From a virus, in the IMG/VR virus record IMGVR_UViG_3300044654_000030, positions 1-58,965 of that record: a stretch of 58,965 bases of DNA. One strand, written 5' to 3'. Positions 1-58,965 of the stretch are shown piece by piece. How positions within the stretch are numbered: the stretch's first letter is position 1; every line of letters begins with the position of its first letter. The notes beneath the pieces were generated by a model. It was not told the DNA's origin. It saw only the letters and a program-made list of their open reading frames with translations, and did not search any database. The position numbers and the translations under genes were made by a program.

Positions 1-120
1 ACGTCTGAGTAATTATTTTACAACCCCGAGCCCCGGGCGGGGCCCCCCCCCGCCCCCCCGCTCCCGTCGTTCCGCCAGCCGTTCTTCCGCGAGGAGCTGG
101 ACGACCTGTACCGCGACCCC

Positions 121-2418
121 GTGGCCCACGACGTCGTCATCGCCGACGACGCGGGGCGCCCGCTGTTCACCCAGGAGGGCGTCCTCGCCCCGCGGGGCTG
201 GAGCCCCCGCGCCGTCCAGATCGCCGCCTCGAAATACCTGCACGGCGACCCCGCCCAGGGCCGCGACCCCACGGCCGGCGGCCGCGAGTCGTCGATCTAC
301 CACCTCCACGAGCGGGTCGCCAACTTCATCGCCCGCAAGGGGGAGGAGCTCGGCTACTTCCCCGACCCGTACGTCGCCGAGCGGTTCCGCCTGGAGCTCC
401 TGGGCCTGACCCTCGGCCAGTCCGCCGCGTTCAACTCCCCCGTCTGGTTCAACGTCGGCGTGGGCGACTACGGGATCGTCGGCGACAACCGGGCCTGGGC
501 CTGGGTCCCCGGCGGCGACCCGGAGGGCGGGGCCGTCTGCGAGGTGCGGGACACGTACCGCTACCCCCAGGGCTCGGCCTGCTTCATCCAGTCCGTGGAA
601 GACGACCTCGAAAGCATCATGGAGCTGGCCCGCAACGAGTGCATCATCTTCAAGCACGGCAGCGGCACGGGGACCGACTTCTCCAAGATCCGCTCCCGCA
701 AGGAGAAGCTGTCCAACGGCGGCACCCCCAGCGGGCCGGTGTCGTTCCTGAAGGTCTACGACCGCATCGCCGCCACCATCAAGTCGGGCGGGCGCACTCG
801 TCGGGCCGCGAAGATGCAGACCCTGGGCATCTGGCACCCCGACATCCTCGACTTCATCCGCGCCAAGGGGCGCGAGGAGCTGAAGGTCCAGGCCCTGATC
901 GAGGCCGGCTACCCCGCCGACTTCAACGGGGAGGCGTACGACACGGTCGCGTTCCAGAACGCGAACTTCTCGGTGCGGGTGCCCCGGAGGTTCTTCGACC
1001 ACCTGGACGCCGGCCGGCCCTGGCCCCTGGTCGCCGTGACGACCGGGGCGGTGATCGAGCGGGTCGATCCGGCCGAGCTCTGGCGGGCCGTCGCCCTGGA
1101 GACCTGGCGGTGCGGCGACCCGGGCGTCCAGTTCAACGACACGATCAACGACTGGCACACGACGCCCTTCGCCCGCGACGGCACCCCCACGCCGATCAAC
1201 TGCTCGAACCCGTGCAGCGAATACCTATCGATCGATGATTCCGCATGTAATCTGGCGTCCCTGAACCTGATGCGGTTCCTCACGCCCGACGGCCGGGGCT
1301 TCCGGCCGACGCGGCTGATGGCGGCGGTGCGGCTGCTGGTGGTCGCCCAGGACATTTTAGTGGACTCGTGCAGCTACCCGACCGAGGCGATCGCCCGCAA
1401 CGCGCACGCCTGCCGCCAGCTCGGGCTCGGGTTCTCGAACCTGGGGGCGCTGCTCCAGTCCTGGGGCGTCCCGTACGACAGCGACGCCGGCCGCGACCTG
1501 GCCTCGGCGCTGACGGCGTTGATCTGCGGACAGGCGTACCGCACCTCGGCGCGGCTGGCCCGGGCGCTGGGGCCGTTCGACGCCTGGTCCGTCAACCGCG
1601 AGGCGATGTCCCGCGTCATCGACAAGCACGCCGAGGAGCTCGACCGCCTGCTGAGGCGCCTGCCCGACGGGCCGGCCGTCCGGTCGCGGGCCGAGGCCGT
1701 CGCCCGCGACGTCGCCGGGTATGCCCTCTCCGCCTGGGACGAGGCCCAGGCCCTCGGCGACGACACCGGCTTCCGCAACGCGCAGGTCACGGCGATCGCC
1801 CCCACGGGGACGATCTCGTTCATGATGGACTGCGACACGACCGGGATCGAGCCCAACCTCGCCCTGGTCGCCGTCAAGCACCTGGCCGGCGGGGGGTCGA
1901 TCCCGGTCGTCAACCGCGTCGTCGCCCGGGCGCTGGAGGCGCTCGCGTATGACGAGCCGACGCGGGCGAAGGTCTGCGCCTACATCCTCCGCCACGGCAC
2001 CGCCGAGGGCTGCCCCGACCTGGACCCCGCCGACCTGCCGGTCTTCGACACCTCGTTCGCGCCGCCCGGCTTCAGCAGGACCCTCCGATGGGAGGCGCAC
2101 CTGCTGATGACCGCGGCGGTCCAGCCCTGGGTGACGGGAAGCATCTCGAAGACGGTCAACGTCCCGCACGAGTTCTCCGTCGATCAGGTCGCCGCCTGCT
2201 ATCGCCTGGCCCACGACCTGGGCCTGAAGTGCGTCGCGATCTACCGCGACGGCAGCAAGGGCTCGCAGCCCCTGGTCGCCGCCAACGGGGCGGCCCCCGC
2301 GCCGGCGGAGGGCGATCCGGAGTCCACCTGCCCCTCCTGCGGGCACGTCGGCACCCACCCGGCCGGCACCTGCCGGATCTGCCCGAACTGCGGCACCCCC
2401 GACGGCGGGTGCGCCTAA
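121..2418 (+). CDS. nrdJ: Adenosylcobalamin-dependent (class II) ribonucleoside-diphosphate reductase, N-terminus unresolved
   Basis: Cytoplasmic enzyme that reduces ribonucleotides to deoxyribonucleotides with B12 radical chemistry, feeding phage DNA synthesis. Seen: FNSPVWFNVG from residue 104; redox Cys154 in SACFIQSVEDD; the catalytic N-x-C-x-E triad at Asn363, Cys365 and Glu367; second redox Cys376 in SACNLASLNL; and a C-terminal Cys-rich tail (four CxxC-type cysteines, residues about 737-765) resembling the thioredoxin-coupled Zn tail of NrdJ. No intein. The listed start is a GTG without a well-spaced SD. In-frame, coding-like sequence extends upstream to about 61 with no ATG/GTG/TTG before the stop at 10-12, and homologues have more N-terminal residues. 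The true start is therefore lost at the window edge or damaged in the poly-C tract at 41-61. At 765 residues it is on the short side for the family. Confidence 0.93.
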   Translation: MAHDVVIADDAGRPLFTQEGVLAPRGWSPRAVQIAASKYLHGDPAQGRDPTAGGRESSIYHLHERVANFIARKGEELGYFPDPYVAERFRLELLGLTLGQSAAFNSPVWFNVGVGDYGIVGDNRAWAWVPGGDPEGGAVCEVRDTYRYPQGSACFIQSVEDDLESIMELARNECIIFKHGSGTGTDFSKIRSRKEKLSNGGTPSGPVSFLKVYDRIAATIKSGGRTRRAAKMQTLGIWHPDILDFIRAKGREELKVQALIEAGYPADFNGEAYDTVAFQNANFSVRVPRRFFDHLDAGRPWPLVAVTTGAVIERVDPAELWRAVALETWRCGDPGVQFNDTINDWHTTPFARDGTPTPINCSNPCSEYLSIDDSACNLASLNLMRFLTPDGRGFRPTRLMAAVRLLVVAQDILVDSCSYPTEAIARNAHACRQLGLGFSNLGALLQSWGVPYDSDAGRDLASALTALICGQAYRTSARLARALGPFDAWSVNREAMSRVIDKHAEELDRLLRRLPDGPAVRSRAEAVARDVAGYALSAWDEAQALGDDTGFRNAQVTAIAPTGTISFMMDCDTTGIEPNLALVAVKHLAGGGSIPVVNRVVARALEALAYDEPTRAKVCAYILRHGTAEGCPDLDPADLPVFDTSFAPPGFSRTLRWEAHLLMTAAVQPWVTGSISKTVNVPHEFSVDQVAACYRLAHDLGLKCVAIYRDGSKGSQPLVAANGAAPAPAEGDPESTCPSCGHVGTHPAGTCRICPNCGTPDGGCA

Positions 2419-2430
2419 CCCGGCCCCTCC

Positions 2431-2443
2431 CGCGAATTTCGCG
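2431..2443. repeat. Short perfect inverted repeat after nrdJ
   Basis: CGCGAATTTCGCG lies 13 bases past the nrdJ stop and 9 bases before a good -35 box. It could be a weak termination hairpin or an operator for the downstream promoter. No T-tract follows, so a terminator role is uncertain. Confidence 0.4.
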
Positions 2444-2451
2444 AACTCCCC

Positions 2452-2479
2452 TTGAAATCTCCGACGACCGCCGTATCCT
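2452..2479 (+). promoter_or_regulatory. Sigma70-type promoter, TTGAAA-16-TATCCT
   Basis: The -35 TTGAAA (2452-2457) and -10 TATCCT (2474-2479) are separated by 16 bp. The same TATCCT box occurs in the promoter at 31347. The start would be near 2486, giving a leader of about 115 nt with two hairpins before the Zn-ribbon genes. Confidence 0.6.
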
Positions 2480-2485
2480 GGTTGG

Positions 2486-2602
2486 TACGCCTTCTTAGGT
2501 AGGATAGCCGCCAGGATTGGCGGCTGCTGGCCGCGTCCCGTGGTCGGCGGACCGCGGGGACGTGCTCATCGTCGCTGATCGGATGGCCCCAGGAGTGGCA
2601 CC
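2486..2602 (+). other. Structured 5' leader of the Zn-ribbon gene pair
   Basis: Between the promoter and the ATG at 2603 there is a stem AGCCGCC/GGCGGCT around a 6-nt loop (about 2506-2525). A second, longer stem follows, made from CGTCCC-G-TGGTC and GGACC-GC-GGGACG (about 2535-2562). The stems leave the AGGAG ribosome-binding region near the ATG single-stranded. It may be a regulatory leader; I do not recognise a known riboswitch class. Confidence 0.35.
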
Positions 2603-2857
2603 ATGCCCGAGCACCCCTGGGTCCGGGTGGACCTCGCGCGTCGCAGCGTCGAGTGTCGTCGCTGCCGGACCGTGCTCCCCACCCCATCGACCCGGGACCC
2701 CGCGGACCTCCTTCGTTTCCTCAGGGCGTTCACCTATGTCCACCGATTCTGCCAACCCCGGCCTCCCCTGGATCGACGTCGAGGGGGACGACCTCGTCTG
2801 CCGGGCCTGCGGGACGCGGGCCGCCGTGCCGCGCGGCCTGGGGGCCGACCAACTTGA
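2603..2857 (+). CDS. Small Cys-rich protein, first of an overlapping paralogous pair
   Basis: 84 residues, function unknown. Residues 1-50 contain PWVRVD, a CRRC pair (Cys18/Cys21) and a distal HRFC, a layout suggesting one Zn site. The next gene shares this pattern: PW[VI]xV, CRxCxT, then an acidic helix and HxHRF. The C-terminal 35 residues overlap the start of the next gene in another frame, are very Arg/Pro-rich and have no counterpart, so the functional part is probably the first 50 residues. Start ATG is preceded by AGGAG at about 8 nt spacing. Confidence 0.55.
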   Translation: MPEHPWVRVDLARRSVECRRCRTVLPTPSTRDPADLLRFLRAFTYVHRFCQPRPPLDRRRGGRPRLPGLRDAGRRAARPGGRPT

Positions 2858-2996
2858 GGCGCTGATCCGCAAGCACGTCGCGGACCACACCCACCCCGAG
2901 CGGTTCGACCTGCCCGGGGGCCCGAGTCAGCCCGGGGGCGGTCCTCGGGCCGGGGGCGAGCCGCCCGCCCCGACACCGACCGGCGGCGACCCGTGA
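2736..2996 (+). CDS. Small Cys-rich protein, second of an overlapping paralogous pair
   Basis: 86 residues, function unknown. It begins inside the previous gene in a different frame. An N-terminal CRACG pair is followed by a helix and HVADHTHPERF, which fits one Zn site (CxxC plus His). The last 30 residues are Gly/Pro-rich linker. It resembles residues 1-50 of its upstream neighbour, so a local duplication is likely. The start at 2736 was chosen because it aligns with the paralogue; an in-frame extension to 2517 would run through the leader and is unlikely. Confidence 0.6.
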   Translation: MSTDSANPGLPWIDVEGDDLVCRACGTRAAVPRGLGADQLEALIRKHVADHTHPERFDLPGGPSQPGGGPRAGGEPPAPTPTGGDP

Positions 2997-3193
2997 GGAG
3001 GGAGCCTATGGCCCATCGGGCAGGACCGTAGAGGGGTCCGCCCCACTCTTGACGCATAGCCCACGGCCCGGCCCGCCCCACCCTGACGGGGTGCCTTTCC
3101 CGAAACCCCGCCCGGGACGACCTCACCGGCGGGCCGGGCCCGACCATCGGCCCCGGATGGACCCCGACCGCACCCCCCCCAGGACCAACCTCC

Positions 3194-3940
3194 ATGATCG
3201 ACACCGACGCTGCGCCCGCCGCCGTCCGCGCCGCCCGCCGGCTCAAGGAGCACACCGTCTCGGCCGGCCGTCCCTTCCTCCCCCCCGTGATCGCCACGGA
3301 GCATGCCGGGCGGCTCGCCTGGCTGGCGATCGCCCCCGAGGCGGACATCGAAGCCGCCCTCGTCGCCGCGGAGATCGCCTGGACCAGCGGCACCTGGGAC
3401 GCCCTGTCCTTCGCGATGGACACCTGCTTCGTCCTGGGCGCCATCGGCGAGTCGCCCGAGGCGATCCGCCGCCGCTACCCGCCCGGGGCCATCCAGGACG
3501 CCTGGGAGCGGGGCGGGCCGGCCGCCCGGGAGGTCGGCCACGCCCTGATCGTCCACCACCAGGCCAGGGCCGGCGCCCGGCACATCGCCCTGCTCCCCTA
3601 CCGCCCCGGCACGCCCGGCCGGGCCTTCGCTTGGCTCGACGAGGGCGCCATCGCCGCCCGCCTCGGCCGCGGCGTCCGCCGCCCGGAGGCCGGCGGGCCG
3701 ATCCTCGACCGCCTCCGCCGGGTCGTCCGCCGGCCTCCCGAGATGGAGGCCGAGGACGTCCGCGCGGTCTGCCGGGAGCAGGGGATCGGCCCCCGGCTGG
3801 CCCGCGCCATCGCCCGCGACGTCGCCGACCAGGTCCTCCGCGGCTACGGCTACGCGGTCCTGGGCGAGCGGGTGCTCCGCGCCTGGTTGGACGGGGAACA
3901 TCTCACGGAGCGGGAAGTTCAAGAAGTCCTGGGGCTCTGA
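3194..3940 (+). CDS. Hypothetical protein, 248 aa
   Basis: I do not recognise this gene. It is mainly alpha-helical and hydrophilic: an Ala-rich N-terminal helix, a central region with WTSGTWDALSFAMDTCF and a HALIVHHQARAGARH stretch, and a C-terminal part rich in Arg/Glu helices ending in REVQEVLGL. No signal peptide or membrane span. Codon use matches neighbouring phage genes. It is preceded by about 200 bp of non-coding DNA (2997-3193) with a weak CACCC/GGGTG hairpin near 3081 and no convincing promoter. Confidence 0.7.
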   Translation: MIDTDAAPAAVRAARRLKEHTVSAGRPFLPPVIATEHAGRLAWLAIAPEADIEAALVAAEIAWTSGTWDALSFAMDTCFVLGAIGESPEAIRRRYPPGAIQDAWERGGPAAREVGHALIVHHQARAGARHIALLPYRPGTPGRAFAWLDEGAIAARLGRGVRRPEAGGPILDRLRRVVRRPPEMEAEDVRAVCREQGIGPRLARAIARDVADQVLRGYGYAVLGERVLRAWLDGEHLTEREVQEVLGL

Positions 3941-3997
3941 CCGACATGGGAAAGCATCGGGCGCGCGGCGCGCCCCGTATCCCCCGAGGACCCCACG

Positions 3998-4543
3998 ATG
4001 TTCCCCTGGATGCTCTGCTGCGCCCTGGCGGTCGGGACCGAGGACAGCGTCCCCCCGCCGCCGCCGGCCCCCGCCCGCGGCTACGAGACGATCCCCCAGG
4101 CCCAGGCCGTGGGCCAGCTCCCGGTCGCGATCCCGGCCCCGGCGCCGGCGGCCCCGGCGCCGACCCCGCAGGTCATCGTCGTGGCCCTGCCGGCGGCGGC
4201 CGTGGCCCCCAGCCCCCAGGCCCCGATCACGGCATCGCCCCAGGTCGCGCCCGTCGCCATGCCGACTCAGGCGATCCAGACCACTACCGTCGTCCGCGCC
4301 CCGGGCCCGTTCCGGGCGTGCTTGGGTCGGATCGGCCAGAAGCTGATCGCCTGCGCCCAGCCGCGGACGACCACCACCCAGACCGTCGTGACCACCACCC
4401 CGGTCCAGATGCCGCTGCCGGTCGCCGCCCCGTGCGCCCCGGCCGCCAAGGCGCCCCCGGTGCCGGCGGTCGCCCCGGTCGCCCTGCCGGCGAAGGCCGC
4501 GCCGACCTGGACCTACCCCAACTTCGGATACGCACCACGATGA
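3998..4543 (+). CDS. Pro/Ala-rich protein with hydrophobic N-terminus, possibly exported
   Basis: 181 residues. It starts with a short hydrophobic segment containing two Cys (MFPWMLCCALAVG) that could be a minimal signal or lipoprotein-like leader. An almost purely Ala/Pro/Val low-complexity region follows, interrupted by one Cys-containing island (FRACLGRIGQKLIACAQPR) and Thr-rich stretches. This resembles the surface or cell-envelope low-complexity proteins common in planctomycetes. Function unknown. It overlaps the next gene through an ATGA junction, so the two are co-translated. Confidence 0.6.
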   Translation: MFPWMLCCALAVGTEDSVPPPPPAPARGYETIPQAQAVGQLPVAIPAPAPAAPAPTPQVIVVALPAAAVAPSPQAPITASPQVAPVAMPTQAIQTTTVVRAPGPFRACLGRIGQKLIACAQPRTTTTQTVVTTTPVQMPLPVAAPCAPAAKAPPVPAVAPVALPAKAAPTWTYPNFGYAPR

Positions 4544-4797
4544 CCGAGTCGCCCGTCTTCGCCCTCGACCATCTCCCCGAGCCCATGCGATCCCAGGTCC
4601 GGAGGCGGGCCGACGCCCTGGCCGACTCCTTCAACACCAGCCGCCGCGCGATCGTCCGGTTCGACCCGGACGTCACCGACCTGCGGCTCTTCCAGGCGTT
4701 CGCGCTCCAGCAGCTCGCGATCTGCTTCGTCCTGATCGCGGAGCTGACCGCCACGATCGAGACGCTCGCCCGCGATGCGGCGCCGGACGGCCCTTGA
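4540..4797 (+). CDS. Small helical protein, 85 aa
   Basis: Starts within the stop of the preceding gene (ATGA at 4540-4543). The N-terminal half is charged and the C-terminal half is an amphipathic to hydrophobic helix (FALQQLAICFVLIAELTATIETLA), long enough to span a membrane or form a coiled-coil dimer. No recognised family. The GAGGAGG that serves the next gene overlaps its stop codon. Confidence 0.6.
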   Translation: MTESPVFALDHLPEPMRSQVRRRADALADSFNTSRRAIVRFDPDVTDLRLFQAFALQQLAICFVLIAELTATIETLARDAAPDGP

Positions 4798-4807
4798 GGA
4801 GGCCCCC

Positions 4808-5140
4808 ATGAGGATCACCATCCTGGACCACCACCAGTTCGTCGTGGTCGGCCAGCTCCTGGCCGGGGAGCAGCCCGGCCCCCGGCTCCAGCGGCGGCTC
4901 GCCGAGGCCGGCATCCCGATCCGGGGCTACTGGAGCTTCCGCCGGAAGCTCCAGATGTTGGAGCTGGCCGGCCTGGTCGTCAGCCGCCGCGAGGAGGCCA
5001 CGACCGAGGGCCACTGCGCCAGCACCGGGGCCCCGCGGGCCGTCGCCACCCGGTGGCGGGTCTACACCCTGACCGACGCGGGCCGGCTGGCCTGGGCGCG
5101 GACCCGCGACTTCTACCGCCTGCACGGGGAGCCCGCCTGA
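4808..5140 (+). CDS. Winged-helix-like DNA-binding protein
   Basis: 110 residues from the ATG at 4808, chosen because GAGGAGG sits just upstream (in-frame extension to 4775 lacks one). A helical N-terminus is followed by SFRRKLQMLELAGLVVSRR (helix leading into a strand) and then a RWRVYTLTDAGRLAW strand-turn-helix. This order of recognition helix, beta-wing and terminal helix is typical of PadR/MarR-like winged-helix regulators. Family membership is inferred from pattern only. It is the last gene before a hairpin terminator and may regulate the nearby integration module. Confidence 0.55.
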   Translation: MRITILDHHQFVVVGQLLAGEQPGPRLQRRLAEAGIPIRGYWSFRRKLQMLELAGLVVSRREEATTEGHCASTGAPRAVATRWRVYTLTDAGRLAWARTRDFYRLHGEPA

Positions 5141-5180
5141 AGAGGGCCGGGCCGTCTGGGAGGCGCACCGGGATCTCGAC

Positions 5181-5210
5181 TTGACGGAGGGGCCCGCCTG
5201 AAGGTACGCT
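5181..5210 (+). promoter_or_regulatory. Orphan promoter, TTGACG-18-TACGCT
   Basis: The -35 TTGACG (5181-5186) and -10 TACGCT (5205-5210) precede no gene on this strand. A start near 5217 would give a transcript of about 60 nt ending at the hairpin at 5236-5274, a possible small RNA. Confidence 0.4.
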
Positions 5211-5216
5211 GGTCCC

Positions 5217-5281
5217 CGTCTTGGGGAGACGCGAAACCGCCGGAAGGGGTGGCCCCCGCCACCTCCCCGGCGGTCTTCGTT
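5217..5281 (+). ncRNA. Candidate small RNA between convergent operons
   Basis: The interval between the orphan promoter and the terminator contains a small stem TCCCC/GGGGA (about 5214-5228) and a long GC stem ending in CTTCGTT. It is too short for a gene. It could also simply be terminator structure for the rightward operon. Confidence 0.3.
5236..5281. terminator. Hairpin terminator between convergent genes
   Basis: ACCGCCGG (5236-5243) pairs with CCGGCGGT (5267-5274), with additional pairing of GGGGTGG and CCACCTCC inside. CTTCGTT follows on the plus strand and GGTTTCG on the minus strand. It separates the rightward operon ending at 5140 from the leftward integrase ending at 5286. Confidence 0.6.
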
Positions 5282-5285
5282 GCGC

Positions 5286-6956
5286 TCAGAAGACGAGCCA
5301 GGCGCGCTCGCAGTTGGTTCGAGTGGTTGAACATCCCGTTGATGGAACTGCGAGCGCGCCGTCGTCCCCCAAGCCCAAGTCCAGACACAAGTTCAGGTGA
5401 TGGCCGTCCCCCAGGAACCGGGCGTCGAGCCAGTCCAGGATGTGCCGTCGCTGGTCCCACGTCTGGGCAGCCTGGTTCTCCAGCCCGGCACGGACCTGCG
5501 CGGCGTGCCGGGCCAGGGCCTCCGCCTTCGCGTCGATCGCGTCGTAGCCGGCCAGCAGCCCCTGGAGCTGCGCGATGCGGGCCGCGTGGCCGTCGCGCTC
5601 GCGATTCGCCTGGGCGACCTCGCGGAGGATCATGTCGCGCAGCTCGGGGTCGTCCTGCCTGCCGAAGCTCTCCATCATGTTCTGCGCCCGGCGCTCCGCG
5701 TCCTGCTTCGCCCGCTCGGCCGCGGCCAGGCTCTCGCGATGCAGGGCCTCGCCGGGCTTGTCCCGCGTCATCCGGGCGATCTCCTGCTCGATCAGCCCCG
5801 CGGTGGTGAGCACCCGGACGACCTCGGCCCAGGCGACGTCGCGGATCTCGTCGTCGTAGACGGCCCGGACGGGGCAGGCGGGCGTGCCCGGGGTGCGGAG
5901 GTGTCGGTTGCAGCGATAGCAGGGCCGGTACGCGGGCCCGTCGCCGGCGCGACGATCGCGCGTGTAGGAGACCCACATCGGGCCGCGGCAGGCCATGCAG
6001 TAGATCCGCCCCCGCAGGAAGGTGGAGGCGCGGGCGGCGCGGCCGGCGGCGTGCCCGATGCGGGCGTGATGGCGGGCGGACATCGCGGCGACGGCCCGGT
6101 CCCAGGTCGCGGCGTCCACCAGGGCCTCGGTCTTGGCGTCGTGGGCGACGGTCCAGCGCTCCCGGGGCAGCTTGCGGTACTTCTTCCGACCGATCGTCTC
6201 GTACCGGAGGTGGGTGCTGACGCCCTTGTAGACCTCGTCCCGGACGAGGGCGTGGATGATGCCCGTGGTCCAGCGGGCCCGGCGCGACCGCGGCGGCAGG
6301 CCGCGCCGGGCGCCCGGGGTCGGGACCTGGTGCCGGTTCAGCTCATCGGCGATCTCCGTCAGGGTCCAGCCCTGGTTGGCGAGCCAGTCGTAGATCCGGC
6401 GGACCCAGGGGGCGATCCGGGGGTCCGCGACGCGGGTCCGGGTCTTCTTGTCCCAGGTCAGGCCGTACCGCCCGCCGCCTTCGCCGACGAGCTGCCCGGC
6501 GTCGCGGATCTCCTTCTTGACGCGCATCGTCCGTTCCTGGATCAGCTCCCACTCGACCTCATGGGCCCACCCCCGGATGGCGAGCATCACCTTGCCGGTC
6601 GAGTTGTCCTCGATCGGGACCAGGACGCAATGGACCCGGCAACCCCGGCGGCGGAACTCCTCGACGAGGACCTGGAGATCGGTCATGTCGCGCGCCAAGC
6701 GTTCGGTGTTGTGGACGATCACGCCGCCGATGGCCCCGACGCGGGCCAGCTCGCGGATACGCCCCAGCCCGGGGCGGATGTCGGCGGTCTTCATGCCGGA
6801 GAAGCGCTCGAAGACGACGAGATCGGGCGGGATCTCCAGGCCGCGGGCGTCGGCGAACTGGCGGATCGACGCGAGCTGGGTGTGCAGGGAATCGTCGGCG
6901 TCGCCGTGCTCATCCGAGACGCGGCAATAGGCGGCAAAGGGCTTGGTCTGGCTCAT
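5286..6956 (-). CDS. int: Large serine recombinase (phage integrase)
   Basis: 556 residues; catalyses site-specific integration and excision of the phage genome. The N-terminal resolvase domain carries catalytic Ser14 in AAYCRVSDE and an active-site Arg region around HNTERLARD. A recombinase domain follows (residues about 160-310, including RRIYDWLANQGWTLTEIADELN), then a Cys4 Zn ribbon (IYCMAC ... CYRC ... CP, about residues 317-360), then a long coiled-coil of about 110 residues, as in other large serine integrases. The start has a strong GGAGGAGG and its own promoter. The last 25 codons coincide with a 60-bp imperfect palindrome that resembles an attachment site. Confidence 0.95.
   Translation of the reverse strand: MSQTKPFAAYCRVSDEHGDADDSLHTQLASIRQFADARGLEIPPDLVVFERFSGMKTADIRPGLGRIRELARVGAIGGVIVHNTERLARDMTDLQVLVEEFRRRGCRVHCVLVPIEDNSTGKVMLAIRGWAHEVEWELIQERTMRVKKEIRDAGQLVGEGGGRYGLTWDKKTRTRVADPRIAPWVRRIYDWLANQGWTLTEIADELNRHQVPTPGARRGLPPRSRRARWTTGIIHALVRDEVYKGVSTHLRYETIGRKKYRKLPRERWTVAHDAKTEALVDAATWDRAVAAMSARHHARIGHAAGRAARASTFLRGRIYCMACRGPMWVSYTRDRRAGDGPAYRPCYRCNRHLRTPGTPACPVRAVYDDEIRDVAWAEVVRVLTTAGLIEQEIARMTRDKPGEALHRESLAAAERAKQDAERRAQNMMESFGRQDDPELRDMILREVAQANRERDGHAARIAQLQGLLAGYDAIDAKAEALARHAAQVRAGLENQAAQTWDQRRHILDWLDARFLGDGHHLNLCLDLGLGDDGALAVPSTGCSTTRTNCERAWLVF
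5301..5360. repeat. 60-bp palindrome, candidate attP, inside the 3' end of the integrase gene
   Basis: A perfect 15-bp inverted repeat, GGCGCGCTCGCAGTT at 5301-5315 and its complement at 5346-5360, is separated by 30 bp. Extended pairing gives about 22 of 30 positions per half. Length, symmetry and position beside a large serine integrase match the layout of attP sites. No T-tract follows on either strand, arguing against a terminator. Confidence 0.5.
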
Positions 6957-6992
6957 GGGCTCCTCCTCCGGGTGTCGGGCGACGAACGGATC

Positions 6993-7022
6993 ATTTTAGC
7001 ACGAATCGGACCGCCCCGTCAA
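6993..7022 (-). promoter_or_regulatory. Integrase promoter, TTGACG-18-TAAAAT
   Basis: On the minus strand, -35 TTGACG (7022-7017) and -10 TAAAAT (6998-6993) are 18 bp apart. The start would be about 30 nt before the integrase ATG. The promoter overlaps the stop codon of the upstream small gene, so the integrase can be expressed separately from the HTH genes. Confidence 0.7.
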
Positions 7023-7184
7023 GGGGGCCCGATCGATCCACCGGAGGATCGCCTGCATGGCGCGGTCGCGGGCGGCGATCCGGGCCGGCGTCAGGGGCGT
7101 GCGGATGATCGTCGTGGTGATCCTGACGGCGTCGGGGGACTTGAAAGGTTGGCGGGGGTTGCGTGGTTTGCGTGGGCTGGGCAT
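6996..7184 (-). CDS. Small basic protein upstream of the integrase
   Basis: 62 residues, very basic N-terminus (MPSPRKPRNPRQPFK) followed by two predicted strands or helices (AVRITTTIIRTPLTPARIAARDRAMQAILRWIDRAPL). Function unknown; a DNA-binding accessory or recombination directionality factor is possible from position and charge alone. It starts 3 nt after the stop of the HTH gene and its 3' end contains the integrase promoter. Confidence 0.55.
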   Translation of the reverse strand: MPSPRKPRNPRQPFKSPDAVRITTTIIRTPLTPARIAARDRAMQAILRWIDRAPLTGRSDSC

Positions 7185-7186
7185 CG

Positions 7187-7474
7187 TCACGCCCTCCGCT
7201 CGGTGGCCGCGAGGAGCTCCAGGAGGGCGGCCCCGCGGACCCGGAGGGCCTGCCGCTTGCCCGGCGACGCGATGTCGATCGCGGGGAGGACGCCGCGCTT
7301 CCAGAGGTTGCGGATGTGGTCCGGGCTGCATTGCAACAGCCGGGCGGCCTCCTGGCGATCGAACAGGGCGTCGGGGTCGATCGTCGGGGGTTTGGCACCC
7401 AGGACGGCGGCCTCCAGGGCGTCCAGGCGGGCCACCAGGCGGGCCTCCAGGGCGGCACAGTCGGGGCAGGTCAT
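7187..7474 (-). CDS. Excisionase/MerR-type HTH protein, second of a tandem pair
   Basis: 95 residues. It begins MTCPDCAALE with a CxxC, then a short coiled-coil, then a helix-turn-helix of the excisionase (HTH_17) type: FDRQEAARLLQCSPDHIRNLWKRGVLPAIDI, ending in a basic wing. It overlaps its upstream paralogue by ATGA. Position just before a serine integrase suggests a recombination directionality factor or integrase regulator; that role is inferred. Confidence 0.75.
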   Translation of the reverse strand: MTCPDCAALEARLVARLDALEAAVLGAKPPTIDPDALFDRQEAARLLQCSPDHIRNLWKRGVLPAIDIASPGKRQALRVRGAALLELLAATERRA

Positions 7475-7752
7475 CGATACGGCCTCCGCTCGCGGGCCGC
7501 GTGCCACGCCAGGACGGCGGCCCCGGTGGTCCGGAGGGACTTGTTCCGCCGGCCCCCCGGCGTGACGTCGATGGCGGGGAAGTCGCCCCGCGTGACGAGG
7601 ATGCGGGCGTGGGACACGCTGCACCCCAGCAGCCGGGCGACCTCCGGGATCGTGTACAGGGCCTCCGGGTCGATCTTCGGGGTCCGGGCCGCCTGGGCGG
7701 CCTCCAGGGCGGCGACGCGAGGTTCCAGGGCGGCACAGTCGGGGCAGGTCAT
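7471..7752 (-). CDS. Excisionase/MerR-type HTH protein, first of a tandem pair
   Basis: 93 residues with the same N-terminal MTCPDCAALE as the next gene, a short coiled-coil (RVAALEAAQAARTPKIDPEA) and the HTH LYTIPEVARLLGCSVSHARILVTRGDFPAIDV. The two proteins clearly arose by duplication but their recognition helices differ, so they probably read different sites. First gene of a leftward operon leading into the integrase. The divergent spacer 7753-7861 has no clear promoter. Confidence 0.75.
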   Translation of the reverse strand: MTCPDCAALEPRVAALEAAQAARTPKIDPEALYTIPEVARLLGCSVSHARILVTRGDFPAIDVTPGGRRNKSLRTTGAAVLAWHAARERRPYR

Positions 7753-7861
7753 CGGCGGCTCTCCACGCGGCTCGGGTGCCGGCGCGAACGTCGGGCCGGC
7801 GCGTCCCCATCATCGGCGGCGACCCCGCCGCGTCGGCTAGTTTTCTCCGGGGAGGTGGCGG

Positions 7862-8272
7862 ATGGGCGACGACATCCGGAGCGCGTTCGCGAAGGCCGGC
7901 GGCGACCCGCAGGGGGCGCTGCTGGAAGTGCTGATGTTGTTCCTGAGGCACCAGCGGGACTCGAACACCGCGATCGCCGCGCTCTCGCAGGCGATCCAGA
8001 CGCAGCGCGACGACAAGCGGCTGTCGAAGATCGAGTCGCTGGTGGAGGAGTGCCGGGAGCGGCTCACGCGGCTGGAGCAGGAGATCCGGGGCCTGGTCGT
8101 GATCCTGGAGCCGGGGCTGCGGCCGGCGCTGGCGGAGCTGGCGGTCGAGCCCGAGAAGATCCTGCGCGACGCCCTGCACCGGCCGGGGGAGGGGGTGCGC
8201 CCGGCCCCGGCCATGAATCCCCAGAAGGCGACGGAGGGGACCACTTGGGGGCCGGGCGCACGGCCATCCTAG
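7862..8272 (+). CDS. Coiled-coil protein, 136 aa
   Basis: Start supported by GGGGAGG at good spacing. Residues 1-60 are helical with hydrophobic LLEVLMLFLRH. Residues about 45-90 (DDKRLSKIESLVEECRERLTRLEQEIRGLVVIL) form a probable coiled coil, and the tail is Pro/Gly-rich. Function unknown. It is divergent from the HTH pair and its TAG stop shares the palindrome CTAG (8269-8272) with the stop of the convergent gene, leaving no intergenic space. Confidence 0.7.
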   Translation: MGDDIRSAFAKAGGDPQGALLEVLMLFLRHQRDSNTAIAALSQAIQTQRDDKRLSKIESLVEECRERLTRLEQEIRGLVVILEPGLRPALAELAVEPEKILRDALHRPGEGVRPAPAMNPQKATEGTTWGPGARPS

Positions 8273-8577
8273 GCCAGCGGGTCCGGGCGCGTCAAGGGGG
8301 CCGGGGGCCAGTCCGCGGGCGGGGTCCAGCCGAGGCGCTCGGCCAGGCTCAGGATCTGGATCGCCGTGGGGAACCGGCAGCCCGACTCGCGGCGCCAGGC
8401 GTCGAGGGCGCGCAGGAAGGCGGCGTGGCGGTCGAGGTAGACGGCGCAGGGGGCGGTGGAGGGGTCGGCATAGGTGGGGCTGCGCCCCTTGCTGCCGGCG
8501 CGGTTGGCGGGGTTGTAGGCGCGGGGGTAGAAGTCGCGGGGGCGGTCGTGCAGCACGCCGGGCTTCCGGGTGCCCAT
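8269..8577 (-). CDS. Hypothetical protein, 102 aa
   Basis: Basic N-terminus (RPRDFYPRAYNPANRAGSKGRSPTYADPS) followed by a helical domain (FLRALDAWRRESGCRFPTAIQILSLAERLGW) seen in many small phage proteins, possibly helix-turn-helix-like. Function unknown. It is transcribed from a clear promoter at 8669-8696 and ends tail to tail with the preceding plus-strand gene. Confidence 0.65.
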   Translation of the reverse strand: MGTRKPGVLHDRPRDFYPRAYNPANRAGSKGRSPTYADPSTAPCAVYLDRHAAFLRALDAWRRESGCRFPTAIQILSLAERLGWTPPADWPPAPLTRPDPLA

Positions 8578-8668
8578 GCGGGCCTCCGTCGGGTTCGGGC
8601 CGGGCGCCCGCCCCGGGGACCCCACGTCGGGGCTGCTCCGTCGCAGCGGGCCGGGCGCGACGGGGGAC

Positions 8669-8696
8669 ATTCTAGGCGGGCCGCCCGGCGAGTCAA
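8669..8696 (-). promoter_or_regulatory. Promoter TTGACT-16-TAGAAT
   Basis: Minus-strand -35 TTGACT (8696-8691) and -10 TAGAAT (8674-8669), 16-bp spacer. The start would be near 8662 for the gene starting at 8577. The -35 box lies in the loop of a 12-bp perfect inverted repeat. Confidence 0.65.
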
Positions 8697-8719
8697 GCCT
8701 GATCTGGCCGGGCGGCCCG
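8677..8719. terminator. 12-bp perfect stem overlapping a promoter
   Basis: CGGGCCGCCCGG (8677-8688) pairs with CCGGGCGGCCCG (8708-8719). It lies 10 bases after the stop of the head protein gene, so it may terminate the capsid operon. Its loop holds the -35 box of the next minus-strand gene, which also makes it a candidate operator. Confidence 0.55.
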
Positions 8720-8728
8720 CGGGCCGGC

Positions 8729-9328
8729 TCAGCGGCCGAAGACCCGGGCGTTGATCTTGGTGTCGGCCGAGGTCGAGGTCTGGGCCTGGTCGGCGCGGCC
8801 GACGATGGCGACGACGTCGGCGGCCGTCGGCGAGCCGGCGTACTTGTTGATGCGGCCGGCGTCGGAGCTGGTCGCGGAGGTGCCGCTGGCGGCCTCGACG
8901 CGGTCGCCGATGGCGATGTTCGACAGGCCGCTGGCGACCGACTGGACGGTCGTGGGGCCCTCGATGACGACATAGAAGAGGTCGTTGTTGACCACCCCGG
9001 CGGCCGGCAGGAACTCGTCGATCACCCCGGCGATCGCCTCGGTGGCGGGCGCCGAGACGTAGCCATCGACGTAGCAGCCGTGCGGGCTGGTGGCGGCGAA
9101 CCGGGCGAGCCGCTTGGGCAGGAGGTTCTGCCCGGAGGTGTTCCTCACGACCTTCACCCGGATGCGGCGGCCGGACGGATCGTTCTGGGCATATCCGTCC
9201 GGGGCGTTCACCTCGAACGTATATTCCTTGCCCTCCAGGTTCGGGCCGCCGAGGTTGGTCGTATCGATCGTCCCGCCATTGTAGAAGGTTTCCCCCCTAG
9301 CGAATGGCGGTGCTTCGTCGCGGGCCAT
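8729..9328 (-). CDS. Putative head decoration or head-associated structural protein
   Basis: 199 residues, beta-rich with many Gly/Thr/Val turns. N-terminal FYNGGTIDTTNLGGPNLEGKEYTFEV and C-terminal GSPTAADVVAIVGRADQAQTSTSADTKINARVFGR are typical of virion surface proteins. Last gene of the capsid operon, after scaffold, major capsid protein and two microproteins, with AAGGA before the start. The decoration assignment rests on position and composition; a short-tail or head-completion role is possible. Confidence 0.55.
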   Translation of the reverse strand: MARDEAPPFARGETFYNGGTIDTTNLGGPNLEGKEYTFEVNAPDGYAQNDPSGRRIRVKVVRNTSGQNLLPKRLARFAATSPHGCYVDGYVSAPATEAIAGVIDEFLPAAGVVNNDLFYVVIEGPTTVQSVASGLSNIAIGDRVEAASGTSATSSDAGRINKYAGSPTAADVVAIVGRADQAQTSTSADTKINARVFGR

Positions 9329-9338
9329 GAGCGGGTCC

Positions 9339-9566
9339 TTATGAGAGATGCCGGGCCAGGGTCGCCAGACCCGCGCGGTTGAACAGGACGCCGAGGGCGG
9401 CCAGGACGCTCTGGACGGCGGCGTCGTACTGCTTCTGGGTGGCCTGGTAGACCGCCAGCCCGATCAGGCCGGCGGCGGCCAGGTAGGTCTTGTAGCCGTG
9501 GGGCCCGGCGGGGGCGGGGTCCGGCACGATGGGCCCGTGGGGCGGGTCGAGGTAGGTCGTGCTCAT
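9339..9566 (-). CDS. Small membrane protein, holin-like
   Basis: 75 residues: Pro-rich N-terminus, one hydrophobic helix YLAAAGLIGLAVYQATQ, then a second amphipathic helix AVQSVLAALGVLFNRAGLATLA. This KTYLAAAxxIGLAVYQ pattern occurs in small phage membrane proteins often annotated as holins. The lysis role is inferred; no endolysin was recognised nearby. It overlaps the preceding microprotein gene by ATGA. Confidence 0.5.
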   Translation of the reverse strand: MSTTYLDPPHGPIVPDPAPAGPHGYKTYLAAAGLIGLAVYQATQKQYDAAVQSVLAALGVLFNRAGLATLARHLS

Positions 9567-9727
9567 GGCGTCCTCGGGGGCCGGGTCGCCCCGGGCTCGA
9601 CCCCGGCCCCGGGGCTGACGGCGGGGCGTGGGGCGTCGTGGGGCGGCGGGGGCGACTTGACGTTGCCGCGGGGCTTGCGCGAGCCCGCGGGGCCGGACTG
9701 GTGGGCGGAGCGGGGCTTCTTGGGCAT
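9563..9727 (-). CDS. Basic Pro-rich microprotein in the capsid operon
   Basis: 54 residues, Lys/Arg/Pro/His-rich and probably disordered (MPKKPRSAHQSGPAGSRKPR at the start). It lies between the conserved 52-aa microprotein and the holin-like gene, with a 2-base gap upstream and an ATGA overlap downstream. Charge suggests nucleic-acid or capsid binding, but nothing more can be said. The tight spacing is the main support for it being real. Confidence 0.5.
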   Translation of the reverse strand: MPKKPRSAHQSGPAGSRKPRGNVKSPPPPHDAPRPAVSPGAGVEPGATRPPRTP

Positions 9728-9729
9728 CG

Positions 9730-9888
9730 TCACTTCCCCTTCCGGCCCTCGCCGTCGTGGGCCTCGATCGCACGGCGCTGGGCCTCGGCCTGGGCCCGGG
9801 ACTGGGGCTTCTTGCTGAAGCCGCCGGGGTGGTGGGGGCTCGTGACCTTGTACCCGCCCCCGGCGACCTTCTTGACCTTGTATGGCAT
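9730..9888 (-). CDS. Conserved phage microprotein (MPYKVKKV family)
   Basis: 52 residues, too short for many gene callers. The pattern MPYKVKKVAGGGYKV, then a Pro-Gly-Gly segment with SKKP, then a helix AQAEAQRRAIEAHDGE, matches a widespread family of small phage head-region proteins of unknown function. It lies directly after the major capsid gene in the same operon and ends 2 bases before the next microprotein start. Confidence 0.75.
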   Translation of the reverse strand: MPYKVKKVAGGGYKVTSPHHPGGFSKKPQSRAQAEAQRRAIEAHDGEGRKGK

Positions 9889-9908
9889 AGCTGGGTGGTC
9901 GATCCGGC

Positions 9909-11006
9909 TTAGGTGAGCTTCTTGAAGGCGACCTGAAATTTCGGATTAAACACACAGTTGCCATAAAAATCCACAGAGAACCGCCAGCTCTTGGTGGCGA
10001 TGTCGAGGTCGGGGCCCTCGGGGACGAAGACCTGCGCCTGCTGCGACCTGAGCTCCATCATGTCCACGTTGAAGCCGTAGCCGGTCGCGGGCGTGATCCC
10101 GTACTCCCAGGTGATATCAACACCATCTTGATTGATGATATCAGAGAACCCCAGCGCGATCAGCGGGCTCTTGTCGGCCTGGCGCTCGACGACGATCCGC
10201 TCCTTGGTCCGGTAGAGGGCCTTGTACGAGCGGAACATCTCGTCGTCGCACATGATGACGTCGAGCATGCCCTTCTGGCTCTTCGACTTCTTGGCCTTCA
10301 CGATGCCGAAGCTGATGGCCTCGACGCTGTTGTTGGCCCAGGTGTTGTTGGGGCTGGCGCCGCCGGGGAACAGGCTGTCGCCGTAGTCAACGACGATGGG
10401 GCTCCAGAAGTCGAACTGCGCGTCGCCGCGGCCGTTGGGCCACGCGGGCAGGCTGCCCGGGTTCCAGGTGCCGCCGTAGAAGCCGGGGACGCAGGAGATG
10501 CCGGCGTAGGTCGCCGTCGGGGCGCCGGCGCCGTTGCCGGCGACCGCGTTGGCCGACAGGAACGACTCGATCCCGTGCATCCGCTTGGAGTTCGCGGGAT
10601 CATATCCATTGGTGTAGAATTCTTCCCCGAACGCATCTTCCATATCATCAATCAAGTCTTTACTGATATCGTCGTAAAGCTTGATGATAGCTTCAGTTGA
10701 ACGATTCTGCAAATACTCACCCTTGGTCATGGAGTCCGTGGTCGAGTACCCGCGCCAGTCGAGGAAGGCGGTCTTGTACCGGTCCTTCCGGCTGAACTCC
10801 AGCGTGTCGCCGTCGGCGAACGGGGTCAGCTTGACCCGCTTGTACTTGACCTTCCAGTCCATGCCGATGCCGGACCAGTTGAAGCTGATGCGCCCCTTCG
10901 ACTTGAGCAGGGCGGTCAGCTTACGATTGCGTAAAATATTAATTTCACGCTCTTTGATGTAATTCCGGATGGTGGAATTCACGATCCGGGACCAGGGCGC
11001 CGGCAT
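9909..11006 (-). CDS. Major capsid protein
   Basis: 365 residues; forms the icosahedral shell, presumably of HK97 fold. Evidence: a basic helical N-arm (IRNYIKEREINILRNRKLTALLK), a central P-domain-like region with MTKGEYLQNRSTEAIIKLYDDISKDLIDDMEDAFGEEFY, and a beta-rich C-terminus ending FGNCVFNPKFQVAFKKLT-like. The scaffold gene lies immediately upstream, and a near-perfect Shine-Dalgarno GGAGGTGA (strongest in the window) fits very high expression. Several segments (about 10,120-10,145, 10,600-10,740 and 10,920-10,985) use AT-rich codons, unlike neighbours. Confidence 0.88.
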   Translation of the reverse strand: MPAPWSRIVNSTIRNYIKEREINILRNRKLTALLKSKGRISFNWSGIGMDWKVKYKRVKLTPFADGDTLEFSRKDRYKTAFLDWRGYSTTDSMTKGEYLQNRSTEAIIKLYDDISKDLIDDMEDAFGEEFYTNGYDPANSKRMHGIESFLSANAVAGNGAGAPTATYAGISCVPGFYGGTWNPGSLPAWPNGRGDAQFDFWSPIVVDYGDSLFPGGASPNNTWANNSVEAISFGIVKAKKSKSQKGMLDVIMCDDEMFRSYKALYRTKERIVVERQADKSPLIALGFSDIINQDGVDITWEYGITPATGYGFNVDMMELRSQQAQVFVPEGPDLDIATKSWRFSVDFYGNCVFNPKFQVAFKKLT

Positions 11007-11033
11007 ATGTTCACCTCCAAGGGTGAATATGTG

Positions 11034-12161
11034 TTACGCGATCTGCTGGAAGTCCGCGTCGGTGATCCCCTCGGCGGCGAACTGCTCTCGGAGGACCTCG
11101 GCCAGCGACCGGCCGCCGGTGGCCGGGGCGGTGGCGCCCGGGACGGAGCCGCGGCGGCCGGGCTCGACGGCCTGGCCCGGGTTGACGTCGGGGCGGCCGC
11201 GGGCGTGCCGCGCCTGGGCGCCGGCGCCGCCGGCCTGGGCCTGGGCCACGGCGAGCTCGCCCTGGAGCAGGCTGCGGGCGAGGTGGTCCTGGGCCCGGGG
11301 GTCGGTGACGCCGGCCGCCCGCAGGGACTGGAGGTGGGCGATGTACCGGGCGCCCAGCGGGGTGGGCACGTACCGCCCGTCGGCGCCGACCAGGCGCCGG
11401 CCGTGGGCGTCCACCTGGTAGATCCAGGGGGCGTTCTGCTCGACGATGGAGGAGACGGTCGCCTGGACCTGGTAGCCCTGGTACTGCTCCTGGACGACCT
11501 GGCGGGCGATCTCCTGGGCGCGGGCCTCGACCATCGGGGCGATCATGCCCATCGGGTCGCGCTGGAACCGGCCCATCCAGTCGGCGTACGCCTGCACCGC
11601 CTCGGCATATTCGGGGTTGACGCCCGGCTTGGCGCGCCACAGGCCGGTCGCCTCGTCGCGATCCACGAGGTTCAGCCACCGCTCATCGAACGGCGGCGGC
11701 TGCCACGCGGGGGGCGCCTCGGGGGCCTGCGCCTGCTGCGCCTGGGCGGCCTGGGCCCGGAGGTACTCCTGGACGCCGCGGTAGTGGGGGGCGAGCTGGC
11801 GGCCGAGCTGGGTGTAGTAGTCGTCCTGGCGGGCCGCCTGGGCGGCCTGGACCAGCGCGACGAAGGCGGCGTGGTCGTCGGCGTGCTGCGAGAGGTCGAG
11901 GCCGTAGTCGCGGGCGGCGTCGCGGATCGACCGCGGGGCGGCCGGGGCCAGGTTCGGGTCGGCCGGAGCCGCCGAGGCGACACCGGACGCGGCCGGTGCT
12001 TCGGCGGCCTCCGAGCCGTCGAGGAATTCGGGCCGGTCCGCCGACGGGCCGACGGCCGGCTCGCCGCCCGATCCGGCGTCCGGGGGCGGGGCGGATTCGG
12101 GCGGCGCGCCCCCGCCCTCGGCGGCGAGCGGGTCCAACAGCAGGAGCCTCGACAGGTCCAT
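11034..12161 (-). CDS. Scaffolding protein
   Basis: 375 residues, acidic Ala/Pro-rich N-terminal 80 residues, then an alpha-helical Gln/Ala-rich middle (YLRAQAAQAQQAQAPEAPPAW, MVEARAQEIARQVVQEQYQGYQ) and a C-terminal helix LAEVLREQFAAEGITDADFQQIA. Composition and position immediately before the major capsid gene are those of scaffolds, which direct procapsid assembly and are then expelled. Sequence similarity could not be tested. The upstream spacer has a possible minus-strand TATTCT box but no clear -35. Confidence 0.75.
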   Translation of the reverse strand: MDLSRLLLLDPLAAEGGGAPPESAPPPDAGSGGEPAVGPSADRPEFLDGSEAAEAPAASGVASAAPADPNLAPAAPRSIRDAARDYGLDLSQHADDHAAFVALVQAAQAARQDDYYTQLGRQLAPHYRGVQEYLRAQAAQAQQAQAPEAPPAWQPPPFDERWLNLVDRDEATGLWRAKPGVNPEYAEAVQAYADWMGRFQRDPMGMIAPMVEARAQEIARQVVQEQYQGYQVQATVSSIVEQNAPWIYQVDAHGRRLVGADGRYVPTPLGARYIAHLQSLRAAGVTDPRAQDHLARSLLQGELAVAQAQAGGAGAQARHARGRPDVNPGQAVEPGRRGSVPGATAPATGGRSLAEVLREQFAAEGITDADFQQIA

Positions 12162-12241
12162 CGCGTCCTCGGATCGGCGGTTGCGGCGTGGGGGCGGGCC
12201 GCGCCCGCCCGAGAATACCTACCCCGCGGCCCGGGGCCCTC

Positions 12242-12270
12242 TTGCCTTTTTCGGCATCACGCCATAAATT
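12242..12270 (+). promoter_or_regulatory. Early promoter TTGCCT-17-TAAATT
   Basis: -35 TTGCCT (12242-12247) and -10 TAAATT (12265-12270) with a 17-bp spacer, in one of the few AT-rich spots of the window, between the divergent scaffold gene and the rightward early block. The expected start is near 12277, about 60 nt before the first early gene. Confidence 0.65.
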
Positions 12271-12336
12271 GTCAGGCGAGCCCCGGGGAGGCGCCCGGCG
12301 GCCGGCAACCGGACGAACATCCAGGAGGTGGCGGCG

Positions 12337-12615
12337 ATGATGCTGGCGATGGGCTTCGGCGAGAAGGCGAGCGTGAACCGGGTGGAGACCTTGTACCTGG
12401 TCGTCGCGGCCGACGAGGCGGGCCAGGAGGCCGTCGGGTTCGCGCAGTTCCCCAACGGGATGCGGTGCCCGCTGGTCTCGGGGCGGCTCCCCGAGGCCAT
12501 CAACCTGGCGACCGAGTCGGCCAACCGGATGGGGGTGCCGACCACGATCGTGCGGTTCGCGCGGGGGTCGGTCGTGGCCGAGATCCGGCCCGAGGCGGAG
12601 GCGCCCCGACGATGA
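12337..12615 (+). CDS. Hypothetical early protein, 92 aa
   Basis: First gene of the rightward early block. Start at ATG 12337 because AGGAGGT is 7 nt upstream; the in-frame GTG at 12328 is too close to it. Predicted alpha/beta: VETLYLVVAADEAGQEAVGFAQF strand-turn-strand, then a helix LPEAINLATESANRMG and strand TTIVRFARGSVVAEI. No recognised family. About 130 bp of non-coding DNA (12616-12747) follow, with no clear signal. Confidence 0.7.
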   Translation: MMLAMGFGEKASVNRVETLYLVVAADEAGQEAVGFAQFPNGMRCPLVSGRLPEAINLATESANRMGVPTTIVRFARGSVVAEIRPEAEAPRR

Positions 12616-12747
12616 GCCGCGACCATCGCGCCGAGAAACTCAGCGCGCCCGGACGTTTCGGCCCGATGATGCCCAGGCACGCGAGCCCGGCGAGAGGCGA
12701 TCGCGACCGCGATCGGCCGGGGATGGTGCGTGCCACGGGGGCAGGCG

Positions 12748-13374
12748 ATGAGCAAGGCGCAGTGGTATCCGACGCCGGAGATCGAGCGGGCGTACGCCAA
12801 CTATTCCCACGGGCTCAGGAGCCGGGTCCGGCAGCTCATGGAGGCCCTCGGGCTGACCGACGAGGAGCTCAGCCTCAAGATGGAGCGGACCGACTCCTAT
12901 ATCCGCCAGCTCCTGAGGGAGGGATTCATCCCGAGGCGGGGCGCCATCCAGGCGATGGCGCGGGTCCTGGGCGTGACGGAGGAGTACCTGCGGTTGGGCA
13001 CGATTTCCGCCGCCCCGGGGGCGGCCGGCGACGTCGAGGGCGGGGACGATGATCAGCACGACGAGGAGGACGAGGACGTGACGCCGAATCATGAGACCAC
13101 CCCGAAGGACGGGGCCGTGCTCCCGGCGACGACGACGGCCGTGCCGACCGAGCGGCCCTGCGGGGCCGAGCGGGCGGCCGCGGACGATGGGCACCTCCGG
13201 GTGCCCCCGGCGCTGGTCCAGTACGCCTACCGGTCGGGGCTCCCGCTCCCCCATGCGGACGCCCTGCTCCTGATCTGGGAGAATGCCCTGGAGACGACCG
13301 CGTTGACCAAGCGACGCGAGCCGACGGCGGAGGACTGGGGGAAATTCCACGCGGCCTTCAAGGATTTCCTGTGA
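12748..13374 (+). CDS. XRE/Cro-CI-type transcriptional regulator
   Basis: 208 residues from ATG 12748. An N-terminal helix-turn-helix (residues about 28-82: LMEALGLTDEELSLKMERTDSYIRQ, then AIQAMARVLGVTEEYL) has the XRE pattern. An acidic Asp/Glu/His-rich linker follows, then a helical C-terminal domain ending AEDWGKFHAAFKDFL. It could be the lysogeny repressor or an early regulator: it lies at the head of the early block near the capsid/early divergent promoters and is not far from the integrase. No LexA-type Ser-Lys protease domain is visible. An extended start at 12730 exists but lacks a ribosome site. Confidence 0.75.
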   Translation: MSKAQWYPTPEIERAYANYSHGLRSRVRQLMEALGLTDEELSLKMERTDSYIRQLLREGFIPRRGAIQAMARVLGVTEEYLRLGTISAAPGAAGDVEGGDDDQHDEEDEDVTPNHETTPKDGAVLPATTTAVPTERPCGAERAAADDGHLRVPPALVQYAYRSGLPLPHADALLLIWENALETTALTKRREPTAEDWGKFHAAFKDFL

Positions 13375-13394
13375 TCTGAAGGGAGGAGGAGCCG

Positions 13395-14015
13395 ATGTCG
13401 CGACCGTACCTGATCGGCGACCTGGTCCGGGTCGGCGGCTCGTGGGGCGGGATGCAAGCCCTGGTCAAGCTGGTCCACGGCTCGGCCGTGGAGGTCCGGC
13501 TGGCGAACGGGCTCTGCACGACCGTGGACGCCGGGGACCTGACGCCGGTGCCGATGTTCGACGACAGGACCCTCGACGAGACGGCGAACTTCGCCGAGGA
13601 GGTGGCCGCCGCGGGGGACCCGGGCCCCGCGGCGCTGCTCCTGCAAGTCCAGCGCGAGGCGATGACCGACATGATCGCCAAGGCCCTGGGGCAGTGGCCG
13701 GAGTGGGCGCCCGTGGTCCGGGCGTTCCTCGACGACGTCGCCCGGGTCCCGGGCATCCGGGTCGGGCAGCGGGCGACCCTGCTGCGGAGCCGGCTGCTCC
13801 AGGAGATGGGCGGCCTGGGCGTGAAGGAGGGGCACCGCCTCGGCTTCGCGGTGCTGATGTTCGAGGTCGCGCTCCAGGTCGTCAACTGGGACCGGCTCAT
13901 CGACGTCCTGTCCGGCCGGCGGCCCCTGGGGTGGGAGCCGGCCCGGCACGCCGCCCCGGAGCACGAGCGGAAGATCCTGGCCGGCCCGGTCGCCGAGGAG
14001 GTGGAGGCCCCATGA
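13395..14015 (+). CDS. Hypothetical protein with SH3-like N-terminus, 206 aa
   Basis: Strong GGGAGGAGG before the ATG. Residues 1-50 (YLIGDLVRVGGSWGGMQALVKLVHGSAVEVRLANGLCTTVDAGDLTPV) have the short beta-strand spacing of a KOW/SH3-like barrel; the rest is helical with a Trp-rich segment (GQWPEWAPVVRAFLDDVARVPG). Function unknown. It begins a chain of seven overlapping small genes ending at 15527. Confidence 0.7.
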   Translation: MSRPYLIGDLVRVGGSWGGMQALVKLVHGSAVEVRLANGLCTTVDAGDLTPVPMFDDRTLDETANFAEEVAAAGDPGPAALLLQVQREAMTDMIAKALGQWPEWAPVVRAFLDDVARVPGIRVGQRATLLRSRLLQEMGGLGVKEGHRLGFAVLMFEVALQVVNWDRLIDVLSGRRPLGWEPARHAAPEHERKILAGPVAEEVEAP

Positions 14016-14365
14016 CGATCCCGACCGAGCCCCCGACCGAGGAGGACCTGACCCCGACGATCGCCGTGGACGGATACGCGATCGGGATCGCCGACCCCCG
14101 CGACGGCCACGCCCTCCCCGGGCGGGAGATCCACGTCCTCCTGGAGTTCCCGCGCCCGTTGCTCCACGATGTGCAGGGTGATACGGTCCAGGTCGCCCTG
14201 CGCCTCGGCTCGACCGAGTCCGTCGCCGAGCTGATCGGGTTCCTGAAGTCGTTGTGCCCGGTGGCCTGGCCCGAGGAGTCCCCGACCAATGGATCGCAAG
14301 AGCGACCGGACGCGCAGCCCGTACCCGATCCCGGAGCCGGACCGGACGCCGCAGAACCTGGATGA
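14012..14365 (+). CDS. Hypothetical protein, first of a paralogous pair
   Basis: 117 residues, overlaps the preceding gene through ATGA. The core GREIHVLLEFPRPLLHDVQGDTVQVALRLGSTESVAELIGFLKSLCPVAWPEE aligns with the next gene's VHLWFEAGGVRFVIRLKSPQECDRLIAILERHRLDVWPEE, so the two are duplicates. The Pro-rich tail overlaps the next gene by 77 nt in another frame. Function unknown. Confidence 0.65.
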   Translation: MTIPTEPPTEEDLTPTIAVDGYAIGIADPRDGHALPGREIHVLLEFPRPLLHDVQGDTVQVALRLGSTESVAELIGFLKSLCPVAWPEESPTNGSQERPDAQPVPDPGAGPDAAEPG

Positions 14366-14600
14366 GATCGGGGTGCCGGCCTACGTCGTGGATGCGTACG
14401 GGGTGGCGTCCTGGTGCCCCGCGCGGGACGGGACGGGGCCGGCCACGCAGGTCCACCTCTGGTTCGAGGCCGGCGGCGTCCGGTTCGTCATCCGCCTGAA
14501 GTCGCCCCAGGAGTGCGACCGCCTGATCGCCATCCTGGAGCGTCACCGCCTCGACGTCTGGCCCGAGGAGGCGTCCGATGCCCCGCACCCGCCCGCGTGA
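14289..14600 (+). CDS. Hypothetical protein, second of a paralogous pair
   Basis: 103 residues. It starts inside the previous gene behind GAGGAG. The beta-strand/helix core ending DVWPEE matches its upstream paralogue. It overlaps the following Cys-rich gene by 23 nt. The pattern beta-beta-helix ending in a Trp-Pro-Glu motif looks like one compact domain; no known family assigned. Confidence 0.65.
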   Translation: MDRKSDRTRSPYPIPEPDRTPQNLDEIGVPAYVVDAYGVASWCPARDGTGPATQVHLWFEAGGVRFVIRLKSPQECDRLIAILERHRLDVWPEEASDAPHPPA

Positions 14601-14922
14601 GCGGCCGCTCCCCGTGATGCCCTCGCAGTGTCCGTCCTGCATCTTCCGCACCGACGGCCACCAGGCCGAGCTGCGCCCGGGCCGGCTGGACGAGATCCGG
14701 GCGTACCTGATCGCCGGCGCGCCCCACGCCTGCCACTGGCCGCAGACGCACGGCGGGCCCCGCCGCGCCTGCCGGGGCGGGCGGGACTTCCAGCTCCAGT
14801 GCTGGCATCGCATGGGCATGATCCCCGAACCGACCGACGCGGCCCTGGCCGAGGCCATGCGGTCCTATGGCTTGTTGCCCCCCGAGCCGGAGACGACCGA
14901 TGAGCCTGCCGTTCCATCCTGA
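14578..14922 (+). CDS. Small Cys/His-rich protein, DUF6283-like
   Basis: 114 residues with CPSC (residues 18-21), a central HACHW, RRACRGGRDFQLQC and CWHRMG. The order CPxC, CH, CRGGRD, then a C-terminal PTDAALAEAMRSYG helix resembles a family of small phage and bacterial Zn-binding proteins of unknown function. Family naming is tentative. Strong GAGGAGG start, overlapping both neighbours. Confidence 0.6.
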   Translation: MPRTRPRERPLPVMPSQCPSCIFRTDGHQAELRPGRLDEIRAYLIAGAPHACHWPQTHGGPRRACRGGRDFQLQCWHRMGMIPEPTDAALAEAMRSYGLLPPEPETTDEPAVPS

Positions 14923-15310
14923 AGACCCGGAGCTCCTCTGGGCCCGCTACCCCGCGGCCCTCACCCGAGTCTTCCGGGCCGAGGAGATCGCCGCCGGGGG
15001 CGAGCGTCCGGGGGAGCTCCGGGTCCACGTCTTCGACTGGCCCGACGGCCTGCGGATGATCATCAGCCGCGAGGACGTGGGGACCGGGCGGGCCGTGCTG
15101 CACGTCAGCGCCTCGTTCGAGCCCGGGACCCCTCTCTTCCACGACATGATGAACCAGCCCGACCCGCTCTCCAGCCTCCTGGAGCTCGTCCCCGTCCGCT
15201 TCCGGGAGCTCAGCGGGGACGACCGCCCGCTCCTCATGGCGGCCATCGACCTCAACGCGATGACCCCGCACTGGGTCATGCTCCGCGACGAGCCCGCCCC
15301 CGATGCCTGA
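14900..15310 (+). CDS. Hypothetical protein, 136 aa
   Basis: Starts at ATG 14900 inside the end of the Cys-rich gene. Alternating strands (ELRVHVFDWPDGLRMIIS, AVLHVSASFE) and a helix (LLELVPVRFRELSGDDRPLLMAAIDLN). It appears to be a small alpha/beta domain. No recognised function. The in-frame extension to 14867 lacks a ribosome site. Confidence 0.65.
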   Translation: MSLPFHPEDPELLWARYPAALTRVFRAEEIAAGGERPGELRVHVFDWPDGLRMIISREDVGTGRAVLHVSASFEPGTPLFHDMMNQPDPLSSLLELVPVRFRELSGDDRPLLMAAIDLNAMTPHWVMLRDEPAPDA

Positions 15311-15527
15311 GACGCCCGGGGAGTGGCTGCTGCGGGTCGAGGCGCCGCACTTCGTCGCCGGGGCGATCTTCCGGCGGACGCCGGCGCGGGGCTGGACCTG
15401 CGTCCGCGCGGCCCCCATCCTCGACTGGATGACGGGGAAGGCCCTCATCTCCGTGAAGCCGTACCTGGACCGCAAGGGGTGGGGGCAGACCTGGTCCCCG
15501 CCCCCCGGCGGCACGGGTGGCGTTTAG
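15303..15527 (+). CDS. Conserved small phage protein, APILxWMxGK family
   Basis: 74 residues, overlaps the preceding gene by 8 nt. The pattern EAPHFVAGAIFRR ... APILDWMTGK ... VKPYLDRKGW matches a frequent small phage protein with HFVAG and a conserved APILRWxxGK motif. Function unknown. Pro/Gly-rich C-terminus. Confidence 0.65.
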   Translation: MPETPGEWLLRVEAPHFVAGAIFRRTPARGWTCVRAAPILDWMTGKALISVKPYLDRKGWGQTWSPPPGGTGGV

Positions 15528-15535
15528 GCGTGAAC

Positions 15536-15736
15536 ATGGAAATCATCATCCGGCTCCAGGTGTCGAAGCCCTGCACGATCCTCCCCGGGGAGCGGTTCGA
15601 GTTCCGCGCCCGCCCGATGGCCCACCAGGATGGGGGCGAGGCGGCGCACCTGTACCTCGCGTTCCTCGCCTCGGTCTCGCAGATCTCCGGGCGGCCGATC
15701 GTCATCGACCTCGTCGAGCCGCCGGACCGGGGCTGA
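15536..15736 (+). CDS. Hypothetical protein, 66 aa
   Basis: Short alpha/beta protein beginning MEIIIRLQVSKP, with RFEFRARPMAHQDGG and a final strand PIVIDLVEPPDRG. Only a weak ribosome site precedes it. Last gene before a change in base composition at about 15740. Confidence 0.55.
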   Translation: MEIIIRLQVSKPCTILPGERFEFRARPMAHQDGGEAAHLYLAFLASVSQISGRPIVIDLVEPPDRG

Positions 15737-16173
15737 AGGCCGAGTGTGTAGCGGCAAAAATCGGGGAGGGGAAGATTAGTAACCCGTGCGCGCGATTGGG
15801 GGCCGGAGGGGGTCGCCGCAAGTCCAGGTAGGGCTTTGGGTTACGTTGGACACTACCGGTCGAAGACGTGTCCAGCTTGCCCAGATTACCCAGATTAACG
15901 ACGAATCGCCTCCGCCTAGCGCCCGTCCAGGCATGGACGCCTGCCCACCTATCCGCCTGCATACCTGATCGCCTACCCATCTGATCATCAGCTCACTGCT
16001 CCCAGCACTCTAGGGAACCGCGGGCGCGTGCGCCCGGGCGTGTTCCTCTATGGCACGCGGGACGGCGGGGGAGTGTGGCTTTTTCGCCACGCCAGTCCCG
16101 CACGGTCAGGCGTGGCGTATGATGGGTGTAGAGGCGAGAGAGAGCAACGACAGGCACACCTGAGGAGCGACCG
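15737..16173 (+). other. Gene-free interval, 437 bp, with repeats and a promoter
   Basis: No convincing gene. Lower GC than its surroundings. It contains an inverted repeat TGGACAC/GTGTCCA (15847-15853 and 15868-15874), a tandem 9-bp repeat CCCAGATTA x2 (15880-15897), several short CTGATC/GATCAG-like elements near 15964-15990, and the first of three related promoter-leader cassettes (16080-16173). It marks the left border of an island of different character. Confidence 0.6.
16080..16173 (+). promoter_or_regulatory. Promoter-leader cassette, copy 1
   Basis: CTTTTTCGCCACGC is followed by a perfect 9-bp inverted repeat CGCCACGCC (16085-16093)/GGCGTGGCG (16109-16117) that abuts the -10-like TATGAT (16118-16123). 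The leader ends in CACACCTGAGGAGCGACCG before the ATG at 16174. Shared segments recur before the next two genes. No clear -35, which suggests an activator or an extended -10 promoter. Confidence 0.6.
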
Positions 16174-16473
16174 ATGGAGTATCCGTACACGCTTTACGAG
16201 ACTTACCACGGTGGCATCGTGGAGCACGGTGGCATCGTGGAGATCGAAAACTTCCCGACGCTCGGGGAGGCGATCGACAACGTGACCGGCTACGGCGGTT
16301 GGTGGGAGGAGGATGAGGAGCGGTCCCGCGGGCAAGTCGGCTGGATTACGGGCCCCGGTGGGCGCGTCGAGGCGACGTTCTTCGAGCGCGGCCCCGGGCG
16401 GGATCTCGTCGTCACGCTGGCGAACGGCGAGACCACCGTCTACCCGATGCCGGTCGAGTACGTGACGGACTGA
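16174..16473 (+). CDS. Hypothetical island protein A, 99 aa
   Basis: Acidic, aromatic-rich protein with an internal duplication GGIVEHGGIVEI (residues about 14-25), followed by ENFPTLGEAIDNVTGYGGWWEEDEE and beta-rich VGWITGPGGRVEATFFERGPGRDLVVTLANGETTVYPMPVEYV. No known family. It has its own promoter cassette and is followed by a 17-bp hairpin. Codon use is less G/C-extreme than in flanking phage genes. Confidence 0.7.
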   Translation: MEYPYTLYETYHGGIVEHGGIVEIENFPTLGEAIDNVTGYGGWWEEDEERSRGQVGWITGPGGRVEATFFERGPGRDLVVTLANGETTVYPMPVEYVTD

Positions 16474-16479
16474 CCACAT

Positions 16480-16529
16480 CCCGGTTGTGTGTGTCGAAAA
16501 TTCGCAACGCGACGACACACACAACCGGG
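16480..16529. terminator. 17-bp perfect inverted repeat
   Basis: CCCGGTTGTGTGTGTCG (16480-16496) pairs perfectly with 16513-16529 around a 16-nt loop. It lies 6 nt after the stop of island gene A and just before the -10 region of cassette 2, so it can act as a terminator and/or as the operator of the next promoter. Its right arm is a variant of sequence present in cassette 3. Confidence 0.65.
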
Positions 16530-16581
16530 AGTGACGTAGAGTCGAGTGACGGGCAAGCGACACACACCTGAGGAGCGAGCG
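16497..16581 (+). promoter_or_regulatory. Promoter-leader cassette, copy 2
   Basis: Shares GCGACGACAC and ACGTA-A-TCG-GTGACGGG blocks with copy 3, and CACACCTGAGGAGCGA before the ATG with copy 1. The -10-like box is near TAGAGT at 16536-16541. The upstream half is fused with the 17-bp inverted repeat. Confidence 0.55.
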
Positions 16582-16851
16582 ATGTACGCCATCGGCACGG
16601 TTGACGCCTACGGGCACGCCATCCCCTGCACGCGCATCGGTTGCCTGGAAACTTGGCGCTTCGGCAAGCGCCAGATCGAGTTGAGCGGGACGCCGGAGCG
16701 CGGTTTTCGGGTCCGAACCTGGCATCAGGTCTGGCCCGACATGCCGGCCTCACTGGAGTTCGACGAGACCACACCTTGGCGCCGGGAAGCGCTGGCGTGG
16801 GTCCGCGCCGAGCTGAAGTTGGCGGTCCGGCTGGCGAACCGGGGCGAGTGA
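16582..16851 (+). CDS. Hypothetical island protein B, 89 aa
   Basis: Start at ATG 16582 behind GAGGAGCGAGCG. Begins MYAIGTVDAYGHAIPCTRIGC, then beta-strands (TWRFGKRQIELSGTPERGFRVRTWHQVW) and an amphipathic C-terminal helix (REALAWVRAELKLAVRLANRGE). Two Cys near the N-terminus. No recognised family. Second of three single-gene units, each with its own promoter cassette. Confidence 0.7.
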   Translation: MYAIGTVDAYGHAIPCTRIGCLETWRFGKRQIELSGTPERGFRVRTWHQVWPDMPASLEFDETTPWRREALAWVRAELKLAVRLANRGE

Positions 16852-16944
16852 TGCTTTTTCGCCACGCGACGACACGCACGACAGAGAACGACGTATATTC
16901 GGGTGACGGGAACGAGAGGCACGCATCCGAAGGGAGAGAGCGAG
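16852..16944 (+). promoter_or_regulatory. Promoter-leader cassette, copy 3
   Basis: Repeats CTTTTTCGCCACGC from copy 1 (at 16854-16867), then GCGACGACACGCACGAC as in copy 2, then -10-like TATATT (16894-16899), GGGTGACGGG and the ribosome site GAAGGGAGAGAG before ATG 16945. Confidence 0.6.
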
Positions 16945-17136
16945 ATGGGTTACGCGCAGGTTCCGATGGTCATTCGTCCGTTCCGGTGGCTGTTCTCGCG
17001 AACTTGGGACCGCGTCCCATGCTTCGGCGACGTGAATCACAAGACGGGCGGCTGGCGCGATCGCGCCGATGAAGCGATCTGCCGGTTGGCGGAGCTGTTC
17101 CCGGATTCGTGGTACGACCAGAACGATCCGTGTTAG
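16945..17136 (+). CDS. Hypothetical island protein C, 63 aa
   Basis: Small, Trp/Arg-rich protein (PFRWLFSRTWDRVPCFGDVNHKTGGWRDRADEAICRLAELFPDSWYDQNDPC) with three Cys. Third unit in the cassette series. No known family. The downstream 17137-17364 interval carries two GC hairpins and the first ACAATGCATTGT palindrome. Confidence 0.65.
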   Translation: MGYAQVPMVIRPFRWLFSRTWDRVPCFGDVNHKTGGWRDRADEAICRLAELFPDSWYDQNDPC

Positions 17137-17146
17137 GGATCACCCC

Positions 17147-17172
17147 GCCCACCTGCCCACCGGCAGGTGGGC
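17147..17172. terminator. 11-bp hairpin after island gene C
   Basis: GCCCACCTGCC (17147-17157) pairs with GGCAGGTGGGC (17162-17172) around a 4-nt loop, 10 nt past the stop codon. No T-tract. A second stem GGCCCGG/CCGGGCC follows at about 17178-17195. Confidence 0.55.
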
Positions 17173-17320
17173 CCACTCCCGGGCCCGGAACGCCGGGCCT
17201 GAGAGCGGGCCCACAAGCCCACCGGATCGGCCGCAACGGCGGTCAATCCCGAGTGCCGACGTGCAACCCCTGATGACAACCCGCCACGCGGCGGGACGGG
17301 GGACGGACCGCCCCGAGGGG

Positions 17321-17338
17321 CCCCAACAATGCATTGTT
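17321..17338. repeat. Palindromic operator-like element, copy 1
   Basis: CCCCAACAATGCATTGTT, 27 bases before the start codon of the 327-aa island gene. The same 18 bases recur after that gene at 18553. Copy 1 is degenerate on its right end (TCGG instead of TGGGG). An autoregulatory binding site is a natural reading. Confidence 0.6.
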
Positions 17339-17364
17339 CGGCGCGACCAGCAAGCGAAGGAGTC

Positions 17365-18348
17365 ATGACCGTGGCAGACGAGATGCAACCCCAACCCGAC
17401 CAGCCGCAACCCGACCAGCCGCAAGGCGCCGACGCCGGGGGCCCGCTCCCGGAAGTCGATGAGGCGACCGCCAAGAAATTGGCGAAGAACGATGAGGCCA
17501 TCGCGAGGATCGTCAACCTGGCGATCGCGACACTTGACCCGCGCGACATGCTCAAGAAGTATGCGAAGCTGGGCAAGGCTGCCGCGGACCATGCGATCTG
17601 GCAGAAGGCGCAGTTTCCATCGTGGGGCGCCGAAGACTTCGACCGGCTCTGCGATCAGATCGCGGATCGGGTCAAGATGCAGGTCGCGATCCAATCGGTT
17701 CGGATCTCGACCTACGTTCGCGTCCATTTCTGGCTTGAGGCGGTCAAGCCGATGGTCCCGGACGCGGACAAGCTGTCTTACTATCAGGTCGTCAATCATT
17801 TCCTCCCGACCCTCTCGTTCAACCCCGTGGACTTGGCGGGCAAGATCAAGGATGGGTGGGTCGATGTGGTGCGCGATCTGGTCGCGCAACAGATCGGCGA
17901 CAACCCGCTCCCCATCAAGGAGCTGAAGGCTATCCTTCAGGACCATGCCGACGCGATGGCCGCGGAGCGCGATGCCCAGAAGGGCCCCGAGAAGCTGGCC
18001 GAAGAGAACCGCAAGAAGTCGGTTCGTAAGGCCACCCGGGAGGAGAACAAGCTGCGCGAGCAGATTACGATGGGGATCGACTCCGCGCTCGGCGGGACCC
18101 TGGAACCGGAGTCGGTGGTCGGCATCCTCCAGAAGGTGGCCGCGGACCGCGGTGTGACGCTCCCCAAGGTGGGGGTTGACCCGCACGCGATGGCGCCGAA
18201 ACAGGTCCCGCAGTTCGTGGCGGCGCTCAAGGCCCGTGGGGACGTCGCTCTGGTCAGGGCCCTGCGCGACCAGCTTGACGCGCTCATCGCCGAACTGGAG
18301 ACTCCGGCCACGACAGGGGACTTGCAAGCCGAGCGGACCGCCGCTTGA
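17365..18348 (+). CDS. Hypothetical island protein D, 327 aa, bracketed by palindromes
   Basis: Start at ATG 17365 behind GAAGGAG; the in-frame ATG at 17329 lies inside the palindrome and is unlikely. Disordered N-terminus with QPQPDQPQPDQPQ repeats, then a long helical region (residues about 30-160, including FWLEAVKPMVPDADKLSYYQVVNHFLPTLSF), a charged Lys/Glu/Arg coiled-coil (about 205-245), and a C-terminal helical part (ALKARGDVALVRALRDQLDALIAELE). No known family. Lower GC and different codon use than its neighbours suggest transfer. Flanking identical palindromes suggest it binds or is regulated through them. Confidence 0.8.
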   Translation: MTVADEMQPQPDQPQPDQPQGADAGGPLPEVDEATAKKLAKNDEAIARIVNLAIATLDPRDMLKKYAKLGKAAADHAIWQKAQFPSWGAEDFDRLCDQIADRVKMQVAIQSVRISTYVRVHFWLEAVKPMVPDADKLSYYQVVNHFLPTLSFNPVDLAGKIKDGWVDVVRDLVAQQIGDNPLPIKELKAILQDHADAMAAERDAQKGPEKLAEENRKKSVRKATREENKLREQITMGIDSALGGTLEPESVVGILQKVAADRGVTLPKVGVDPHAMAPKQVPQFVAALKARGDVALVRALRDQLDALIAELETPATTGDLQAERTAA

Positions 18349-18459
18349 ACGGCCCCCTCGACTCGTCGGCGGACGGCGCGGTCGCGCCGCTCCGCCGACA
18401 CCGATCGGGATGCGGCGGGTCAACCCGGTGCCGACTAGGGACCGGGCGAGCCTGCCCTC

Positions 18460-18490
18460 AAGCCCCTCAGGATCGCTCCTGAGGGGCTTT
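18460..18490 (+). terminator. Intrinsic terminator of island gene D
   Basis: AAGCCCCTCAGG (18460-18471) pairs perfectly with CCTGAGGGGCTT (18478-18489) around a 6-nt loop, followed by TTCG. About 110 nt past the stop of the 327-aa gene. Confidence 0.75.
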
Positions 18491-18552
18491 CGCATGCGCC
18501 CCGACCGTTCACCGGGGAGGCATGCCCCGAGGGCCCCTGAGGGGCGCAGGGG

Positions 18553-18574
18553 CCCCAACAATGCATTGTTGGGG
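18553..18574. repeat. Palindromic operator-like element, copy 2
   Basis: Perfect 22-bp palindrome with core CCAACAATGCATTGTTGG, flanked by GG and C. Shares 18 bases with 17321-17338. It lies after the terminator of the island gene. Confidence 0.65.
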
Positions 18575-18801
18575 CGGGGTTGACCCGCCCCGGTCCCGGG
18601 CCGGTCCGCTCTCGCGAGTGGGCCGGCCCGTCGTCGTTTCCCGCCCCTCCGGCGGGCCCTCGGGCCCGCCGGGCCGATCCGCCCGGGCCCACTCGGGGCA
18701 TCCCCGAGCATGGGCGATCGGCCGTCCTAGGCTGCTCAGTTCGGTCGGCATGTCCCGCATCGGAGCCGTTTGCGGTTCCTGGATGCGGGACATTCCACGC
18801 G

Positions 18802-18833
18802 CCGCGCCCCGATCTTGACCGATCGGGGCGCGG
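18802..18833. terminator. 13-bp perfect stem
   Basis: CCGCGCCCCGATC (18802-18814) pairs with GATCGGGGCGCGG (18821-18833) around the loop TTGACC. The loop is a -35-like hexamer but no -10 follows at proper distance, so a hairpin role is favoured. Confidence 0.5.
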
Positions 18834-18891
18834 CTTGCCGCCGCGGCACGGTGCCGCGCGTGGCGTTCCAGGCTAGGCAAGGAGACTCGGC

Positions 18892-19116
18892 TTGAAACCG
18901 TTCGAGATTCAGGCGGATGAGACGGCCCTCTTGCGGGCCCGCGCCGCCGTGCATCGGGCCCGGGTGGGATTCCGGATGGAGTGCGAGGACCGGGATGGCG
19001 CCCCGGACCCCGCCAACCGGGATTGCTGGGGCACGTTCTGGGTGAACGCCCGTGGGCTCCAAGAGGACTTGGCCGGACTCATCTCCATCCTGAACCGCGA
19101 GTTCGGGGAGGGATGA
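18892..19116 (+). CDS. Hypothetical protein, 74 aa, TTG start
   Basis: TTG at 18892 preceded by AAGGAG at good spacing. Helical N-terminus (DETALLRARAAVHRARVGFRMECEDRDG), a WGTFWVNARGL core and a terminal helix DLAGLISILNREFG. Unknown function. First gene of a long series of small early genes. Confidence 0.6.
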   Translation: MKPFEIQADETALLRARAAVHRARVGFRMECEDRDGAPDPANRDCWGTFWVNARGLQEDLAGLISILNREFGEG

Positions 19117-19161
19117 TCGGACCGCCCCATCCCCATCCCGACCGACGAACGGAGGCTCGAC

Positions 19162-19440
19162 ATGGACCTGAGCCGGATGGACCCCTACGAGGCCGAGTGC
19201 CTCGCGACGGACCAGGTGGTCCGGGAATGGGCGGCGTCGATCGACGCCGCCCACCGGGCCGCCCAGCGGGCCCTCGCCCACCTCAGTCACTTGAGGATGC
19301 GCCGGGCCGAGCTGGAAGCCTGGCGGGAGCTGTGCATCGCCGCGGAGTCGGCGAGCGGACCGTTGAAGGAGCTGGGAGAGCTGCTCCGCCGCGAGACCAA
19401 CGCGATCATCGCGGCGATCATGAAGGAGGCCCAATCATGA
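19162..19440 (+). CDS. Helical hypothetical protein, 92 aa
   Basis: Start supported by GGAGG. Almost entirely alpha-helical and Ala/Glu/Arg-rich (DQVVREWAASIDAAHRAAQRALAHLSHLRMRRAELEAWREL), likely a helical bundle or coiled coil. Overlaps the next gene by ATGA, so translation is coupled. Confidence 0.65.
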   Translation: MDLSRMDPYEAECLATDQVVREWAASIDAAHRAAQRALAHLSHLRMRRAELEAWRELCIAAESASGPLKELGELLRRETNAIIAAIMKEAQS

Positions 19441-19679
19441 CCATCGTCCCCGCCTACGGGCGTGACTACAAGACCCAGGCGGAAGTCCTGGAAGATTTCC
19501 TCGTCAATCGCGACTTCATCATCTCCGACCATTTCTGCCCCTACGACGGCAAGCCGACCAACCTGTCGGACTTGCGGAAGGCGGGCGAGCGGAAGGTGAT
19601 GGTCCGCTACCACGGCCTGCGCAAGATCGTGTTCCTCGCGATCACCGACGACGGGGCCAAGGTCCACCGGCCCCGCTGA
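19437..19679 (+). CDS. Conserved small phage protein (FIISDHFCPYDGKPTN family)
   Basis: 80 residues. The pattern GRDYKTQAEVLEDFLVNRDFIISDHFCPYDGKPTN followed by a short strand domain KVMVRYHGLRKIVFLAI is a very widespread small protein of phages and bacterial accessory regions. Function unknown. Translationally coupled to the preceding gene. Confidence 0.75.
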   Translation: MTIVPAYGRDYKTQAEVLEDFLVNRDFIISDHFCPYDGKPTNLSDLRKAGERKVMVRYHGLRKIVFLAITDDGAKVHRPR

Positions 19680-19703
19680 CGAGTGCCGCAGGGAGGCTCG
19701 GGC

Positions 19704-21245
19704 ATGCCGGTTGCGTCCCCGACCCGTCGCCGTGCGGGCCGGGGACGGTTCGTCCCCACGGCGCAGGAACGCATCATGTTTGAACACCAGGTGGCGATCG
19801 GCCCCGAGTTCTTCCGCAAGTCGATGAACGACTATGCGGAGCCTCACTGGGCCTTCGTGCGAGAGATCATGCAGAATTCGATGGACTGCGGCTCGCGCGT
19901 CATCGACGTGCAAATCCAGGACATCGACATCGACGACGTGGAGCTGACCCGCGTCATCGTCACGAACGACGGCCGCCCGATGGACCGGGCGGAGATCACG
20001 GAGAAGCTGCTCGCGCTCGGGAGCAGCGGCAAGGACTTCCGGGACGGGGCGGTCGGGGGGTTCGGGCGTGCGAAAGAGATCTTGTACTTCGCCCACGCGA
20101 AGTACCAGATCGAGTCCGGGTGCTGGCGGGTCGCCGGGAGCGGCGCCGGCTACGACCTGACCGAGTCCCCGACGAGCATCATCCCCGGGACGCGCAGCAC
20201 GGTCTGGTGGGACGGACACCGCGCCGAGGCCCTGCGCGTGACGTTCCGCCGGTTCGTCGAGCTGGCGGGCCGCCAGTGGGGCGGCACGTTCCGGCTCGAC
20301 GGGGAGGAGCACCGCGGGGGCCTGCCCCTCGGGGCGTTCCGACGCGAGCTGGCCCGCGACGAGGAGACCTGGGCCCGGGTGTACACCTCCAGGGCGCCGG
20401 ATCACTCCGTGGTGGTGCGGGTCAACGGCATCCCGATGTACCGGCGCGTCACGCGGTACTCGGGGTGCGTCACGGTCGAGCTGCTGGGGACGTCGGCCGA
20501 GCGGCTGACGTCCAACCGCGACCGGCTGAAGCATCCGTTCGACGACCAGCTCGACGAGCTGATCGACCAGCTCTCGACCCATCGCAGGAAGGCGCTCCGG
20601 CCGAGCGAGCCGGCCTACCACCGCTTCGGGGGCGGGCTGCTGCGCTGGACCCCGCCCGAGCCGGAGCCGGACGGGCCCGTCGCGGTCCGGGTGGCCCCGG
20701 ACACGGCGGTCAACGGGGCGCTCCACGGGGCGCTCGTGACGACCTGCCCGCACCGGGAGTACGTGCATCGGCCGGAGGACCCGGCCCAGCCGGCGACCCT
20801 CCTCGGGTTCGCCTTCGTGTTGAAGAACGCCCGGCGGCAGGCCGTCCCGGGGTGGCTCGACCCGGCGCGGCCGCGGGCCTTCAGCCCGCACGCCGCGTGG
20901 CTCGCCCGAGCCTGGGCGGGCGTCCTCCTGGAGCTGCACGGGCTGCACCACATCACGCGGGGTTTCTGCGTCGGCTTCGTCCTGGACGACGAGGCCGACG
21001 CCCAGTACGAGGAGGGTCCGGGCGGCACCCGGACGTTCCTGATCAACCCGGCGAAGCCGGGGAAGCGGGGCCTGATCCGCAAGTTCCGCGTCGCGGACCG
21101 CGACGCGATCGTGGCGATGGCCGCGCACGAGTTCGTGCACGGCGGCATCGGCGAGATGTACCATGACGAGGACTTCGCCAATCGCCTGACGGAGGTCATG
21201 GCGAAGGCGCTGCGCCATCGTCGGCAGTTCCTGCGCCATTTCTGA
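19704..21245 (+). CDS. GHKL (Bergerat-fold) ATPase fused to an HExxH metalloprotease-like domain
   Basis: 513 residues from ATG 19704 (GGGAGG upstream; an earlier in-frame GTG/ATG at 19683 is less likely). N-terminal ATPase: N-box REIMQNSMD with Asn58, ATP-binding VTNDGRPM with Asp89, GSSGK at 106-110 and the lid GGFGRAKE at 118-125, the order found in Hsp90/MutL/histidine-kinase-type folds. A middle domain includes a beta-rich stretch and LTSNRDRLKHPFDDQLDELI, similar to a transducer segment. C-terminal domain: HEFVH at 475-479 and a third potential ligand His487 followed by DEDF, an HExxH-x7-H arrangement as in minigluzincins and YgjP/WLM-type proteases. ATP-driven conformational control of a protease is inferred. 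Nothing in the window identifies a substrate. Confidence 0.8.
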   Translation: MPVASPTRRRAGRGRFVPTAQERIMFEHQVAIGPEFFRKSMNDYAEPHWAFVREIMQNSMDCGSRVIDVQIQDIDIDDVELTRVIVTNDGRPMDRAEITEKLLALGSSGKDFRDGAVGGFGRAKEILYFAHAKYQIESGCWRVAGSGAGYDLTESPTSIIPGTRSTVWWDGHRAEALRVTFRRFVELAGRQWGGTFRLDGEEHRGGLPLGAFRRELARDEETWARVYTSRAPDHSVVVRVNGIPMYRRVTRYSGCVTVELLGTSAERLTSNRDRLKHPFDDQLDELIDQLSTHRRKALRPSEPAYHRFGGGLLRWTPPEPEPDGPVAVRVAPDTAVNGALHGALVTTCPHREYVHRPEDPAQPATLLGFAFVLKNARRQAVPGWLDPARPRAFSPHAAWLARAWAGVLLELHGLHHITRGFCVGFVLDDEADAQYEEGPGGTRTFLINPAKPGKRGLIRKFRVADRDAIVAMAAHEFVHGGIGEMYHDEDFANRLTEVMAKALRHRRQFLRHF

Positions 21246-21258
21246 GAGGAGGTCCGAC

Positions 21259-21519
21259 ATGGGGAAGCGCACACGGCCCGAGCTCCCCAAGGGCCCGCCG
21301 CCGGAGCGGCGGGACTTCACCCCGGAGGACATCGACCAGGCGATCGGGCGGCTCCGGCCGACCGAGCGCGATCGCGTGCTGTTCGATGTGCTCACCGACC
21401 TCATGCGTCGGGACATCGACGGCCGGACGACCTATCGGTTCGAGGGCGCGCCGGCGGTCCGGGAGGTCCGGACCCTGTTGGCGCTCCTGCGCCGGAAGCT
21501 GTTCCCCGAGGAGGCTTAA
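21259..21519 (+). CDS. Hypothetical protein, 86 aa
   Basis: Strong AGGAGGT start. Basic Pro-rich N-terminus, then an alpha-helical domain: DIDQAIGRLRPTERDRVLFDVLTDLMRRDIDG and AVREVRTLLALLRRKLFPEE. Follows the ATPase-protease gene by 13 bases and may be co-expressed with it. No recognised family. Confidence 0.65.
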   Translation: MGKRTRPELPKGPPPERRDFTPEDIDQAIGRLRPTERDRVLFDVLTDLMRRDIDGRTTYRFEGAPAVREVRTLLALLRRKLFPEEA

Positions 21520-21520
21520 C

Positions 21521-21796
21521 ATGGCAGCGAAGTTTCCGCTCGGCCGGGTCATCGCCACGCCCGGCGCGCTCCGGGCGATGGAGCGGGCCCACCAGGGGCC
21601 GCTGGCCTTCCTGGCGCGGCACCAGGCCGGCGACTGGGGCGACATCGACCCCGAGGACGCCGGCCTCAACGACCGGTCGCTGATCGACGGGACGCGGCTC
21701 CTCAGCGCGTACACGCTGAAGACCGGCGTCAAGATCTGGCTGATCACGGAGGCGGACCGGAGTCAGACCACCTTCCTCCTCCCCGAGGAGTATTGA
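21521..21796 (+). CDS. Conserved accessory protein (often mis-annotated as restriction subunit)
   Basis: 91 residues: FPLGRVIATPGALRAMERA, FLARHQAGDWGDI, EDAGLNDRSL, GTRLLSAYTLKTGVKIWLITEADRSQTTFLLPEEY. This motif order defines a very common small protein of plasmids, integrative elements and phages that databases sometimes name type I restriction subunit M without biochemical support. Function unknown. Start follows GAGGAGG. Confidence 0.8.
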   Translation: MAAKFPLGRVIATPGALRAMERAHQGPLAFLARHQAGDWGDIDPEDAGLNDRSLIDGTRLLSAYTLKTGVKIWLITEADRSQTTFLLPEEY

Positions 21797-21797
21797 C

Positions 21798-22031
21798 ATG
21801 AAGGCGAGGGACTTCGTGGTCTACGGGTTCTCGGATGGGAACGCCGACGAGGAAGGGCGATACGCCCTGAGCTCGCGGTGGTTCACGACCTCCTACCGGG
21901 CGGCGCGGAGGCGCTCCGCCCGGACGGGGTGGCTGATCGTGGCCTTCCAGGTTGACGGGGATTCGATCGGGGCCTCCGGCCCCGCGCATTCGGAGGAGTT
22001 CGACGATGGTGGCACGACCACGACCGCTTGA
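21798..22031 (+). CDS. Hypothetical protein, 77 aa
   Basis: Starts 2 bases after the preceding stop, with GAGGAG upstream. Contains FVVYGFSDGNADEEGRYALSSRWF and a basic RAARRRSARTGWLIVAFQVDGDS segment. Function unknown. Overlaps the next gene by 26 nt. Confidence 0.6.
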   Translation: MKARDFVVYGFSDGNADEEGRYALSSRWFTTSYRAARRRSARTGWLIVAFQVDGDSIGASGPAHSEEFDDGGTTTTA

Positions 22032-22221
22032 CGTCCGCGTCATGGACCACGGAGCGGTCGTGGTCTTCGTCCTGATGACCAAGGCCGCCCGCGACTGGGT
22101 GGACCGGTCCGTGGACATCCCGTCCTACCTGAGGATGGGGTCGTTCCAGTTCGCCTGCGAGCACAGGTACGCGCCGGACATCATCACGGGCATGCAGGAG
22201 GCCGGGCTCGCCGTGGCGTGA
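22006..22221 (+). CDS. Conserved small protein (NHGSI/EHRYxxDI family)
   Basis: 71 residues from ATG 22006 (CGGAGGAG upstream). Pattern VRVMDHGAVVVFVLMTKAARDWVDRSV ... GSFQFACEHRYAPDIITGMQEAGLAV matches a frequent phage and bacterial family with a hydrophobic N-terminal strand, A..W, and a conserved EHRYxxDLxxGMxxDGL C-terminus. Function unknown. Confidence 0.75.
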   Translation: MVARPRPLDVRVMDHGAVVVFVLMTKAARDWVDRSVDIPSYLRMGSFQFACEHRYAPDIITGMQEAGLAVA

Positions 22222-22342
22222 GCCCGCCGGGCGCGACGCGGCGCCCACCCGACAACCCGTCTCGCCCCGGCGGCGCCGACGCCGCGCGTGCCGCGTGTCG
22301 CCGCCGGGGCCGTCTCACGGTTCTCCTCCGAAAGGAGTTGCG

Positions 22343-23047
22343 ATGAGTCCACGCGCACGATCCGGGCCGCGCGGCATGTTGGTGCTGGGCAACCGGCATC
22401 TCGGGCCCGACATCTGGTCGTTCAGCATCCCGGCCTTCGCGACGTGCCCGGGGTGCTCGTTCCCCTGCCTGGCGGTCTGCACCGCCATGCGGGGGCACTA
22501 CATGCACCAGGCCGTTCGGGACTTCCACCGGGAGAACTGGGAGCGGTCCCTCGACCCGCCACGCTTCCAGCGGGACATGATCCGCGAGATCAAGTCCCGG
22601 TTCGTCCGGGACTTGAGGGTCCACGTCGCGGGGGACTTCTACGACGTCCCCTACGTCCAATCGTGGACGCGGATCGTCCGGCGGTGCCGGACGACCACGT
22701 TCCTGGCCTACACCAGGAGCTGGCGGCGGCCGGAGCTGCTCGACCCGCTGGTCGAGCTGTCCCGGCTCCCGAACATGCGGATGTTCTGGTCGGAGGACGC
22801 CCAGACGGGCGCCTGCGACCGGCCGGAGGGGCGCCGGGCGTTCCTCTGCGCGACGGCCGCCGACGAGCTGGTCGTCCCGCGGGAGCCGATCCTCGTGTTC
22901 CGGGACGACACGCGGTCCGTCCGGAAGTGGTTCGGCCCCGCGTGGGTCTGCCCCAAGGAGCAGGGGACCCCGACGCTGATCACGTGCAGCGCCTGCCGGC
23001 GCTGCCTCCTGCCCGACCCCCTGCCCCGCAACCCGAGGAAACCATGA
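22343..23047 (+). CDS. Phage gp88-like protein
   Basis: 234 residues, AAAGGAG before the ATG. The signature LGPDIWSFSIPAFATCPGCSFPCLAVC-type opening (four Cys), HVAGDFYDVPYVQSWTRIVRRC, FLAYTRSWRRPELL and NMRMFWSEDAQTG match the gp88-like domain of actinophage and other phages (Pfam GP88). A C-terminal CPKEQ...CSACRRC adds a probable metal site. Cys-rich cores suggest a bound metal or Fe-S centre. No biochemical role is known to me. Confidence 0.85.
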   Translation: MSPRARSGPRGMLVLGNRHLGPDIWSFSIPAFATCPGCSFPCLAVCTAMRGHYMHQAVRDFHRENWERSLDPPRFQRDMIREIKSRFVRDLRVHVAGDFYDVPYVQSWTRIVRRCRTTTFLAYTRSWRRPELLDPLVELSRLPNMRMFWSEDAQTGACDRPEGRRAFLCATAADELVVPREPILVFRDDTRSVRKWFGPAWVCPKEQGTPTLITCSACRRCLLPDPLPRNPRKP

Positions 23048-23298
23048 GTCGCCGGTTGACGAACCTTCGGTTGGTGAAGATGAAGTCCGGCTCGCTCGGC
23101 TGGGACGGCTACACGCCGCCGACCTGGGCGGTGCTGTTCGAGCGCAACGGCCAGAGCTGCCGGGTGGACGTCCGCATCCGCCGTGAGGGCGCATCCCGCC
23201 CGACGGGGCAGGAAGTCCTCGACGCCATGCGGGACTTCCTCCGGCGCCGGGAAGTCACGGAGCACCAGTTGTTCGACGACCTTCATGTCGTCGAATAG
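23044..23298 (+). CDS. Hypothetical protein, 84 aa
   Basis: ATGA overlap with the gp88-like gene, so co-translated. Basic N-terminus, WAVLFERNGQSCRVDVRIRREG strands and a helix GQEVLDAMRDFLRRREVTEHQLFDDLHVVE. Not recognised. Possible partner of the gp88-like protein from coupling alone. Confidence 0.6.
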   Translation: MSRRLTNLRLVKMKSGSLGWDGYTPPTWAVLFERNGQSCRVDVRIRREGASRPTGQEVLDAMRDFLRRREVTEHQLFDDLHVVE

Positions 23299-23306
23299 GA
23301 GAAGCA

Positions 23307-23903
23307 ATGAGCACACGAGCCTGCATCGCCCGCCTCACGGGGCGGCACCCCCTCGCGTTCGAGGGGCGTTACCATCACTGGGATGGCTACCCCAGCGGCC
23401 TGGGCCACGCCCTCTACCACGCCTACGGCGGGCCGTTCGACGGGGACCTGGAGCGGATGCTCCGGGTCCTGATCGACGAGCACCCGGCGGGGTGGTCCAC
23501 GATCGTGGGGGCGGACTGGTCCCTCCCGCCCGGCTTCATCGAAGACCCGGCGACCCGGCACGACAACGCGGACCGGGACGTCCAGCCGCCGCTGTGCTAC
23601 TGCCACGGCGATCGGCACGAGGAGCCCCACCTGCTGACGCACGCCGACGCGGCGGGCTGCGGCGTGGAGTACACTTACGCCTTCGACCGATCGCCCAGGG
23701 TCGGGCACCCGAGGATGACCATCCTCTCGTCCCGGGGCCGGGACGGGAGCAAGATGATCGGGTTCGCCGGGTACGGCGACCCGGAATCCACCTGGCACGT
23801 CGTGGCCCGCGTCCGGCTCGACGCCCCCGAGCCGGACTGGGGTCGGCTCGACTTCTGGGGGCGGCACGCGACCCGGGCGCCCCGCCCGGGGGAGGAGGGC
23901 TGA
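23307..23903 (+). CDS. Conserved phage/actinobacterial protein (RYHHWDGYPSGLG family)
   Basis: 198 residues, AGGAG at optimal spacing. Motifs STRACIARLTG, GRYHHWDGYPSGLGHALYHAYGGPFDGDLERMLRVLIDEHPAGWSTI, QPPLCYCHGDRHEE and an EYTYAFD segment are characteristic of a conserved small protein of phages and bacterial accessory DNA. The His/Asp/Cys content suggests metal binding. Function unknown. Confidence 0.8.
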   Translation: MSTRACIARLTGRHPLAFEGRYHHWDGYPSGLGHALYHAYGGPFDGDLERMLRVLIDEHPAGWSTIVGADWSLPPGFIEDPATRHDNADRDVQPPLCYCHGDRHEEPHLLTHADAAGCGVEYTYAFDRSPRVGHPRMTILSSRGRDGSKMIGFAGYGDPESTWHVVARVRLDAPEPDWGRLDFWGRHATRAPRPGEEG

Positions 23904-23904
23904 G

Positions 23905-24126
23905 ATGTCCGCGGACGAATCCTGGTACACGCCCTGCAACCTGGACGGCCTCTCCTCGGAGGAGCTGCTGCGTTTGTGGGACGTGTATCGACACCTGGCG
24001 GTGTACTGCCGCCTGCGGGCCTGGGCGATGGATCGCCGCGCGGCCGGCGACATCCCGGGCGCCCTCGCCTCGGAGGCGGAGGCCGAAGGACGCTACAAGC
24101 TGCTCCCCGAGTGGGCGAGGTGGTGA
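23905..24126 (+). CDS. Conserved small helical protein (YCRLRAWAMDRRAAG family)
   Basis: 73 residues with the helical pattern LLRLWDVYRHLAVYCRLRAWAMDRRAAGDIPGALASEAEAEGRYKLLPEWARW, found in many phage and mobile-element proteins of unknown function, where it ends LPxxARW. Starts 1 base after the previous gene. Confidence 0.7.
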   Translation: MSADESWYTPCNLDGLSSEELLRLWDVYRHLAVYCRLRAWAMDRRAAGDIPGALASEAEAEGRYKLLPEWARW

Positions 24127-24127
24127 C

Positions 24128-24373
24128 ATGGCGAAGTTCATCATCCAGCATTACGAACCCTACTGGAGGGAGTGCCGGTTCGAGGTGGAGGCCGCCGACG
24201 AGGCGGCCGCCCGTCGCCTGCTGCTGGATGAGGTCCGGCTCCGGGCGCTGGAGGAGCACGCCCAGGAGGCCGGCCGGGCCCGCGTCGAGGACGCGGGCCC
24301 CGTCCCGTGGTTGGACGAGGAATGGACGATGAAGGACGAGGCGGGGCGCGAGGTCGCGTCCCGCCGCACCTGA
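24128..24373 (+). CDS. Hypothetical protein, 81 aa
   Basis: Begins MAKFIIQHYEPYWRECRFEVEAADEAAARRLLLDEVRL, an opening strand followed by a helix, then an acidic tail WLDEEWTMKDEAGREVASRRT. The following gene shares the layout of strand-helix-WEI/WTM-DxDGR tail and may be a distant relative. Function unknown. Confidence 0.6.
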   Translation: MAKFIIQHYEPYWRECRFEVEAADEAAARRLLLDEVRLRALEEHAQEAGRARVEDAGPVPWLDEEWTMKDEAGREVASRRT

Positions 24374-24385
24374 ACGGAGGATTCC

Positions 24386-24646
24386 ATGCCGGAGACGTTT
24401 CGCATCACGTTCCGCGAGGCGGTCATCCTGAAGACCGAGTTCGAGGTCTCCCTGGACCCTGGGCTCGCCAGGAGCGTCCTGGACGATGACCCGGACATCC
24501 TGGAGTCGCTCAAGGACCGGGCGGTCCAAGAGGGCCGGGCCCGACCCGAGTCCGAGTCGGCGCTCGACGAGTATGATACGTACTGGGAGATCCACGATCA
24601 GGACGGCCGCCTGATCGCGACCGACAAGACGGAGGACTGCCCGTGA
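24386..24646 (+). CDS. Hypothetical protein, 86 aa
   Basis: ACGGAGG upstream. Strand ETFRITFREAVILKTEFEVSL, helices LARSVLDDDPDILESLKDRAVQEG, then a DTYWEIHDQDGRLIATDKTED ending like that of the previous protein. Overlaps the next gene's GTG start. Unknown function. Confidence 0.6.
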   Translation: MPETFRITFREAVILKTEFEVSLDPGLARSVLDDDPDILESLKDRAVQEGRARPESESALDEYDTYWEIHDQDGRLIATDKTEDCP

Positions 24647-24942
24647 ACCTGACACCCTTCCAGGAGTTGCTGGCGGCCCTGGACGCCGCGCTGACGAAGA
24701 AGGACGACCCGACGGTCCGCCGCACCGCCGGGGCCCAGGCGATGACGCCGGAGGACCTCTACGGCGGGATCTACTACCTGTCGGACGGCGGCTACTCGCG
24801 CCTCATCTTCTCCGCCGACGAGGGGCGGCTGTTACTCACGTCCGATTCCCTCGCGGGCCCGGTGGCGTCCTGGGACGACTGCCGGGACCGGGTCGCCGCC
24901 GTCGAGGCGGCGATGCGGCGCTGGATGGAGGGGGCGGGCTAG
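24643..24942 (+). CDS. Hypothetical protein, 99 aa, GTG start
   Basis: GTG at 24643 with GGAGG upstream, overlapping the previous stop. Helical N-terminus (FQELLAALDAALTK), YGGIYYLSDGGYSRLIFSADEGRLLLTSD beta segment and a C-terminal helix with WDDCRDRVAAVEAAMRRWMEG. Not recognised. Followed by a long hairpin. Confidence 0.6.
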   Translation: MNLTPFQELLAALDAALTKKDDPTVRRTAGAQAMTPEDLYGGIYYLSDGGYSRLIFSADEGRLLLTSDSLAGPVASWDDCRDRVAAVEAAMRRWMEGAG

Positions 24943-24958
24943 GCGCGAAGATTCCCAA

Positions 24959-25012
24959 CCCGCCGGCCGGCCCCCCGGGCGATAGTGCTTGTGCCCGGGG
25001 ACCACCGGCGGG
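24959..25012. terminator. Nested GC hairpin upstream of gene 25021
   Basis: Outer arms CCCGCCGG (24959-24966)/CCGGCGGG (25005-25012) and inner arms CCCCGGGC (24973-24980)/GCCCGGGG (24993-25000). It ends 8 bases before the ATG, so it could sequester the ribosome site as well as terminate the preceding operon. Confidence 0.5.
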
Positions 25013-25020
25013 GGTGCGCC

Positions 25021-25362
25021 ATGAGCTACCACTTGACCGACGACGAGATGCTGGAGATCCGCCGCCGCGGCCGCACCTATCGCGTCCGCATGCGGATCTG
25101 GCGGGGGGCCGGCCTGCCCGCCCTGGTCCTGATCGATGCCGACCGCGGCGATGCGCTCGGCACGATCAGCACCGCCCTGGCCGACCTCATCTGGGCCGGC
25201 TACCTCGGGTACACCCCCGAGGAGTGGCGGTACTTCGAGCGGGAGGGCGGCCGGCTGTACCGGGTGACGTTCGCCGGCTTCGGGCCGCGGGCCCGGTTGC
25301 GGCACGCCAACCCGGTCTCGACCCCCGTGGACCCACGGGTCCTCGGGGTCCTCGCGTCATGA
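25021..25362 (+). CDS. Hypothetical protein, 113 aa
   Basis: Start at ATG 25021 just after a hairpin; in-frame extension to 24985 would run through the hairpin and is unlikely. Beta-rich RRGRTYRVRMRIWRGAGLPALVLIDADRGDALGTIS, then a helix LADLIWAGYLGYTPEEWRYFEREGG and LYRVTFAGFGPRARLRHANPV. Not recognised. ATGA overlap with the next gene. Confidence 0.6.
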   Translation: MSYHLTDDEMLEIRRRGRTYRVRMRIWRGAGLPALVLIDADRGDALGTISTALADLIWAGYLGYTPEEWRYFEREGGRLYRVTFAGFGPRARLRHANPVSTPVDPRVLGVLAS

Positions 25363-25814
25363 CCGGCTACTTCGAGCCCTGGGCGGCCGAGCGGTCGCGG
25401 TCCTGGCGCCCGCCCTGGCCGGCCCACCCGGCGGGCCTGCCGGCCGAGGTGTACGAGGAGATCACCTCCAAGTGCGCCAAGCTGGAGGCCGACGCCGACT
25501 GGCTCCTCTGGGGCACCGGCGTCGCCGAGCCGGCCGTCGTCACCAGCCTGGAGGGCACCCTCGGGGCCACCTCCGGCCGGGGGATCGTCGCCTCGGTGTC
25601 CAAGATCCCGGCCAACGACCGCGACGCGCCGACCCACGAGGCGGTGGCGCGGCGGATCTGCGCCTGCGTCAACGCCCTGGCCGGCGTCGCCGAGCCCGAG
25701 CGGGCGCTGGCCGAGGTCCGGGCGTTCCTCCTCGGGCTGCTCGCCGGCACGACCGCGCCCGACGAGGCGGCCCTGGTCCGGCTCGTGGCGCTGATCCATC
25801 CTCAGGCATGTTGA
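25359..25814 (+). CDS. Hypothetical protein, 151 aa
   Basis: Overlaps the previous gene by ATGA. Trp/Pro-rich N-terminus, then a helical domain (VYEEITSKCAKLEADADWLLWG and AVARRICACVNALAGVAEPERALAEVRAFLLGLLAG). No known family. Its stop TGA is part of a 10-bp inverted repeat. Confidence 0.6.
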   Translation: MTGYFEPWAAERSRSWRPPWPAHPAGLPAEVYEEITSKCAKLEADADWLLWGTGVAEPAVVTSLEGTLGATSGRGIVASVSKIPANDRDAPTHEAVARRICACVNALAGVAEPERALAEVRAFLLGLLAGTTAPDEAALVRLVALIHPQAC

Positions 25815-25830
25815 TATTTGTCAACATGCC
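25805..25830. promoter_or_regulatory. 10-bp perfect inverted repeat (operator candidate)
   Basis: GGCATGTTGA (25805-25814) and TCAACATGCC (25821-25830) around TATTTG. The right arm touches the -35 box of the following promoter. It is AT-richer than anything nearby, which suits a repressor or recombinase binding site, and could also weakly terminate the preceding gene. Confidence 0.6.
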
Positions 25831-25859
25831 GTGACAAGCCTGTTGCGTTTTGGTAACAT
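25831..25859 (+). promoter_or_regulatory. Promoter GTGACA-17-TAACAT of the second recombinase
   Basis: -35 GTGACA (25831-25836), 17-bp spacer, -10 TAACAT (25854-25859); start near 25866. Placed immediately right of the inverted repeat, so expression is likely repressed through it. Confidence 0.65.
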
Positions 25860-25915
25860 ATGAGGAGGAACCGATCTCATTTCCTGCGGACGCCCCGCGG
25901 GGCGGCGGAGGGCCG

Positions 25916-26677
25916 ATGCCGGACAGGACACCAGTGACGTACGCCTATATCCGCATGTCGAAGGCGAGCCAGGTGGGCTCGCCGGACGACCAGCGGGACA
26001 CGATCGGCCGCACGGCGGCGGCCGACGGCCGCTCGGTGGACATCTGGATCACCGACGCGGCGATCAGCGGCAAGGTCCCCCTCCTGAAGCGGGAGGGGGG
26101 CCGCGAGCTCGACGCCCGGCTCAAGAAAGGGGACCACGTCTACATCGCCCGGCTCGACCGGATGTTCCGCCGGGCGAGCGACTGCGCGCTGATCATCGAC
26201 CGCTGGCAGCGGATCGGCGTCCACCTCCATGTGTGCAACCTCATGGGGATGGGCATCGACCTCAGCTCGGCGGTCGGCCGGTTCATCGCGCTGATCCTGG
26301 CGGCGGTGGCCGAGCTGGAGCGGGAGTTCATCGCCGAGCGGACCCGCGACAGCCTGGCCCGCCGCCGCCGCACGGGCGGCGCGTGCGGCCGGTACGCCGG
26401 CTACGGGTGGAAGTGGCGCAAGCTGTGGGACCCCGAGAAGGGTCGCCACGTCAAGACCAAGGTGCGCAACGAGGAGGAGCGCGCCATCATGAGGGAGATC
26501 GTCAAGTGGCGGGCCGAGGGCCACAGCTTCGACGAGATCTCCCAGCATCTCACGTACACCCTGAAGGTGTTGACGTGGGAGGGCAAGGAATGGACGCTGA
26601 AACGGTGCCAGCGGGCCTACGTGGCGGAGCTGAAGTTGCAGCTCGCCGAGGCCCGCCGGGGCGACCACGAGGCATAA
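25916..26677 (+). CDS. Serine recombinase, resolvase/invertase type
   Basis: 253 residues from ATG 25916 (GGAGGG upstream). N-terminal catalytic domain with Ser15 in YAYIRMSKASQ, DQRDTI, active-site Arg region ARLDRMFRRASD, LAAVAELEREFIAERT helix E, then a short recombinase-type domain with RTGGACGRYAGYGWKWR and an HTH-like segment KWRAEGHSFDEISQHL. Much shorter than the phage integrase and with no Zn ribbon, so closer to resolvases, invertases or small transposon recombinases. It might invert a segment, resolve multimers or belong to a passenger element. Confidence 0.88.
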   Translation: MPDRTPVTYAYIRMSKASQVGSPDDQRDTIGRTAAADGRSVDIWITDAAISGKVPLLKREGGRELDARLKKGDHVYIARLDRMFRRASDCALIIDRWQRIGVHLHVCNLMGMGIDLSSAVGRFIALILAAVAELEREFIAERTRDSLARRRRTGGACGRYAGYGWKWRKLWDPEKGRHVKTKVRNEEERAIMREIVKWRAEGHSFDEISQHLTYTLKVLTWEGKEWTLKRCQRAYVAELKLQLAEARRGDHEA

Positions 26678-26749
26678 TGGAATGCACCGTGCGAGGGAGT
26701 GCGTGTCCTGCCGCGCGATTCATCGCGCACTTCGCGTAGGAGTCCGATC

Positions 26750-27358
26750 ATGACCGAGACGAATGCGACGACGACCGGCACCCTGTTCCACCTCCTGCTC
26801 AGGCTGGAGAACCCGGGCGGCTATCACGCCCACGGCCCGTGGCTGAAGGGGGTCCAGGCCCTCGACTTCCGGAGGCGGCACCGCCTGGGGGACGGCAACG
26901 TGGTCCCGCACGCCCGGTCGTTCAACGGCACCCGGCTGGCACGCCTCGTCCCGCTCCCCGAGGAGGTGGCGCGGCGCCTGCTGAAGCCGGACCAGAACGA
27001 GCGGGAGGTGGAGATCCCGGTGGACCTGCTCCGGGACGGCGAGCTCGCCCTGGGGTGGTCGAACGGCCGCTACGACGCCCCTAGGGACGACAAGGATGAG
27101 CCGCTGCTGGGCCTGGCGGAGATCGGCCTGGACCGCGCCCTGGAGCTGGTCGCGGCGGTCGAGGAGCGGGACCGCGAGCGGGACCGCCAGCACGAGGAGA
27201 AGAAGCTCCGGGAGGAGGCGGGCCGCCTGGCGCGGCGGGTCGCCGCGCTGGAGGAGACGAACGAGTTCCACCTGCGCCGGATCGCCGAGCTGGAGGACCT
27301 GGTCGCGCAGCTCCGGGGCGACGAGGACGAGGACGCGGCGGGCGACGACGACGCCTGA
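26750..27358 (+). CDS. Coiled-coil protein, 202 aa
   Basis: TAGGAG before the ATG. N-terminal beta-rich domain (TGTLFHLLLRLENPGGYHAHGPWLKGVQALDF ... PHARSFNGTRLARLVPLPEEVARRLL). A long, highly charged coiled coil follows (residues about 125-190: VEERDRERDRQHEEKKLREEAGRLARRVAALEETNEFHLRRIAELEDLVAQL), with an acidic end. No family recognised. Coupled by neighbourhood to the Zn-finger genes downstream. Confidence 0.7.
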   Translation: MTETNATTTGTLFHLLLRLENPGGYHAHGPWLKGVQALDFRRRHRLGDGNVVPHARSFNGTRLARLVPLPEEVARRLLKPDQNEREVEIPVDLLRDGELALGWSNGRYDAPRDDKDEPLLGLAEIGLDRALELVAAVEERDRERDRQHEEKKLREEAGRLARRVAALEETNEFHLRRIAELEDLVAQLRGDEDEDAAGDDDA

Positions 27359-27427
27359 CGCCGGCCAGGGACGGCGCCCCGGGCAGGGACGCCCACCCCT
27401 GGACCTCCCGAAGGAGGGTGATGCACC

Positions 27428-27955
27428 ATGCCCGAAGTCCCAGCCTGCCGCCTCTGCGAGGCGCCCGGGGTCGCGGCCCTGGGCCTCTGCAACAAGCACT
27501 ACCACCGCTACCGCGCCGCCGGCAAGCCCGCGCTGGAGCCCTGGATCGAGGGCCAGCTCGCGCTCGAACGCGACGGCGGGCCGTCGCGCCGCAGGCGCTG
27601 CCTCGTCTGCGGCCAGCCCGCCGACGCCTGGGGCCTGTGCCACAAGCACGCCGAGCGCTATCGGCGGGCCGGCAAGCCCGAGCTGGAGCCCTGGGTCGCC
27701 CGGCAGCGGGCGCAGGACGACCTCCGGGTCGCCTGCGTCATCTGCGGGACGCCGTTCCACGCCTACCAGGGGCGCCTGACGTGCTCGCGAGCCTGCTACG
27801 AGGAGCGCCTCCGCCGGGCGGCGCGGGCGAGGCTCCACGCCGAGACCCCCGACCGGCGGGCGGAGCGGCTGCGCCGCCGCAACGAGCGCGACCGCCTCCG
27901 GCGGGCGGCGCCCCCGGGGGACGACGCCCCCGGGGGCGGGACGCCCACCCCTTGA
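27428..27955 (+). CDS. Zn-finger array protein, first of a paralogous pair
   Basis: 175 residues. Two repeats of a C-x2-C-x9-GLC-x2-H-x3-RY-x-x-GKP-x4-EPW module (residues about 7-50 and 57-95), then a third Cys unit CVICGTPFHAYQGRLTCSRAC and a charged Arg/Glu-rich helix. Such modules occur in phage HNH-type proteins, but no HNH catalytic core is present here. Likely nucleic-acid binding, inferred. AGGAGG start. Confidence 0.75.
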   Translation: MPEVPACRLCEAPGVAALGLCNKHYHRYRAAGKPALEPWIEGQLALERDGGPSRRRRCLVCGQPADAWGLCHKHAERYRRAGKPELEPWVARQRAQDDLRVACVICGTPFHAYQGRLTCSRACYEERLRRAARARLHAETPDRRAERLRRRNERDRLRRAAPPGDDAPGGGTPTP

Positions 27956-27980
27956 CGGTCCGCGGGCCGTCGCGTAGGAT
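27952..27980 (+). promoter_or_regulatory. Promoter TTGACG-17-TAGGAT
   Basis: The -35 TTGACG (27952-27957) overlaps the stop codon of the first Zn-finger gene; -10 TAGGAT (27975-27980). Expected start near 27987, giving a 125-nt leader for the second Zn-finger gene. Confidence 0.65.
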
Positions 27981-28056
27981 GTCGGATTCGCCGGGCCGCC
28001 GGGCGTGAACGGGCGGCGAGGCCGCCGGGGGGCCGCATCCCCGGGAGGTACGGACC

Positions 28057-28119
28057 ATGCACCCACCCTCACGAGGGCCGGCCCCTCCGCTCGCGCCGGC
28101 TCCCCTCCCCGATGCCTGA
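28057..28119 (+). CDS. Candidate 20-aa leader peptide
   Basis: ATG at 28057 with GGGAGGT at good spacing opens a 20-codon frame rich in Pro and Ala (begins MHPPSRGP). It ends at 28119, just past the ATG of the next gene at 28112, so ribosomes finishing it could re-initiate there. The next gene itself has no good ribosome site. Too short for standard callers; could be chance. Confidence 0.45.
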   Translation: MHPPSRGPAPPLAPAPLPDA

Positions 28120-28789
28120 GAAACCGTGCCGGGTCTGCGGGCGCCCCGCGACGGCGGCGCGGGGCCTCTGCCAGGCCCACTACCACCGCTGGACCAAGGC
28201 CGGCCGGCCCGACCTGGACGCCTGGCCCGCCGAGCAGCGGGCGCGGGAGGCGGCCCCGCCGCCCCCGCCGCCCGCGTGCCGCGTCTGCGACCGCCCCGCC
28301 GAGCAGCGGGGCCTGTGCCACGCCCACTATGAGCGCTGGCGGCGATGGGGCCGGCCCGACCTCGACGAATGGGTCGCGGCGTTCCGCGAGGGACGCCTCA
28401 ACATCTGCACCATCTGCGGCCGGGGCTACAACGGCTACCACGGGAGTCAGACGTGTTCCCGGGCGTGCGACCAGGAGCGGCGCCGCCGCGCCGCCCTGGC
28501 GTACTTCTACGCCCTGCCGCCCGAGCAGCGGGAGGAGGTGTACCGCCGCCAGATGGACCGCAACCGGCGGGCCAGCGAGGCCCGCCAGGTCGAGATCCGG
28601 TGCCAGGGACCGGGCTGCGACGTGACGTTCCGGGGGATGCCGGGCCGGAAGTTTTGTTCCAAGCGATGCCGGGACCGCGAGGCCGCCCGGCACCGCGACG
28701 AGATCCGGAAGCGGGTCCGCGACTTCGACGCCGCCCGGCTGGCGACGGAGCTGATCCGCAAGCTCGAAGGAGAGGACGAGGGATCATGA
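28112..28789 (+). CDS. Zn-finger array protein, second of a paralogous pair
   Basis: 225 residues. Same C-x2-C...GLC-x2-H-x3-RW module twice (residues about 6-48 and 55-95), followed by CTICGRGYNGYHGSQTCSRAC and a further Cys pair unit RCQGPGCDVTF ... KFCSKRCRDRE, then a basic helical tail. Longer than its upstream paralogue by one Cys unit. Likely nucleic-acid binding; no nuclease motif is visible. Probably translated by coupling to the leader peptide. Overlaps the next gene by ATGA. Confidence 0.75.
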   Translation: MPEKPCRVCGRPATAARGLCQAHYHRWTKAGRPDLDAWPAEQRAREAAPPPPPPACRVCDRPAEQRGLCHAHYERWRRWGRPDLDEWVAAFREGRLNICTICGRGYNGYHGSQTCSRACDQERRRRAALAYFYALPPEQREEVYRRQMDRNRRASEARQVEIRCQGPGCDVTFRGMPGRKFCSKRCRDREAARHRDEIRKRVRDFDAARLATELIRKLEGEDEGS

Positions 28790-29577
28790 CCCATGAGATC
28801 GTGCCCGCCGGCGCGGGGGACGTGCTCCGCGCCGAGCTGGACGAGTTGTCGCTCCTCAGCACCGAGGAGCTGAAGGCGGAGCTGGCGCGGGCGATGGAGA
28901 TCACCGTCGCCGCGCTCCGCCGGATGGCCGCCATCGTGCGGGTCCTCGAAGAGCGGGGGGAGGACCTGTCCGACCTCAAGAACGGCCTCCTCCACTACCT
29001 CCGGAGGATCGCCTACGAGCAGTGCCTCCCGGAGACGGTGGTCCGGTTCGGGAACGTCCCGATCCTGGTCCGCAACGTCTCGAAGCTACCCCTGCCCGAC
29101 CAGCGGAAGCTGGCGGGCGGGGAGCCGGTCCCGCTGGTCGTCCGCGGGCCGGATGGGCGATTCGAGTTGCGCCAGGCCGACCCGCTCGGCCTCTCGGGCG
29201 CCCAGGTGGCCCAGGTCTTCGCCCCGGACCACGTCCGGGACCAGTCGGAGCAGATCCTCTGGCTGGAGATGCGGGGCATGAAGCCGGCGCGGAAGCCCCG
29301 CCGGTCGGAGCGGGTCCGCCCGTCCCCGACGGGGGACGGCGTCATCGTGGGGAAGGTCCACCTCCCCTCGGCGCTCGTCGTGGAGGCGCTCGCCGCGCTG
29401 CGGGGCCCGGCCCCCGGCGACGACGAGGACCTGACCCAGGTCGGCATCCGCATGACCGAGGCGGAGCATGTCGCGTTGAAGAAGGCCGCCGCCGACGGCG
29501 GCACGAACGTCAGTCTCCTGGTCCGGCGCGCCCTGCGCGCCTACGGCCTGTTCGGGAAGGAGGTCAGCGATGGATGA
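28786..29577 (+). CDS. Ribbon-helix-helix protein with N-terminal helical domain
   Basis: 263 residues. N-terminal helices (ELDELSLLSTEELKAELARAMEITVAALRRMAAIVRVLEERGED), a middle domain (VVRFGNVPILVRNVSKLPLPDQRKLAGGEPVPLV), and a C-terminal TQVGIRMTEAEHVALKKAAADGGTNVSLLVRRALRAY that matches the beta-helix-helix of CopG/Arc-type DNA-binding domains. Probably a sequence-specific DNA binder or partition-like protein. Coupled to the Zn-finger gene (ATGA) and overlaps the next gene by 8 nt. Confidence 0.7.
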   Translation: MTHEIVPAGAGDVLRAELDELSLLSTEELKAELARAMEITVAALRRMAAIVRVLEERGEDLSDLKNGLLHYLRRIAYEQCLPETVVRFGNVPILVRNVSKLPLPDQRKLAGGEPVPLVVRGPDGRFELRQADPLGLSGAQVAQVFAPDHVRDQSEQILWLEMRGMKPARKPRRSERVRPSPTGDGVIVGKVHLPSALVVEALAALRGPAPGDDEDLTQVGIRMTEAEHVALKKAAADGGTNVSLLVRRALRAYGLFGKEVSDG

Positions 29578-30010
29578 AACGGAACCGACGGTCGAGACGG
29601 CCAGCCACGTCGTCCCCCGCACGGGCGAGCTCCCGTTGCGGTTCACGGGCGTACTCCTGGCGCACGTCAGCACGGCGAGCGACCAGGGCCCCGGCAACCA
29701 CCGATGGCACCACGTCCGCGTGTACCGCACCGTCGGGGGACGGTACATCCTGGCCGTCGCCTTCCGCACCTGCTGGTCGGGCGAGCTCGACCACGACTGG
29801 GCGTACGAGTGCGCCGACGCCCGGGAGCTGGGCCTCGCCCTGGGCGAGTCGCCGAACGCCTTCATCCCCGACGCGATCGGCTACCCGGACCGGGAGCCGT
29901 ACCGCGAGCGCCAGCACAAGCTGCTGGCGCACCTGCGGGCCCGGTTCCACGTGGCCGTGTCCGAGCTGTACCGCCGGCTCGGCGACGAGTTCGCCGAGGA
30001 GGTGGCCTGA
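29570..30010 (+). CDS. Conserved hypothetical protein, 146 aa
   Basis: GGAAGGAGGT before the ATG. Beta-rich LPLRFTGVLLAHVSTASDQGPGNHRWHHVRVYRTVGGRYILAVAFRTCWSGELDHDWA followed by helices and a C-terminal HLRARFHVAVSELYRRLGDEFAEEV. A 'GxxRWxxxRxYRTxGGRYxxxxxxRTxWxGE' pattern is common in small bacterial and phage proteins. Function unknown. Confidence 0.65.
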   Translation: MDETEPTVETASHVVPRTGELPLRFTGVLLAHVSTASDQGPGNHRWHHVRVYRTVGGRYILAVAFRTCWSGELDHDWAYECADARELGLALGESPNAFIPDAIGYPDREPYRERQHKLLAHLRARFHVAVSELYRRLGDEFAEEVA

Positions 30011-30219
30011 TGGGGCGCAAGTCGCTGAAACCCGCGGAGCGGGATGACCTGCACCGGCAGCTCGCCCGCCTGATCCTCCCCGTGCTGCGGTGCGCCGAGC
30101 ACGACCGGGCCGAGCTGGAGGAGGAGGCCCGCGCGCTGGGCGTGGGCTACCTGGACTATCTGGCCTGGCTCTGCGCCGGGGCACTCTGCGACGACCCCGA
30201 CGACCCGGAGGCCAACTGA
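30010..30219 (+). CDS. Small helical protein, first of a paralogous pair
   Basis: 69 residues, starts inside the previous stop (TGATG). Helical DDLHRQLARLILPVLRCAEHDRAELEEEARALGVGYLDYLAWLCAGALCD. The next gene has the same heptads and the E/A-R-D-RA-xExEAR motif. Unknown role. Part of an unbroken chain of overlapping genes 28112-30697. Confidence 0.6.
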   Translation: MGRKSLKPAERDDLHRQLARLILPVLRCAEHDRAELEEEARALGVGYLDYLAWLCAGALCDDPDDPEAN

Positions 30220-30440
30220 TGGGCGACCCCTTCAACCCGGTGGACCGCGACCGCCTGGTCCGGTCCTTCACCAAGACGATCGCCCTGGTCCTGCGCCAGG
30301 TGGAGCGGGATCGGGCCGCCTACGAGGCGGAGGCCCGCGACCGGGGCCAGGAGTTCAACATCTATCTGGCCGGGCTCATCGCCGAGCTCTTGATGGACCC
30401 CATCCCCGACGACGAGGCCCCGGACCAGGAGGCCCACTGA
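30219..30440 (+). CDS. Small helical protein, second of a paralogous pair
   Basis: 73 residues, overlaps the preceding stop by one base. RLVRSFTKTIALVLRQVERDRAAYEAEARDRGQEFNIYLAGLIAELLMD aligns with its upstream neighbour along the whole length. Possibly forms heteromeric helical bundles with it. Function unknown. Confidence 0.6.
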   Translation: MGDPFNPVDRDRLVRSFTKTIALVLRQVERDRAAYEAEARDRGQEFNIYLAGLIAELLMDPIPDDEAPDQEAH

Positions 30441-30697
30441 TGAGCAAATGGGATAAGTGGGAGTTCGTTCACGACAACGCCTGCGAGGTGAACGGCTTCG
30501 CCGTCGATTTCATCGACGGCACGATGTCGTCGGGGATCGGCCACCTGCACGGGCTGCCGGTGAGCTGGGACGGCGACACGATCACCGTCCACGGCACCGA
30601 CGGCTTCTACCGCGCCGGGGACGGCGCCGCGTGGGAGGTCGCCAAGCACCGGGGGACGCGCACCCTGCGGTGGCGGCGCTGCCGCCACGACGAGTAA
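30440..30697 (+). CDS. Hypothetical protein, 85 aa
   Basis: TGATGA overlap. Beta-rich with WEFVHDNACEVNGFAVDFIDGTMSSGIGHLHGLPVSWDGDTITVHGTDGFYRAG and a basic tail TRTLRWRRCRHDE. Looks like a small beta-barrel. Not recognised. Confidence 0.6.
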   Translation: MSKWDKWEFVHDNACEVNGFAVDFIDGTMSSGIGHLHGLPVSWDGDTITVHGTDGFYRAGDGAAWEVAKHRGTRTLRWRRCRHDE

Positions 30698-30709
30698 AGG
30701 AGGTGGACG

Positions 30710-31240
30710 ATGGCCGAGTACACGCTGGAACTGCGGGACGAATCCGGGTACAGCGAGTTCACCACCCTGGAGGCGGAGGGACCCGAGGCGGCCGCCGAGC
30801 GGGCGTACGCGACGCTGGAGGGATGGATTCGGGGCGGCGACTGGGGCGACGCGGGGGCGTGCGTCGGGGCCGGCTGGCTCCTCTACGACGTGGACGCCGA
30901 GGAGGGCGACGACCCGATCGACACCGGGTCGATGGAGGTCGCGATCGAGCCCGACCACCGGGCGCTCATCCGGCGGGCGGGCGGCGATCCCGACTGCGAT
31001 CACGAGTGGGTCTCCACGGCCCGGATCGACGGGGGACTCCGGGAGAACCCCGGCGTCTTCTCGGCCGGCGGCACGACCATGATCCTCTCCGATCACTGCC
31101 GCCTCTGCGGCCTGCGGCGGACCCGGACGCACCTCGGTCGCCAGCGGAACCCCGGCGAGGCGGACACCGTGCGGTATCAGCAGCCCGGGTCCTGGTGCCC
31201 GAGCTGCGAAGCGGAGCATGAGCCCTGCGCCGAGGACTGA
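30710..31240 (+). CDS. Conserved Cys/His protein (CDHEWxxxxxGGLxENPGV family)
   Basis: 176 residues, AAAGGAGGT start. N-terminal alpha/beta segment, then CDHEWVSTARIDGGLRENPGVFSAGGTTMILSDHCRLCGLRRTRTHLGRQRNPGEADTVRYQQPGSWCP. This order of CxHxW, GG...ENPGV, CxxCG and R-NPGExD is a well-conserved small Zn-binding protein of phages and bacterial accessory DNA. Function unknown. Last gene before a strong terminator. Confidence 0.78.
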   Translation: MAEYTLELRDESGYSEFTTLEAEGPEAAAERAYATLEGWIRGGDWGDAGACVGAGWLLYDVDAEEGDDPIDTGSMEVAIEPDHRALIRRAGGDPDCDHEWVSTARIDGGLRENPGVFSAGGTTMILSDHCRLCGLRRTRTHLGRQRNPGEADTVRYQQPGSWCPSCEAEHEPCAED

Positions 31241-31258
31241 CGACGACCGGGACATCCC

Positions 31259-31298
31259 AGGCCAGGCGGCTCGCGAGCCGCCTGGCCTTTTTTTGTTT
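31259..31298 (+). terminator. Strong intrinsic terminator of the early operon
   Basis: A perfect 30-nt palindrome (arms AGGCCAGGCGGCTCG and complement, 31259-31288) is followed by TTTTTTTGTTT. The best intrinsic terminator in the window. Confidence 0.92.
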
Positions 31299-31323
31299 CT
31301 CGCCAAAAAATGTCTAAGGCGTC

Positions 31324-31352
31324 TTGACCCCGGGGCGGCGCCCCGGTATCCT
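31324..31352 (+). promoter_or_regulatory. Promoter TTGACC-17-TATCCT with palindromic spacer
   Basis: -35 TTGACC (31324-31329), -10 TATCCT (31347-31352). The 17-bp spacer is itself an inverted repeat CCGGGGCG/CGCCCCGG around one base, a probable operator. It drives the 134-aa basic protein; leader about 140 nt. Confidence 0.7.
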
Positions 31353-31500
31353 GGCACATGGCTCGCGGGGTGGGCCGTAGCGACACACCCCCCCGGGGGC
31401 CGCCCGGCACGCGGCGGGCCTCATGTCCCGGGGCACGGGCCGCGATCGCCCGCCGCGTCGCCGGGTCGTATGTCGATCCGTCAGAAGGAGGAGCATCTTG

Positions 31501-31905
31501 ATGTCACAGGGCAGCAGCAACCAGGACGTTTATGGCGGTTCCGCCCCCGAGGTCGGGGGCACGGCGACGGCGATGGAGGCGCCCCACCTGAGGACGGTCC
31601 AGCCGGCGGCCGGGGCCGGGGCCGGGGCGGCGCAGCCGGGGGCGAAGCCGGGCCGGCGCGGGGGTCGCGGCCGGGGCCGGCGCCGCCGTGGGGGTCGCGG
31701 CGGCGCCGGGGGCCCGGCGGCACGGCTCCAGGACCCGGGCCTCCAGGGCCAGCTCGCCGCGGCGGTCATCAACCAGCTCGGGGGCAAGGCCATCCGCGGG
31801 GTCGGCGCCGGGATCTGCATGGGGATCGGCCTGGCCGTGGCGGGGGCGATCTTCGGCCGGGCCGCTGGGATGGGGCCCCGGTCGATGACCGGCCTCGGCG
31901 AGTAG
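31501..31905 (+). CDS. Arg/Gly-rich basic protein with hydrophobic Gly-rich C-terminus
   Basis: 134 residues, AAGGAGGAG before ATG 31501 (the in-frame start at 31423 lies in the leader). Acidic-neutral N-terminus, then residues about 48-68 with RGG/RGR repeats, then a Gly/Ala-rich hydrophobic stretch (GGKAIRGVGAGICMGIGLAVAGAIFG) that could span a membrane. Could condense nucleic acid or anchor it at the membrane. No family recognised. Its own strong regulated promoter right after the early terminator suggests separate, high or late expression. Confidence 0.65.
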   Translation: MSQGSSNQDVYGGSAPEVGGTATAMEAPHLRTVQPAAGAGAGAAQPGAKPGRRGGRGRGRRRRGGRGGAGGPAARLQDPGLQGQLAAAVINQLGGKAIRGVGAGICMGIGLAVAGAIFGRAAGMGPRSMTGLGE

Positions 31906-32053
31906 CATCGCCCGGGGCCGGCCGGCATCCGCCCCGGGTCCCGGGACCCCCGCACCGGGGGTGGTCGGGGCACCCCCGGGCCCGGGGTCGGGGCCGGGAT
32001 GGACGACACACCGTGCCGACGCGGCGGCCCTTGCCCATCGGGCCGCCTCGACC

Positions 32054-32086
32054 GGCCCCGGGGGATGGGTCACGTCCCCCGGGGCC
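32054..32086. terminator. Bidirectional hairpin between converging early and late operons
   Basis: GGCCCCGGGGGA (32054-32065) pairs perfectly with TCCCCCGGGGCC (32075-32086) around a 9-nt loop. A second stem GGCGGCCC/GGGCCGCC lies at about 32027-32048. It stands directly after the stop of the leftward late operon (32093). Confidence 0.7.
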
Positions 32087-32092
32087 CTCCCC

Positions 32093-35000
32093 TCAGAGGC
32101 CCGCCGCCCGCCGCTTCTCCTCCGCCGCCCGCTTCGCCGCCTGCTTGTACCAGTTGAACAGGCCCAGGCGCTCGGCCAGCTCGGGCGTGACGTGCCCCTT
32201 CTGGTCGGGCCGGAGGTAGTAGTTCGTGAACTCGGCGACCCGCGGGTCGCTCCTCAGGAGCCGCTCCAGCACCCGCCGGGCCTCGATGTCCCGCTGCTTC
32301 TCCTGGTCCACGTCGGTCAGCTTGAACCCCGTGAGGAAGTTCAACGCCTTGGCGCCGACCCCCTTGCGGGGGTCCTGGAGGCGGTCGGCCGTCGAGACGA
32401 ACCGCGACAGCGGGGAGCCGGCGACCAGCTCGGAGAGGGGCTGGGCGTACTCCTCGGGGATCAGGCCGTACCCGCCGGCCAGGCCCTTCGTGTACAGGTC
32501 GGAGAGCCGCCGCCCGGTGTGGAGCTGGGTGTCGAAGGCCATCTCCAGCGGGAGCTTCACGAGCGGCCCCGCCTGCCCGAGCAGCCGCTGCGTCGTCTGC
32601 CCGAACGACGGCGCCGTCACCACCCGCCCATTCGGCAGCTCGTACCCCCGGAACTGGAGCCGCTCCAGCGCCTCCTCGAACGGCAGGCCCAGCTTCGCCA
32701 GGTAGCGTTGCGTCCCGCCCTGCTCCTCGCCCACCGGGATCGCCGCGCCGGAGGCGAGATACTCGGGGACCCAGCCGCGCCCCGAGGCGTTGCCGACGGC
32801 GCGGAGGGACGGCACGATCTTGCCCGGTTGCTGCGTCAGGAGCCGGAGCTGCTCGGGGAGGTTCTTGCGCGTGAACGTATAAAAAGGAATGAGCGACTTC
32901 ATCACGTTCCGCTCGAACGGGGTGAGGTCGCCGTAGTCGAAGTGGATCGCCTTGGTCAGCCGGCCCGCCGCGTCGGAGGCCATCCCCCGGCGGAGGTTGC
33001 CCAGGTAGTTCGCCAGGCGGACGGCGTCCTCGATCTTGGTCCCGGCCGTGCGGCCCAGGACCAGGGGGGCGAAGGTGTCGTCGAGCCGGCCGAAGACGCC
33101 GGCCTGGTTCCGCGGGTCCCAGGCCCCCGGGCGGGTCAGGGCCGTCTTGAGGTCCCAGGGGACGGGGCCGGGCGCCCGGGGGATGATGCGGTCGAGGCCG
33201 CCGGTGTCTACCCGGTCCAGGCCCTTGACGCCGACGCGGTCGGTGTAGGCGTTGAGGCCGTGGTGAACCCCGGCGTCGGCGTACGCCCCGCGGGCCAGCG
33301 CCTGGGCCCGCGCCTCCGGGCTCATCACGGCGGTCAGGCCGGGGTACTCCAGGTGGTGGATGCCCCGCCCGCCCAGGATGTCGAGGGCGTCGCGGTACGC
33401 CGTCAGGGGCGTGCCGTGAATCCAGTTGTTGTACAGGGCGCTGATGGCGTTGCGGACGTGGCTGGCGGGCCACATCGGGTAGACGGCGTTCTTGAAGAGG
33501 GTCTGGAGCCCCTCCAGCTTGCCCAGGAACGGCTTCACCTCGCTGGGGGCGATCCAGCCCTTCATGAACCGGGTCAGGGCGCCGGCGTCCTCGTCGGCGA
33601 GCCCCCACTGGTTGAGGGCGTCCACCGGGTTGACGCCGCCCCGGGTGGCCTCGTACCCCGGGCCGAAGCCGCGGCGGGCCATCGCCTCGTAGGCCCGCTG
33701 GGTGGCCCCCTCGTAGGCCGTCGCCTGGAGCGCCCGGCGGGTGGCGGCGGGGATCTGCGGGATGAGGTGGGCCTTGGGGTGCGGCGTCGAGGACCGCATC
33801 AGGGCCGACCGCGCCTCGTCGGCGTCGGCGAACCCGAGGGACTGCAAGTGGGCCAGCTCGCCCGCCTCCAGGGGGGCGGCGATCGGGGTGCTCTCCAGGC
33901 CGGCCGCCTCCAGGACCTCGGGGATGGTCCGCCGCTTGACGCCGGCCGCGTCGAGCTCCGCGATCGGCTTCGCCATGCCGGCCAGGGCGCGGTAGTAGGT
34001 CTGGGCCGGGCCGAGGACCTGGGCGTGCCGCCGGCCGCGGGCGACCAGGTCGCCGATCAGGTCGGGGTTGAAGTAGGGGATGCCCCGCTCGGCGTGCGCC
34101 GCCGGCACGGTGGTCAGCCACCGCGCCATCGCGTCCGCCTGGGCGGCCAAGTCCTCCAGGTCGGCCGGCGCCGTCCCGGTCCGCCAGGTCCGGTTGCGGA
34201 CCATGTCCTGGAGGATCTCCCGCGCCGCCCGGTCCACCGGCAGCCGCCCCGGGCCGCCCAGGGGGCCGGAGAGGCGGGGGTCCATCGCCCAGTCGTTGAT
34301 CGCCTCGGTGCCCCCCTCGATCTCGCGGAGCACCTCCTGGCGGCGGAGGTTCGAGCCGTGGTGGGTGGGCAGGAGCTTGTACTGGTCGGACCCCTGGAAC
34401 GCCGGGTTGGCGGCGATGTACCGCCGGGCGGCATACTCGATCGTCGGGTCGTCCAGGGCGGCGTCGGGCACGCCGTAATGCCGGGCCGAGGGGCGCAGCT
34501 CCGCGCCGAAGGCGCGGACCTCGCGGCCGATGCCGGCCAGGTCGTTCCAGTGGGCGCGGACGTGGGCCTCGACGGCATGCGGGTCGGCGACGCCCGGGGC
34601 CAGGCCCAGGGCGTGGCGGCGGTGGAACTCCGCCGCCCAGCGGTTCGGGTCGGCGAACTGCGGGGCGTCCTCGGCCGCGCCCCGCATCACCTTCAGCGCC
34701 TCCAGCTCCGAGCCGGGCAGGTCCTTCCCGGCCCGCAGGACCTGCTCCAGGCGGTGGCGCAGGTCGAACTCGCGGGCCCAGGTCTGCGACTGGAACGCCT
34801 CCGTCGTCGGCTTCCCGGCCGCCTCGAAGGCCCGCTGCACCTCGGGGTGGGTCGCCCGCCCGGCCTTGGTGTCGAGGATGTCCCGGAGGTTGCGGATGCC
34901 GGGCGCGAACTTGATCGCGTCCTTGGCGACGTCGAAGGCGCCGGCGACCCCCTTCGAGATCCCGCCGTGCCCGAGGGTGAACCGCGGGTCGCCGAAGGGC

Positions 35001-35710
35001 AGGCCGACGCCGACCAGGCCGGCCAGCGGCTTGCGGGCGACGTCGGTGATCCCCTTCGCGGCGGCGGCGTTCACCAGGTCGGCCGAGGCGACGCGCCTCC
35101 CCCGGTCGATCAGGTGCCCCACGGCGCCGGCGGCGGCCTCGGGGCTGGCGCCGGCGGCCCGCGCGGCGGCCTCGACGGCGGGGGCGGCGTGCTCGAAGCC
35201 CTCGATCAGTGCCCGGTGGCCCAGGCCCTTCGTCGCCCCCAGGCCCTCGGCGACCTTGCCCAGGGGCGTCAGCGCCTTGGTGCCGAAGCTCAGGTAGCTC
35301 AGCGGGTCGGTGGCGACCTCGGCGGCGATCGGCGCCAGGTTGCGGGTCGCCCAGTTCCCCCGGCTCGTGTCCCAGCCGAAGTGCTTGAGCAGGTCCTCGC
35401 CGGAGGTCCGGTCGCGCTCGTAGTCGGTCAGGCCGAGCGAGTCGGAGAACGGGACGACCGAGAGCAGCTCGCGGGGCCGGCCGGCCAGGGCGCCGCGGAT
35501 CGCCCGGCCGCCGAACTTGTCGGCCACCGAGCCGACGTACGACAGCCCGGAGACGACCCGGTGGAGGAAGTTGTCGGTCAGGCCGGGGATCTCCTCCGGG
35601 TCGGGCGGCGGGAAGGCGGCCTCGGGCGCGGGGCGGCGGCCCCGGGGCAGCCCGAAGTCGATGCGGAACGGGTCCGTCCCGCCGAACGGGTCGTCGAACA
35701 GGCCGGCCAT
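32093..35710 (-). CDS. Large internal virion / DNA-ejection protein, 1205 aa
   Basis: Last and largest gene of the late operon. Alpha-helical, with Arg/Ala-rich segments. Residues about 930-985 contain HFDYGDLTPFERNVMKSLIPFYTFTRKNLPEQL, a pattern recurrent in very large internal virion proteins of podovirus-type phages, where it lies near C-terminal conserved blocks. A C-terminal charged helix ends the protein. No lysozyme or transglycosylase active site was found. Role: exit from the capsid with or before DNA to form the ejection channel (inferred from family and position). Confidence 0.75.
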   Translation of the reverse strand: MAGLFDDPFGGTDPFRIDFGLPRGRRPAPEAAFPPPDPEEIPGLTDNFLHRVVSGLSYVGSVADKFGGRAIRGALAGRPRELLSVVPFSDSLGLTDYERDRTSGEDLLKHFGWDTSRGNWATRNLAPIAAEVATDPLSYLSFGTKALTPLGKVAEGLGATKGLGHRALIEGFEHAAPAVEAAARAAGASPEAAAGAVGHLIDRGRRVASADLVNAAAAKGITDVARKPLAGLVGVGLPFGDPRFTLGHGGISKGVAGAFDVAKDAIKFAPGIRNLRDILDTKAGRATHPEVQRAFEAAGKPTTEAFQSQTWAREFDLRHRLEQVLRAGKDLPGSELEALKVMRGAAEDAPQFADPNRWAAEFHRRHALGLAPGVADPHAVEAHVRAHWNDLAGIGREVRAFGAELRPSARHYGVPDAALDDPTIEYAARRYIAANPAFQGSDQYKLLPTHHGSNLRRQEVLREIEGGTEAINDWAMDPRLSGPLGGPGRLPVDRAAREILQDMVRNRTWRTGTAPADLEDLAAQADAMARWLTTVPAAHAERGIPYFNPDLIGDLVARGRRHAQVLGPAQTYYRALAGMAKPIAELDAAGVKRRTIPEVLEAAGLESTPIAAPLEAGELAHLQSLGFADADEARSALMRSSTPHPKAHLIPQIPAATRRALQATAYEGATQRAYEAMARRGFGPGYEATRGGVNPVDALNQWGLADEDAGALTRFMKGWIAPSEVKPFLGKLEGLQTLFKNAVYPMWPASHVRNAISALYNNWIHGTPLTAYRDALDILGGRGIHHLEYPGLTAVMSPEARAQALARGAYADAGVHHGLNAYTDRVGVKGLDRVDTGGLDRIIPRAPGPVPWDLKTALTRPGAWDPRNQAGVFGRLDDTFAPLVLGRTAGTKIEDAVRLANYLGNLRRGMASDAAGRLTKAIHFDYGDLTPFERNVMKSLIPFYTFTRKNLPEQLRLLTQQPGKIVPSLRAVGNASGRGWVPEYLASGAAIPVGEEQGGTQRYLAKLGLPFEEALERLQFRGYELPNGRVVTAPSFGQTTQRLLGQAGPLVKLPLEMAFDTQLHTGRRLSDLYTKGLAGGYGLIPEEYAQPLSELVAGSPLSRFVSTADRLQDPRKGVGAKALNFLTGFKLTDVDQEKQRDIEARRVLERLLRSDPRVAEFTNYYLRPDQKGHVTPELAERLGLFNWYKQAAKRAAEEKRRAAGL

Positions 35711-35711
35711 C

Positions 35712-36092
35712 TCAGTACCCCGACATCATCCCGGCGGGCGCGGGCGCGCCGGGCAGGGGTGGCCGGCCCATGCCCATCCCCGGCGGCAGCGCGCCGGGTG
35801 GCATCCCGCCGGGCGGCCCCTGGTCGGCGCCGCCCAGGCCGGCGTCGGCCAGGCCGAGCATGTGCAGGAGGTCTTCCAGGCCCATCTGCGGGTCCTGGGG
35901 GCCGACGTTCAGGTCGGTCGGGTCGGGGCCCAGGCTGGCCGCCAGGGCGGCCAGGAGCGGGCTGTCGGCGAAGTCGCCGTCGGGCGGGAGCGACCCGCCC
36001 GGGGGGAGCTGCGGGCCGGGGGGCATCCCGGCGCCGGGGGGCGGGCCCATCGGGCCGGGGCCCATCATCGGATGCGGTGCGGGCGGGAACAC
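35712..36092 (-). CDS. Pro/Gly/Met-rich virion protein, 126 aa
   Basis: Low-complexity Pro/Gly/Met ends around a short helical centre (SPLLAALAASLGPDPTD ... MGLEDLLHMLGLADAGL). It lies between two internal virion genes with 1-3 base gaps and is probably part of the ejection complex or a linker. Function inferred from position only. Confidence 0.6.
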   Translation of the reverse strand: MFPPAPHPMMGPGPMGPPPGAGMPPGPQLPPGGSLPPDGDFADSPLLAALAASLGPDPTDLNVGPQDPQMGLEDLLHMLGLADAGLGGADQGPPGGMPPGALPPGMGMGRPPLPGAPAPAGMMSGY

Positions 36093-36095
36093 GGA

Positions 36096-38648
36096 TCAAC
36101 CTCCCGGGGGAATGATGCCGAACTGCTGCAAGAAGGCGCGCCGCTGGAGGTGCTGGGGGTGCCCCGCGCCGTACCAGCCGGTGACGTCCTGGAACCACGA
36201 CGCCGGGGTGTAATACGACTCCAGGGCGGCCTGGCCGTAGCGCTGGGGCAGGAGCTGGCGGATCGTCTCGTGCATCGGGCTGCCGGGGACCGTCGCCCCG
36301 GGGATGCGCATCAGCTCGTCGATCGCCTCCTCGTGGGACTGCTTCTCGTTGTACCCCGGGTGCGACTTGTCGAAGTACCGGCCCAGGACCGAGAGGTTCG
36401 GGTCGGAGCGGATCGCCTGGTACGGGTCGGCCCCGGCGCCGGCGGCCGGGTTCATGGCCCGCTGCACGGCCGGGATGTCCTCGGCCTTGCCGCCCTGCGT
36501 CAGCACGAACGGGGCGAGCAGCCGCGGGTCGTTGGCGACCGCCCGCAGGGAGGCGAGCGGGTCGCGGGCCGCCTGGACGGCCTGGGCCCGGTAGTGCTCC
36601 CCCTGGGCAGCGGCGAGCTGGGCCTCGGACGCGGCCCGCTGCCGGGCCAGGTCCCCTTCCTGGAGGGCCTGGAAGGCGGCGACGGCCTGGTCCGGCGAGC
36701 CGTGAGCCGCCATCCATCCCAGGCGCCACCGGCCCTCCGTCATGGGGTCGAGCGTCGGTTGCGGCGGGCGGGACGCGAGGGGGTCGGGGCCGCGCCCGTC
36801 CAGCCACCGCAACGTCGGCGAGTCCCGCTCCTGGGAGGCCGGTGCCGGGGCCGGGGCGGCGCCGGCGGCAGGCGCCTCGGCCGGGGACTCCGACGTCTGG
36901 CGCAAGAGCTGGGCCCGGCCCGCGCCCGGGGCGCCGGCCGCCCGGGCGACGGCGGCGGCCGGCGGCGCCGTGGCATCCCGGGGCATGAGCTGGCCGGGGT
37001 GCTCCTCCGCCCAGCGGATCTCCGCCAGCTCGTCCGCGCGACTGCGGTTCGGGTCCGGCGGCGGCGATTGCGTGCCCGCGATCGACGCCGGCTCGCCCGC
37101 GGCGAGGACGGGGGCGGGGACGGTCGGGGCCGCCGGCGCCGCGGGCGCGGCCCCCGGCTCCCAGGAGCGCTTCAGGGCCAGGCCCTCCTCCGGCGTCAGG
37201 TCCCGCCCCCGGGTCGCCGCCGAGTGGAGGCGTGCGCCGCCGAGCTGGAGCATCTGCCGGAACCCGGCGGGGTCCGCCCAGGCCGGGCCGAGCACGTACT
37301 GGCCGAAGTTCCAGGCCGCCCGCGCGGGGATGGTGACGATGCCGTGGAGCGGAGTGGTCAGGTCATACCACTCCTTCGCGGTCTGCGGGCGCCGTCCCGG
37401 TCCCATGCCGGTGGTCGCCTTGAAGGCGTCGCTCACCTGTTGGAGGGCGCCCTGGCCCATGCCCCGGAGCGTCGCGCCGGGGTGCGTCATCAGGCCCATC
37501 AGGGCCTCGCCCGTCTCGTCGGGGTAGGCTAAGGCGCCGACGGCCGCCGCGTTGATAGCGGGCATCGCCCGGCCCATGAACCGGTCCGCCCGCGCCCCGA
37601 GCCCCGGCCGGGGCGTCGCGGCGGCGGCCGCGCCCTCGGCGGCGGCGGGCGGGGCGGCGGCGGGCGGGGCGTGGGCGGCGGTGGTGGTCGTGGTCGTCGC
37701 GGTCGGGTCGGGGGGCGGGGTGCCGCCGGTCGGGGGCGGGGTCGCACCAGCGGTCGGGGGCGGGGTCGCGGACGGCGGGACGACCGGCGCCGTCGGGGGT
37801 GGCGGGGCGGCCGGTGCGGGCCGGGTGGCCCCCCCTCGCGGGGAGGGCACGACCGCCCCCGCCCAGGACCGCATCCGCTGCGCCCAGGACCGCGGGGCAG
37901 CCGGGGCGGGCGCCGCGGCCGATGGAGTCTGGGCGTGGGGCGGCATGTAGGGCGGCGGCTGTCGGGGCGGTGCCGATGCGGAAGCCGGGGTCGCGGGCGG
38001 TGCGCCGGCCGGCGCCCGCCTGGGCAGCCGGGCCGCGGCGGCGGCCGGGGTCGTGACCGGACGGGGCGTTCGCGGCAGGGCCGCCGCCGCCGGGGTCGTG
38101 GGCGGGGCGCCGGCCGGCGCCTGCGGGGCCGGGGTCCGGTAGGGCGTGTAGTCGGAGCCCGTGGACCGGCCGCCCTGGGGGGACGGCACCCGCGGCGGGT
38201 GGTACGGCGCGTAGCCGCCCGTGGACCGGCCGCCCTGGGCGGACGAGGGCGTGAACCCCGGACCCGGCGGGGTCGGGCCCGGCAGCGGGATCGCCGGCCG
38301 CTGCGGGCCGGGCGCCGGGAGGGCCGCCGTCGGGCGGCCCGGGGGCAGGGCGCGCGGCCCGGTCGCCTGCTGGTAGGTCGGGCCCGGGAGGGTGTATCGG
38401 GGGCCGGGAGGCGTCGCGATCGGCACGGGGTCGGGGGAGAGGGCGGCGCCCCGGGTCGGATCGAACCGCCGGGGCGGCCGGGCGAGCAGGGCCGCCGGAT
38501 CGGACGCGGGGGTGGGGACGCGGACCGGCCTCGCCGCGCCCCGGGCGGGGTCGAACCGCCGGGGCGGCCGCTCGACCTGGCCCCGCCAGAAGTCGGCGGC
38601 CGACTCGTACGGCCAGGTCGGGCCGGGGAGGGTGTACGGCGGGGGCAT
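36096..38648 (-). CDS. Pro/Ala-rich repeat protein, putative internal virion protein, 850 aa
   Basis: N-terminal 340 residues are Pro/Ala/Thr low complexity with repeats RPPRRFDPxRGAA and YTLPGPT (at least three copies each) and two GGRSTGxYxPY units. The C-terminal half is helical, with an Ala/Gln-rich region and a conserved-looking HPGYNEKQSHEEAIDELMRIPG ... LLPQRYGQAALESYYTP end. Position among ejection proteins suggests an internal virion protein. Homology could not be checked. Confidence 0.65.
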   Translation of the reverse strand: MPPPYTLPGPTWPYESAADFWRGQVERPPRRFDPARGAARPVRVPTPASDPAALLARPPRRFDPTRGAALSPDPVPIATPPGPRYTLPGPTYQQATGPRALPPGRPTAALPAPGPQRPAIPLPGPTPPGPGFTPSSAQGGRSTGGYAPYHPPRVPSPQGGRSTGSDYTPYRTPAPQAPAGAPPTTPAAAALPRTPRPVTTPAAAAARLPRRAPAGAPPATPASASAPPRQPPPYMPPHAQTPSAAAPAPAAPRSWAQRMRSWAGAVVPSPRGGATRPAPAAPPPPTAPVVPPSATPPPTAGATPPPTGGTPPPDPTATTTTTTAAHAPPAAAPPAAAEGAAAAATPRPGLGARADRFMGRAMPAINAAAVGALAYPDETGEALMGLMTHPGATLRGMGQGALQQVSDAFKATTGMGPGRRPQTAKEWYDLTTPLHGIVTIPARAAWNFGQYVLGPAWADPAGFRQMLQLGGARLHSAATRGRDLTPEEGLALKRSWEPGAAPAAPAAPTVPAPVLAAGEPASIAGTQSPPPDPNRSRADELAEIRWAEEHPGQLMPRDATAPPAAAVARAAGAPGAGRAQLLRQTSESPAEAPAAGAAPAPAPASQERDSPTLRWLDGRGPDPLASRPPQPTLDPMTEGRWRLGWMAAHGSPDQAVAAFQALQEGDLARQRAASEAQLAAAQGEHYRAQAVQAARDPLASLRAVANDPRLLAPFVLTQGGKAEDIPAVQRAMNPAAGAGADPYQAIRSDPNLSVLGRYFDKSHPGYNEKQSHEEAIDELMRIPGATVPGSPMHETIRQLLPQRYGQAALESYYTPASWFQDVTGWYGAGHPQHLQRRAFLQQFGIIPPGG

Positions 38649-38651
38649 CGC

Positions 38652-39710
38652 TCAGCCTCCGGGCAGGTTGTAGCCCCGGGGGCCCGGCCCGATCCGGACG
38701 CCGCCCTGGGGCTGGAAGCCGCGCGGGGCCTGGAGGAGCTGCGGCTGGGGCTCGCCCGCGAACGCCTCGCGAATCCGGTCGTAGCCCCGGGCCATCGTGT
38801 CGGCGTACGCGGTCGGGCTGGTGACGAGCGTCCCCAGCGCGTTCAGGGTGTTCCGGGCCGCCGCCGCCGGCCCCGCCACCTGGGGCGACACCACGGCGCT
38901 CGCCAGGTCGCCCCAGCCCTCGCCGGACGCGAGCCGGCCCAGGCCGGCGTTGAACGTGTTGTGGTGGCCGGTGTCGTACCCCAGCGCCCCGGCGACGGCG
39001 TCGTACGGCGACCGCAGGAAGTCCGTCGAGGCGGGGCCCAGGGCATCGACGGCCCCGCCGATCGTCTCCATCGGGTGGCTCGCGAACCGGAGGGCCCCCT
39101 CGGGGTCGGCCGCCGCGGCGGTCGCCAGGTTCAGCCCGACCCGGCCCGCCATCCCGCCGGGGGTCCGCAGCAGCCCGCGCCCGGGCGCGGCGGCCGGCTC
39201 GCGGCCGGCGACGAGCCCGGGGCGCACGGCCGGCTCCGGGAAGCCGAGCCGGGACGCCCCCGAACGGATCGGGCCGCGGGCGGGGGCGGGGGGGCGCGCC
39301 GGGGAGGCCGGGCCCGTCCCGGCGGGGTACACGGGATGGGCCGGGTCGAGCGGCCGCAAGGGGGCGGCGACCGGCCCCGGGGGGGTCGGACGCCGGATGG
39401 GATAGGCCCCGAACGGCATCTGCGCGATCCGCTCGTCGGCGAGGTGATCCACCAGGCCCTCGTAGCCCGTGCGCGGCAGGGGCCGCACCGGGAACATCCG
39501 CTCGCCCAGTCGGGCGCCCGCCTTCTGGATCGTCTCGCCGAGGAGGGTGTCGTCGCCGCCGCGGCGGCCGATCGTCCCCGGGCCGGCGGACAGGGCCGGG
39601 GAGAGGCGGCGGAGCACCCCGCCGGCGCGCCGGAGCATCCCGCCGCCGGGGCCGCCCGCGGCGGGGGCGGGCGGGTTCGCCGCCTGGGAATCGGGCTGGT
39701 CAAGAGGCAT
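38652..39710 (-). CDS. Putative internal virion protein, 352 aa
   Basis: Pro/Ala/Arg-rich N-terminal half with RRxGGMLRRAGGVLRRL-like basic segments, then a helical C-terminal half (NLATAAAADPEGALRFASHPMETIGGAVDALGP ... TAYADTMARGYDRIREAFAG). Shares the 'RGYNLPGG/YTLPGP' tail motif with the downstream 850-aa protein. Not recognised otherwise. Confidence 0.6.
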   Translation of the reverse strand: MPLDQPDSQAANPPAPAAGGPGGGMLRRAGGVLRRLSPALSAGPGTIGRRGGDDTLLGETIQKAGARLGERMFPVRPLPRTGYEGLVDHLADERIAQMPFGAYPIRRPTPPGPVAAPLRPLDPAHPVYPAGTGPASPARPPAPARGPIRSGASRLGFPEPAVRPGLVAGREPAAAPGRGLLRTPGGMAGRVGLNLATAAAADPEGALRFASHPMETIGGAVDALGPASTDFLRSPYDAVAGALGYDTGHHNTFNAGLGRLASGEGWGDLASAVVSPQVAGPAAAARNTLNALGTLVTSPTAYADTMARGYDRIREAFAGEPQPQLLQAPRGFQPQGGVRIGPGPRGYNLPGG

Positions 39711-39720
39711 CGGCCGACCC

Positions 39721-41418
39721 TCAGAGGAGCCCGCCGATCATGGTCGCGACCGCCTGGAGGACGCCGACCTGGCGGGTGATGTTGTTGCGGTCGTCGTCCA
39801 GGAGCACCTGCTCCTGCTCGTGGAACTGCTGGGACAGCGCCTGCTGGCCGCGGAAGGTCGCATCGACGTTCGCCTGGGCCGCCTGGAGGCGGACCTGGCT
39901 GGCGGCCTCGAACGACGCGCGGAGCTGGCTGCCGACCAGGCCGGCCTGGAGCGCCAGGGCCAGCGGGCTGGCGGCGCCGAAGCCGCGGCCGGCCAGGTCC
40001 CCCTGGAGCTGGCGGATCGCCGCCTGGGTGCGGGCGTCGTTGCGGGCGTAGATCGCGTTGACCTGCTGCTGGAGCTGCGCCGGCGTGAACACCCCCCGGG
40101 CCGAGATGTACGGGGCGTTGACCCGCGCGAGCTGCGTCACCGACCCGCCCCCGCCCACCCCGCCGCCGTTGGGCGGGTCGAGCGGGCCCATCCGCAGCGG
40201 CGAGCGGGGGGCGTGAGCCCCCTGGCCGGCGACGCCACCCGGGGCGTCGGGCAGGAACCGGGACCGCGCGGGCGGGGCCGACACCCGGCCGTAGAAGCCG
40301 ACCTGGTCGCCGCCGGTGTCGCCGCCGGATGCCGACATCCGCACGACAGGGGGCTGACGCCCCCCGCTCGCATCGGCGGCCTGGGCGCGGAAGCCGAGGC
40401 CGCCGCCGGAGCCGGCGCCGCCGGTCAGGAAGGTGTCGGCGGCGCCCACGGCCTGCGTCACCAGCGGGAAGATCGCGTTGAACTTGTCGTTCGCGAACCC
40501 GAGCTTGAGGTTCAACCGGGCCGTCTCGGACTGCTCGTGGAGCTGGGCGGCGGCGTACTGGCGGTCGGCGGCGTAGGTCTGGGCGCCCGCCTCGGTGGTG
40601 GCGACCGTCGTCCGAGCGGCATACTCCTGGTCGGCGGCGTGGAAGGCCGAGTCCTTGGAGCGGTCGGCGCCGTAGTTCCGGGCGGCGGCGTCGATCGTGG
40701 CGACCGCCTGCTGGGCCGTGGAGTTGATGGTCGCCACGGTCGAGGCGGAGTTGGCCCCGATGGTGGCGACGTCGCGCTGGGCCTGGGCGCCGGTCGTGGC
40801 GACCGAGACCTCGGCGTTGGCCTGGATGGTGGCGACGTCCTTGCGGCTGCCGGCGTCGAGGGTGGCGACGTCGCGCTGGGCCTGGGCGCCGGTGGCGGCG
40901 ACGTTCTGGCTGGCGGTCGCGGAGGTCTCGGCGGCGGAGATCGTCGCCCCGGCCTGCGCCTGGGCGGCGCCGAGGTGGGCGTTCGCCTCGGTGGCGGCGA
41001 TCGACGTGTCGAACCCGCCCCGGGCGTTGAGCTGCGCCAGCTCGGCCGCGTTGCGGTCGGTGGCGATCCCCTTCTGGGTGTCGGCCTCGTAGAGGGAGGC
41101 GATCCGCTGCTGGTCGGCCGCGTACCGCCGCCACCCGTCCTCGATCAGCGCCAGCGCCTGGTCGGTCTGGTACTTGAGGGGGTTGATCGACTGGAATTCG
41201 AGGATGTGGCCTTGCGCCTCGATCGCGGGCAGGGCGAGTCGGGTCTCCGCCTCGATCTCCGCGACCGCGATCGCCGCCTCCTTGTTGCGGTCGGCGCCGT
41301 ACTTCTGGGCCAGCGCCTCCTCGTGGGCCGCCACGTAGGCCGCCTGGATGCGCGCGGCGGCGTCCTGCTGCGCCAGCGCCAGCGCCGATTCGAGGTTCGC
41401 CAGGCCGATGTCGGACAT
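39721..41418 (-). CDS. Ala/Gln-rich helical internal virion (ejection) protein with two REP insertions
   Basis: 565 residues, mostly a very long alpha-helix. Residues about 150-260 repeat variants of ATTGAQAQRDVATI at 11-22 residue spacing, typical of coiled-coil ejection proteins. C-terminal helical region (QLQQQVNAIYARNDARTQAAIRQLQGDLAGRGFG). Two copies of a GGGGGGCGTGAGCCCCC-type palindrome lie in its middle and are read in frame as QGAHAPRSPL and GGRQPPVV. Probably a DNA-ejection or tail-channel protein. Confidence 0.65.
   Translation of the reverse strand: MSDIGLANLESALALAQQDAAARIQAAYVAAHEEALAQKYGADRNKEAAIAVAEIEAETRLALPAIEAQGHILEFQSINPLKYQTDQALALIEDGWRRYAADQQRIASLYEADTQKGIATDRNAAELAQLNARGGFDTSIAATEANAHLGAAQAQAGATISAAETSATASQNVAATGAQAQRDVATLDAGSRKDVATIQANAEVSVATTGAQAQRDVATIGANSASTVATINSTAQQAVATIDAAARNYGADRSKDSAFHAADQEYAARTTVATTEAGAQTYAADRQYAAAQLHEQSETARLNLKLGFANDKFNAIFPLVTQAVGAADTFLTGGAGSGGGLGFRAQAADASGGRQPPVVRMSASGGDTGGDQVGFYGRVSAPPARSRFLPDAPGGVAGQGAHAPRSPLRMGPLDPPNGGGVGGGGSVTQLARVNAPYISARGVFTPAQLQQQVNAIYARNDARTQAAIRQLQGDLAGRGFGAASPLALALQAGLVGSQLRASFEAASQVRLQAAQANVDATFRGQQALSQQFHEQEQVLLDDDRNNITRQVGVLQAVATMIGGLL
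40201..40224 (+). repeat. REP-like palindrome, copy 1 (within a coding sequence)
   Basis: CGAGC followed by GGGGGGCGTGAGCCCCC and TG, inside the 565-aa virion gene. Same element as at 44041 and 44825. Confidence 0.75.
40345..40371 (-). repeat. REP-like palindrome, copy 2 (within a coding sequence)
   Basis: Opposite orientation, one substitution (GTCA for GTGA) in the core. Lies about 120 bases from copy 1 in the same virion gene. Confidence 0.75.
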
Positions 41419-41443
41419 GCGGTCGCCCCCCGGGGTGCCCCTC

Positions 41444-41465
41444 CCCCGGGGTAACTACCCCGGGG
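41444..41465. terminator. 9-bp palindromic hairpin in the late operon
   Basis: CCCCGGGGT (41444-41452) and ACCCCGGGG (41457-41465) around AACT, in the 50-bp gap between the 519-aa gene and the 565-aa gene. May attenuate transcription or stabilise the mRNA. Confidence 0.5.
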
Positions 41466-41468
41466 CGG

Positions 41469-43028
41469 TCACGAGGGGCTCTGGTCCTTGAAGTACGCCT
41501 TCACGTACTTCACGATCGCGTCGGCGGTCAGCAGCGACGAGCAGTCCCCCTTGTACTGCACGTACTGGGGGAGGTTGATGTCCTTGACCATCGCCCGGAA
41601 GAGCTGCCGGGTGCCGGGCTCGATCCCGGCGTAATACTTCTGGACCTGGCCGATGATCGGCGGGGCCTGGACGCCGACGGCGTCCAGGAACTCGTCGTGC
41701 GGCGGGTCGAGGACCCGCTTGGCCGCGAACCCGTCGGTGGGGTCGTCGCCGGGGTACGGGTAGTAGAAGAGGTCCGGCCCCCCGAACGTCGCGTTCATGT
41801 AGGCATAACTGTACGGGAAGATGAACTGGAAGCTGTGCAGGCTGGCCCGGTCGGCGTTGATCGCCCCGGCGTCGAAGTCGGGCGGCGTGATGTCGGGGAA
41901 GGTGAAGATGTGCGTGACGAGGTTGCGGTACTTGGCGGCGTTCTGGGCGTAGGAGGACGCCTGGACCCGGCAGATGGCGTCGTACCCCTGGTCGTGGTAC
42001 AGGTTGTCGCCGGAGCCGTCGGGCCCGAAGCCGAGGTCGGCCATCAGCCCCGGCGGGCGCCACTCTCGCCGCTGGCCGTCGAAGGCCGGCAGGTCGGCGC
42101 GGAGGTAGGTCCCCAGGAACACGTCCCCGTACGCCTGCCCCTCGGGCACCATCGGCCACCCCGTGTAGCTGTACAGGTCGGCGCCGGGGTCGGTCCGCCA
42201 GGCGAAGTGGCCGATGTACAGGTGCAGGACGTTGCAGCCGAAGTGCGGCGGCCCCGACAGCAGGCAGGGCACCCCGCCGAAGTGGAAGTCGAGCTGGTTG
42301 CCGGTGTCGAGGGGGACGGGGAAGCTGGAGTCGATCGGCCCGAAGTCCGTGTAGAAGACCCCCTCGTCGCCGGTGTGGTTCTTGGGATTCTGCGGGACGT
42401 TGTTCGGGTTGTGGTCGATCAGGTGCGGGAACGACGGGACGGTCCGCCACTGGAAGTCGGCGGCCCGCGGCACCCAGTGCGGCACGACGCAGAAGACCGG
42501 GTCGGGGCCGGACTCCAGGGTCTTCTTGGCCTGGTCGAAGGCTTGGCCGAGCTGCTGGACCCAGTTCCACCAGGGGTTGACCCACCGGCACACGATGCGG
42601 CGGTAGCGGATGTTGGGGTTGACCAGGCCGAGGTCGGGGTCCTCGTTGTACTGGAGCATGTGCCAGTAGTGCGTCGGCCCCCGGGTGCCCACCCCGATGT
42701 TGATCCCGATCGTGTCGTAGGGGAAGATCCAGACGCCCTGCTTCCAGAGCAGGGTCCAGTTCGCCAGGACGGAGAGGATGACGACCTTCGGGACCCGCAG
42801 CAGCGAGTCGGCCTTGAGCCAGTCCTGGGGGTAGTCCTTCATCACGCCCAGGTCGTAATTCTGGAGGACGTCCAGGCTCTGGGCCGAGCCGAACATCGTG
42901 TGCCCCTTGGTCTTCGCGGAAGGCCGGTCGCTCCAGAGGAACTGCGACCGGCGCATGCTGCGCGTGCCGTCGCCGTCGTTCTGGAGGATGCCCTGGGCGA
43001 CGTTCCGCTGGGCCGGGGGTGGGCTCAT
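41469..43028 (-). CDS. Unrecognised virion-region protein, 519 aa, aromatic-rich
   Basis: A well-folded-looking globular protein very rich in Trp, Tyr, Phe, Pro and Asp (e.g. WVNPWWNWVQQLGQAFDQAKK, CVVPHWVPRAADFQW, PYSYAYMNATFGGPDLFYYPYPGDDPTDGF). No recognised motif, signal peptide or repeat. In the operon it sits between tail-fibre-like genes and ejection proteins, so a tail, receptor or capsule-degrading role is conceivable but not shown. Confidence 0.7.
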   Translation of the reverse strand: MSPPPAQRNVAQGILQNDGDGTRSMRRSQFLWSDRPSAKTKGHTMFGSAQSLDVLQNYDLGVMKDYPQDWLKADSLLRVPKVVILSVLANWTLLWKQGVWIFPYDTIGINIGVGTRGPTHYWHMLQYNEDPDLGLVNPNIRYRRIVCRWVNPWWNWVQQLGQAFDQAKKTLESGPDPVFCVVPHWVPRAADFQWRTVPSFPHLIDHNPNNVPQNPKNHTGDEGVFYTDFGPIDSSFPVPLDTGNQLDFHFGGVPCLLSGPPHFGCNVLHLYIGHFAWRTDPGADLYSYTGWPMVPEGQAYGDVFLGTYLRADLPAFDGQRREWRPPGLMADLGFGPDGSGDNLYHDQGYDAICRVQASSYAQNAAKYRNLVTHIFTFPDITPPDFDAGAINADRASLHSFQFIFPYSYAYMNATFGGPDLFYYPYPGDDPTDGFAAKRVLDPPHDEFLDAVGVQAPPIIGQVQKYYAGIEPGTRQLFRAMVKDINLPQYVQYKGDCSSLLTADAIVKYVKAYFKDQSPS

Positions 43029-43041
43029 TTGACGGCCATTT

Positions 43042-44037
43042 TCACTTGATCCAGACCGGCGGCTGGGCGTAGTAGGTGCCGTCGGTGCCGAGCCGGGCGA
43101 TCGGGAAGAGCCAGGTGTCCTGGGGGATCTCGTCGTCCTTGCTGATCTGGAGGATGACCACCTCCACGTCGTCGCCGCGATCCCCCTGGGGGCCGTCGGG
43201 GTAGAGCGTCACCTTGTAAGTGTCCCCGTTCCGGTACTTCCCCCCCATGTCGGCGGTGAACTTGGAGACGACCTTGCCGGCCAGGACGCCGGCGCCGCCG
43301 TCGCCGGGGTTGTCCACGTCGAGCGTGGGCCAGTCGGCCCGCGTCCCCTTCAGCGGCACGTACCGCTTCGCCTTCGGGTTCCAGACCTCGGGCGGGTGCT
43401 CGAACCGCACCGGGGCGGCCCGGAACGACGCCGGCCCGTCCACCTCGAAGATCGGCCCGGACCCGGCCGGGGCGGGGGCGGGCGTGCGGGCGGAGGCGGA
43501 CTGGACCCGGCGCCCGGCCGGCGCCGGGCGGGCATCGGCCGGGGCGGGCGTCGGCCCCGGGGGCGGCGCCGGGACGTCCCGCCGCTCGGACGCCTCCGGG
43601 AACGCGAACGCCCCCGCGGGGATCTCGTAGGTCCCCTCGGGCTGGGCGAAGAGGCCCTCGGGCGTCGCGAACGTGCCCGGGGGCGCCAGGAGCGTCCCCT
43701 CCGGGATGTTGAACGTCCCCTCCGGCAGGGCGAAGGTCCCCTCGGGGGTGGAGAACGTCCCCTCGGGGAGGGCGAAGGAGCCCGGGCGCATCGCGAAGGT
43801 GCCCTCGGGCAGGGTGGTCTTCACCAGGGCGGGCGGCGGCGGCGCGGGGGCCTCCCGGCGCCCGGCCCGCTCGATCCGCAGCCCGACCTGGCCCTCGGGC
43901 ACGCGGATCGTGACCGGGCCGTCGTGCTCGGCGGGCCGCGGGGTGCGGTCCGCGAGCATGGCGTACAGCTCGCGGACGAAGCCCCGCCAGTCCTGGAACG
44001 GCGCCAGCAGGCGTTGGGGATTGCGGATGCCGAACAT
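43042..44037 (-). CDS. Tail-region protein with PEGTFxx heptapeptide repeat
   Basis: 331 residues from ATG 44037, placed after a REP element rather than through it. Residues 76-149 contain about ten near-perfect 7-residue units P-E-G-T-F-x-x, followed by a Pro/Ala linker and a beta-rich C-terminal domain (FEVDGPASFRAAPVRFEHPPEVWNPKAKRYV ... DTWLFPIARLGTDGTYYAQPPVWIK). The repeat would suit a beta-solenoid or extended fibre. Close relatives are not known to me. Confidence 0.7.
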   Translation of the reverse strand: MFGIRNPQRLLAPFQDWRGFVRELYAMLADRTPRPAEHDGPVTIRVPEGQVGLRIERAGRREAPAPPPPALVKTTLPEGTFAMRPGSFALPEGTFSTPEGTFALPEGTFNIPEGTLLAPPGTFATPEGLFAQPEGTYEIPAGAFAFPEASERRDVPAPPPGPTPAPADARPAPAGRRVQSASARTPAPAPAGSGPIFEVDGPASFRAAPVRFEHPPEVWNPKAKRYVPLKGTRADWPTLDVDNPGDGGAGVLAGKVVSKFTADMGGKYRNGDTYKVTLYPDGPQGDRGDDVEVVILQISKDDEIPQDTWLFPIARLGTDGTYYAQPPVWIK

Positions 44038-44040
44038 GAC

Positions 44041-44068
44041 CGACAGGGGGCTCACGCCCCCCGCTCGC
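44041..44068 (-). repeat. REP-like palindrome, copy 3 (intergenic)
   Basis: 28 bases, identical in reverse orientation to the copy at 44825. Lies exactly in the gap between the stop at 44070 and the start at 44037. May form an mRNA stem between these genes. Confidence 0.85.
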
Positions 44069-44069
44069 T

Positions 44070-44810
44070 TCAGCCGAGCACCAGGTAATTCCACTTGTAG
44101 GTCGTGGTGGCGGTCAGGGCGGCCGACCCCGACGTCACCGTGAAGGCGGTCGTCGAGATGCCGGCGGCGCCGGCGAAGACCTGCGTCGTGCCCGTGAGGG
44201 CCGCCGCGTTCGCCTCGGCCGGGGTCAAGAGCACCGTCTTGGGGGCGGCGGCCCGCGCGGCGCTGAAAGTCACGGTCACGATCGTGGCGCCGGTCGCCGG
44301 GCTGGCCCCCGCCGTCACGGTGATGACGCCGTTGGTGTCGGTGCCGCTGATCGAGACCGTCGGGCTGGTGCCGGCGCCGGCCCCGGCGGCGATCGTCGGC
44401 GTCGTGTTGCCGGTGAACGGCCGGCCCAGGCTGTCGAGGCCGAACAGGACGGCGGCGGACGAGTTCTGGGCCTCCAGCAGGTCGGCCGTCTGGCCGGCGG
44501 CCGCCGTGACGACCAGCCCCTTGTGGGCCGCGGCGTCGATCGTGATCGTCTGGGGCGCGACCGTGAAGGTGTTCGCCACGCCCAGGCCGGGGTACGTGGC
44601 GACCAGGCTGGGGATGTCGGCGGCGACCAGGGCCCGGAACGTCGGCGCCGCGGCGCCGCCGGAGGTCGGGCCGGCGTAGACCTGGTTGGCCGACTGGGTC
44701 GCCTGGGCCAGGCCGGCGCCGGCGGCGATCTGGGTGGCGATGTCCTGGGCGGCGGGGGCGCTCGCCAGGGCGGTCGTCAGGATCTGCTGGGTGTTGTACG
44801 AGATGCTCAT
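44070..44810 (-). CDS. Tail fibre protein
   Basis: 246 residues, Ala/Thr/Gly-rich beta-repeat protein. The segment NQVYAGPTSGGAAAPTFRALVAADIPSL closely follows the 'AGPTSGSAAxPTFRxLVAADxP' pattern common in phage tail fibres, followed by a shaft-like region and a C-terminal beta domain (AFTVTSGSAALTATTTYKWNYLVLG). Likely contacts the host surface. Confidence 0.75.
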   Translation of the reverse strand: MSISYNTQQILTTALASAPAAQDIATQIAAGAGLAQATQSANQVYAGPTSGGAAAPTFRALVAADIPSLVATYPGLGVANTFTVAPQTITIDAAAHKGLVVTAAAGQTADLLEAQNSSAAVLFGLDSLGRPFTGNTTPTIAAGAGAGTSPTVSISGTDTNGVITVTAGASPATGATIVTVTFSAARAAAPKTVLLTPAEANAAALTGTTQVFAGAAGISTTAFTVTSGSAALTATTTYKWNYLVLG

Positions 44811-44824
44811 GGGTGCGTCCTCAA

Positions 44825-44852
44825 GCGAGCGGGGGGCGTGAGCCCCCTGTCG
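44825..44852 (+). repeat. REP-like palindrome, copy 4 (intergenic)
   Basis: Exact 28-bp match to copy 3 in opposite orientation, between the stop at 44857 and the start at 44810 of the flanking minus-strand genes. Copies 3 and 4 therefore bracket the tail fibre gene. Confidence 0.85.
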
Positions 44853-44856
44853 GTCG

Positions 44857-47187
44857 TCAGGGCGACTCCGCCCCGGAGATGGTGATCTGGTGGATGCGGA
44901 CCGGGGCGCCGGCCGCGACGCCGGAGAGCTGCACGCGCACGAAGCGGTCGGGGTGGGCGTACGGGTCGGCGTGCCCGGCGAGCCGCTGCACGGCGTACCC
45001 CTTGGGGGTGTCCAGGTCGAAGGTGATGTCCGGGCTGCCGGCCCGGGTGACGACCTGGTCGCTGGCGCGGTCCAGCGCCCAGGTGCGGGCGGCCGGCTCG
45101 TGGTCGAAGCCGAGCTGCAAGTCCACCAGGGTCGGGACGGCCGTCGGGGTGTAGACCAGCGCGACGTCCCGGGCGTTGTCGCGCTCGTCGGGGACCAGCT
45201 CGTGCCAGCCGCCGGCCCAGGTCCAGGGGATGCCGCCGACGCGGTAGGCGCTGGTGGCGTCGGGGATGGTGTCCCAGGGGCGGACGACCTCGATCCGGGT
45301 CGCCGAGTTGCCGGCGACGCGGCGGAGCTGGCCCGCGCCCGTGCCGGCGACGATGGCGATCGGCGCCCCTTCGAGGTCGTCGAAGCTCGCCGTCGCGTCG
45401 GTCAGGCTGATCGCGTCGGCGGCGGTGGCGGACCCGGCGGTGGTGCCGGCGCCGGAGATGCCGTCGTAGGTCCCCTCCCCCAGGCAGACGACGCGGCGGG
45501 CGACCGTCCCGGCCAGGCTGCGGCGGGCGCCGGCGAGCGGGGGGCATGAGCCCCCCGTCGGCACGGTGGCGGCCGCCGAGGCGGTCATCGCCGCCGGATA
45601 GGCTTCCACCCACCACCGCCCGGAGCGGTAGTCGAGGCCGATGGCGTGCCGCGGCACCCCGCCGTCGCCGACGAACGCCACGAACCACCGGATCGTGTCC
45701 CGCAGCGGGTCGGCCGCCGCGTGCCAGGTGCGTTGGTCGGCGGCCCAGTCCACCCGCAGGGGGCCCTCGCCGTCGGGCAGGAAGAGGTCCTGGATCGGCG
45801 TGGACGCCGCCTCCGACCCCTCCCCGTCGAACTTCCAGATCCCCGCCTCGTCGAGGAGGTAGACGTCGCCGTCGGCCCGCGCCCAGCACCGGGCGTTGAG
45901 GCAGCCGCGGTGGGCGACCAGGAACACGAAGCCGTCGCGGCCCGGGTCCTCCTCGTACGCCAGGTAGTAGACGTGCCGCCGCTGGAGGACGTACAGGAAC
46001 TGCCCCCGGACCATCAGGCCGGTCACGTCGTCGTCGTCCTCGGGCAGGGCGACGGCGTTGGTGATCGGCCAGGCGTCCGGCAGCGCCGGCTCGGAGTAGT
46101 ACAGGAGCTTGCGCTGGCCCGGGGCCGGGCGGATCGCGTAGGCGGCGTAGGGGGCCGGCCGCTCGAAGTACGGGGTCGCCAGGGTCAGGACCTGGTTGAC
46201 CGGGTCCACCGCGGCGATCGGGTACGCCTGGGTGGCCCCGGCGACGTAGAGCCACCGGCCGGCCAGGCTCGCCGGCCACGCGGTGCCGACCCCGGCCATC
46301 GTCGCCTGGTTGAACCGCGGCAGGACGTGGCCGTCGGCGTAGGTGGCCTCCCCGGCGGCGAAGGCGCGGCCCTTGTGGCAGGCGACGACGGCGCGGTGGC
46401 TGGGGGGCACGCCGTAGCGGGCGGCGTACGGCAGCTCGGCGTCGCCGTAGGTCCAGGGGACCGCCTCCTGCTGCGCCAGCGTCTCGTCGTCGAGGGTGCT
46501 GGTGAAGGTCGTGCTCGCCAGGTCGGTCGTGTCGATGTCCACGTACCAGACCGACGCATCCCCGCCGAGGTTGCGCAGGACCTGGCGGCGGACGACCTTC
46601 GCCTCGACGGGGGTCGGGACGTTCGCGTAGGCGATCGCCGCGACGCCCAGGGTCCACGCGCCGCCCTGGTTGTACCGGCCGCTGGTGATCCGGAGGCCGT
46701 TGATCGTGAAGGTGTCGCCGTCGGCCACGGTGATCGTCCAGGAGCCGTTGGCGAGCACCAGGCCCTCGACGCCCTCGATCGTGACCACCTGGCCGGTCGC
46801 CAGGCCGTGGGCGGCGGAGTGGACGGCGACGACGCCGGACGACGTGTCGTACGAGACGTCGTCGATCCAGCCGTCGCGGCCCAGGTCCACGGCGGCGGCG
46901 ATCGGGCTCGGGGAGGACGGGTTGCCGTCGGCGTCGAGGAACCGGACCCACGCGGCGTACTGGCCCGAGAGCAGGCCGACGCCGACGCCGGCCAGGGTCG
47001 GGGCGGACCCCGGCGGCTGGACGCCGACGGTGGTGGCGGCCGGCCGGGGCGGGGTCCACTTGAGCATCGGGTCGATGCCGTTGGCGGCCAGGACGACCCC
47101 CTCGGGGGTCTCGGCGAAGCTCAGGGGGAAGGAGCCGGAGATCCCCGCCGCGAGGATCGCCTGGAGGCCGGCGCCGGGCTCGGTCAT
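44857..47187 (-). CDS. Tail nozzle-like (tail tubular protein B type) structural protein
   Basis: 776 residues, beta-rich. The central portion has the propeller-like series LMVRGQFLYVLQRRHVYYLAYEEDPGR ... CLNARCWARADGDVYLLDEAGIWKFDGEG, the pattern of podovirus nozzle proteins, with repeated 'GRAFAAGE', 'RKLLYYSEPALPDAWP' units and aromatic RWWVEAY. The large N-terminal beta domains and a C-terminal FDHEPAARTWALDRASD region complete the tail tube distal end. A REP-like palindrome is read in frame as TGGSCPPLAG at about residue 545. Confidence 0.65.
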   Translation of the reverse strand: MTEPGAGLQAILAAGISGSFPLSFAETPEGVVLAANGIDPMLKWTPPRPAATTVGVQPPGSAPTLAGVGVGLLSGQYAAWVRFLDADGNPSSPSPIAAAVDLGRDGWIDDVSYDTSSGVVAVHSAAHGLATGQVVTIEGVEGLVLANGSWTITVADGDTFTINGLRITSGRYNQGGAWTLGVAAIAYANVPTPVEAKVVRRQVLRNLGGDASVWYVDIDTTDLASTTFTSTLDDETLAQQEAVPWTYGDAELPYAARYGVPPSHRAVVACHKGRAFAAGEATYADGHVLPRFNQATMAGVGTAWPASLAGRWLYVAGATQAYPIAAVDPVNQVLTLATPYFERPAPYAAYAIRPAPGQRKLLYYSEPALPDAWPITNAVALPEDDDDVTGLMVRGQFLYVLQRRHVYYLAYEEDPGRDGFVFLVAHRGCLNARCWARADGDVYLLDEAGIWKFDGEGSEAASTPIQDLFLPDGEGPLRVDWAADQRTWHAAADPLRDTIRWFVAFVGDGGVPRHAIGLDYRSGRWWVEAYPAAMTASAAATVPTGGSCPPLAGARRSLAGTVARRVVCLGEGTYDGISGAGTTAGSATAADAISLTDATASFDDLEGAPIAIVAGTGAGQLRRVAGNSATRIEVVRPWDTIPDATSAYRVGGIPWTWAGGWHELVPDERDNARDVALVYTPTAVPTLVDLQLGFDHEPAARTWALDRASDQVVTRAGSPDITFDLDTPKGYAVQRLAGHADPYAHPDRFVRVQLSGVAAGAPVRIHQITISGAESP
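45533..45560 (+). repeat. REP-like palindrome, copy 5 (within a coding sequence)
   Basis: Same element with core GGGGGGCATGAGCCCCCC, inside the nozzle-like gene. Read in frame without a stop. Confidence 0.75.
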
Positions 47188-47196
47188 CGGGACCTC

Positions 47197-48234
47197 CTAG
47201 TGGGGCAGGCCGCCGCCGGGCGGGAGGAGTGCGGGGGCGCGCCGCCAGGGGAGGACGACCACCCCGTCGGCGCGGTCGATGAAGGCCAGGGCGCCGGACG
47301 CCGCGCCCCGGGCGCCGCGGCCGGGCAGCGCCCGCGCGGCCAGGGCCAGCCGGCTGGCGGCCGCCGGCCGGAGCATCTGGTTCGACTTGGCGGCCGGGGA
47401 CAGGACGATCGCCGACGCCGCGGCGACGCTGGCCGCCCGGGACGCGGTCGCGGCCGGGCCGAGCGCCACGCGGGACGCGGCGGCGGCCAGGCCGGCGCGG
47501 ACCTGGCCCGCCGCCGGGCCCAGCTTGATCGCATTGGCGGCGGCCAGGGGGTAGGCGCGGGCGACCCACGCCGAGGCGGTCGCGTGGACCCCCAGGCCGC
47601 TGGCCGACCCGTCGCGATCGACCCGCGTCGGGTTCGCCACGCACCACGAGCCGGCCAGCGCCAGGCGGCTGGCGGCGGCCGGGCGCCAGAACCGGGGGGC
47701 GGGCACGCACGTCGCCCCCAGGCTCAGGCGGGTCGTCGCGGACGCCGGCCGGCCGTGGGGGAAGACGTAGGCGTCGCACAGGACCGCGAACGTCAAGTCG
47801 GGCGGGAGCCCCGACGACGCCGGCTCGGCCGAGAGGTAGATCTTGGAATTGTAGGCGTCGTCGGCCGCCCAATAGTACAGGTGGTTGGCGGCCGCGACGG
47901 TGAAGGTGTGGACCGGGTTGCCGTTGTCCCAGACGTTGAAGACGACCGTGTTGGCGGCGTGCGGGAAGATCCAGCGGACCTGGCCGGCGGCCGGGCCCAG
48001 CCGGACCCCGGAGGCCGCCGTCACGTACGCCCCCTTGAACGTGCCCGCGACCGGGGCGAGGAGGATGCCCGAGCTCGCCGCCAGGGCGACGGCCGAGTCC
48101 TGGTGCATCGCCTGCGGGGCGAGGACCACCCCCGACGACGACCCGACGATCCAGGCGGTGGCGCCCCGGGCGTCGCCGAGGATCAGGCCGCCGAGCTGGG
48201 CCGTCGCGCCGCCGAGGACCGCGGTGTTGGACAT
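47197..48234 (-). CDS. Tail-region repeat protein, 345 aa
   Basis: Composed largely of a ~20-residue degenerate repeat with the skeleton A-A-S-x-L/V-x-L-x-P-A-A-x-x-x-R, for example AAASRVALGPAATASRAAS. A more globular insertion occurs in residues about 95-155 (VVFNVWDNGNPVHTFTVAAANHLYYWAADDAYNSKIYLSAEP). The same repeat is present in the LamG-type protein encoded at 50008-51516. Probably fibre or appendage material. Confidence 0.6.
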   Translation of the reverse strand: MSNTAVLGGATAQLGGLILGDARGATAWIVGSSSGVVLAPQAMHQDSAVALAASSGILLAPVAGTFKGAYVTAASGVRLGPAAGQVRWIFPHAANTVVFNVWDNGNPVHTFTVAAANHLYYWAADDAYNSKIYLSAEPASSGLPPDLTFAVLCDAYVFPHGRPASATTRLSLGATCVPAPRFWRPAAASRLALAGSWCVANPTRVDRDGSASGLGVHATASAWVARAYPLAAANAIKLGPAAGQVRAGLAAAASRVALGPAATASRAASVAAASAIVLSPAAKSNQMLRPAAASRLALAARALPGRGARGAASGALAFIDRADGVVVLPWRRAPALLPPGGGLPH

Positions 48235-48256
48235 CGGCTCGCCCCCCGCGGCCCCG

Positions 48257-49366
48257 TCATGCGCCCTGCACGAACGACATCACCGTGATCGCGCAGTCGG
48301 CGAAGGATTGGTTCGGGGTGTACACGTAGAAGCCGATCTGGTCCGGGGTGATGAAGTCGGACCGCGCGATCGCCAGCCACCGGGCGAAGAAGATCCCGTC
48401 GCCCGAGAGCGACACCGTCCGGGTGGTGCCGTCGTCGCGGATGCGATGGAACCGGGCCAGGGTGTAGGGGTAGAGCCGGCGGTTGTCGTAGATGCCGTTG
48501 AACGACGTCGGGCTGTTCCAGGTGAACGACCCGATCTCGCAGGTGATGCCCCCGTTGGCGTTGGCGTCGGTGAGGAAGTTGTAGGTGATCAGCTTCCCCG
48601 AGGCGCTGTCGCGCAGGATCATCCCGCACTCGCTGGCGTACGTCGGCGCGTAGGTCGGGAGCATCTGCACGGTGATCGTGTACGGCGGCGCCGGCAGCGC
48701 CCGGACGAACCCGGAGATGCCGTTGGAGTAGCCGCTGATCGAGACCGTCATGGGCCCGCCGGGGAGGAACGACTGCACGGCGGCCCCGGGGTTGACCGCC
48801 GTCCAGGCGGTGGCCGGGGGCGGCGTCTGGGGCCAGAGCGGGCCGAGCTGATTCCAGGCGGCCCCGGTGTCGTACCACAGCACCGTGCCGTCGGTGGGGA
48901 AGTAGAACCGCCCCTGCTGCGTCGCGTTGGGCCGGCTGATCGCCCCGCCGCTCTGGAAGCAGGAGATCGTCGCGGACAGGTCGCAGGCGTCGGTGGTCGG
49001 GTTGTCGGCCAGGCTCCAGGCGATCCCGCCCCCGGACTTGTAGTTCGTCTCGCGGCGGGCGGAGACGTTGGTGGAGTCCTGGGTCTGGCGGACCAGGTGC
49101 CGCAGCGACTGGTCGGTCAAGACCCCCTGGACGACGGTGCCGATGCCGTAGCTCCCGGCGGTCGTCCCCTCCTGCGCCCGGGCGACGGCCCAGGTCGTCG
49201 AGCCCAGGCCGCCCGTGACGAGCATGATCTCGTTGCCGACCTTGATGGTCGTCTGCCCGGACGCCGGGAACCCGGTGGACGACGCGACCGAGATCGAGGT
49301 GTCGCCGGAGGCGACGGTGTTGGCGAGCGTCGTGCTCGCCAGGTTCGCGTAATTCTCCCTCGCCAT
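48257..49366 (-). CDS. Tail fibre/receptor-binding protein candidate, 369 aa
   Basis: N-terminal YANLASTTLANTVASGDTSISVASSTGFPASGQTTIKVGNEIMLVTGGL is a short beta domain frequent at the start of phage tail fibres. The remainder is beta-rich with many aromatic and Ser/Thr/Gly residues, ending in FARWLAIARSDFITPDQIGFYVYTPNQSFADCAITVMSFVQ, which resembles a concanavalin-like (jelly-roll) domain. Host-binding role inferred. Confidence 0.65.
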   Translation of the reverse strand: MARENYANLASTTLANTVASGDTSISVASSTGFPASGQTTIKVGNEIMLVTGGLGSTTWAVARAQEGTTAGSYGIGTVVQGVLTDQSLRHLVRQTQDSTNVSARRETNYKSGGGIAWSLADNPTTDACDLSATISCFQSGGAISRPNATQQGRFYFPTDGTVLWYDTGAAWNQLGPLWPQTPPPATAWTAVNPGAAVQSFLPGGPMTVSISGYSNGISGFVRALPAPPYTITVQMLPTYAPTYASECGMILRDSASGKLITYNFLTDANANGGITCEIGSFTWNSPTSFNGIYDNRRLYPYTLARFHRIRDDGTTRTVSLSGDGIFFARWLAIARSDFITPDQIGFYVYTPNQSFADCAITVMSFVQGA

Positions 49367-49396
49367 CGGCCCGGCCCCCTACGACCGCGGATCGGA

Positions 49397-49975
49397 TCAG
49401 GTGCTCGACGACGAGACGCTGTAGGTGGTCTTGAGCGTGTCGCCGTTGTTGCACGTCTGATTGCCCCCGCTGAAGGCCGCGGTGGCGAACAGCTTGCCGG
49501 CGGTCCCGCCCTTGGTCGAGTCGCTGACCAGGAACAGGCCGCGGACCGTCAGGGCCGACGTCGGGGTCATGTGGAAGTCGCAGGTCGTGCCGTTCGTGAC
49601 CGTCTGGCCCGAGCTGGCGCCGGGGCTCCAGGCGATGCGGGTGGCGTCGGAGTAGTTCCCCGAGGCGACCTCGCTCCACCCGGTGTGCGACGTCATGCTG
49701 TCGGTGTTGGCGAACGCCGTGAAGCCGGCGTTGTCCACCAGGCCGAGATACCACTGGGTGACGGGGGCCTGGTTGCGGAGGTAGACGTTCAGGACGTCGT
49801 CCAGGGCGGCGAGGACGACCATGTTCTTGGCCGTGTCCTCCCACTTCAGGACCCCGTCGGGGCCGAAGCACTGGACGTGGAACTCGCCGCCGATCGCCAG
49901 GCCGGAGCTGTACTGCTCGGGGCGGGCGCGCTCGACGACGCCCTCGGCGACGTCGGAGAAACTCATGCAGTCCAT
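49397..49975 (-). CDS. Conserved phage structural protein (GHTGWSEV type)
   Basis: 192 residues. The pattern EFHVQCFGPDGVLKWEDTAKNMVVLAALDDVLNVYL ... WYLGLVDNAGFTAFANTDSMTSHTGWSEVASGNYSDATRIAW and a beta-rich end is a very common small phage structural protein, found near tail or head-tail genes in many phages, function not defined. It lies among tail fibres. Confidence 0.75.
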   Translation of the reverse strand: MDCMSFSDVAEGVVERARPEQYSSGLAIGGEFHVQCFGPDGVLKWEDTAKNMVVLAALDDVLNVYLRNQAPVTQWYLGLVDNAGFTAFANTDSMTSHTGWSEVASGNYSDATRIAWSPGASSGQTVTNGTTCDFHMTPTSALTVRGLFLVSDSTKGGTAGKLFATAAFSGGNQTCNNGDTLKTTYSVSSSST

Positions 49976-50007
49976 CGGGGGGCCTCGGGGGCAGGTCGGC
50001 TTCGACC

Positions 50008-51516
50008 TCAGATTCGGGGGTTGCGGCCGCGGACCAGGAGGCCGCCGGTGAGCTGCGCCAGGATGTACCGCGCCTCGGGCCGCTCGACGGCGTGCAGCGC
50101 CGTCACGGCGCCGCCGGGGTCGCCCCCGGGGACCACGTCGAACCGCGCCGTGGCGCCGCCGGGCACCCCGGCGGTCGCGTACGCGAACGTCACCCGGTAA
50201 CTACCCCCCAGGACGCCGACGCCCAGCGGGAGCCGGAGCAACCACCGGGTCCCGTCGGAGCCGGGGGCCAGCGGCACGAGGGGCGTCTGGCCCGACAGGA
50301 CGCTGCCGGCCGGGCCGGCGATCCCCGCCGTCGGGGTGGCGTCGGGCGGCGTCGGCAGGTTGCCGGGCCCGAACGTCGTCAGGGGGATCGCGACCACGTC
50401 GCCGAGCTGATACCGCCCCAGGGCGTCGCCGCCGCCGGAGGGGGCCAGGACGAACCCCGACGCCGCCGCCGCGACCGCGGCGCGGACCTCGCGCGCCGCC
50501 GGCCGGAGGGCCAGGCGCGACGCCGCCCCCACGGCCCGCGGGCCGGGGAGCCACCCCGACGCCGGCAGGACGAACGCGCTGGCGGCCGACGCGACGGCCC
50601 ACCGATGCTCGGAGCCGGCCTGGGACAGGACCAGCCCCGAGGCCGCGGTCGGGAAGCCCCACCGGACCTCGGCCCCGGCCGGGGACAGGACGACGCCGGA
50701 CGAGGCGGCCGGGAAGATCCACCGGACCGCGGAGTCGGCCTGGGAGAGGACGACCCCGGAGGCGGCCGACACGGGGTAGGCGTGCGTCTGGGACGACAGG
50801 AAGACCCGCGGCGCCGGGGGCCGGACGACGCCGTACGGCTCGACCTGGAGCCGGGCCAGCTCGGCGGCCGAGAGGGCGCGGCCCCAGGCCGCCACCCAGG
50901 CGACCTGGCCGCCGGCCAGCAGGTAGTGCCCGAACCCGTACGACCCGCCGATCCAGAGGTGGGCCGAGGCGCTGGGGATCGCCCCCGTGAGGCCCCCCGT
51001 CGCCTGGCTGACGCCGTCGAGCCAGAGGGTCAGGGTCGCCCCGTCGTAGGTCCCGGCGATCGTGTGCCAGGTGTTGGCGGCCGGCGTGCCCGACATCTGC
51101 GCCAGGACGGAGCCGCCGGAGAAGTCGAGGTTGCCGTTGCCGTTGATCCGCAGCGCCCAGCCGAAGGGGGAGCTGCCGGCCTCCTTGGAGACGATGGACT
51201 GGCCGGCGGCGGTGCCGGCGAAGCTCACCCGCGCGGCGACCGTCAGGGCGGTCGCGTTGAACGCCGGGTCGGCCCCGCAATCGAGCGCGCCGGCGCCGCC
51301 GAAGGTCAGGACGCCCCCCTCGGGCGACCCGCCCCACGTCGGCCCGGTCCCGGTCGGGGTGCCGTGGTGGCCGCCGGCCAGGTCGGCGGCCAGCGGCCCG
51401 GACCCCTCGACCAGGGGCCAGTAGCCGAGCAGGCCGGCGGCCAGCGGGTGCGTCGGGTCGAGCCGGGCCCCGGCGGGCGGCTTCGCCCGCCAGCGGGCCT
51501 TGGAGGAGACGATCAC
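50008..51516 (-). CDS. Tail protein with LamG/concanavalin-like lectin domain and repeats
   Basis: 502 residues. Residues about 20-225 form a LamG-type lectin domain (LGYWPLVEGSGPLAADLAGGHHGTPTGTGPTW ... SIVSKEAGSSPFGWALRINGNGNLDF ... NTWHTIAGTYDGATLTLWLDGVSQATG ... WVAAWGRALSAAELARL). About seven units of the A-x-S-x-x-x-L-S-x-A repeat follow (residues 240-365), then a beta-sandwich C-terminus (YRVTFAYATAGVPGGATARFDVV). Likely carbohydrate-binding tail fibre. Shares its repeat with 47197-48234. Confidence 0.78.
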   Translation of the reverse strand: MIVSSKARWRAKPPAGARLDPTHPLAAGLLGYWPLVEGSGPLAADLAGGHHGTPTGTGPTWGGSPEGGVLTFGGAGALDCGADPAFNATALTVAARVSFAGTAAGQSIVSKEAGSSPFGWALRINGNGNLDFSGGSVLAQMSGTPAANTWHTIAGTYDGATLTLWLDGVSQATGGLTGAIPSASAHLWIGGSYGFGHYLLAGGQVAWVAAWGRALSAAELARLQVEPYGVVRPPAPRVFLSSQTHAYPVSAASGVVLSQADSAVRWIFPAASSGVVLSPAGAEVRWGFPTAASGLVLSQAGSEHRWAVASAASAFVLPASGWLPGPRAVGAASRLALRPAAREVRAAVAAAASGFVLAPSGGGDALGRYQLGDVVAIPLTTFGPGNLPTPPDATPTAGIAGPAGSVLSGQTPLVPLAPGSDGTRWLLRLPLGVGVLGGSYRVTFAYATAGVPGGATARFDVVPGGDPGGAVTALHAVERPEARYILAQLTGGLLVRGRNPRI

Positions 51517-51531
51517 GGGCGCCTCACCTCA

Positions 51532-52113
51532 TCACGTCAGGGTGTCGAGGGTCGCCTCGATCGTCACCGCGTTGGTCGCGTCGAGGTTGGTGGCCCGGGC
51601 GAAATACTTGCCCTGGGGCAGGTACAGCTCCTTGCTGTACACCGTGTTGGCCGCGTAGGTGCCGGCCGCGGAGCCGGGCTGGACGGTCGTCGTCGCCGCC
51701 TGCTCGACGAGGTACACCAGGTCGTTGGCGGCGTAGGCGTTGGTCGTCGCCGAGACGGTCAGGGTCGTGCCCGAGATCGCCGAGATGGTGACGGTCTCGC
51801 CGACGTTGGCCCCCGCCTGCTTCAGGCCGATGACCTGGCCGACCTGGAGGCCGGCGGCCGAGGCGACCGCCAGCGACGTGGCGCCGGCCGCGGCCCCCGA
51901 GGACAGGGTCGTCGAGCCGTAGACGTGGAAGACCTCCCACTTCACCCCGGCGACGGCGGCGACGGTGCCGCCGGTCTGCATCTTGCAGTGGAGCTGCCCC
52001 TCCCAGGCGGCGGTCAGGTCCACGAGGGTGCCGAGGACCTTGGAGGCCCCGAGGCTGGTGCCCGAGGCGATGGTGTTCCCGAGCGCGCCCGGGGTGTAGG
52101 TCGGTGCAGGCAT
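51532..52113 (-). CDS. Tail structural protein, 193 aa
   Basis: Beta-rich with Gly/Ala/Thr turns. TTLSSGAAAGATSLAVASAAGLQVGQVIGLKQAGANVGETVTISAISGTTLTVSA is a beta-barrel-like segment often found in small phage tail or fibre-attachment proteins. Starts 5 nt after the preceding gene. Function otherwise unknown. Confidence 0.6.
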   Translation of the reverse strand: MPAPTYTPGALGNTIASGTSLGASKVLGTLVDLTAAWEGQLHCKMQTGGTVAAVAGVKWEVFHVYGSTTLSSGAAAGATSLAVASAAGLQVGQVIGLKQAGANVGETVTISAISGTTLTVSATTNAYAANDLVYLVEQAATTTVQPGSAAGTYAANTVYSKELYLPQGKYFARATNLDATNAVTIEATLDTLT

Positions 52114-52117
52114 GAGT

Positions 52118-52618
52118 TCACATCACCCGGAAGAGGTCGTCGAGCGTGATCACCACCCCCGGCCCGAAGAGCGCCTCGGCGCGACTGGCGGGGACGACGG
52201 CGAGGGCCAGCAGGTCGGCCTTGAGGGTCGCCGGGACGCCCGGCACGGTCGCGAGCACGTCCACGACCCCGGCCGGGCTGGGGCCGGTGCCGAAGACCCG
52301 CGGGTCGAGCGTGTCCAGGGCCGTCTGGAGCTGGAAGATCGCCAGGGCGGAGCGGGCGGCCGACCGCTGGGCCGGGGTCAGGTTGACGTTGCCGGCGGCG
52401 GCGATCAGGGCGTCGAAGAGCCCCGTCCCCCCGGCGTAGACCAGGAGCTGGGGCAGGGCGACGTACCGGACGTCCTTGGCCCAGGGCTGGGGCGGGCCGA
52501 GCCGGTCGGCCGGCGTGTTCAGCAGGGAGACCACCTGGCCGCGGGTCTTGCCGGCGTAGCCCAGGTTCGCCGGGTCCACCGCGATCTCCGCCTTCAGGGC
52601 GGCGTAGTCGAGCGCCAT
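52118..52618 (-). CDS. Putative head-tail or tail protein, 166 aa
   Basis: Begins MALDYAALKAEIAVDPANLGYAGKTRGQVVSLLNTPAD, a pattern I associate with short phage proteins starting 'YxALKAEIxxDPxxxGYAGxSxxxxxxLLNxP', which lie in the head-tail/tail module. The rest is helical. Function not assigned. Confidence 0.65.
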   Translation of the reverse strand: MALDYAALKAEIAVDPANLGYAGKTRGQVVSLLNTPADRLGPPQPWAKDVRYVALPQLLVYAGGTGLFDALIAAAGNVNLTPAQRSAARSALAIFQLQTALDTLDPRVFGTGPSPAGVVDVLATVPGVPATLKADLLALAVVPASRAEALFGPGVVITLDDLFRVM

Positions 52619-52627
52619 CGGGAGTCC

Positions 52628-52822
52628 TCACTCGGGGTCGAAGGAGACGACGGCGTACCCGGGGCGGACCCGCAGCTCGCCCGGCCGCCACGACAGGGCG
52701 TTGACCTGGAGCGACGCCGCCCCCGGGGGCAGGTCGTGGGGATCGACGTGCGCCACCAGGCCGGCGAAGTCGCGGATGACGACCCGGTCGTCCGGGTCCC
52801 TCGGGTCGGGGCGGCGGGGCAC
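52628..52822 (-). CDS. Small conserved tail-module protein (DPHDLPPGAA family)
   Basis: 64 residues: IRDFAGLVAHVDPHDLPPGAASLQVNALSWRPGELRVRPGY. This 'DFxGLxxxVDPHDLPPGAAxxQVNxxxxxPGELRVRPGY' segment often starts nozzle or DNA-stabilisation proteins in other phages. Here it is a separate gene, which may be a split-off domain of a nozzle protein. Confidence 0.7.
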   Translation of the reverse strand: MPRRPDPRDPDDRVVIRDFAGLVAHVDPHDLPPGAASLQVNALSWRPGELRVRPGYAVVSFDPE

Positions 52823-52832
52823 GGGACACCTC

Positions 52833-53996
52833 CTACGCCAGGCTGGCGGCCTCGGACAGGTCGATCGGCATGTCCCGCAGCCGCTGGCGCAAGGGCGCCT
52901 GGTGGCCGGCGGACCGGCCCTGGAACGAGCGGCTGTCGGTCGCCTTGGCCTCCCGCAGCGCCTGCGCCGCCAGGGCCAGGGCGTCGGCCTTGGACTCGGC
53001 GTTGCGCAGGACCGCCAGGCGGGCCTCGGCGGCGCGGAGGAACGCCGTGAGCATCGCGCCGGGCTCCAGGTCCACCGGGTCGGAGATCACATAGGGGCTC
53101 GCCGGCAGCGTCGCCGGCGCCGGGTCGGCCAGGGTCAGGTCGGCGGCGTCCTGGTAGCCGACGATCATCGTCTCGAAGACGGCCGGGTTCAGCCCCTCCG
53201 GGCCGGTCGGCATCAGGCTCGGCGTCCCGAGCCGGAAGACCGAGCCGACCAGGTCGGGAGTCCACGTCGCCCCGGGGCCGAAGACCGACGCCACCCCGGC
53301 GGTCACGACCGCCTGGCCGACGCCGACCTTCGCCACCCGCAGGGGACGGGGCTGGCGCAGGTAGATGAAGTCGATCGACCGGACCTCGGTCGGCACCGGC
53401 AGGAGCCGGATCACCATCCGCCCGGGGTACTGCCGGTCGCCGGTGAAGGTGTAGCACCGCGGCACGCCCTCGGCGAACACGTAGCGGTTCTCGAACAACC
53501 ACGTGCGCGGATGGACATATTCCATCCCGCCGAAGTTCAGCTCGTAGGACGCCCGGTCGGCCGCGACGAAGTCGGCCGGGAGCGGGTACGTGTCCTGGTA
53601 CAGGGTGTAGGCCGTGCCGGCGGGCAGGTCCTGCCCCGGGTTGACCTCCTCCTCCAGGGTGAGCTGCGTCGCGTTGACCACCGACGCCACGCGGTACGCC
53701 ACCGTGCCGACCCGGAGGTAGCCGCCCGCCGCCCAGGCCGGCCAGGTCCCGCCCGTCAGGGTGACGAGCCGGGGTACGGACCCGGACGAGTGCTGATAGG
53801 CGATGGTGCCGGCCGAGGCCGGGGCGTTGGTGACGATCCGGCCGTGGCGGAGGAGGTACGTCCAGGTGTGGGCGGCGGCGACGTCGCGGTACGCCTCCTG
53901 GATCGCCCGCCGGCAGTCGCGCTGCACCGCCTCGGCGGGGTTGCCGCCGAGGTAGTCCACCAGCCGGTCGAGCACGTCCTGGTACGTCACGGGCAT
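52833..53996 (-). CDS. Tail adaptor-like protein (tail tubular protein A type)
   Basis: 387 residues. N-terminal helices (YQDVLDRLVDYLGGNPAEAVQRDCRRAIQEAYRDVAAAHTWTYL) and then beta-rich domains with GNAPAS, TLEEEVNPGQDLPAGTAYTLYQDTYPLPADF and RMVIRLLPVPTEVRSIDFIYLRQPRPL follow the architecture of podovirus tail adaptors, which connect portal to nozzle. It lies on the expected side of the nozzle-like gene and the portal. Its start overlaps the last membrane microgene. Confidence 0.7.
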   Translation of the reverse strand: MPVTYQDVLDRLVDYLGGNPAEAVQRDCRRAIQEAYRDVAAAHTWTYLLRHGRIVTNAPASAGTIAYQHSSGSVPRLVTLTGGTWPAWAAGGYLRVGTVAYRVASVVNATQLTLEEEVNPGQDLPAGTAYTLYQDTYPLPADFVAADRASYELNFGGMEYVHPRTWLFENRYVFAEGVPRCYTFTGDRQYPGRMVIRLLPVPTEVRSIDFIYLRQPRPLRVAKVGVGQAVVTAGVASVFGPGATWTPDLVGSVFRLGTPSLMPTGPEGLNPAVFETMIVGYQDAADLTLADPAPATLPASPYVISDPVDLEPGAMLTAFLRAAEARLAVLRNAESKADALALAAQALREAKATDSRSFQGRSAGHQAPLRQRLRDMPIDLSEAASLA

Positions 53997-54115
53997 CGGG
54001 GCGGCCCCTCATCCCCCGGGGGACGCCCCGAGGGGAACACGAACACGGCGATCAGCAGGCACACGAAGGCGACGACGGCGCGGACCCAGTCCCAGGCCGC
54101 CCGGATCAGGGACAT
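53987..54115 (-). CDS. Single-span membrane microprotein, fourth of a chain
   Basis: 42 residues: MSLIRAAWDWVRAVVAFVCLLIAVFVF then a Pro/Gly/Arg tail. One strong hydrophobic helix. It starts within the end of the third microgene and its stop lies inside the start of the adaptor gene. Ribosome site GGGGGCGG is weak, so it may rely on coupled translation. Part of a probable lysis or membrane module. Confidence 0.6.
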   Translation of the reverse strand: MSLIRAAWDWVRAVVAFVCLLIAVFVFPSGRPPGDEGPPRCP

Positions 54116-54228
54116 GGCCGCCCCCGATCCCGCCAGTCCGCGAGGACCGCGGCGACCAGGACGACGACCAGGATGCCGACGCAGGCGGCGACCTGGAGGA
54201 CGGGGTTCACGTCGTGAGCAGGGGGCAT
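54106..54228 (-). CDS. Single-span membrane microprotein, third of a chain
   Basis: 40 residues with the membrane helix LQVAACVGILVVVLVAAVLADW flanked by polar ends. GGGAGGAG at good spacing before the ATG. Overlaps both neighbours in other frames. Confidence 0.6.
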   Translation of the reverse strand: MPPAHDVNPVLQVAACVGILVVVLVAAVLADWRDRGRPCP

Positions 54229-54344
54229 CGGCACTCCTCCCGGGGGGGCGCCAGCCCGGCGATCGCCCGGCGGGCGAACGCGACGAGGCGGCGGGCCAGG
54301 TCGTAGATCGTGACGAGCGTGACGAGCGCGCGGATCAGGAACAT
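54207..54344 (-). CDS. Amphipathic membrane microprotein, second of a chain
   Basis: 45 residues: MFLIRALVTLVTIYDLARRLVAFARRAIAG, an amphipathic helix with clustered Arg, then a Pro/Arg/Cys tail. GGAGG before the ATG. Overlaps the first and third genes. Amphipathic helices of this kind can disrupt membranes, but that is inference. Confidence 0.55.
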   Translation of the reverse strand: MFLIRALVTLVTIYDLARRLVAFARRAIAGLAPPREECRCPLLTT

Positions 54345-54451
54345 GGCGGCCTCCGGAAGAAGGCGCCCACGACGGAGACGACCATGAGGCCGACCAGGGC
54401 GCCGGAGCCGAGCAGGACGATCACCAGGAGGAAGGTCACGGGGTCGGGCAT
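54335..54451 (-). CDS. Single-span membrane microprotein, first of a chain
   Basis: 38 residues with a long hydrophobic helix FLLVIVLLGSGALVGLMVVSVVGAFF and a basic RRPPCS end (N-out/C-in would fit the positive-inside rule). Overlaps the end of the 204-aa gene and the start of the next microgene. Weak ribosome site. Confidence 0.6.
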   Translation of the reverse strand: MPDPVTFLLVIVLLGSGALVGLMVVSVVGAFFRRPPCS

Positions 54452-55050
54452 GGGTCGCTCACCAGCAGGGGGCTCTCGTCCACCAGGCCGGACCGGAGGG
54501 CCCGGACGTCCTCCGCGACGTCCTCGCGCCGGCGGCCCGGGTCGAGGGCCAGGACCTCGTCCACCTCGCGGGCCACCAGGTCGTCGGCCAGGCCGACCTC
54601 GGGGATCGGCTCCACCTCGGGGGGCGTGTACTCCACCAGGCCCTCGACCTTCAGGCCCTTCCTGCGGGCCACGGCGAGCACGTCGTGGCGGTCCGCAACC
54701 CATGCCTCGGGGTCGCCGGGGTACTCCGCCAGGGCGGCGCTGTAATACTTGCCGGTGGTGCTGACCCCGGCCGCCTCGGCGGCCCGACGGTAATAGTCGC
54801 CCAGCCCCGGGCAGCGCTCGAACTGGTTGCCGTTGCACCGGCCCCGGTTGAACTCGACGTCGGTCCGCACCCCGGGGAACTGCCCGGTCGCCAGGACGAT
54901 CGCCAGCCGGTGGGCGGTCCCCTCGGCCCGGCAGGTCATGTACCGCACGTAGGCCGCCGCGGGCAGGGCGTGGACCTCCGCGTGCTCGTCGTCCGTGAGC
55001 GTCGCCAGGGCCGCCAGGCACGCCGCCCCGAACTCGGTCCGGTCAGTCAT
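54436..55050 (-). CDS. Hypothetical protein, 204 aa, N-terminus duplicated in next-door gene
   Basis: N-terminal helices (LATLTDDEHAEVHALPAAAYVRYMTCRAEGTAHRLAIVLA) resemble those of the 63-aa protein directly upstream. The middle contains FNRGRCNGNQFERCPGLGDYYRRAAEAAGVSTTGKYYSAALAEYPGDPEAWVADRHDVLAVARRKGL, then an acidic C-terminal tail. Unknown function. Lies between portal and tail adaptor. Confidence 0.65.
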   Translation of the reverse strand: MTDRTEFGAACLAALATLTDDEHAEVHALPAAAYVRYMTCRAEGTAHRLAIVLATGQFPGVRTDVEFNRGRCNGNQFERCPGLGDYYRRAAEAAGVSTTGKYYSAALAEYPGDPEAWVADRHDVLAVARRKGLKVEGLVEYTPPEVEPIPEVGLADDLVAREVDEVLALDPGRRREDVAEDVRALRSGLVDESPLLVSDPCPTP

Positions 55051-55234
55051 CGCCGGCCGGCGCGAGCGCCGCCCCCATCGCCTCGGCGTGCGTCTTCCCG
55101 GCTAGCAGCGCGTCGCAGTAGCGGTGGTAGGGCGCGTCGGGCAGGTCCAGCACCGCCTCCGCCTCGTCGGCGGAGAGGGCGAGGAACTTCGCCACCAGCC
55201 TTTCGTCGATCTCGGACGCCTCGAACTCGGCCAT
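55043..55234 (-). CDS. Small helical protein, 63 aa, partial paralogue of the next gene
   Basis: LVAKFLALSADEAEAVLDLPDAPYHRYCDALLAGKTHAEAMGAAL aligns with the N-terminus of the 204-aa protein encoded immediately downstream, so the two are duplicates of one domain. Acidic, no membrane span. Starts 9 nt after the portal gene stop. Confidence 0.6.
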   Translation of the reverse strand: MAEFEASEIDERLVAKFLALSADEAEAVLDLPDAPYHRYCDALLAGKTHAEAMGAALAPAGDD

Positions 55235-55243
55235 CGCGTCACC

Positions 55244-57172
55244 TCAGTCGGGGAGTCCCGGCACCGGCTCGCCCTGCGGGGTCTGCTCCTGCACCGGCGG
55301 CGGCGGGGCCTGCGCGAGCTGATACCGCGCCGGGTCGAGGTCGCGGGACTTCGCCCAGTCGGCCAGCAGGTTGTTCAAGGGGCCCAGGTCGCCGGTGGCC
55401 TGGGCGTAGGTCAAGAGGGGCTGGAGCATCACCTGGATCGCCTCGTTCATCCGGGCGACCTGCCCCTCCTTGTTCGGCTTGCGGGTCGAGCCCGCCTCGA
55501 TCCGGTACTCCAGCTCGCGGCACGCCGCGTTGGTGTCGGCCGTGTGGACGAACTGGTCCCAGAGCACGGCCGCCGCGTCGCCCAGGATCGGCTGGACGTC
55601 GGCGCCGCCGAGGTGGTAGCGGGAGAGGATCGCCTCCTTGATGGAGGCCCGCGTCATCCAGGACTCCACCACCTTCGCCATGTCGTCGGGCCGGACCGCC
55701 ATGCCCGAGGAGCGGATCGACGCCTCCTCGGCCGAGCGGATCTGGACGTCGGGGTTGGAGCCGTACATCAGCTCCGTCAAGCCGACTCTTTTATCAAAAT
55801 TCGTCTCGACCGCCTCGATCACCTTCCAGATGTCGCCGTTGATCTCCGGGTGCTGGAGGAACTGCACCAGCTCCTGGATCGTCCCCGGGTGGGACGCCTC
55901 GATCTCCAGCAGGGTCAGGTCGCGGCCTTCGAGGATCGCGGTCTTGATCTCCTCGGAGACCTCCTTCTTCACCGCGATGAAGTCCCGCGTGGTGGTCCTC
56001 ACCTTGCCCGCCAGGAAGCTCGTCGCCCAGTTGAGGAACTTCAGCTCGCCCAGGCCGGCCTTCAGGTGGCTCATGGGCCAGGGGGTGTTCCACACCGGGT
56101 GGAAGTCCAGGCAGGTGACGGGCCAGTCGCCGGCCGCCCAGTACGGCGTGGGCCAGGCGACGCGGTCGAGGACCTCGGACGGGTCGCCCTCGAACCCGGC
56201 CGCCTCCTGGACCTCGGGCGGGAGGTTCAGCGGGTAGGGGACGTCCTTGGCGATGATCAGGTAGACGTAGTCGCCGAAGATCTCCAGGGGCGCCCGGTAG
56301 CGGCGGTTGATCCCGGAGAGCCGGCCGCCGATGCCGAGCTTGGAGTACACCTTCCAGTAGGTCAGCAGGTCGCAACTGACGCCCCGCTTGCGGTCGTACA
56401 GGACGTCGTCGTCCACCAGGGCGGACGCCTGCACCGCCTGCGACTCCAGGTTGCCGCGGAGGCTCCCCGGGCGCAGGCCCAGGTCGCGCTCGACCTGCCA
56501 GGTCGGGTGGACGCACCGCCGGGCGATCCAGAGCGCCGAGTCGAGGGACCGGGCGTCGGGGTCGATGGAGAGGTCGTCCACGCTCATCCAGTCGGTGCAG
56601 GCGACGCGGAACGACTGGCCCGGCGGGGTGCGTAGCTCGGTCCAGAGGCACCCGCGGCCCTTGACCAGCGCCTCCTCGATCGCCAGCCGGCTGGCGCGGC
56701 CCAGGTCGTTCTCGATCGGCGTCCAGTTCAGGTAGGAGGCCAGCAGGGCGGCCCGCAGGGCGTCGGCCGCCAGGCGGACCTGCTCCTGCTGCTGGTAGGC
56801 GAACTCCGTGGTCGGGTCGCCGAACGCCCCCTGGGGGATGTCGATCGGCGCCCGGGGCGTCACGGTGCGGACCGGGTTCTGGAAGTACAGCGCCGGGCCG
56901 AAGAGCGTCACCAGCTCGAAGGCTTTGTTGACGCTGATCTTGAACAGGGGGTCGGGGATGTCCTCCCCCACGCTGATGGACCGCGGGCCGTACATCAGCT
57001 CGTCCCACGACCGCGGCCCGTTGTAGAAGCTCATGCACTCGTCGGCATCATTCTGGAAGACCTGCCGCTTGTGCTGGCGGGCCTGCTCCAGCTTCGCCAC
57101 CCACTGGGCGCAGCACGCCCGCAGGACGGGGTCCTCGTCACGCCGGCCGGTGCCGAGCTCGGGGTCGGGCAT
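55244..57172 (-). CDS. Portal protein
   Basis: 642 residues; dodecameric ring at the capsid vertex through which DNA enters and leaves. Helical N-terminus (WVAKLEQARQHKRQVFQNDADECMSFYNGP), long mixed alpha/beta core with EDIPDPLFKISVNKAFELVTLFGP, KGRGCLWTEL, and a helical stem-like region (NFDKRVGLTELMYGSNPDVQIRSAEEASIRSSGMAVRPDDMAKVVESWMTRASIKEAIL), ending in a Pro/Gln-rich tail. Placement directly next to the terminase large subunit supports the call. Confidence 0.88.
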   Translation of the reverse strand: MPDPELGTGRRDEDPVLRACCAQWVAKLEQARQHKRQVFQNDADECMSFYNGPRSWDELMYGPRSISVGEDIPDPLFKISVNKAFELVTLFGPALYFQNPVRTVTPRAPIDIPQGAFGDPTTEFAYQQQEQVRLAADALRAALLASYLNWTPIENDLGRASRLAIEEALVKGRGCLWTELRTPPGQSFRVACTDWMSVDDLSIDPDARSLDSALWIARRCVHPTWQVERDLGLRPGSLRGNLESQAVQASALVDDDVLYDRKRGVSCDLLTYWKVYSKLGIGGRLSGINRRYRAPLEIFGDYVYLIIAKDVPYPLNLPPEVQEAAGFEGDPSEVLDRVAWPTPYWAAGDWPVTCLDFHPVWNTPWPMSHLKAGLGELKFLNWATSFLAGKVRTTTRDFIAVKKEVSEEIKTAILEGRDLTLLEIEASHPGTIQELVQFLQHPEINGDIWKVIEAVETNFDKRVGLTELMYGSNPDVQIRSAEEASIRSSGMAVRPDDMAKVVESWMTRASIKEAILSRYHLGGADVQPILGDAAAVLWDQFVHTADTNAACRELEYRIEAGSTRKPNKEGQVARMNEAIQVMLQPLLTYAQATGDLGPLNNLLADWAKSRDLDPARYQLAQAPPPPVQEQTPQGEPVPGLPD

Positions 57173-57180
57173 GCGTCACT

Positions 57181-57501
57181 TCACTTCTTGACGGCGGCCT
57201 TGAGGGCGTCGAGCTGGCGGCCGTGGTGCTCCAGGACGTCGAGGAGCCACCGCGTCTCCGCGGTGTCATCCCACACGCCGCCGTCGGGCTGCATCGTCGC
57301 CAGGTCGGGGTCGGACCAGTGCCGCACGCCCGAGCGGGGCGTGCCGGCGCGGCTGTCCGTCGGGAACATGATCAGCCCCAGGGCGCGGTCGCCCGCCTGG
57401 GTGACGATCGCCGGGGCGCAGCCCCCGGACCGGGTGCGGTCGTGATACCAGAGGACGACCTGCCCCACGTGGACCTGGGGCATCTTGTACGGCTCGGACA
57501 T
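57181..57501 (-). CDS. Conserved small phage protein between terminase and portal, 106 aa
   Basis: VHVGQVVLWYHDRTRSGGCAPAIVTQAGDRALGLIMFPTDSRAGTPRSGVRHWSDPDLATMQPDGGVWDDT has the 'GxxVxWYxxGxxxxxPxAAIVTxxGxxxLxLxVxxxxxxxxxxGVRHxxDPxL' pattern of a common phage protein in this location. A C-terminal helix ends in Lys. Function unknown. Confidence 0.7.
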   Translation of the reverse strand: MSEPYKMPQVHVGQVVLWYHDRTRSGGCAPAIVTQAGDRALGLIMFPTDSRAGTPRSGVRHWSDPDLATMQPDGGVWDDTAETRWLLDVLEHHGRQLDALKAAVKK

Positions 57502-57519
57502 GCGGACCTCCCGAGGAAA

Positions 57520-58965
57520 CTAGCCCAGGCGGATCGAGTCGCCCCAGCCGGGGTCGCGGCCCCGGGCCCGCTCCCGGCGCCGCTTCGCCTCCAGGGCGTC
57601 GGTGGTGTACCCCTTCGCGCGGGGCTTGACGGCGGGCCGGCGGTACGGGAGCCGCGCCATCGCCAGGTAGCGCCAACAATCGATCAGGTGATCGTTCGCC
57701 TTGATCGGCTCGTCGGTGACGATGCCCGAGGGGAGCTTCTTGTAGCTGTACCGCTCGGCCTCCCAGAGGAGCATGGGGCACGAGTCGCGGAACACGACCC
57801 ACTTCGAGCGCCCCTCGGCGTCGAGGTGCAGGCCCGCCCGCACCGCCTCGATCCCGGCCCGGACGTCGTCGCCGCCCGAGGCGGTGGACCAGGTGAACCC
57901 GGTCAGGTGCCCGGGGCGGAAGACCCCGGCCTGCGCCAGGGCGCGGCGGTACTGCTCCTCGTGCGTCACCCCCGAGCCGATCTCGGTGATGCGCCCGGCC
58001 CGCATGTCGATGATCGCCTTGTGGACCACCTGATCGCCTAGTTTTCTCCGCAATTCCTCCGCGAACCGGGCGGCGGTCGCCTGGCGGATGTAGAGCTCGT
58101 CGTACAGGAACACCCGCCCGGCGTGGGGCGAGCCCGGCGGCGGCACGGCGGCGAACAGGACGGCGCAGACCTGCCGGCCCGGGTCCACGGCGATGTAGCG
58201 GGTCCAGTCGCTCGGGATCGGGAAGGCGTCGCACCCGTGCGGCCCGCGGGGCGCGAACTCGGCGTAGACCCGCGTGCCCAGCAGGGCGAAGTCGCCCAGC
58301 ACCCGGATGCGGTACTCGTCGGCCGAGAGCTTGGCCGCGAAGTCCCGCTTCTCCTTCTCCCCCAGGTGCGGGTTCTCCAGCAGGGTCAGGTGGAACTCCC
58401 GCACCGGCGGGTCCTCCACCCCGGCCGCCTCCAGCTCGTGCGCCCGGCAGTGCAGGTCGTACAGGTGCTGCGTCCCCGCCTGGGGCGTCGCCGTCCAATA
58501 AAAGAATCCTTTCCTGTCAATGATCCGGGCGCTGGTCTCGGTGTACCAGGACGGGTGGTCGATCTCCTCGTCGAACCAGGCGGCATCGACGTCGATGCCC
58601 TGGCGGGGCTCGCCCACGCTGGAAAAGAACAGGAGCTCCCAGCCGTTGTGCAGCAAGACCTTGCGCGGGATGCCCGACTTCTTGTCCTCCCACGCGACGC
58701 CCTTGATCAGGTTGGTCGGCAGCAGCGGCGGGGCCGGCTTGGCGCGGGCGGCGTGGGCGGCGTCCCAGGGGTCGTGCGGCCGGAAGGCACGCCAGGCGCC
58801 GTCGGGGCCGCGGATGATCTTGAAGGCGCCGGGCCGCACCAGCTTGCGCCACATCACCTCGCCGCAGTGGTTGAGGTCCTTGCCGCACAGGAGGAACCGG
58901 CCGTGCTCCTTCGGGGCGCGGGGATTCAGGCCGCGGACCGTGCGGGCGCACATCACGGCGCCGAT
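57520..58965 (-). CDS. Terminase large subunit (N-terminus cut by the window edge)
   Basis: The DNA-packaging motor. The frame is open to the last base of the window; the first residues (IGAVMCARTVR) look like the helix that follows a Walker A motif, which must lie just outside. Seen: Walker B-like QGIDVDAAWFDEE at about residues 119-131, coupling motif FYWTATP about 153-158, nuclease-type acidic residues YIAVDPGR (about 255), IIDMRAG (about 315) and DHLIDCWRYL (about 415). The last residues are basic. Nearest neighbour is a small gene and then the portal. Confidence 0.92.
   Translation of the reverse strand: MGAVMCARTVRGLNPRAPKEHGRFLLCGKDLNHCGEVMWRKLVRPGAFKIIRGPDGAWRAFRPHDPWDAAHAARAKPAPPLLPTNLIKGVAWEDKKSGIPRKVLLHNGWELLFFSSVGEPRQGIDVDAAWFDEEIDHPSWYTETSARIIDRKGFFYWTATPQAGTQHLYDLHCRAHELEAAGVEDPPVREFHLTLLENPHLGEKEKRDFAAKLSADEYRIRVLGDFALLGTRVYAEFAPRGPHGCDAFPIPSDWTRYIAVDPGRQVCAVLFAAVPPPGSPHAGRVFLYDELYIRQATAARFAEELRRKLGDQVVHKAIIDMRAGRITEIGSGVTHEEQYRRALAQAGVFRPGHLTGFTWSTASGGDDVRAGIEAVRAGLHLDAEGRSKWVVFRDSCPMLLWEAERYSYKKLPSGIVTDEPIKANDHLIDCWRYLAMARLPYRRPAVKPRAKGYTTDALEAKRRRERARGRDPGWGDSIRLG

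What the first reader, a model, noticed from the sequence alone, without database searches (positions are those of the whole stretch)
15737..18891. Self-contained accessory island with three repeated promoter-leader cassettes and a palindrome-bracketed gene
Four single-gene units (16174, 16582, 16945, 17365) of unknown proteins lie in lower-GC DNA between two hairpin-rich borders. Each of the first three is preceded by a variant of one promoter-leader cassette (shared CTTTTTCGCCACGC, GCGACGACAC and GTGACGGG blocks). This contrasts with the overlapping operons elsewhere and looks like a moron or cargo region expressed independently, for example from the prophage.
Basis: partly seen in the sequence, partly recalled or inferred. 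Interest (0 to 1): 0.75.

Follow-up and report, generated by a model that had tools for sequence, protein, structure and literature searches.

The report
Phage early-gene region with duplicated leaders
In a virus that probably infects planctomycete bacteria, three tiny unknown genes are each preceded by variants of one start-up sequence, next to a virus gene that relatives keep in the same place and that is flanked by a rare mirror-symmetric DNA motif probably used to control it.

Summary
The window is a 59-kb virus record (73% GC, serine integrase, terminase, head genes).

The 'moron island' reading is only partly right. The 327-aa gene belongs to an undescribed family that relatives keep in the same place, divergent from the head module and ahead of the early genes. 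The three small ORFs have no detectable relatives and are absent from that slot in two relatives, so they may be additions. The four genes were never found together elsewhere.

Palindromes with an AATGCATT core also lie at the gene in three of six relatives, with flanks that differ between genomes; in one 8.5-Mb genome the 12-mer occurs only twice, both times there. I read them as operators of the gene's own, winged-helix-like product (inferred). Three relatives lack them, and no fold match supports the protein assignment.

Related phages, but not this one, carry hammerhead ribozymes between early genes.

The parts
16079..16173 (+). Leader cassette 1, before ORF 16174; TATGAT at 16118-16123 (by eye) and CACCTGAGGAGCG
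   Evidence: 3' half 76% over 49 nt like cassette 2; CTTTTTCGCCACGC shared with cassette 3
16174..16473 (+). Orphan ORF 1, 99 aa, acidic (pI 4.2)
   Evidence: no family, no relative found
16474..16581 (+). Leader cassette 2 with an 18-bp perfect inverted repeat (16479-16496/16513-16530); TAGAGT at 16537-16542 (by eye)
   Evidence: best-scoring pair with cassette 3, 63 vs 37 for the best other pair
16582..16851 (+). Orphan ORF 2, 89 aa
   Evidence: no family, no relative found
16852..16944 (+). Leader cassette 3; TATATT at 16894-16899 (by eye)
16945..17136 (+). Orphan ORF 3, 63 aa; the least certain gene
   Evidence: no family; lowest GC3 of 82; not called
17137..17364 (+). Structured leader of the 327-aa gene
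   Evidence: RNA fold z -3.8
17325..17338 (.). Palindrome AACAATGCATTGTT, 27-40 nt before the start
   Evidence: same core at the gene in G001, G433, G431
17365..18348 (+). 327-aa gene of an undescribed phage family, syntenic in relatives
18349..18891 (+). Hairpin-dense trailer, with a terminator-like stem near 18460-18489 that has no U tract by the scan
   Evidence: RNA fold z -10.5; self-complementary stretch; no terminator by consensus scan
18552..18575 (.). 24-nt perfect palindrome GCCCCAACAATGCATTGTTGGGGC

Best explanation
This is the promoter-proximal end of the rightward early region of a temperate phage, probably of planctomycetes. (1) The 327-aa gene is the lineage's own gene: it stands divergent to the head module and ahead of a set of early genes kept in order (shown in part). 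(2) Its product is probably a dimeric DNA-binding regulator that binds the AATGCATT-centred palindromes around its gene and so limits its own expression, with structured leader and trailer shaping translation and mRNA ends (inferred). (3) The three small ORFs are additions, each behind its own variant of one promoter and ribosome-binding leader, so that they are made together and at similar levels early in infection or from the prophage, and act on the host cell (inferred).
For: Relatives of the 327-aa protein: 5 of 45 genomes of one order; in a class sample of 397 the same five; in a phylum sample of 392, G001 and one marginal hit at E 7e-4; viral contig L070. Synteny: next to head genes (head protein 69-76% identical), divergent, 2.4 kb away in L070, 2.3 kb in L072, 5.2 kb in the window (coordinates); window genes 17365, 21521, 25359 and 25934 have matches in the same order in G001. 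Palindromes: ACAATGCATTGT occurs 4 times in 7 whole genomes (about 59 Mb): twice at the gene in G001, once 547 nt upstream of it in G431, once elsewhere in G432; GGGAATGCATTCCC 3 times, all at the gene in G433. CAATGCATTG is rare in 45 genomes (66 sites by my sum), yet 3 of G001's 5 and G431's only one are at the gene. Copies in one genome share flanking bases, those of other genomes differ, the core stays, as expected of recognition sites. Model 2: residues 31-210 mostly at 70-95 pLDDT, helix 114-127, helix 139-149, strands 150-153 and 158-161, compatible with a winged helix. Cassette statistics.
Against: No palindrome of this core near the gene in L070, G429 or either G428 copy, although L070 is 42-44% identical to G001's protein. 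The protein is acidic (pI 5.4) and matches no DNA-binding family and no solved fold convincingly. In G001 and G433 one site lies inside the first codons. No consensus promoter was found in the cassettes and cassettes 1 and 3 resemble each other no better than the best chance pairs. Nothing beyond composition shows that the small ORFs are translated.
Confidence: 0.45

Rival explanations
1. A moron or cargo island: the four units were acquired together and are expressed independently from the prophage.
For: Low GC3, large bounding gaps, repeated leaders; small ORFs absent from the slot in L070 and L054/L072.
Against: The 327-aa gene is syntenic in relatives; no relative holds the four genes together; low GC3 continues into gene 18892.
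Confidence: 0.15
2. The palindromes work as RNA: stems with a UGCA loop in the mRNA that protect ends, stop transcripts or bind an RNA-binding product.
For: In the trailer the second palindrome folds as a stem in the RNA; stem bases differ between genomes while the central TGCA stays; relatives' leaders are structured.
Against: The first window copy is not formed in the predicted local fold; copies in one genome keep the same sequence, and the centre is always self-complementary, which a loop does not need.
Confidence: 0.2
3. The palindromes are ends or targets of a small mobile element that carries the 327-aa gene.
For: They bracket the gene in the window, G001 and G433.
Against: Three or four sites rather than two in G001 and G433, one inside the coding sequence; the gene keeps its place beside the head genes in L070 and L072, which have no palindrome; the protein matches no transposase or recombinase family.
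Confidence: 0.1
4. The cassettes are not promoters but repeated translation-start leaders on one transcript, as may hold for start-associated sequences of Cluster K mycobacteriophages.
For: The strongest likeness of 1 and 2 is next to the start, CACCTGAGGAGCG; no consensus promoter by scan; SAS sites lie by starts.
Against: Likeness of 2 and 3 runs over about 80 nt and covers TAGAGT and TATATT at the same place (hexamers by eye).
Confidence: 0.3

Closest known systems
Start-associated sequences (SAS/ESAS) of Cluster K mycobacteriophages (PMC3203893, passages read)
   Same: One repeated element immediately before the starts of different phage genes, about half of them with a 17-bp inverted repeat upstream whose consensus differs between phages; role unknown.
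   Different: Other sequence (0 matches to GGGATAGGAGCCC with up to 2 mismatches); about 95 nt instead of 13; three copies only; an inverted repeat in one of three, perfect, with a 16-nt spacer.
Prophage operons punctuated by hammerhead ribozymes (PMC3088659, passages read)
   Same: Related phages L054/G429, L070 and G001 carry type II hammerheads between early genes, as the paper describes for prophages.
   Different: Seen in relatives, not in the window; relatives lie in or with planctomycete genomes.
Moron genes of temperate phages (PMC6469090, search listing with abstract start only)
   Same: Independent units of different composition, orphan ORFs.
   Different: The largest gene is a syntenic lineage gene; no joint acquisition of the four genes.
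Autoregulatory DNA-binding proteins with a coiled coil, such as plasmid KfrA (recalled, from no call)
   Same: Winged-helix-like order followed by long helices; palindromic sites by its own gene.
   Different: No matching Pfam family; the supposed DNA-binding part is in the middle of the protein.

Membership tests
Moron/cargo gene | Base composition differs from neighbours | tested here: met
   GC3 ranks 1, 2, 5 and 6 of 82 for the four genes; the next gene ranks 3
Moron/cargo gene | Absent from the same place in close relatives | tested here: inconclusive
   Small ORFs absent in L070 and L054/L072; the 327-aa gene is present there
Moron/cargo gene | Own promoter and terminator | tested here: inconclusive
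   Consensus scan of 15000-20000 found neither; repeated leaders and strong hairpins are present
Moron/cargo gene | Expressed in the lysogen | not testable with these tools
   no transcript data
SAS/ESAS of Cluster K mycobacteriophages | GGGATAGGAGCCC before gene starts | tested here: not met
   0 matches with up to 2 mismatches
SAS/ESAS of Cluster K mycobacteriophages | 17-bp inverted repeat upstream of part of the elements | tested here: inconclusive
   18-bp perfect repeat at cassette 2 only
Type II hammerhead ribozyme, window | CUGANGA and GAA core with three stems | tested here: not met
   0 in the window, strict and relaxed descriptor
Type II hammerhead ribozyme, relatives | CUGANGA and GAA core with three stems | tested here: met
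   found in 8 of 14 sources; 0 in 652 kb of shuffled sequence; 12 of 13 distinct ones have the A15.1-U16.1 pair; Rfam Hammerhead_II scores below its cut-off at several of them
Type II hammerhead ribozyme, relatives | Self-cleavage | not testable with these tools
   needs in-vitro transcription
KfrA-like autoregulator | KfrA N-terminal domain by profile | tested here: not met
   no such match among Pfam hits of the window protein or six relatives
KfrA-like autoregulator | Binds palindromic operator at its own gene | not testable with these tools
   sites present, binding unknown

The most novel reading that the evidence does not exclude
A new family of phage regulators whose operator changes from phage to phage: protein and palindrome flanks co-evolve, so that each phage has a private 12-20-nt operator with an AATGCATT core, virtually absent from the rest of the host genome, framing one autoregulated gene at the start of the early region; in part of the lineage this control is replaced or joined by structured leaders and by hammerhead ribozymes that cut the early transcript gene by gene.
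Probability: 0.25. Interest if true: 0.7.

Novelty: new variant of a known kind. Interest (0 to 1): 0.45.

Why it matters
Little seems to be in print on gene control in planctomycete phages: a search for planctomycetes, prophage and isosphaeraceae gave 4 papers, none of which is by title on phage regulation. If right, the region gives a testable early regulator with a private operator, natural early leaders that could serve as expression parts in this phylum, and a phage lineage in which early genes are separated either by leader cassettes or by hammerhead ribozymes, so that the two solutions can be compared.

Tried and rejected
Rejected: a cargo island as a unit (synteny of the 327-aa gene). 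Rejected: the cassettes as hammerheads; CACCTGAGGAGCG contains CUGAGGA but no partner core was found, and it reads as a ribosome-binding stretch. Rejected: tRNA genes. T-arm-like hairpins in the relatives' leaders are not called tRNAs; the single tRNA-Thr call in L053 lies antisense within the family gene.

Led nowhere: Pfam, PHROGs and NCBIfam for the four proteins; the 327-aa protein in phage and plasmid records and in viral contigs with the window protein or a two-sequence alignment; a three-sequence alignment returned only the contig already held as L070; island DNA against phage records; Rfam at its own cut-offs and permissive. Foldseek and VIA-align of two models: no E below 0.001, best Z 5.5. 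The symR, CC1840, mir and sRNA hits of Rfam were taken as chance without further test; mir-981 in L070 has E 6e-6 but scores below its cut-off. G432's single ACAATGCATTGT lies among ORFs that look like ATP-synthase and glycosyltransferase genes (by eye) and was taken as chance. G014's weak protein hit has no palindrome. A hairpin with a covarying upper stem lies before the gene in five relatives but not in the window, G428b or G431.

Not done: the left border was not folded as a whole; ORF 3 was searched only in family libraries and in the tblastn.
Full report
The window. It is a 58,965-bp virus record, 73% GC. PHROGs profiles name a terminase large subunit (57520-58953), a major head protein (9909-11006), a serine integrase (5286-6956), a second recombinase (25934-26677) and a ribonucleotide reductase (121-2418); a helix-turn-helix regulator lies at 12730-13374. 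It is thus likely a temperate phage. The host group is inferred from relatives: the only genome-contig match of the 327-aa protein lies in a Planctomycetales MAG, and relatives of the head protein (71-77% identical) lie in 2 of 45 genomes of that MAG's order. No tRNA was found in the window.

Check of the observation. All named elements exist at the stated places. The leaders were tested against all others: of 3240 pairs among 81 upstream regions, cassette pairs 2/3 and 1/2 rank first and second (63 and 51; next 37), while pair 1/3 (34) does not stand out. The shared 14-mer is present in cassettes 1 and 3 only. The four genes are among the six lowest in GC3 of 82, but low GC3 runs on into gene 18892, and head gene 9909 is similar. 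The trailer 18349-18891 is a dense series of hairpins (z -10.5).

The small ORFs. ORFs 1 and 2 matched nothing in viral contigs or in 45 genomes of the host order (no positive control, as the tool notes). ORF 3 matched no family. None of the three was found by tblastn in the regions held around relatives of the 327-aa gene or the head gene. In G001 only 679 nt of upstream sequence exist, so its slot could not be judged.

The 327-aa protein. The search for related loci found one relative in genome contigs (40% identity) and none in viral contigs. Profile search found it in 5 of 45 genomes of that order (G001, G433, G429, G428 twice, G431); a class sample of 397 genomes returned the same five. 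Through the head protein I found twelve viral contigs; of these L070 and L072 carry the gene in the stretch held, the other ten (L071, L073-L081) show none there. L071 and several others hold too little sequence on that side to judge. L072's gene is identical in protein to G429's, so these count as one prophage. In L070 and L072 the gene stands divergent from the head genes at 2.4 and 2.3 kb, in the window at 5.2 kb. G001's contig C39 has matches to window genes 17365, 21521, 25359 and 25934 in the same order; its head gene is on another contig, C107, so its full synteny is not shown.

The palindromes. In the window the 14-mer lies 40 nt before the start, and the 24-nt palindrome begins 204 nt after the stop. 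G001 has CAATGCATTG at -619, GGACAATGCATTGTCC at +80 within the coding sequence and GAACAATGCATTGTTC 58 nt after the stop. G433 has CGGGGAATGCATTCCCCG at +91, two more at 249 and 343 nt after the stop, and a copy with one changed base at -485. G431, whose gene ends early, has ACAATGCATTGT at -547. G429, both G428 copies and L070 have none. Over seven whole genomes the 12-mer occurs 4 times, 3 of them here, and the G433 form 3 times, all here. CAATGCATTG occurs 66 times in 45 genomes (my sum of the table, about 320 Mb), about once per 5 Mb; three of G001's five and G431's only one are at this gene. A site so rare elsewhere and so regular here is a private site of this locus in these genomes; a host-wide regulator does not fit. 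That it is read by the gene's own product is inference.

Structure. With four sequences AlphaFold2 gives mean pLDDT 68.7, residues 31-210 mostly above 70 and in part above 90; helices 114-127 and 139-149 followed by strands 150-153 and 158-161 have the order of a winged helix, and long helices follow at 184-242. No library match supports this, so it is a lead only. The protein is acidic.

Leaders in relatives. Upstream regions of G001 and G433 align at 74% over 308 nt. The consensus fold has 92 pairs, 21 with changes on both sides, six of these in one 10-bp helix; with two sequences and pairs chosen by the program this is support, not proof. The window's leader shows no such likeness to them.

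Hammerheads in relatives. A strict type II descriptor finds hammerheads in 8 of 14 sources examined: six in L054 (G429), five in L072 (same prophage), three in L070, two in L042 (seen again in L057), one in L053, one each in L077 and L080; none in the window, L055, L056, L071, L073 or L083; none in 652 kb of shuffled sequence. G428 has a similar motif with CAGATGA, not counted. Of twelve mapped, ten have an ORF start 6-31 nt downstream, nine of them with a ribosome-binding stretch. Rfam's Hammerhead_II scores several of these places, all below its cut-off. Prophage genes flanked by hammerheads were described in 2011 (PMC3088659, passages read), so the kind is known; a search for hammerhead ribozymes with Planctomycetes returned no paper in the held library.

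Conclusion. The region is real and unusual within its phage, but it is best read as the start of the early region: a lineage gene with private, operator-like palindromes, preceded in this phage by three orphan genes with duplicated leaders. The regulatory roles are inferred.

Noticed in passing
L054 (-) 8215, 6349, 5884, 5568, 4558, 3168; L070 (-) 3312, 2923, 1702; L042 (+) 2764, 3102; L053 (-) 2483: Type II hammerhead ribozymes lie in the gaps between early genes of phages related to the window, up to six in one region.
   Followed up: partly
L042:331-679 (+) and L053:3529-3900 (-): Long leader RNA conserved between two relatives, with a T-arm-like hairpin and a hairpin around the ribosome-binding stretch; no Rfam family.
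   Followed up: partly
L070 (-) about 7900; L054 (-) about 10671: Near-identical non-coding stretch AAATTACCCCAGGGTT(A/G)AAAAATTCC between head module and early genes of two relatives; possibly an operator or attachment site.
   Followed up: no
window 15862-16011: G-poor strand (skew -0.35) in the same slot as stronger ones in L070 and L054; could mark an origin or control region.
   Followed up: no
window 19776-21245: 489-aa protein with a sacsin-like N-terminal ATP-binding domain model (E 5e-7, below cut-off), no relative in viral contigs or phage records.
   Followed up: no
L056 8565-10271: In G431 a transposase-like ORF abuts the shortened relative of the 327-aa gene, suggesting disruption by an insertion sequence.
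   Followed up: no

Follow-up and report, generated by a model that had tools for sequence, protein, structure and literature searches.

A phage and megaplasmid protein family that joins a GHKL ATPase to a predicted HExxH zincin

The window, i.e., the whole stretch of DNA that was analysed, comprises 58,965 nt and represents an entire IMG/VR virus record (IMGVR_UViG_3300044654_000030). Besides the gene under study, several genes of a phage were recognised on it:

19704-21245, plus strand: coding sequence of the GHKL-zincin fusion protein, 513 aa (ORF translation)
121-2418, plus strand: ribonucleotide reductase large subunit (PHROG 84, 4e-95)
5286-6956, minus strand: serine recombinase (PHROG integrase / DNA-invertase families)
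9909-11006, minus strand: major head protein
25850-26677, plus strand: serine recombinase (PHROG integrase / DNA-invertase families)
57520-58956, minus strand: terminase

The presence of two serine recombinases suggests that the contig derives from a temperate phage; the ribonucleotide reductase is an unusual cargo for a phage of 59 kb. The capsid protein found no match in the phage collection and the terminase distant matches only, and neither a tRNA nor an Rfam match was detected anywhere in the 58,965-nt contig. The codon-position GC content of the reading frame at 19704-21245 (0.71/0.49/0.94, in a contig of 73% GC) marks it as a real gene, and a good Shine-Dalgarno sequence (GGGAGG) lies upstream of its start at 19704. 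Met-25 (19776) provides an alternative internal start, and since the homologues begin near this position, the first ~24 residues are a non-conserved extension. All motif residues listed in a preliminary description of this ORF, which had proposed the fusion of a GHKL ATPase with an HExxH metalloprotease-like domain, are present in its translation. The protein can be divided as follows:

19803-20213, plus strand: GHKL/Bergerat ATPase domain, ~residues 34-170 (Foldseek, profile matches, hhalign)
19863-19877, plus strand: N-box E54-I-M-Q-N58, with the general base Glu and the Mg-binding Asn (invariant in 22/22)
19965-19970, plus strand: N88-D89; position 88 corresponds to the Asp with which GHKL proteins contact adenine and is occupied by Asn in this clade (alignments)
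20055-20066, plus strand: ATP-lid GGFG, residues 118-121 (G118 and G121 invariant)
20214-20594, plus strand: transducer-like domain, ~residues 171-297 (model, Foldseek, conservation)
20514-20522, plus strand: invariant N271-R272-D273 in the transducer-like domain (alignment)
20595-20798, plus strand: linker, residues 298-365 (model, alignment)
20799-21242, plus strand: predicted C-terminal zincin domain, residues 366-513 (model, Foldseek, weak Pfam matches)
21126-21140, plus strand: HEFVH, residues 475-479, predicted zinc ligands and catalytic Glu (27/27 members)
21162-21170, plus strand: H487-D-E489, predicted third zinc ligand and an invariant Glu (22/22)

In the N-terminal half, the ATPase and transducer-like domains together span ~residues 34-297. 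A full-length structural model (pLDDT 81) retrieved TRAP1/Hsp90, MutL, and MORC as the best Foldseek matches across both domains, and thus a Bergerat fold with its transducer is recovered from model and structure search alike. Profile comparisons of the GHKL domain pointed in the same direction (MutL, 3e-6; MORC3, 6e-6), as did hhalign, which yielded E-values of 1.8e-9 for HtpG and 2.4e-9 for MutL, with shuffled controls at 0.25-0.67. By its location and pattern, the N271-R272-D273 motif matches 'SREIL' in HtpG as well as 'SREAL' in the T4 rIIA protein, and R272 may hence be the transducer arginine. Residues 323-363 of the linker are predicted to be disordered, and this segment varies in length between members of the family.

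The preliminary description had credited the protein with a full ATPase signature. Its N-box (N58) and its GGFG lid stood up to closer inspection; the assignment of Asp-89 as the Bergerat aspartate was mistaken, as D58 of MutL and the 'DNG' motif of HtpG both align with residue 88. Most of the family carries Asp at this position, and nine out of ten members of the clade to which the 513-aa protein belongs carry Asn; in eight out of ten members of the same clade, the 513-aa protein included, the second Gly of the DxGxG motif is replaced by Pro (P92). Judged from the alignments, the family thus possesses every element of the signature (the N-box Glu and Asn, DxGxG, and the glycine lid), whereas the 513-aa protein departs from it at DxGxG. 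An Asp-to-Asn exchange at the adenine-contacting site abolishes ATP binding in Hsp90 and MutL, and N88 therefore renders the use of ATP by the 513-aa protein uncertain.

The C-terminal half was modeled with a pLDDT of 92.5. Its best match in the PDB is the minigluzincin jannalysin (Foldseek probability 1.00, TM by target 0.61, E 6e-3), abylysin, another minigluzincin, follows with a probability of 0.99, and the named viral Foldseek matches are largely SprT-like proteins. At the level of sequence, Pfam gave weak matches to WLM in 9 of 21 members and to YgjP in 7 of 21; the best E-value for WLM (7e-5, in a homologue) and that for YgjP in the 513-aa protein (0.22) are both below the curated cut-off. 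No member reached the curated cut-off for a SprT/WLM subfamily, and the hhalign probability for SprT was 8%. HExxH and a third ligand are found here within a modeled zincin fold, which bears out the candidate zinc site HEFVH...H487 of the preliminary description; the C-terminal half is hence best regarded as a predicted zincin that is remote from every named subfamily.

We recovered 27 full-length members of this family: the protein encoded by the window, those of 20 other IMG/VR contigs (23-408 kb), those of five bacterial megaplasmids found by tblastn of plasmids (Pseudomonas, Rhizobium, Methylorubrum, Bosea), and one from a Methylobacterium genome. A 28th member is truncated. The family falls into four clades, and identity to the 513-aa protein goes down to ~24%. 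Scanning the viral contigs with a single protein gave no match, so that an alignment was needed as the query; starting from an alignment of the full-length plasmid relatives, the viral relatives and the Methylobacterium member were located. In alignment scans of bacterial genome contigs, one gave no member and another gave one full member together with other GHKL proteins. The 513-aa protein and three other members found no tblastn match among 50,697 isolate phages, and the GHKL matches of the 513-aa protein in Pfam, NCBIfam, PHROGs, and PADLOC were all sub-threshold; among the PADLOC defence models, the only one was TmtA (E 0.007, across 72 GHKL residues). When 397 and 398 bacterial genomes were sampled from the order and the phylum of the Methylobacterium genome, respectively, the family was present only in that reference genome. 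Within the bacteria sampled, such rarity rules out a bacterial housekeeping gene, and the family is essentially confined to viruses and megaplasmids, a spread that points to a function on behalf of the mobile element rather than to host housekeeping.

A terminase was detectable with PHROG profiles in 8 of the 21 virus records, the 408-kb one included; the remaining records may be fragments or may carry other terminase types. One 215-kb 'viral' contig (L022) may be a plasmid or a chromosomal piece, given a SmpB-like ORF recognised by eye near its family member (L022:8399-8857). Weak plasmid matches (L007, L008, L009) and a further locus (L043) were set aside, as they belong to other GHKL families and have no HExxH. 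Among GHKL proteins outside the family, the closest relatives found are ~920-aa proteins of Aminicenantes (L046:5454-8216 and L047:3632-6397; hhalign 2.6e-11), whose N-box reads RELAQNSRDA and which have no HExxH.

Both the HExxH-x(5-8)-H motif and the N-box RE..QN are kept in all 27 full-length members. Residue invariance was counted in an alignment of 22 rows, with the numbering of the 513-aa protein. Invariant throughout are Y44, R53, E54, Q57, N58, G90, M93, K110, G118, and G121 on the ATPase side, N271, R272, and D273 in the transducer, and W404, G424, H475, E476, H479, H487, and E489 in the C-terminal half; N58 and the proposed zinc-site residues H475, E476, H479, and H487, which had been singled out for a survey of homologues, are thus each retained in 22 of 22. 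In two close pairs of members, dN/dS was 0.10 and 0.15 overall and 0.06-0.19 for the halves, a range also spanned by the C-terminal half. Hence, both halves are under purifying selection. Collectively, these data strongly support the 513-aa protein as a GHKL ATPase fused to an HExxH zincin: the homologues keep the HExxH segment as well as the N-box, the predicted C-terminal fold is of a protease type, and the joint occurrence of the two is not a matter of chance.

The fusion gene lies in a plus-strand early or accessory region, with tightly spaced small uncharacterised genes on either side. The suggestion of a phage accessory operon thus holds for the setting but not for a conserved effector operon: neighbouring genes are common to close clade mates only, none is shared across clades, and the small genes at 21259-22221, whose co-occurrence with the fusion had been put forward for a survey, have no counterparts beside any other family member. 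A helicase gene is found near members of one clade and a PolX-like gene near another. No rIIB-like ORF is present in the 58,965-nt contig or in the examined neighbourhoods of other members. Shortly downstream of the fusion gene, a GP88 family protein (PF17338, 6e-25) is encoded at 22346-23047 on the plus strand. Elsewhere in the window, an intergenic cassette is repeated at 16128-16176, 16536-16584, and 16893-16941 (49-82 nt, 61-76% identical); each copy directly precedes one of three small genes in a row, and a common Shine-Dalgarno/start context closes two of the copies. The cassettes likely serve as an early promoter or operator present in repeated form. Repeats of ~100 nt at 27428-28789 lie inside adjoining ORFs; the Cys/His motif that they encode time and again ('GLCNKHYHRY...GKPALEPW'-like) resembles a zinc-binding module in repeated form.

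How might such a protein work? The reading that we favour, with moderate confidence, is that a nucleotide-operated GHKL clamp gates the predicted zincin protease and thereby serves the fitness of the phage or plasmid. The GHKL ATPase and its transducer would bind nucleotide, the lid would close, and the protein would dimerise in the manner of Hsp90, MutL, and MORC; the ensuing conformational change would position or unmask the C-terminal zincin, which would then cleave a protein target. The beneficiary would most likely be the mobile element, through cleavage of a host or competitor protein or of proteins sitting on DNA, and the protein would act early in infection or while the plasmid is being maintained. 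That the protein hydrolyses ATP, dimerises, and is a gated protease with a protein target is what we infer from the conservation of both active sites in four clades, the fold matches of each half, the selection on both, and the location on 21 virus records and five plasmids; VcSduA provides a precedent, since its GHKL domain is proposed to control a fused C-terminal effector (PMC12137116). An ATP-gated protease is accordingly plausible for the family, with takeover, anti-defence, abortive infection, and the digestion of DNA-bound proteins as candidate roles. Against this reading stand the Asn at the adenine-contacting site of the 513-aa protein and eight of its nine clade mates, in which ATP gating may fail, the remoteness of the C-domain matches, and the fact that no conserved partner gene hints at a target. 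More tentatively, the family could constitute an undescribed class of nucleotide-driven clamp proteases in which a motor of the MutL/MORC/Hsp90 type loads onto DNA or client proteins and feeds the fused zincin; in the D88N/G92P clade, whose nucleotide pocket has changed, a different nucleotide or an allosteric ligand may take the place of ATP.

Other readings assign the two halves different tasks. The GHKL-transducer part might encircle or bind DNA, with the SprT/WLM-like half digesting proteins that are stuck on phage or plasmid DNA or bind it tightly; we hold this to be possible but doubtful, and the same applies to crosslinks, nucleoid proteins, or defence proteins as its substrates. The nearest GHKL matches (MutL, MORC, Hsp90), the presence of WLM and SprT-like families among the nearest protease matches, and the helicase and PolX-like genes near two of the clades are consistent with it, and the cellular WLM/SprT-like members Wss1 and SPRTN degrade DNA-protein crosslinks. 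However, the neighbours vary by clade, and in the PDB the minigluzincins match better than SprT. A comparably doubtful view is that the family is a variant of the rIIA lineage whose protease half acts on host exclusion systems. The rIIA profile matches the family over 234 columns (hhalign probability 97.4, E 9e-12), an R-[DE] motif occurs at a similar place in both, and a jumbo-phage survey describes rIIA orthologues as GHKL proteins with a highly variable C-terminal domain (PMC7824862). Yet T4 rIIA alone is a poorer match than either HtpG or MutL, six rIIA proteins that were checked have no HExxH, and rIIB is near no member; we therefore rejected membership in rIIA itself.

Somewhat less probable still is a loss of nucleotide binding in the N88 clade, which would leave the protease permanently active or under the control of a partner, with the GHKL part as a scaffold for dimerisation or for binding substrates. 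The replacements at positions 88 and 92 speak for such a loss, but E54, N58, K110, the lid glycines, and R272 have stayed invariant within this very clade, which would be odd for a dead ATPase. That the protein is a chaperone whose C-terminal zincin fold is non-proteolytic and holds a structural zinc site seems improbable: the N-terminal half is Hsp90-like and the HtpG C-terminal domain appears among weak, noise-level matches of the C-domain, but the catalytic Glu-476 would not be expected to be invariant in a purely structural site. An HExxH motif alone often arises by chance; its conservation at one place together with a third His, and a zincin fold that was predicted independently, make a fortuitous motif in an unrelated C-terminus a negligible prospect.

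A gated protease of the kind that we favour would add proteolysis to the activities known to be driven by GHKL ATPases: those of topoisomerases, of the endonucleases in mismatch repair, of chaperones, and, as recognised of late, of a defence nuclease. The retention of both active sites in 27 diverged members makes the family directly testable through point mutants. It also gives a family name to unannotated genes of large environmental phages and megaplasmids, and studies of rIIA, whose biochemistry has long defied solution, gain a natural point of comparison.

With Hsp90/HtpG, MutL, and MORC, the family shares the fold and motifs of ATPase and transducer; we know of none of these with a fused zincin protease. 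With WLM/Wss1, YgjP, SprT-like proteins, and jannalysin/abylysin, it shares the HExxH-x5-8-H[DN] motif and the fold, and with SprT also an NP motif upstream, but its sequence matches to the WLM, YgjP, and SprT zincins are below the Pfam cut-offs. To our knowledge, these proteases and the minigluzincins are stand-alone or DNA-binding enzymes with no GHKL domain. The preliminary description had known of no such fusion, and none was found in the published literature searched, preprints and supplements being outside this search. In the jumbo-phage survey, SprT-like proteases appear as separate proteins, and no GHKL/SprT fusion is described in the passages found (PMC7824862). Like the fusion family, rIIA of T4 and its relatives combines an N-terminal GHKL ATPase with a transducer and is encoded in phage early regions; the six rIIA proteins checked adjoin rIIB and lack HExxH, whereas the members of the fusion family are mostly shorter, end in a zincin half, and have no rIIB nearby. 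VcSduA, a Shedu protein with a GHKL N-terminal domain hypothesised to control its fused C-terminal nuclease (PMC12137116), resembles the family in this proposed division of labour and differs from it in being a bacterial defence protein whose effector is a PD-(D/E)xK nuclease. Fusions of GHKL ATPases to effectors are already known from rIIA and the GHKL-Shedu protein VcSduA; the literature searched describes none with a zincin.

Follow-up and report, generated by a model that had tools for sequence, protein, structure and literature searches.

Among holins it is common for non-homologous small membrane genes to occupy a fixed place. Holins of classes I and II have three or two helices per protein, and those of class III, the type represented by T of phage T4, are defined by an N-in/C-out orientation and a large periplasmic domain (PMC9636201). 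In the Gordonia phage CaiB four membrane genes with overlapping frames, gp16-19, form a distal cassette that has no neighbouring lysin, and a holin role was proposed for it from bioinformatics; the four proteins have 4, 4, 4 and 1 helices, none is a duplicate, and members of their families lie beside lysA in other phages (PMC9671378). The podovirus N4 has a lysis pair, gp62/gp63, of 109-110 aa each, within a cassette that also contains a SAR endolysin and spanins (PMC12642591). Clusters of membrane microgenes are already known in phages, and the four genes described here, A to D, are a variant found in an unusual but recurrent place.

Like CaiB gp16-19, A to D are four consecutive overlapping membrane genes distant from any recognised lysin, although B is amphipathic only. 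They differ from gp16-19 in that each encodes at most one helix, a duplicated pair is their likely origin, and they lie in the neck operon; moreover no homologue, beside a lysin or elsewhere, was found in the adaptor or g204 loci collected from relatives, and C and D had no match in 50,697 phage records. The N4 proteins, likened here by description, are similarly a pair of small membrane proteins, and alternative starts, possible for C, are present in gp62, but they are larger than the products of A to D and are encoded among endolysin and spanin genes.

Results

Genome organisation, relatives and host

The window, by which we mean the whole stretch of DNA analysed, is an IMG/VR virus record of 58,965 bases with a GC content of 73%. 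Its minus strand carries a packaging and tail block in the order terminase, a 106 aa gene (g106), portal, a 63 aa gene, g204, the microgenes, adaptor and tail genes. The relevant features are:

57520-58956, minus strand: terminase
55244-57172, minus strand: portal protein, SU10-type (weak Pfam score; relatives at most 63% identical)
54436-55050, minus strand: g204, an all-helical orphan gene conserved in relatives, downstream of portal; overlaps A by 16 nt
54335-54451, minus strand: microgene A, 38 aa, single strong helix
54350-54354, minus strand: ribosome site of B, sequence GGAGG
54207-54344, minus strand: microgene B, 45 aa, cationic amphipathic helix; start region near-identical to that of D
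54234-54240, minus strand: ribosome site of C, sequence GGAGGAG
54106-54228, minus strand: microgene C, 40 aa from its ATG, single strong helix; resembles A
53987-54115, minus strand: microgene D, 42 aa, single helix; overlaps the adaptor start by 10 nt
52833-53996, minus strand: tail adaptor (SU10_adaptor, PF24175)
5286-6956 and 25934-26677: two serine recombinases

The adaptor passes the Pfam cut-off for SU10_adaptor, and the portal scores weakly against SU10_portal. The structure predicted for g204 is confident (pLDDT 88) and gave no fold match in the PDB. Elsewhere in the window, two small genes (7187-7474 and 7471-7752) are tandem duplicates with near-identical N-termini.

The adaptor sequence alone, used as a query in viral contigs, returned no match, so that profiles were required; profile scans of IMG/VR yielded about 300 loci with adaptor or g204. 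Portal, adaptor and capsid had no relative among the phage records, and the portals of the closest relatives are 56-63% identical. One of these, with a portal 59% identical, is a provirus integrated in Singulisphaera sp. GP187, and the host clade is therefore probably Planctomycetota. Together with the two serine recombinases, this provirus suggests that the phage is temperate. A sample of 392 Planctomycetota genomes and 45 from the same family contained few proviruses and one further good adaptor locus (L387), which has no microgene in the adaptor slot and carries two one-helix genes between terminase and g106.

The window breaks off at ribonucleotide reductase on its left side (1-121) and at terminase on its right (58956-58965). 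Between these two genes the relatives G016 and G017 encode a helicase module that is missing from the window, and the genome is accordingly probably incomplete, with perhaps 10 kb absent.

The four microgenes carry a coding signal in register with their frames

An initial annotation, made from the sequence by itself, had reported four tiny overlapping frames in a row, lying between a portal-side gene and the tail adaptor and including two with good ribosome sites. These observations were borne out. The ORFs, all longer than 90 nt, run from 54451 to 53987 on the minus strand in successive frames, the portal-side neighbour being g204 and the downstream neighbour the SU10_adaptor gene. Consecutive genes overlap by 16 nt (g204/A), 10 nt (A/B), 22 nt (B/C), 10 nt (C/D) and 10 nt (D/adaptor). 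B and C are preceded by good ribosome sites, A and D by weak ones; C could also start at GTG 54234 (giving 42 aa) or GTG 54210 (34 aa), the best-placed ribosome site being that of the ATG at 54228.

For each ORF, GC3 bias and codon log-likelihood are positive in its own frame alone out of the six, C being the weakest, and all four show the pattern of the genome, with GC3 of 0.85-0.96 against GC2 of 0.46-0.58. In 72-nt sliding windows the coding frame steps 0,1,2,0,1,2 from g204 across the four microgenes to the adaptor, each change falling at an ORF end, and at the boundaries of A to D the switch in codon-usage signal is about as strong as in the flanking genes. We conclude that the four microgenes are almost certainly real genes.

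The fact that each successive ORF is shifted by one frame might raise the suspicion that a single longer membrane gene was split by frameshifts in the assembly. However, A to D and the adaptor each start with an ATG within the last 10-22 nt of the preceding gene, and off-frame ATG occurs at only 0.0009-0.0017 per codon in this genome, so that the start codons inside the overlaps are not due to chance and a frameshifted single gene is disfavoured. Two of the ORFs moreover have strong ribosome sites, and a 10-nt overlap of this form is also found at the D/adaptor junction, which is bona fide. An assembly artefact is therefore very improbable.

Predicted helices, topology and comparison with holin classes

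On a 19-residue Kyte-Doolittle scale A, C and D are strong single spans with maxima of 2.78, 2.91 and 2.46, whereas B peaks at 1.43. A value of 2.4 or more has a probability of 0.0003 in random 41-mers of the window's composition. No other gene called in the 59-kb window exceeds 2.0, making A, C and D its sole strong single-span genes, a statement that, the contig being incomplete, applies to the sequence present. With a hydrophobic moment of 0.64 and a charge of +4, B is predicted to be amphipathic and not clearly transmembrane. The helix of A spans residues ~7-32, between an acidic N-terminus and a C-terminal RR; that of D spans residues ~11-29, after an Arg-containing N-terminus, and is followed by ~13 residues. 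Judged by charge, A and C should be N-out/C-in and D N-in/C-out, these helix and topology calls being estimates from a simple hydropathy scale and charge distribution.

None of the holin classes fits. At 38-45 aa and with at most one helix each, the four proteins lack the two or three helices of classes I and II. The single helix of class III is found in A, C and D and not in B (1.43). D resembles T4 T in its predicted single helix and N-in/C-out orientation but is without a large periplasmic domain; A and C are predicted to be oriented the other way round, and B is not clearly membrane-spanning.

Searches of A to D against Pfam, PHROGs and NCBIfam gave no match to a holin, antiholin, spanin or endolysin family, and at most sub-threshold hits to other families. 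The idea of spanin-like components, raised at the outset, finds no support: reading the sequences for Rz1 or u-spanin features revealed no positive n-region with a usable lipobox (the VAAC of C sits at the start of its helix) and no long periplasmic part or coiled coil. Nothing else in the window was recognised as a holin candidate or as a member of a holin family. Likewise no peptidoglycan hydrolase or endolysin was recognised beside A to D or among the window genes searched, although the contig is incomplete and lysins may escape recognition.

The quartet resembles a duplicated pair

The start regions of B and D are identical at 24 of 29 positions, which ranks first among the 3486 gene-start pairs in the window (mean identity 11.4, SD 2.6; z ~5); the second-ranked pair, 7187 and 7471, is likewise a tandem duplicate. 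At the protein level the similarity exceeds that of shuffled sequences for both B/D (p=0.003) and A/C (p=0.005), the latter value being the softer of the two because shuffling loses the clustering of hydrophobic residues. The start-to-start distance is 107 nt from A to B and 113 nt from C to D. Given that the B/D match is the best of all pairs, the simplest history, and a probable one, is that tandem copying of a two-gene unit gave rise to the quartet. This weakens the notion of a multi-component module, as the four parts look like one pair present twice.

One-helix microgenes recur directly upstream of the adaptor

Conservation of the four frames in relatives had been named as a check, and the outcome was mixed: relatives do not share the sequences of A to D, yet microgenes that encode a helix are found repeatedly in the same slot. 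With the window excluded, 9 of 113 dereplicated loci have a one-helix microgene directly 5' of the adaptor, with sequences unrelated to A to D or among themselves outside one family. The control slots gave 1/84 before portal, 1/107 before g204 and 1/63 before g64 (3/254 in total; Fisher p=0.0018), a p value that is indicative only and overstates independence, since the comparison of these four core genes was chosen after the data had been seen and six of the nine positives belong to one family. In an earlier test over the whole interval from portal to g64, with the window included, the enrichment was borderline (p=0.067).

The microgenes of the Singulisphaera provirus (45 aa) and of L136 (38 aa) both overlap the adaptor by 4 nt, and that of L222 encodes 63 aa. 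The remaining family, of 26-32 aa, occurs in more distant relatives; in L028, L029, L031, L242, L243 and L248 the length is 30-32 aa. Its dN/dS values lie mostly between 0.15 and 0.6, with 2 of 15 pairs near 0.9-1.0, consistent with mostly purifying selection. Its members share with A to D the single helix and the position directly 5' of the same adaptor gene; they differ in being single genes with a conserved motif of their own and no detectable sequence relation. The other 104 of the 113 loci have no microgene directly 5' of the adaptor, so a microgene in this slot is not essential. In several relatives g204 overlaps or adjoins the adaptor and leaves no gap, and in others the gap holds varied cargo.

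Other membrane and lysis candidates in the clade

Most close relatives in which the terminase end is visible encode a one-helix protein of 73-113 aa between terminase and g106 (L125, L126, L128, L129, L130, L132, L134, L136, L387 and G023); the window has none there. In this protein the N-terminal helix is accompanied by a Pro-rich stretch and, in many cases, by a CPxC motif at the C-terminus; it is possibly a class III-like holin or another envelope protein. A secreted protein whose Cys and His are invariant and whose predicted fold is papain-like is encoded at 3263-3952 on the minus strand of L202 and has relatives in L205, L213, L090, L141, L142, L164, L087 and L163. The protein encoded next has a helix at its C-terminus, and in some relatives the neighbour is a gene of 78-79 aa whose single helix is borderline in strength. 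The secreted protein is a candidate secreted lysin of the clade, and none was seen in the window. We do not conclude that the phage lacks this peptidase, since some relatives have its gene upstream of terminase, the point at which the contig breaks off. The one-helix protein near terminase and the papain-like protein with its neighbour are thus rival lysis candidates in the clade.

Discussion

The reading that we place first, at a probability of roughly 0.38, is that A to D act late and in a holin-like manner on the inner membrane. According to this model, the four membrane microproteins would be translationally coupled products of a cassette in the late operon, lodged between g204 and the tail adaptor, and this cassette would have arisen by tandem duplication of an A-B type pair, consisting of an N-out single-span peptide and an N-in amphipathic or single-span peptide. 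The peptides would be made late, together with the virion proteins, would insert in the inner membrane and assemble through small-residue faces, and would permeabilise or depolarise that membrane at a set time, B and D serving as modulators or helpers of A and C. The late, coupled position, the single strong helices, the pairing, the turnover of sequences at a fixed place and the lack of any other recognised holin in the window together favour this role. Against it stand the failure to find a lysin, the mismatch with the holin classes and the patchy presence in relatives; in addition, relatives with an adaptor-slot microgene carry further small membrane genes elsewhere, among them that of the CPxC protein near terminase and one next to the gene of the papain-like protein, which count against a holin-like role for the slot. 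Of the original suggestion, real membrane microgenes at a slot where one-helix genes recur are upheld, whereas the possible lysis function finds no match to a lysis family and no fit to a holin class.

Nearly as likely as a holin-like role, and equally tentative, is that the microgenes are membrane morons, exchanged in a cargo slot of the neck operon, that alter the envelope of the infected cell or lysogen and serve in superinfection exclusion, a block to DNA entry or host takeover. Their patchy presence suits accessory genes, one relative is integrated in Singulisphaera, and in relatives the cargo of the slots between portal, g204, adaptor and g64 is diverse and not homologous: some slots are empty, others contain one-helix microgenes or several genes, and single genes of 379 aa and 163 aa also occur. 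However, the tight overlaps couple A to D to virion genes, whereas classical morons carry their own signals, and A to D match no superinfection-exclusion family. It is also conceivable, if doubtful, that in this uncultured SU10-like group the slot 5' of the adaptor is reserved for one-helix microproteins, drawn from several unrelated sources, whose translation is coupled to that of the adaptor; the neck operon would then contain a lysis or envelope module, enlarged here to four parts by duplication.

Two further explanations seem to us unlikely. A to D may be duplicated small cargo of little present function that has kept the codon bias of its origin; the lack of homologues in the loci of relatives and the second tandem duplication in the same genome (7187-7752) would agree with this, but the strong helices and frame-perfect codon bias do not, nor do the mostly low dN/dS values of the comparable adaptor-slot family. 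About as improbable is a role as partners of portal or adaptor in the neck, for instance in membrane anchoring of assembly or packaging, or as part of the ejection channel of the virion. The overlaps with g204 and adaptor do suggest co-synthesis, and the slot before the adaptor is preferred over those before portal, g204 and g64. Yet microgenes are absent from most relatives with the same portal and adaptor, the occurrence of non-homologous sequences in one slot argues against a single specific protein partner, and the part of the SU10 virion structure report consulted lists no such subunit (PMC9509320).

Our literature search found no paper on the lysis genes of phages that infect planctomycetes, bacteria with unusual envelopes. 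The cassette described here, short, frame-perfect and in a place that is unexpected yet recurrent, provides a concrete and cheap set of candidates for testing, and its location indicates where to look for tiny membrane genes in related genomes. If the holin-like reading is right, these microgenes may help to time the bursting of the host.
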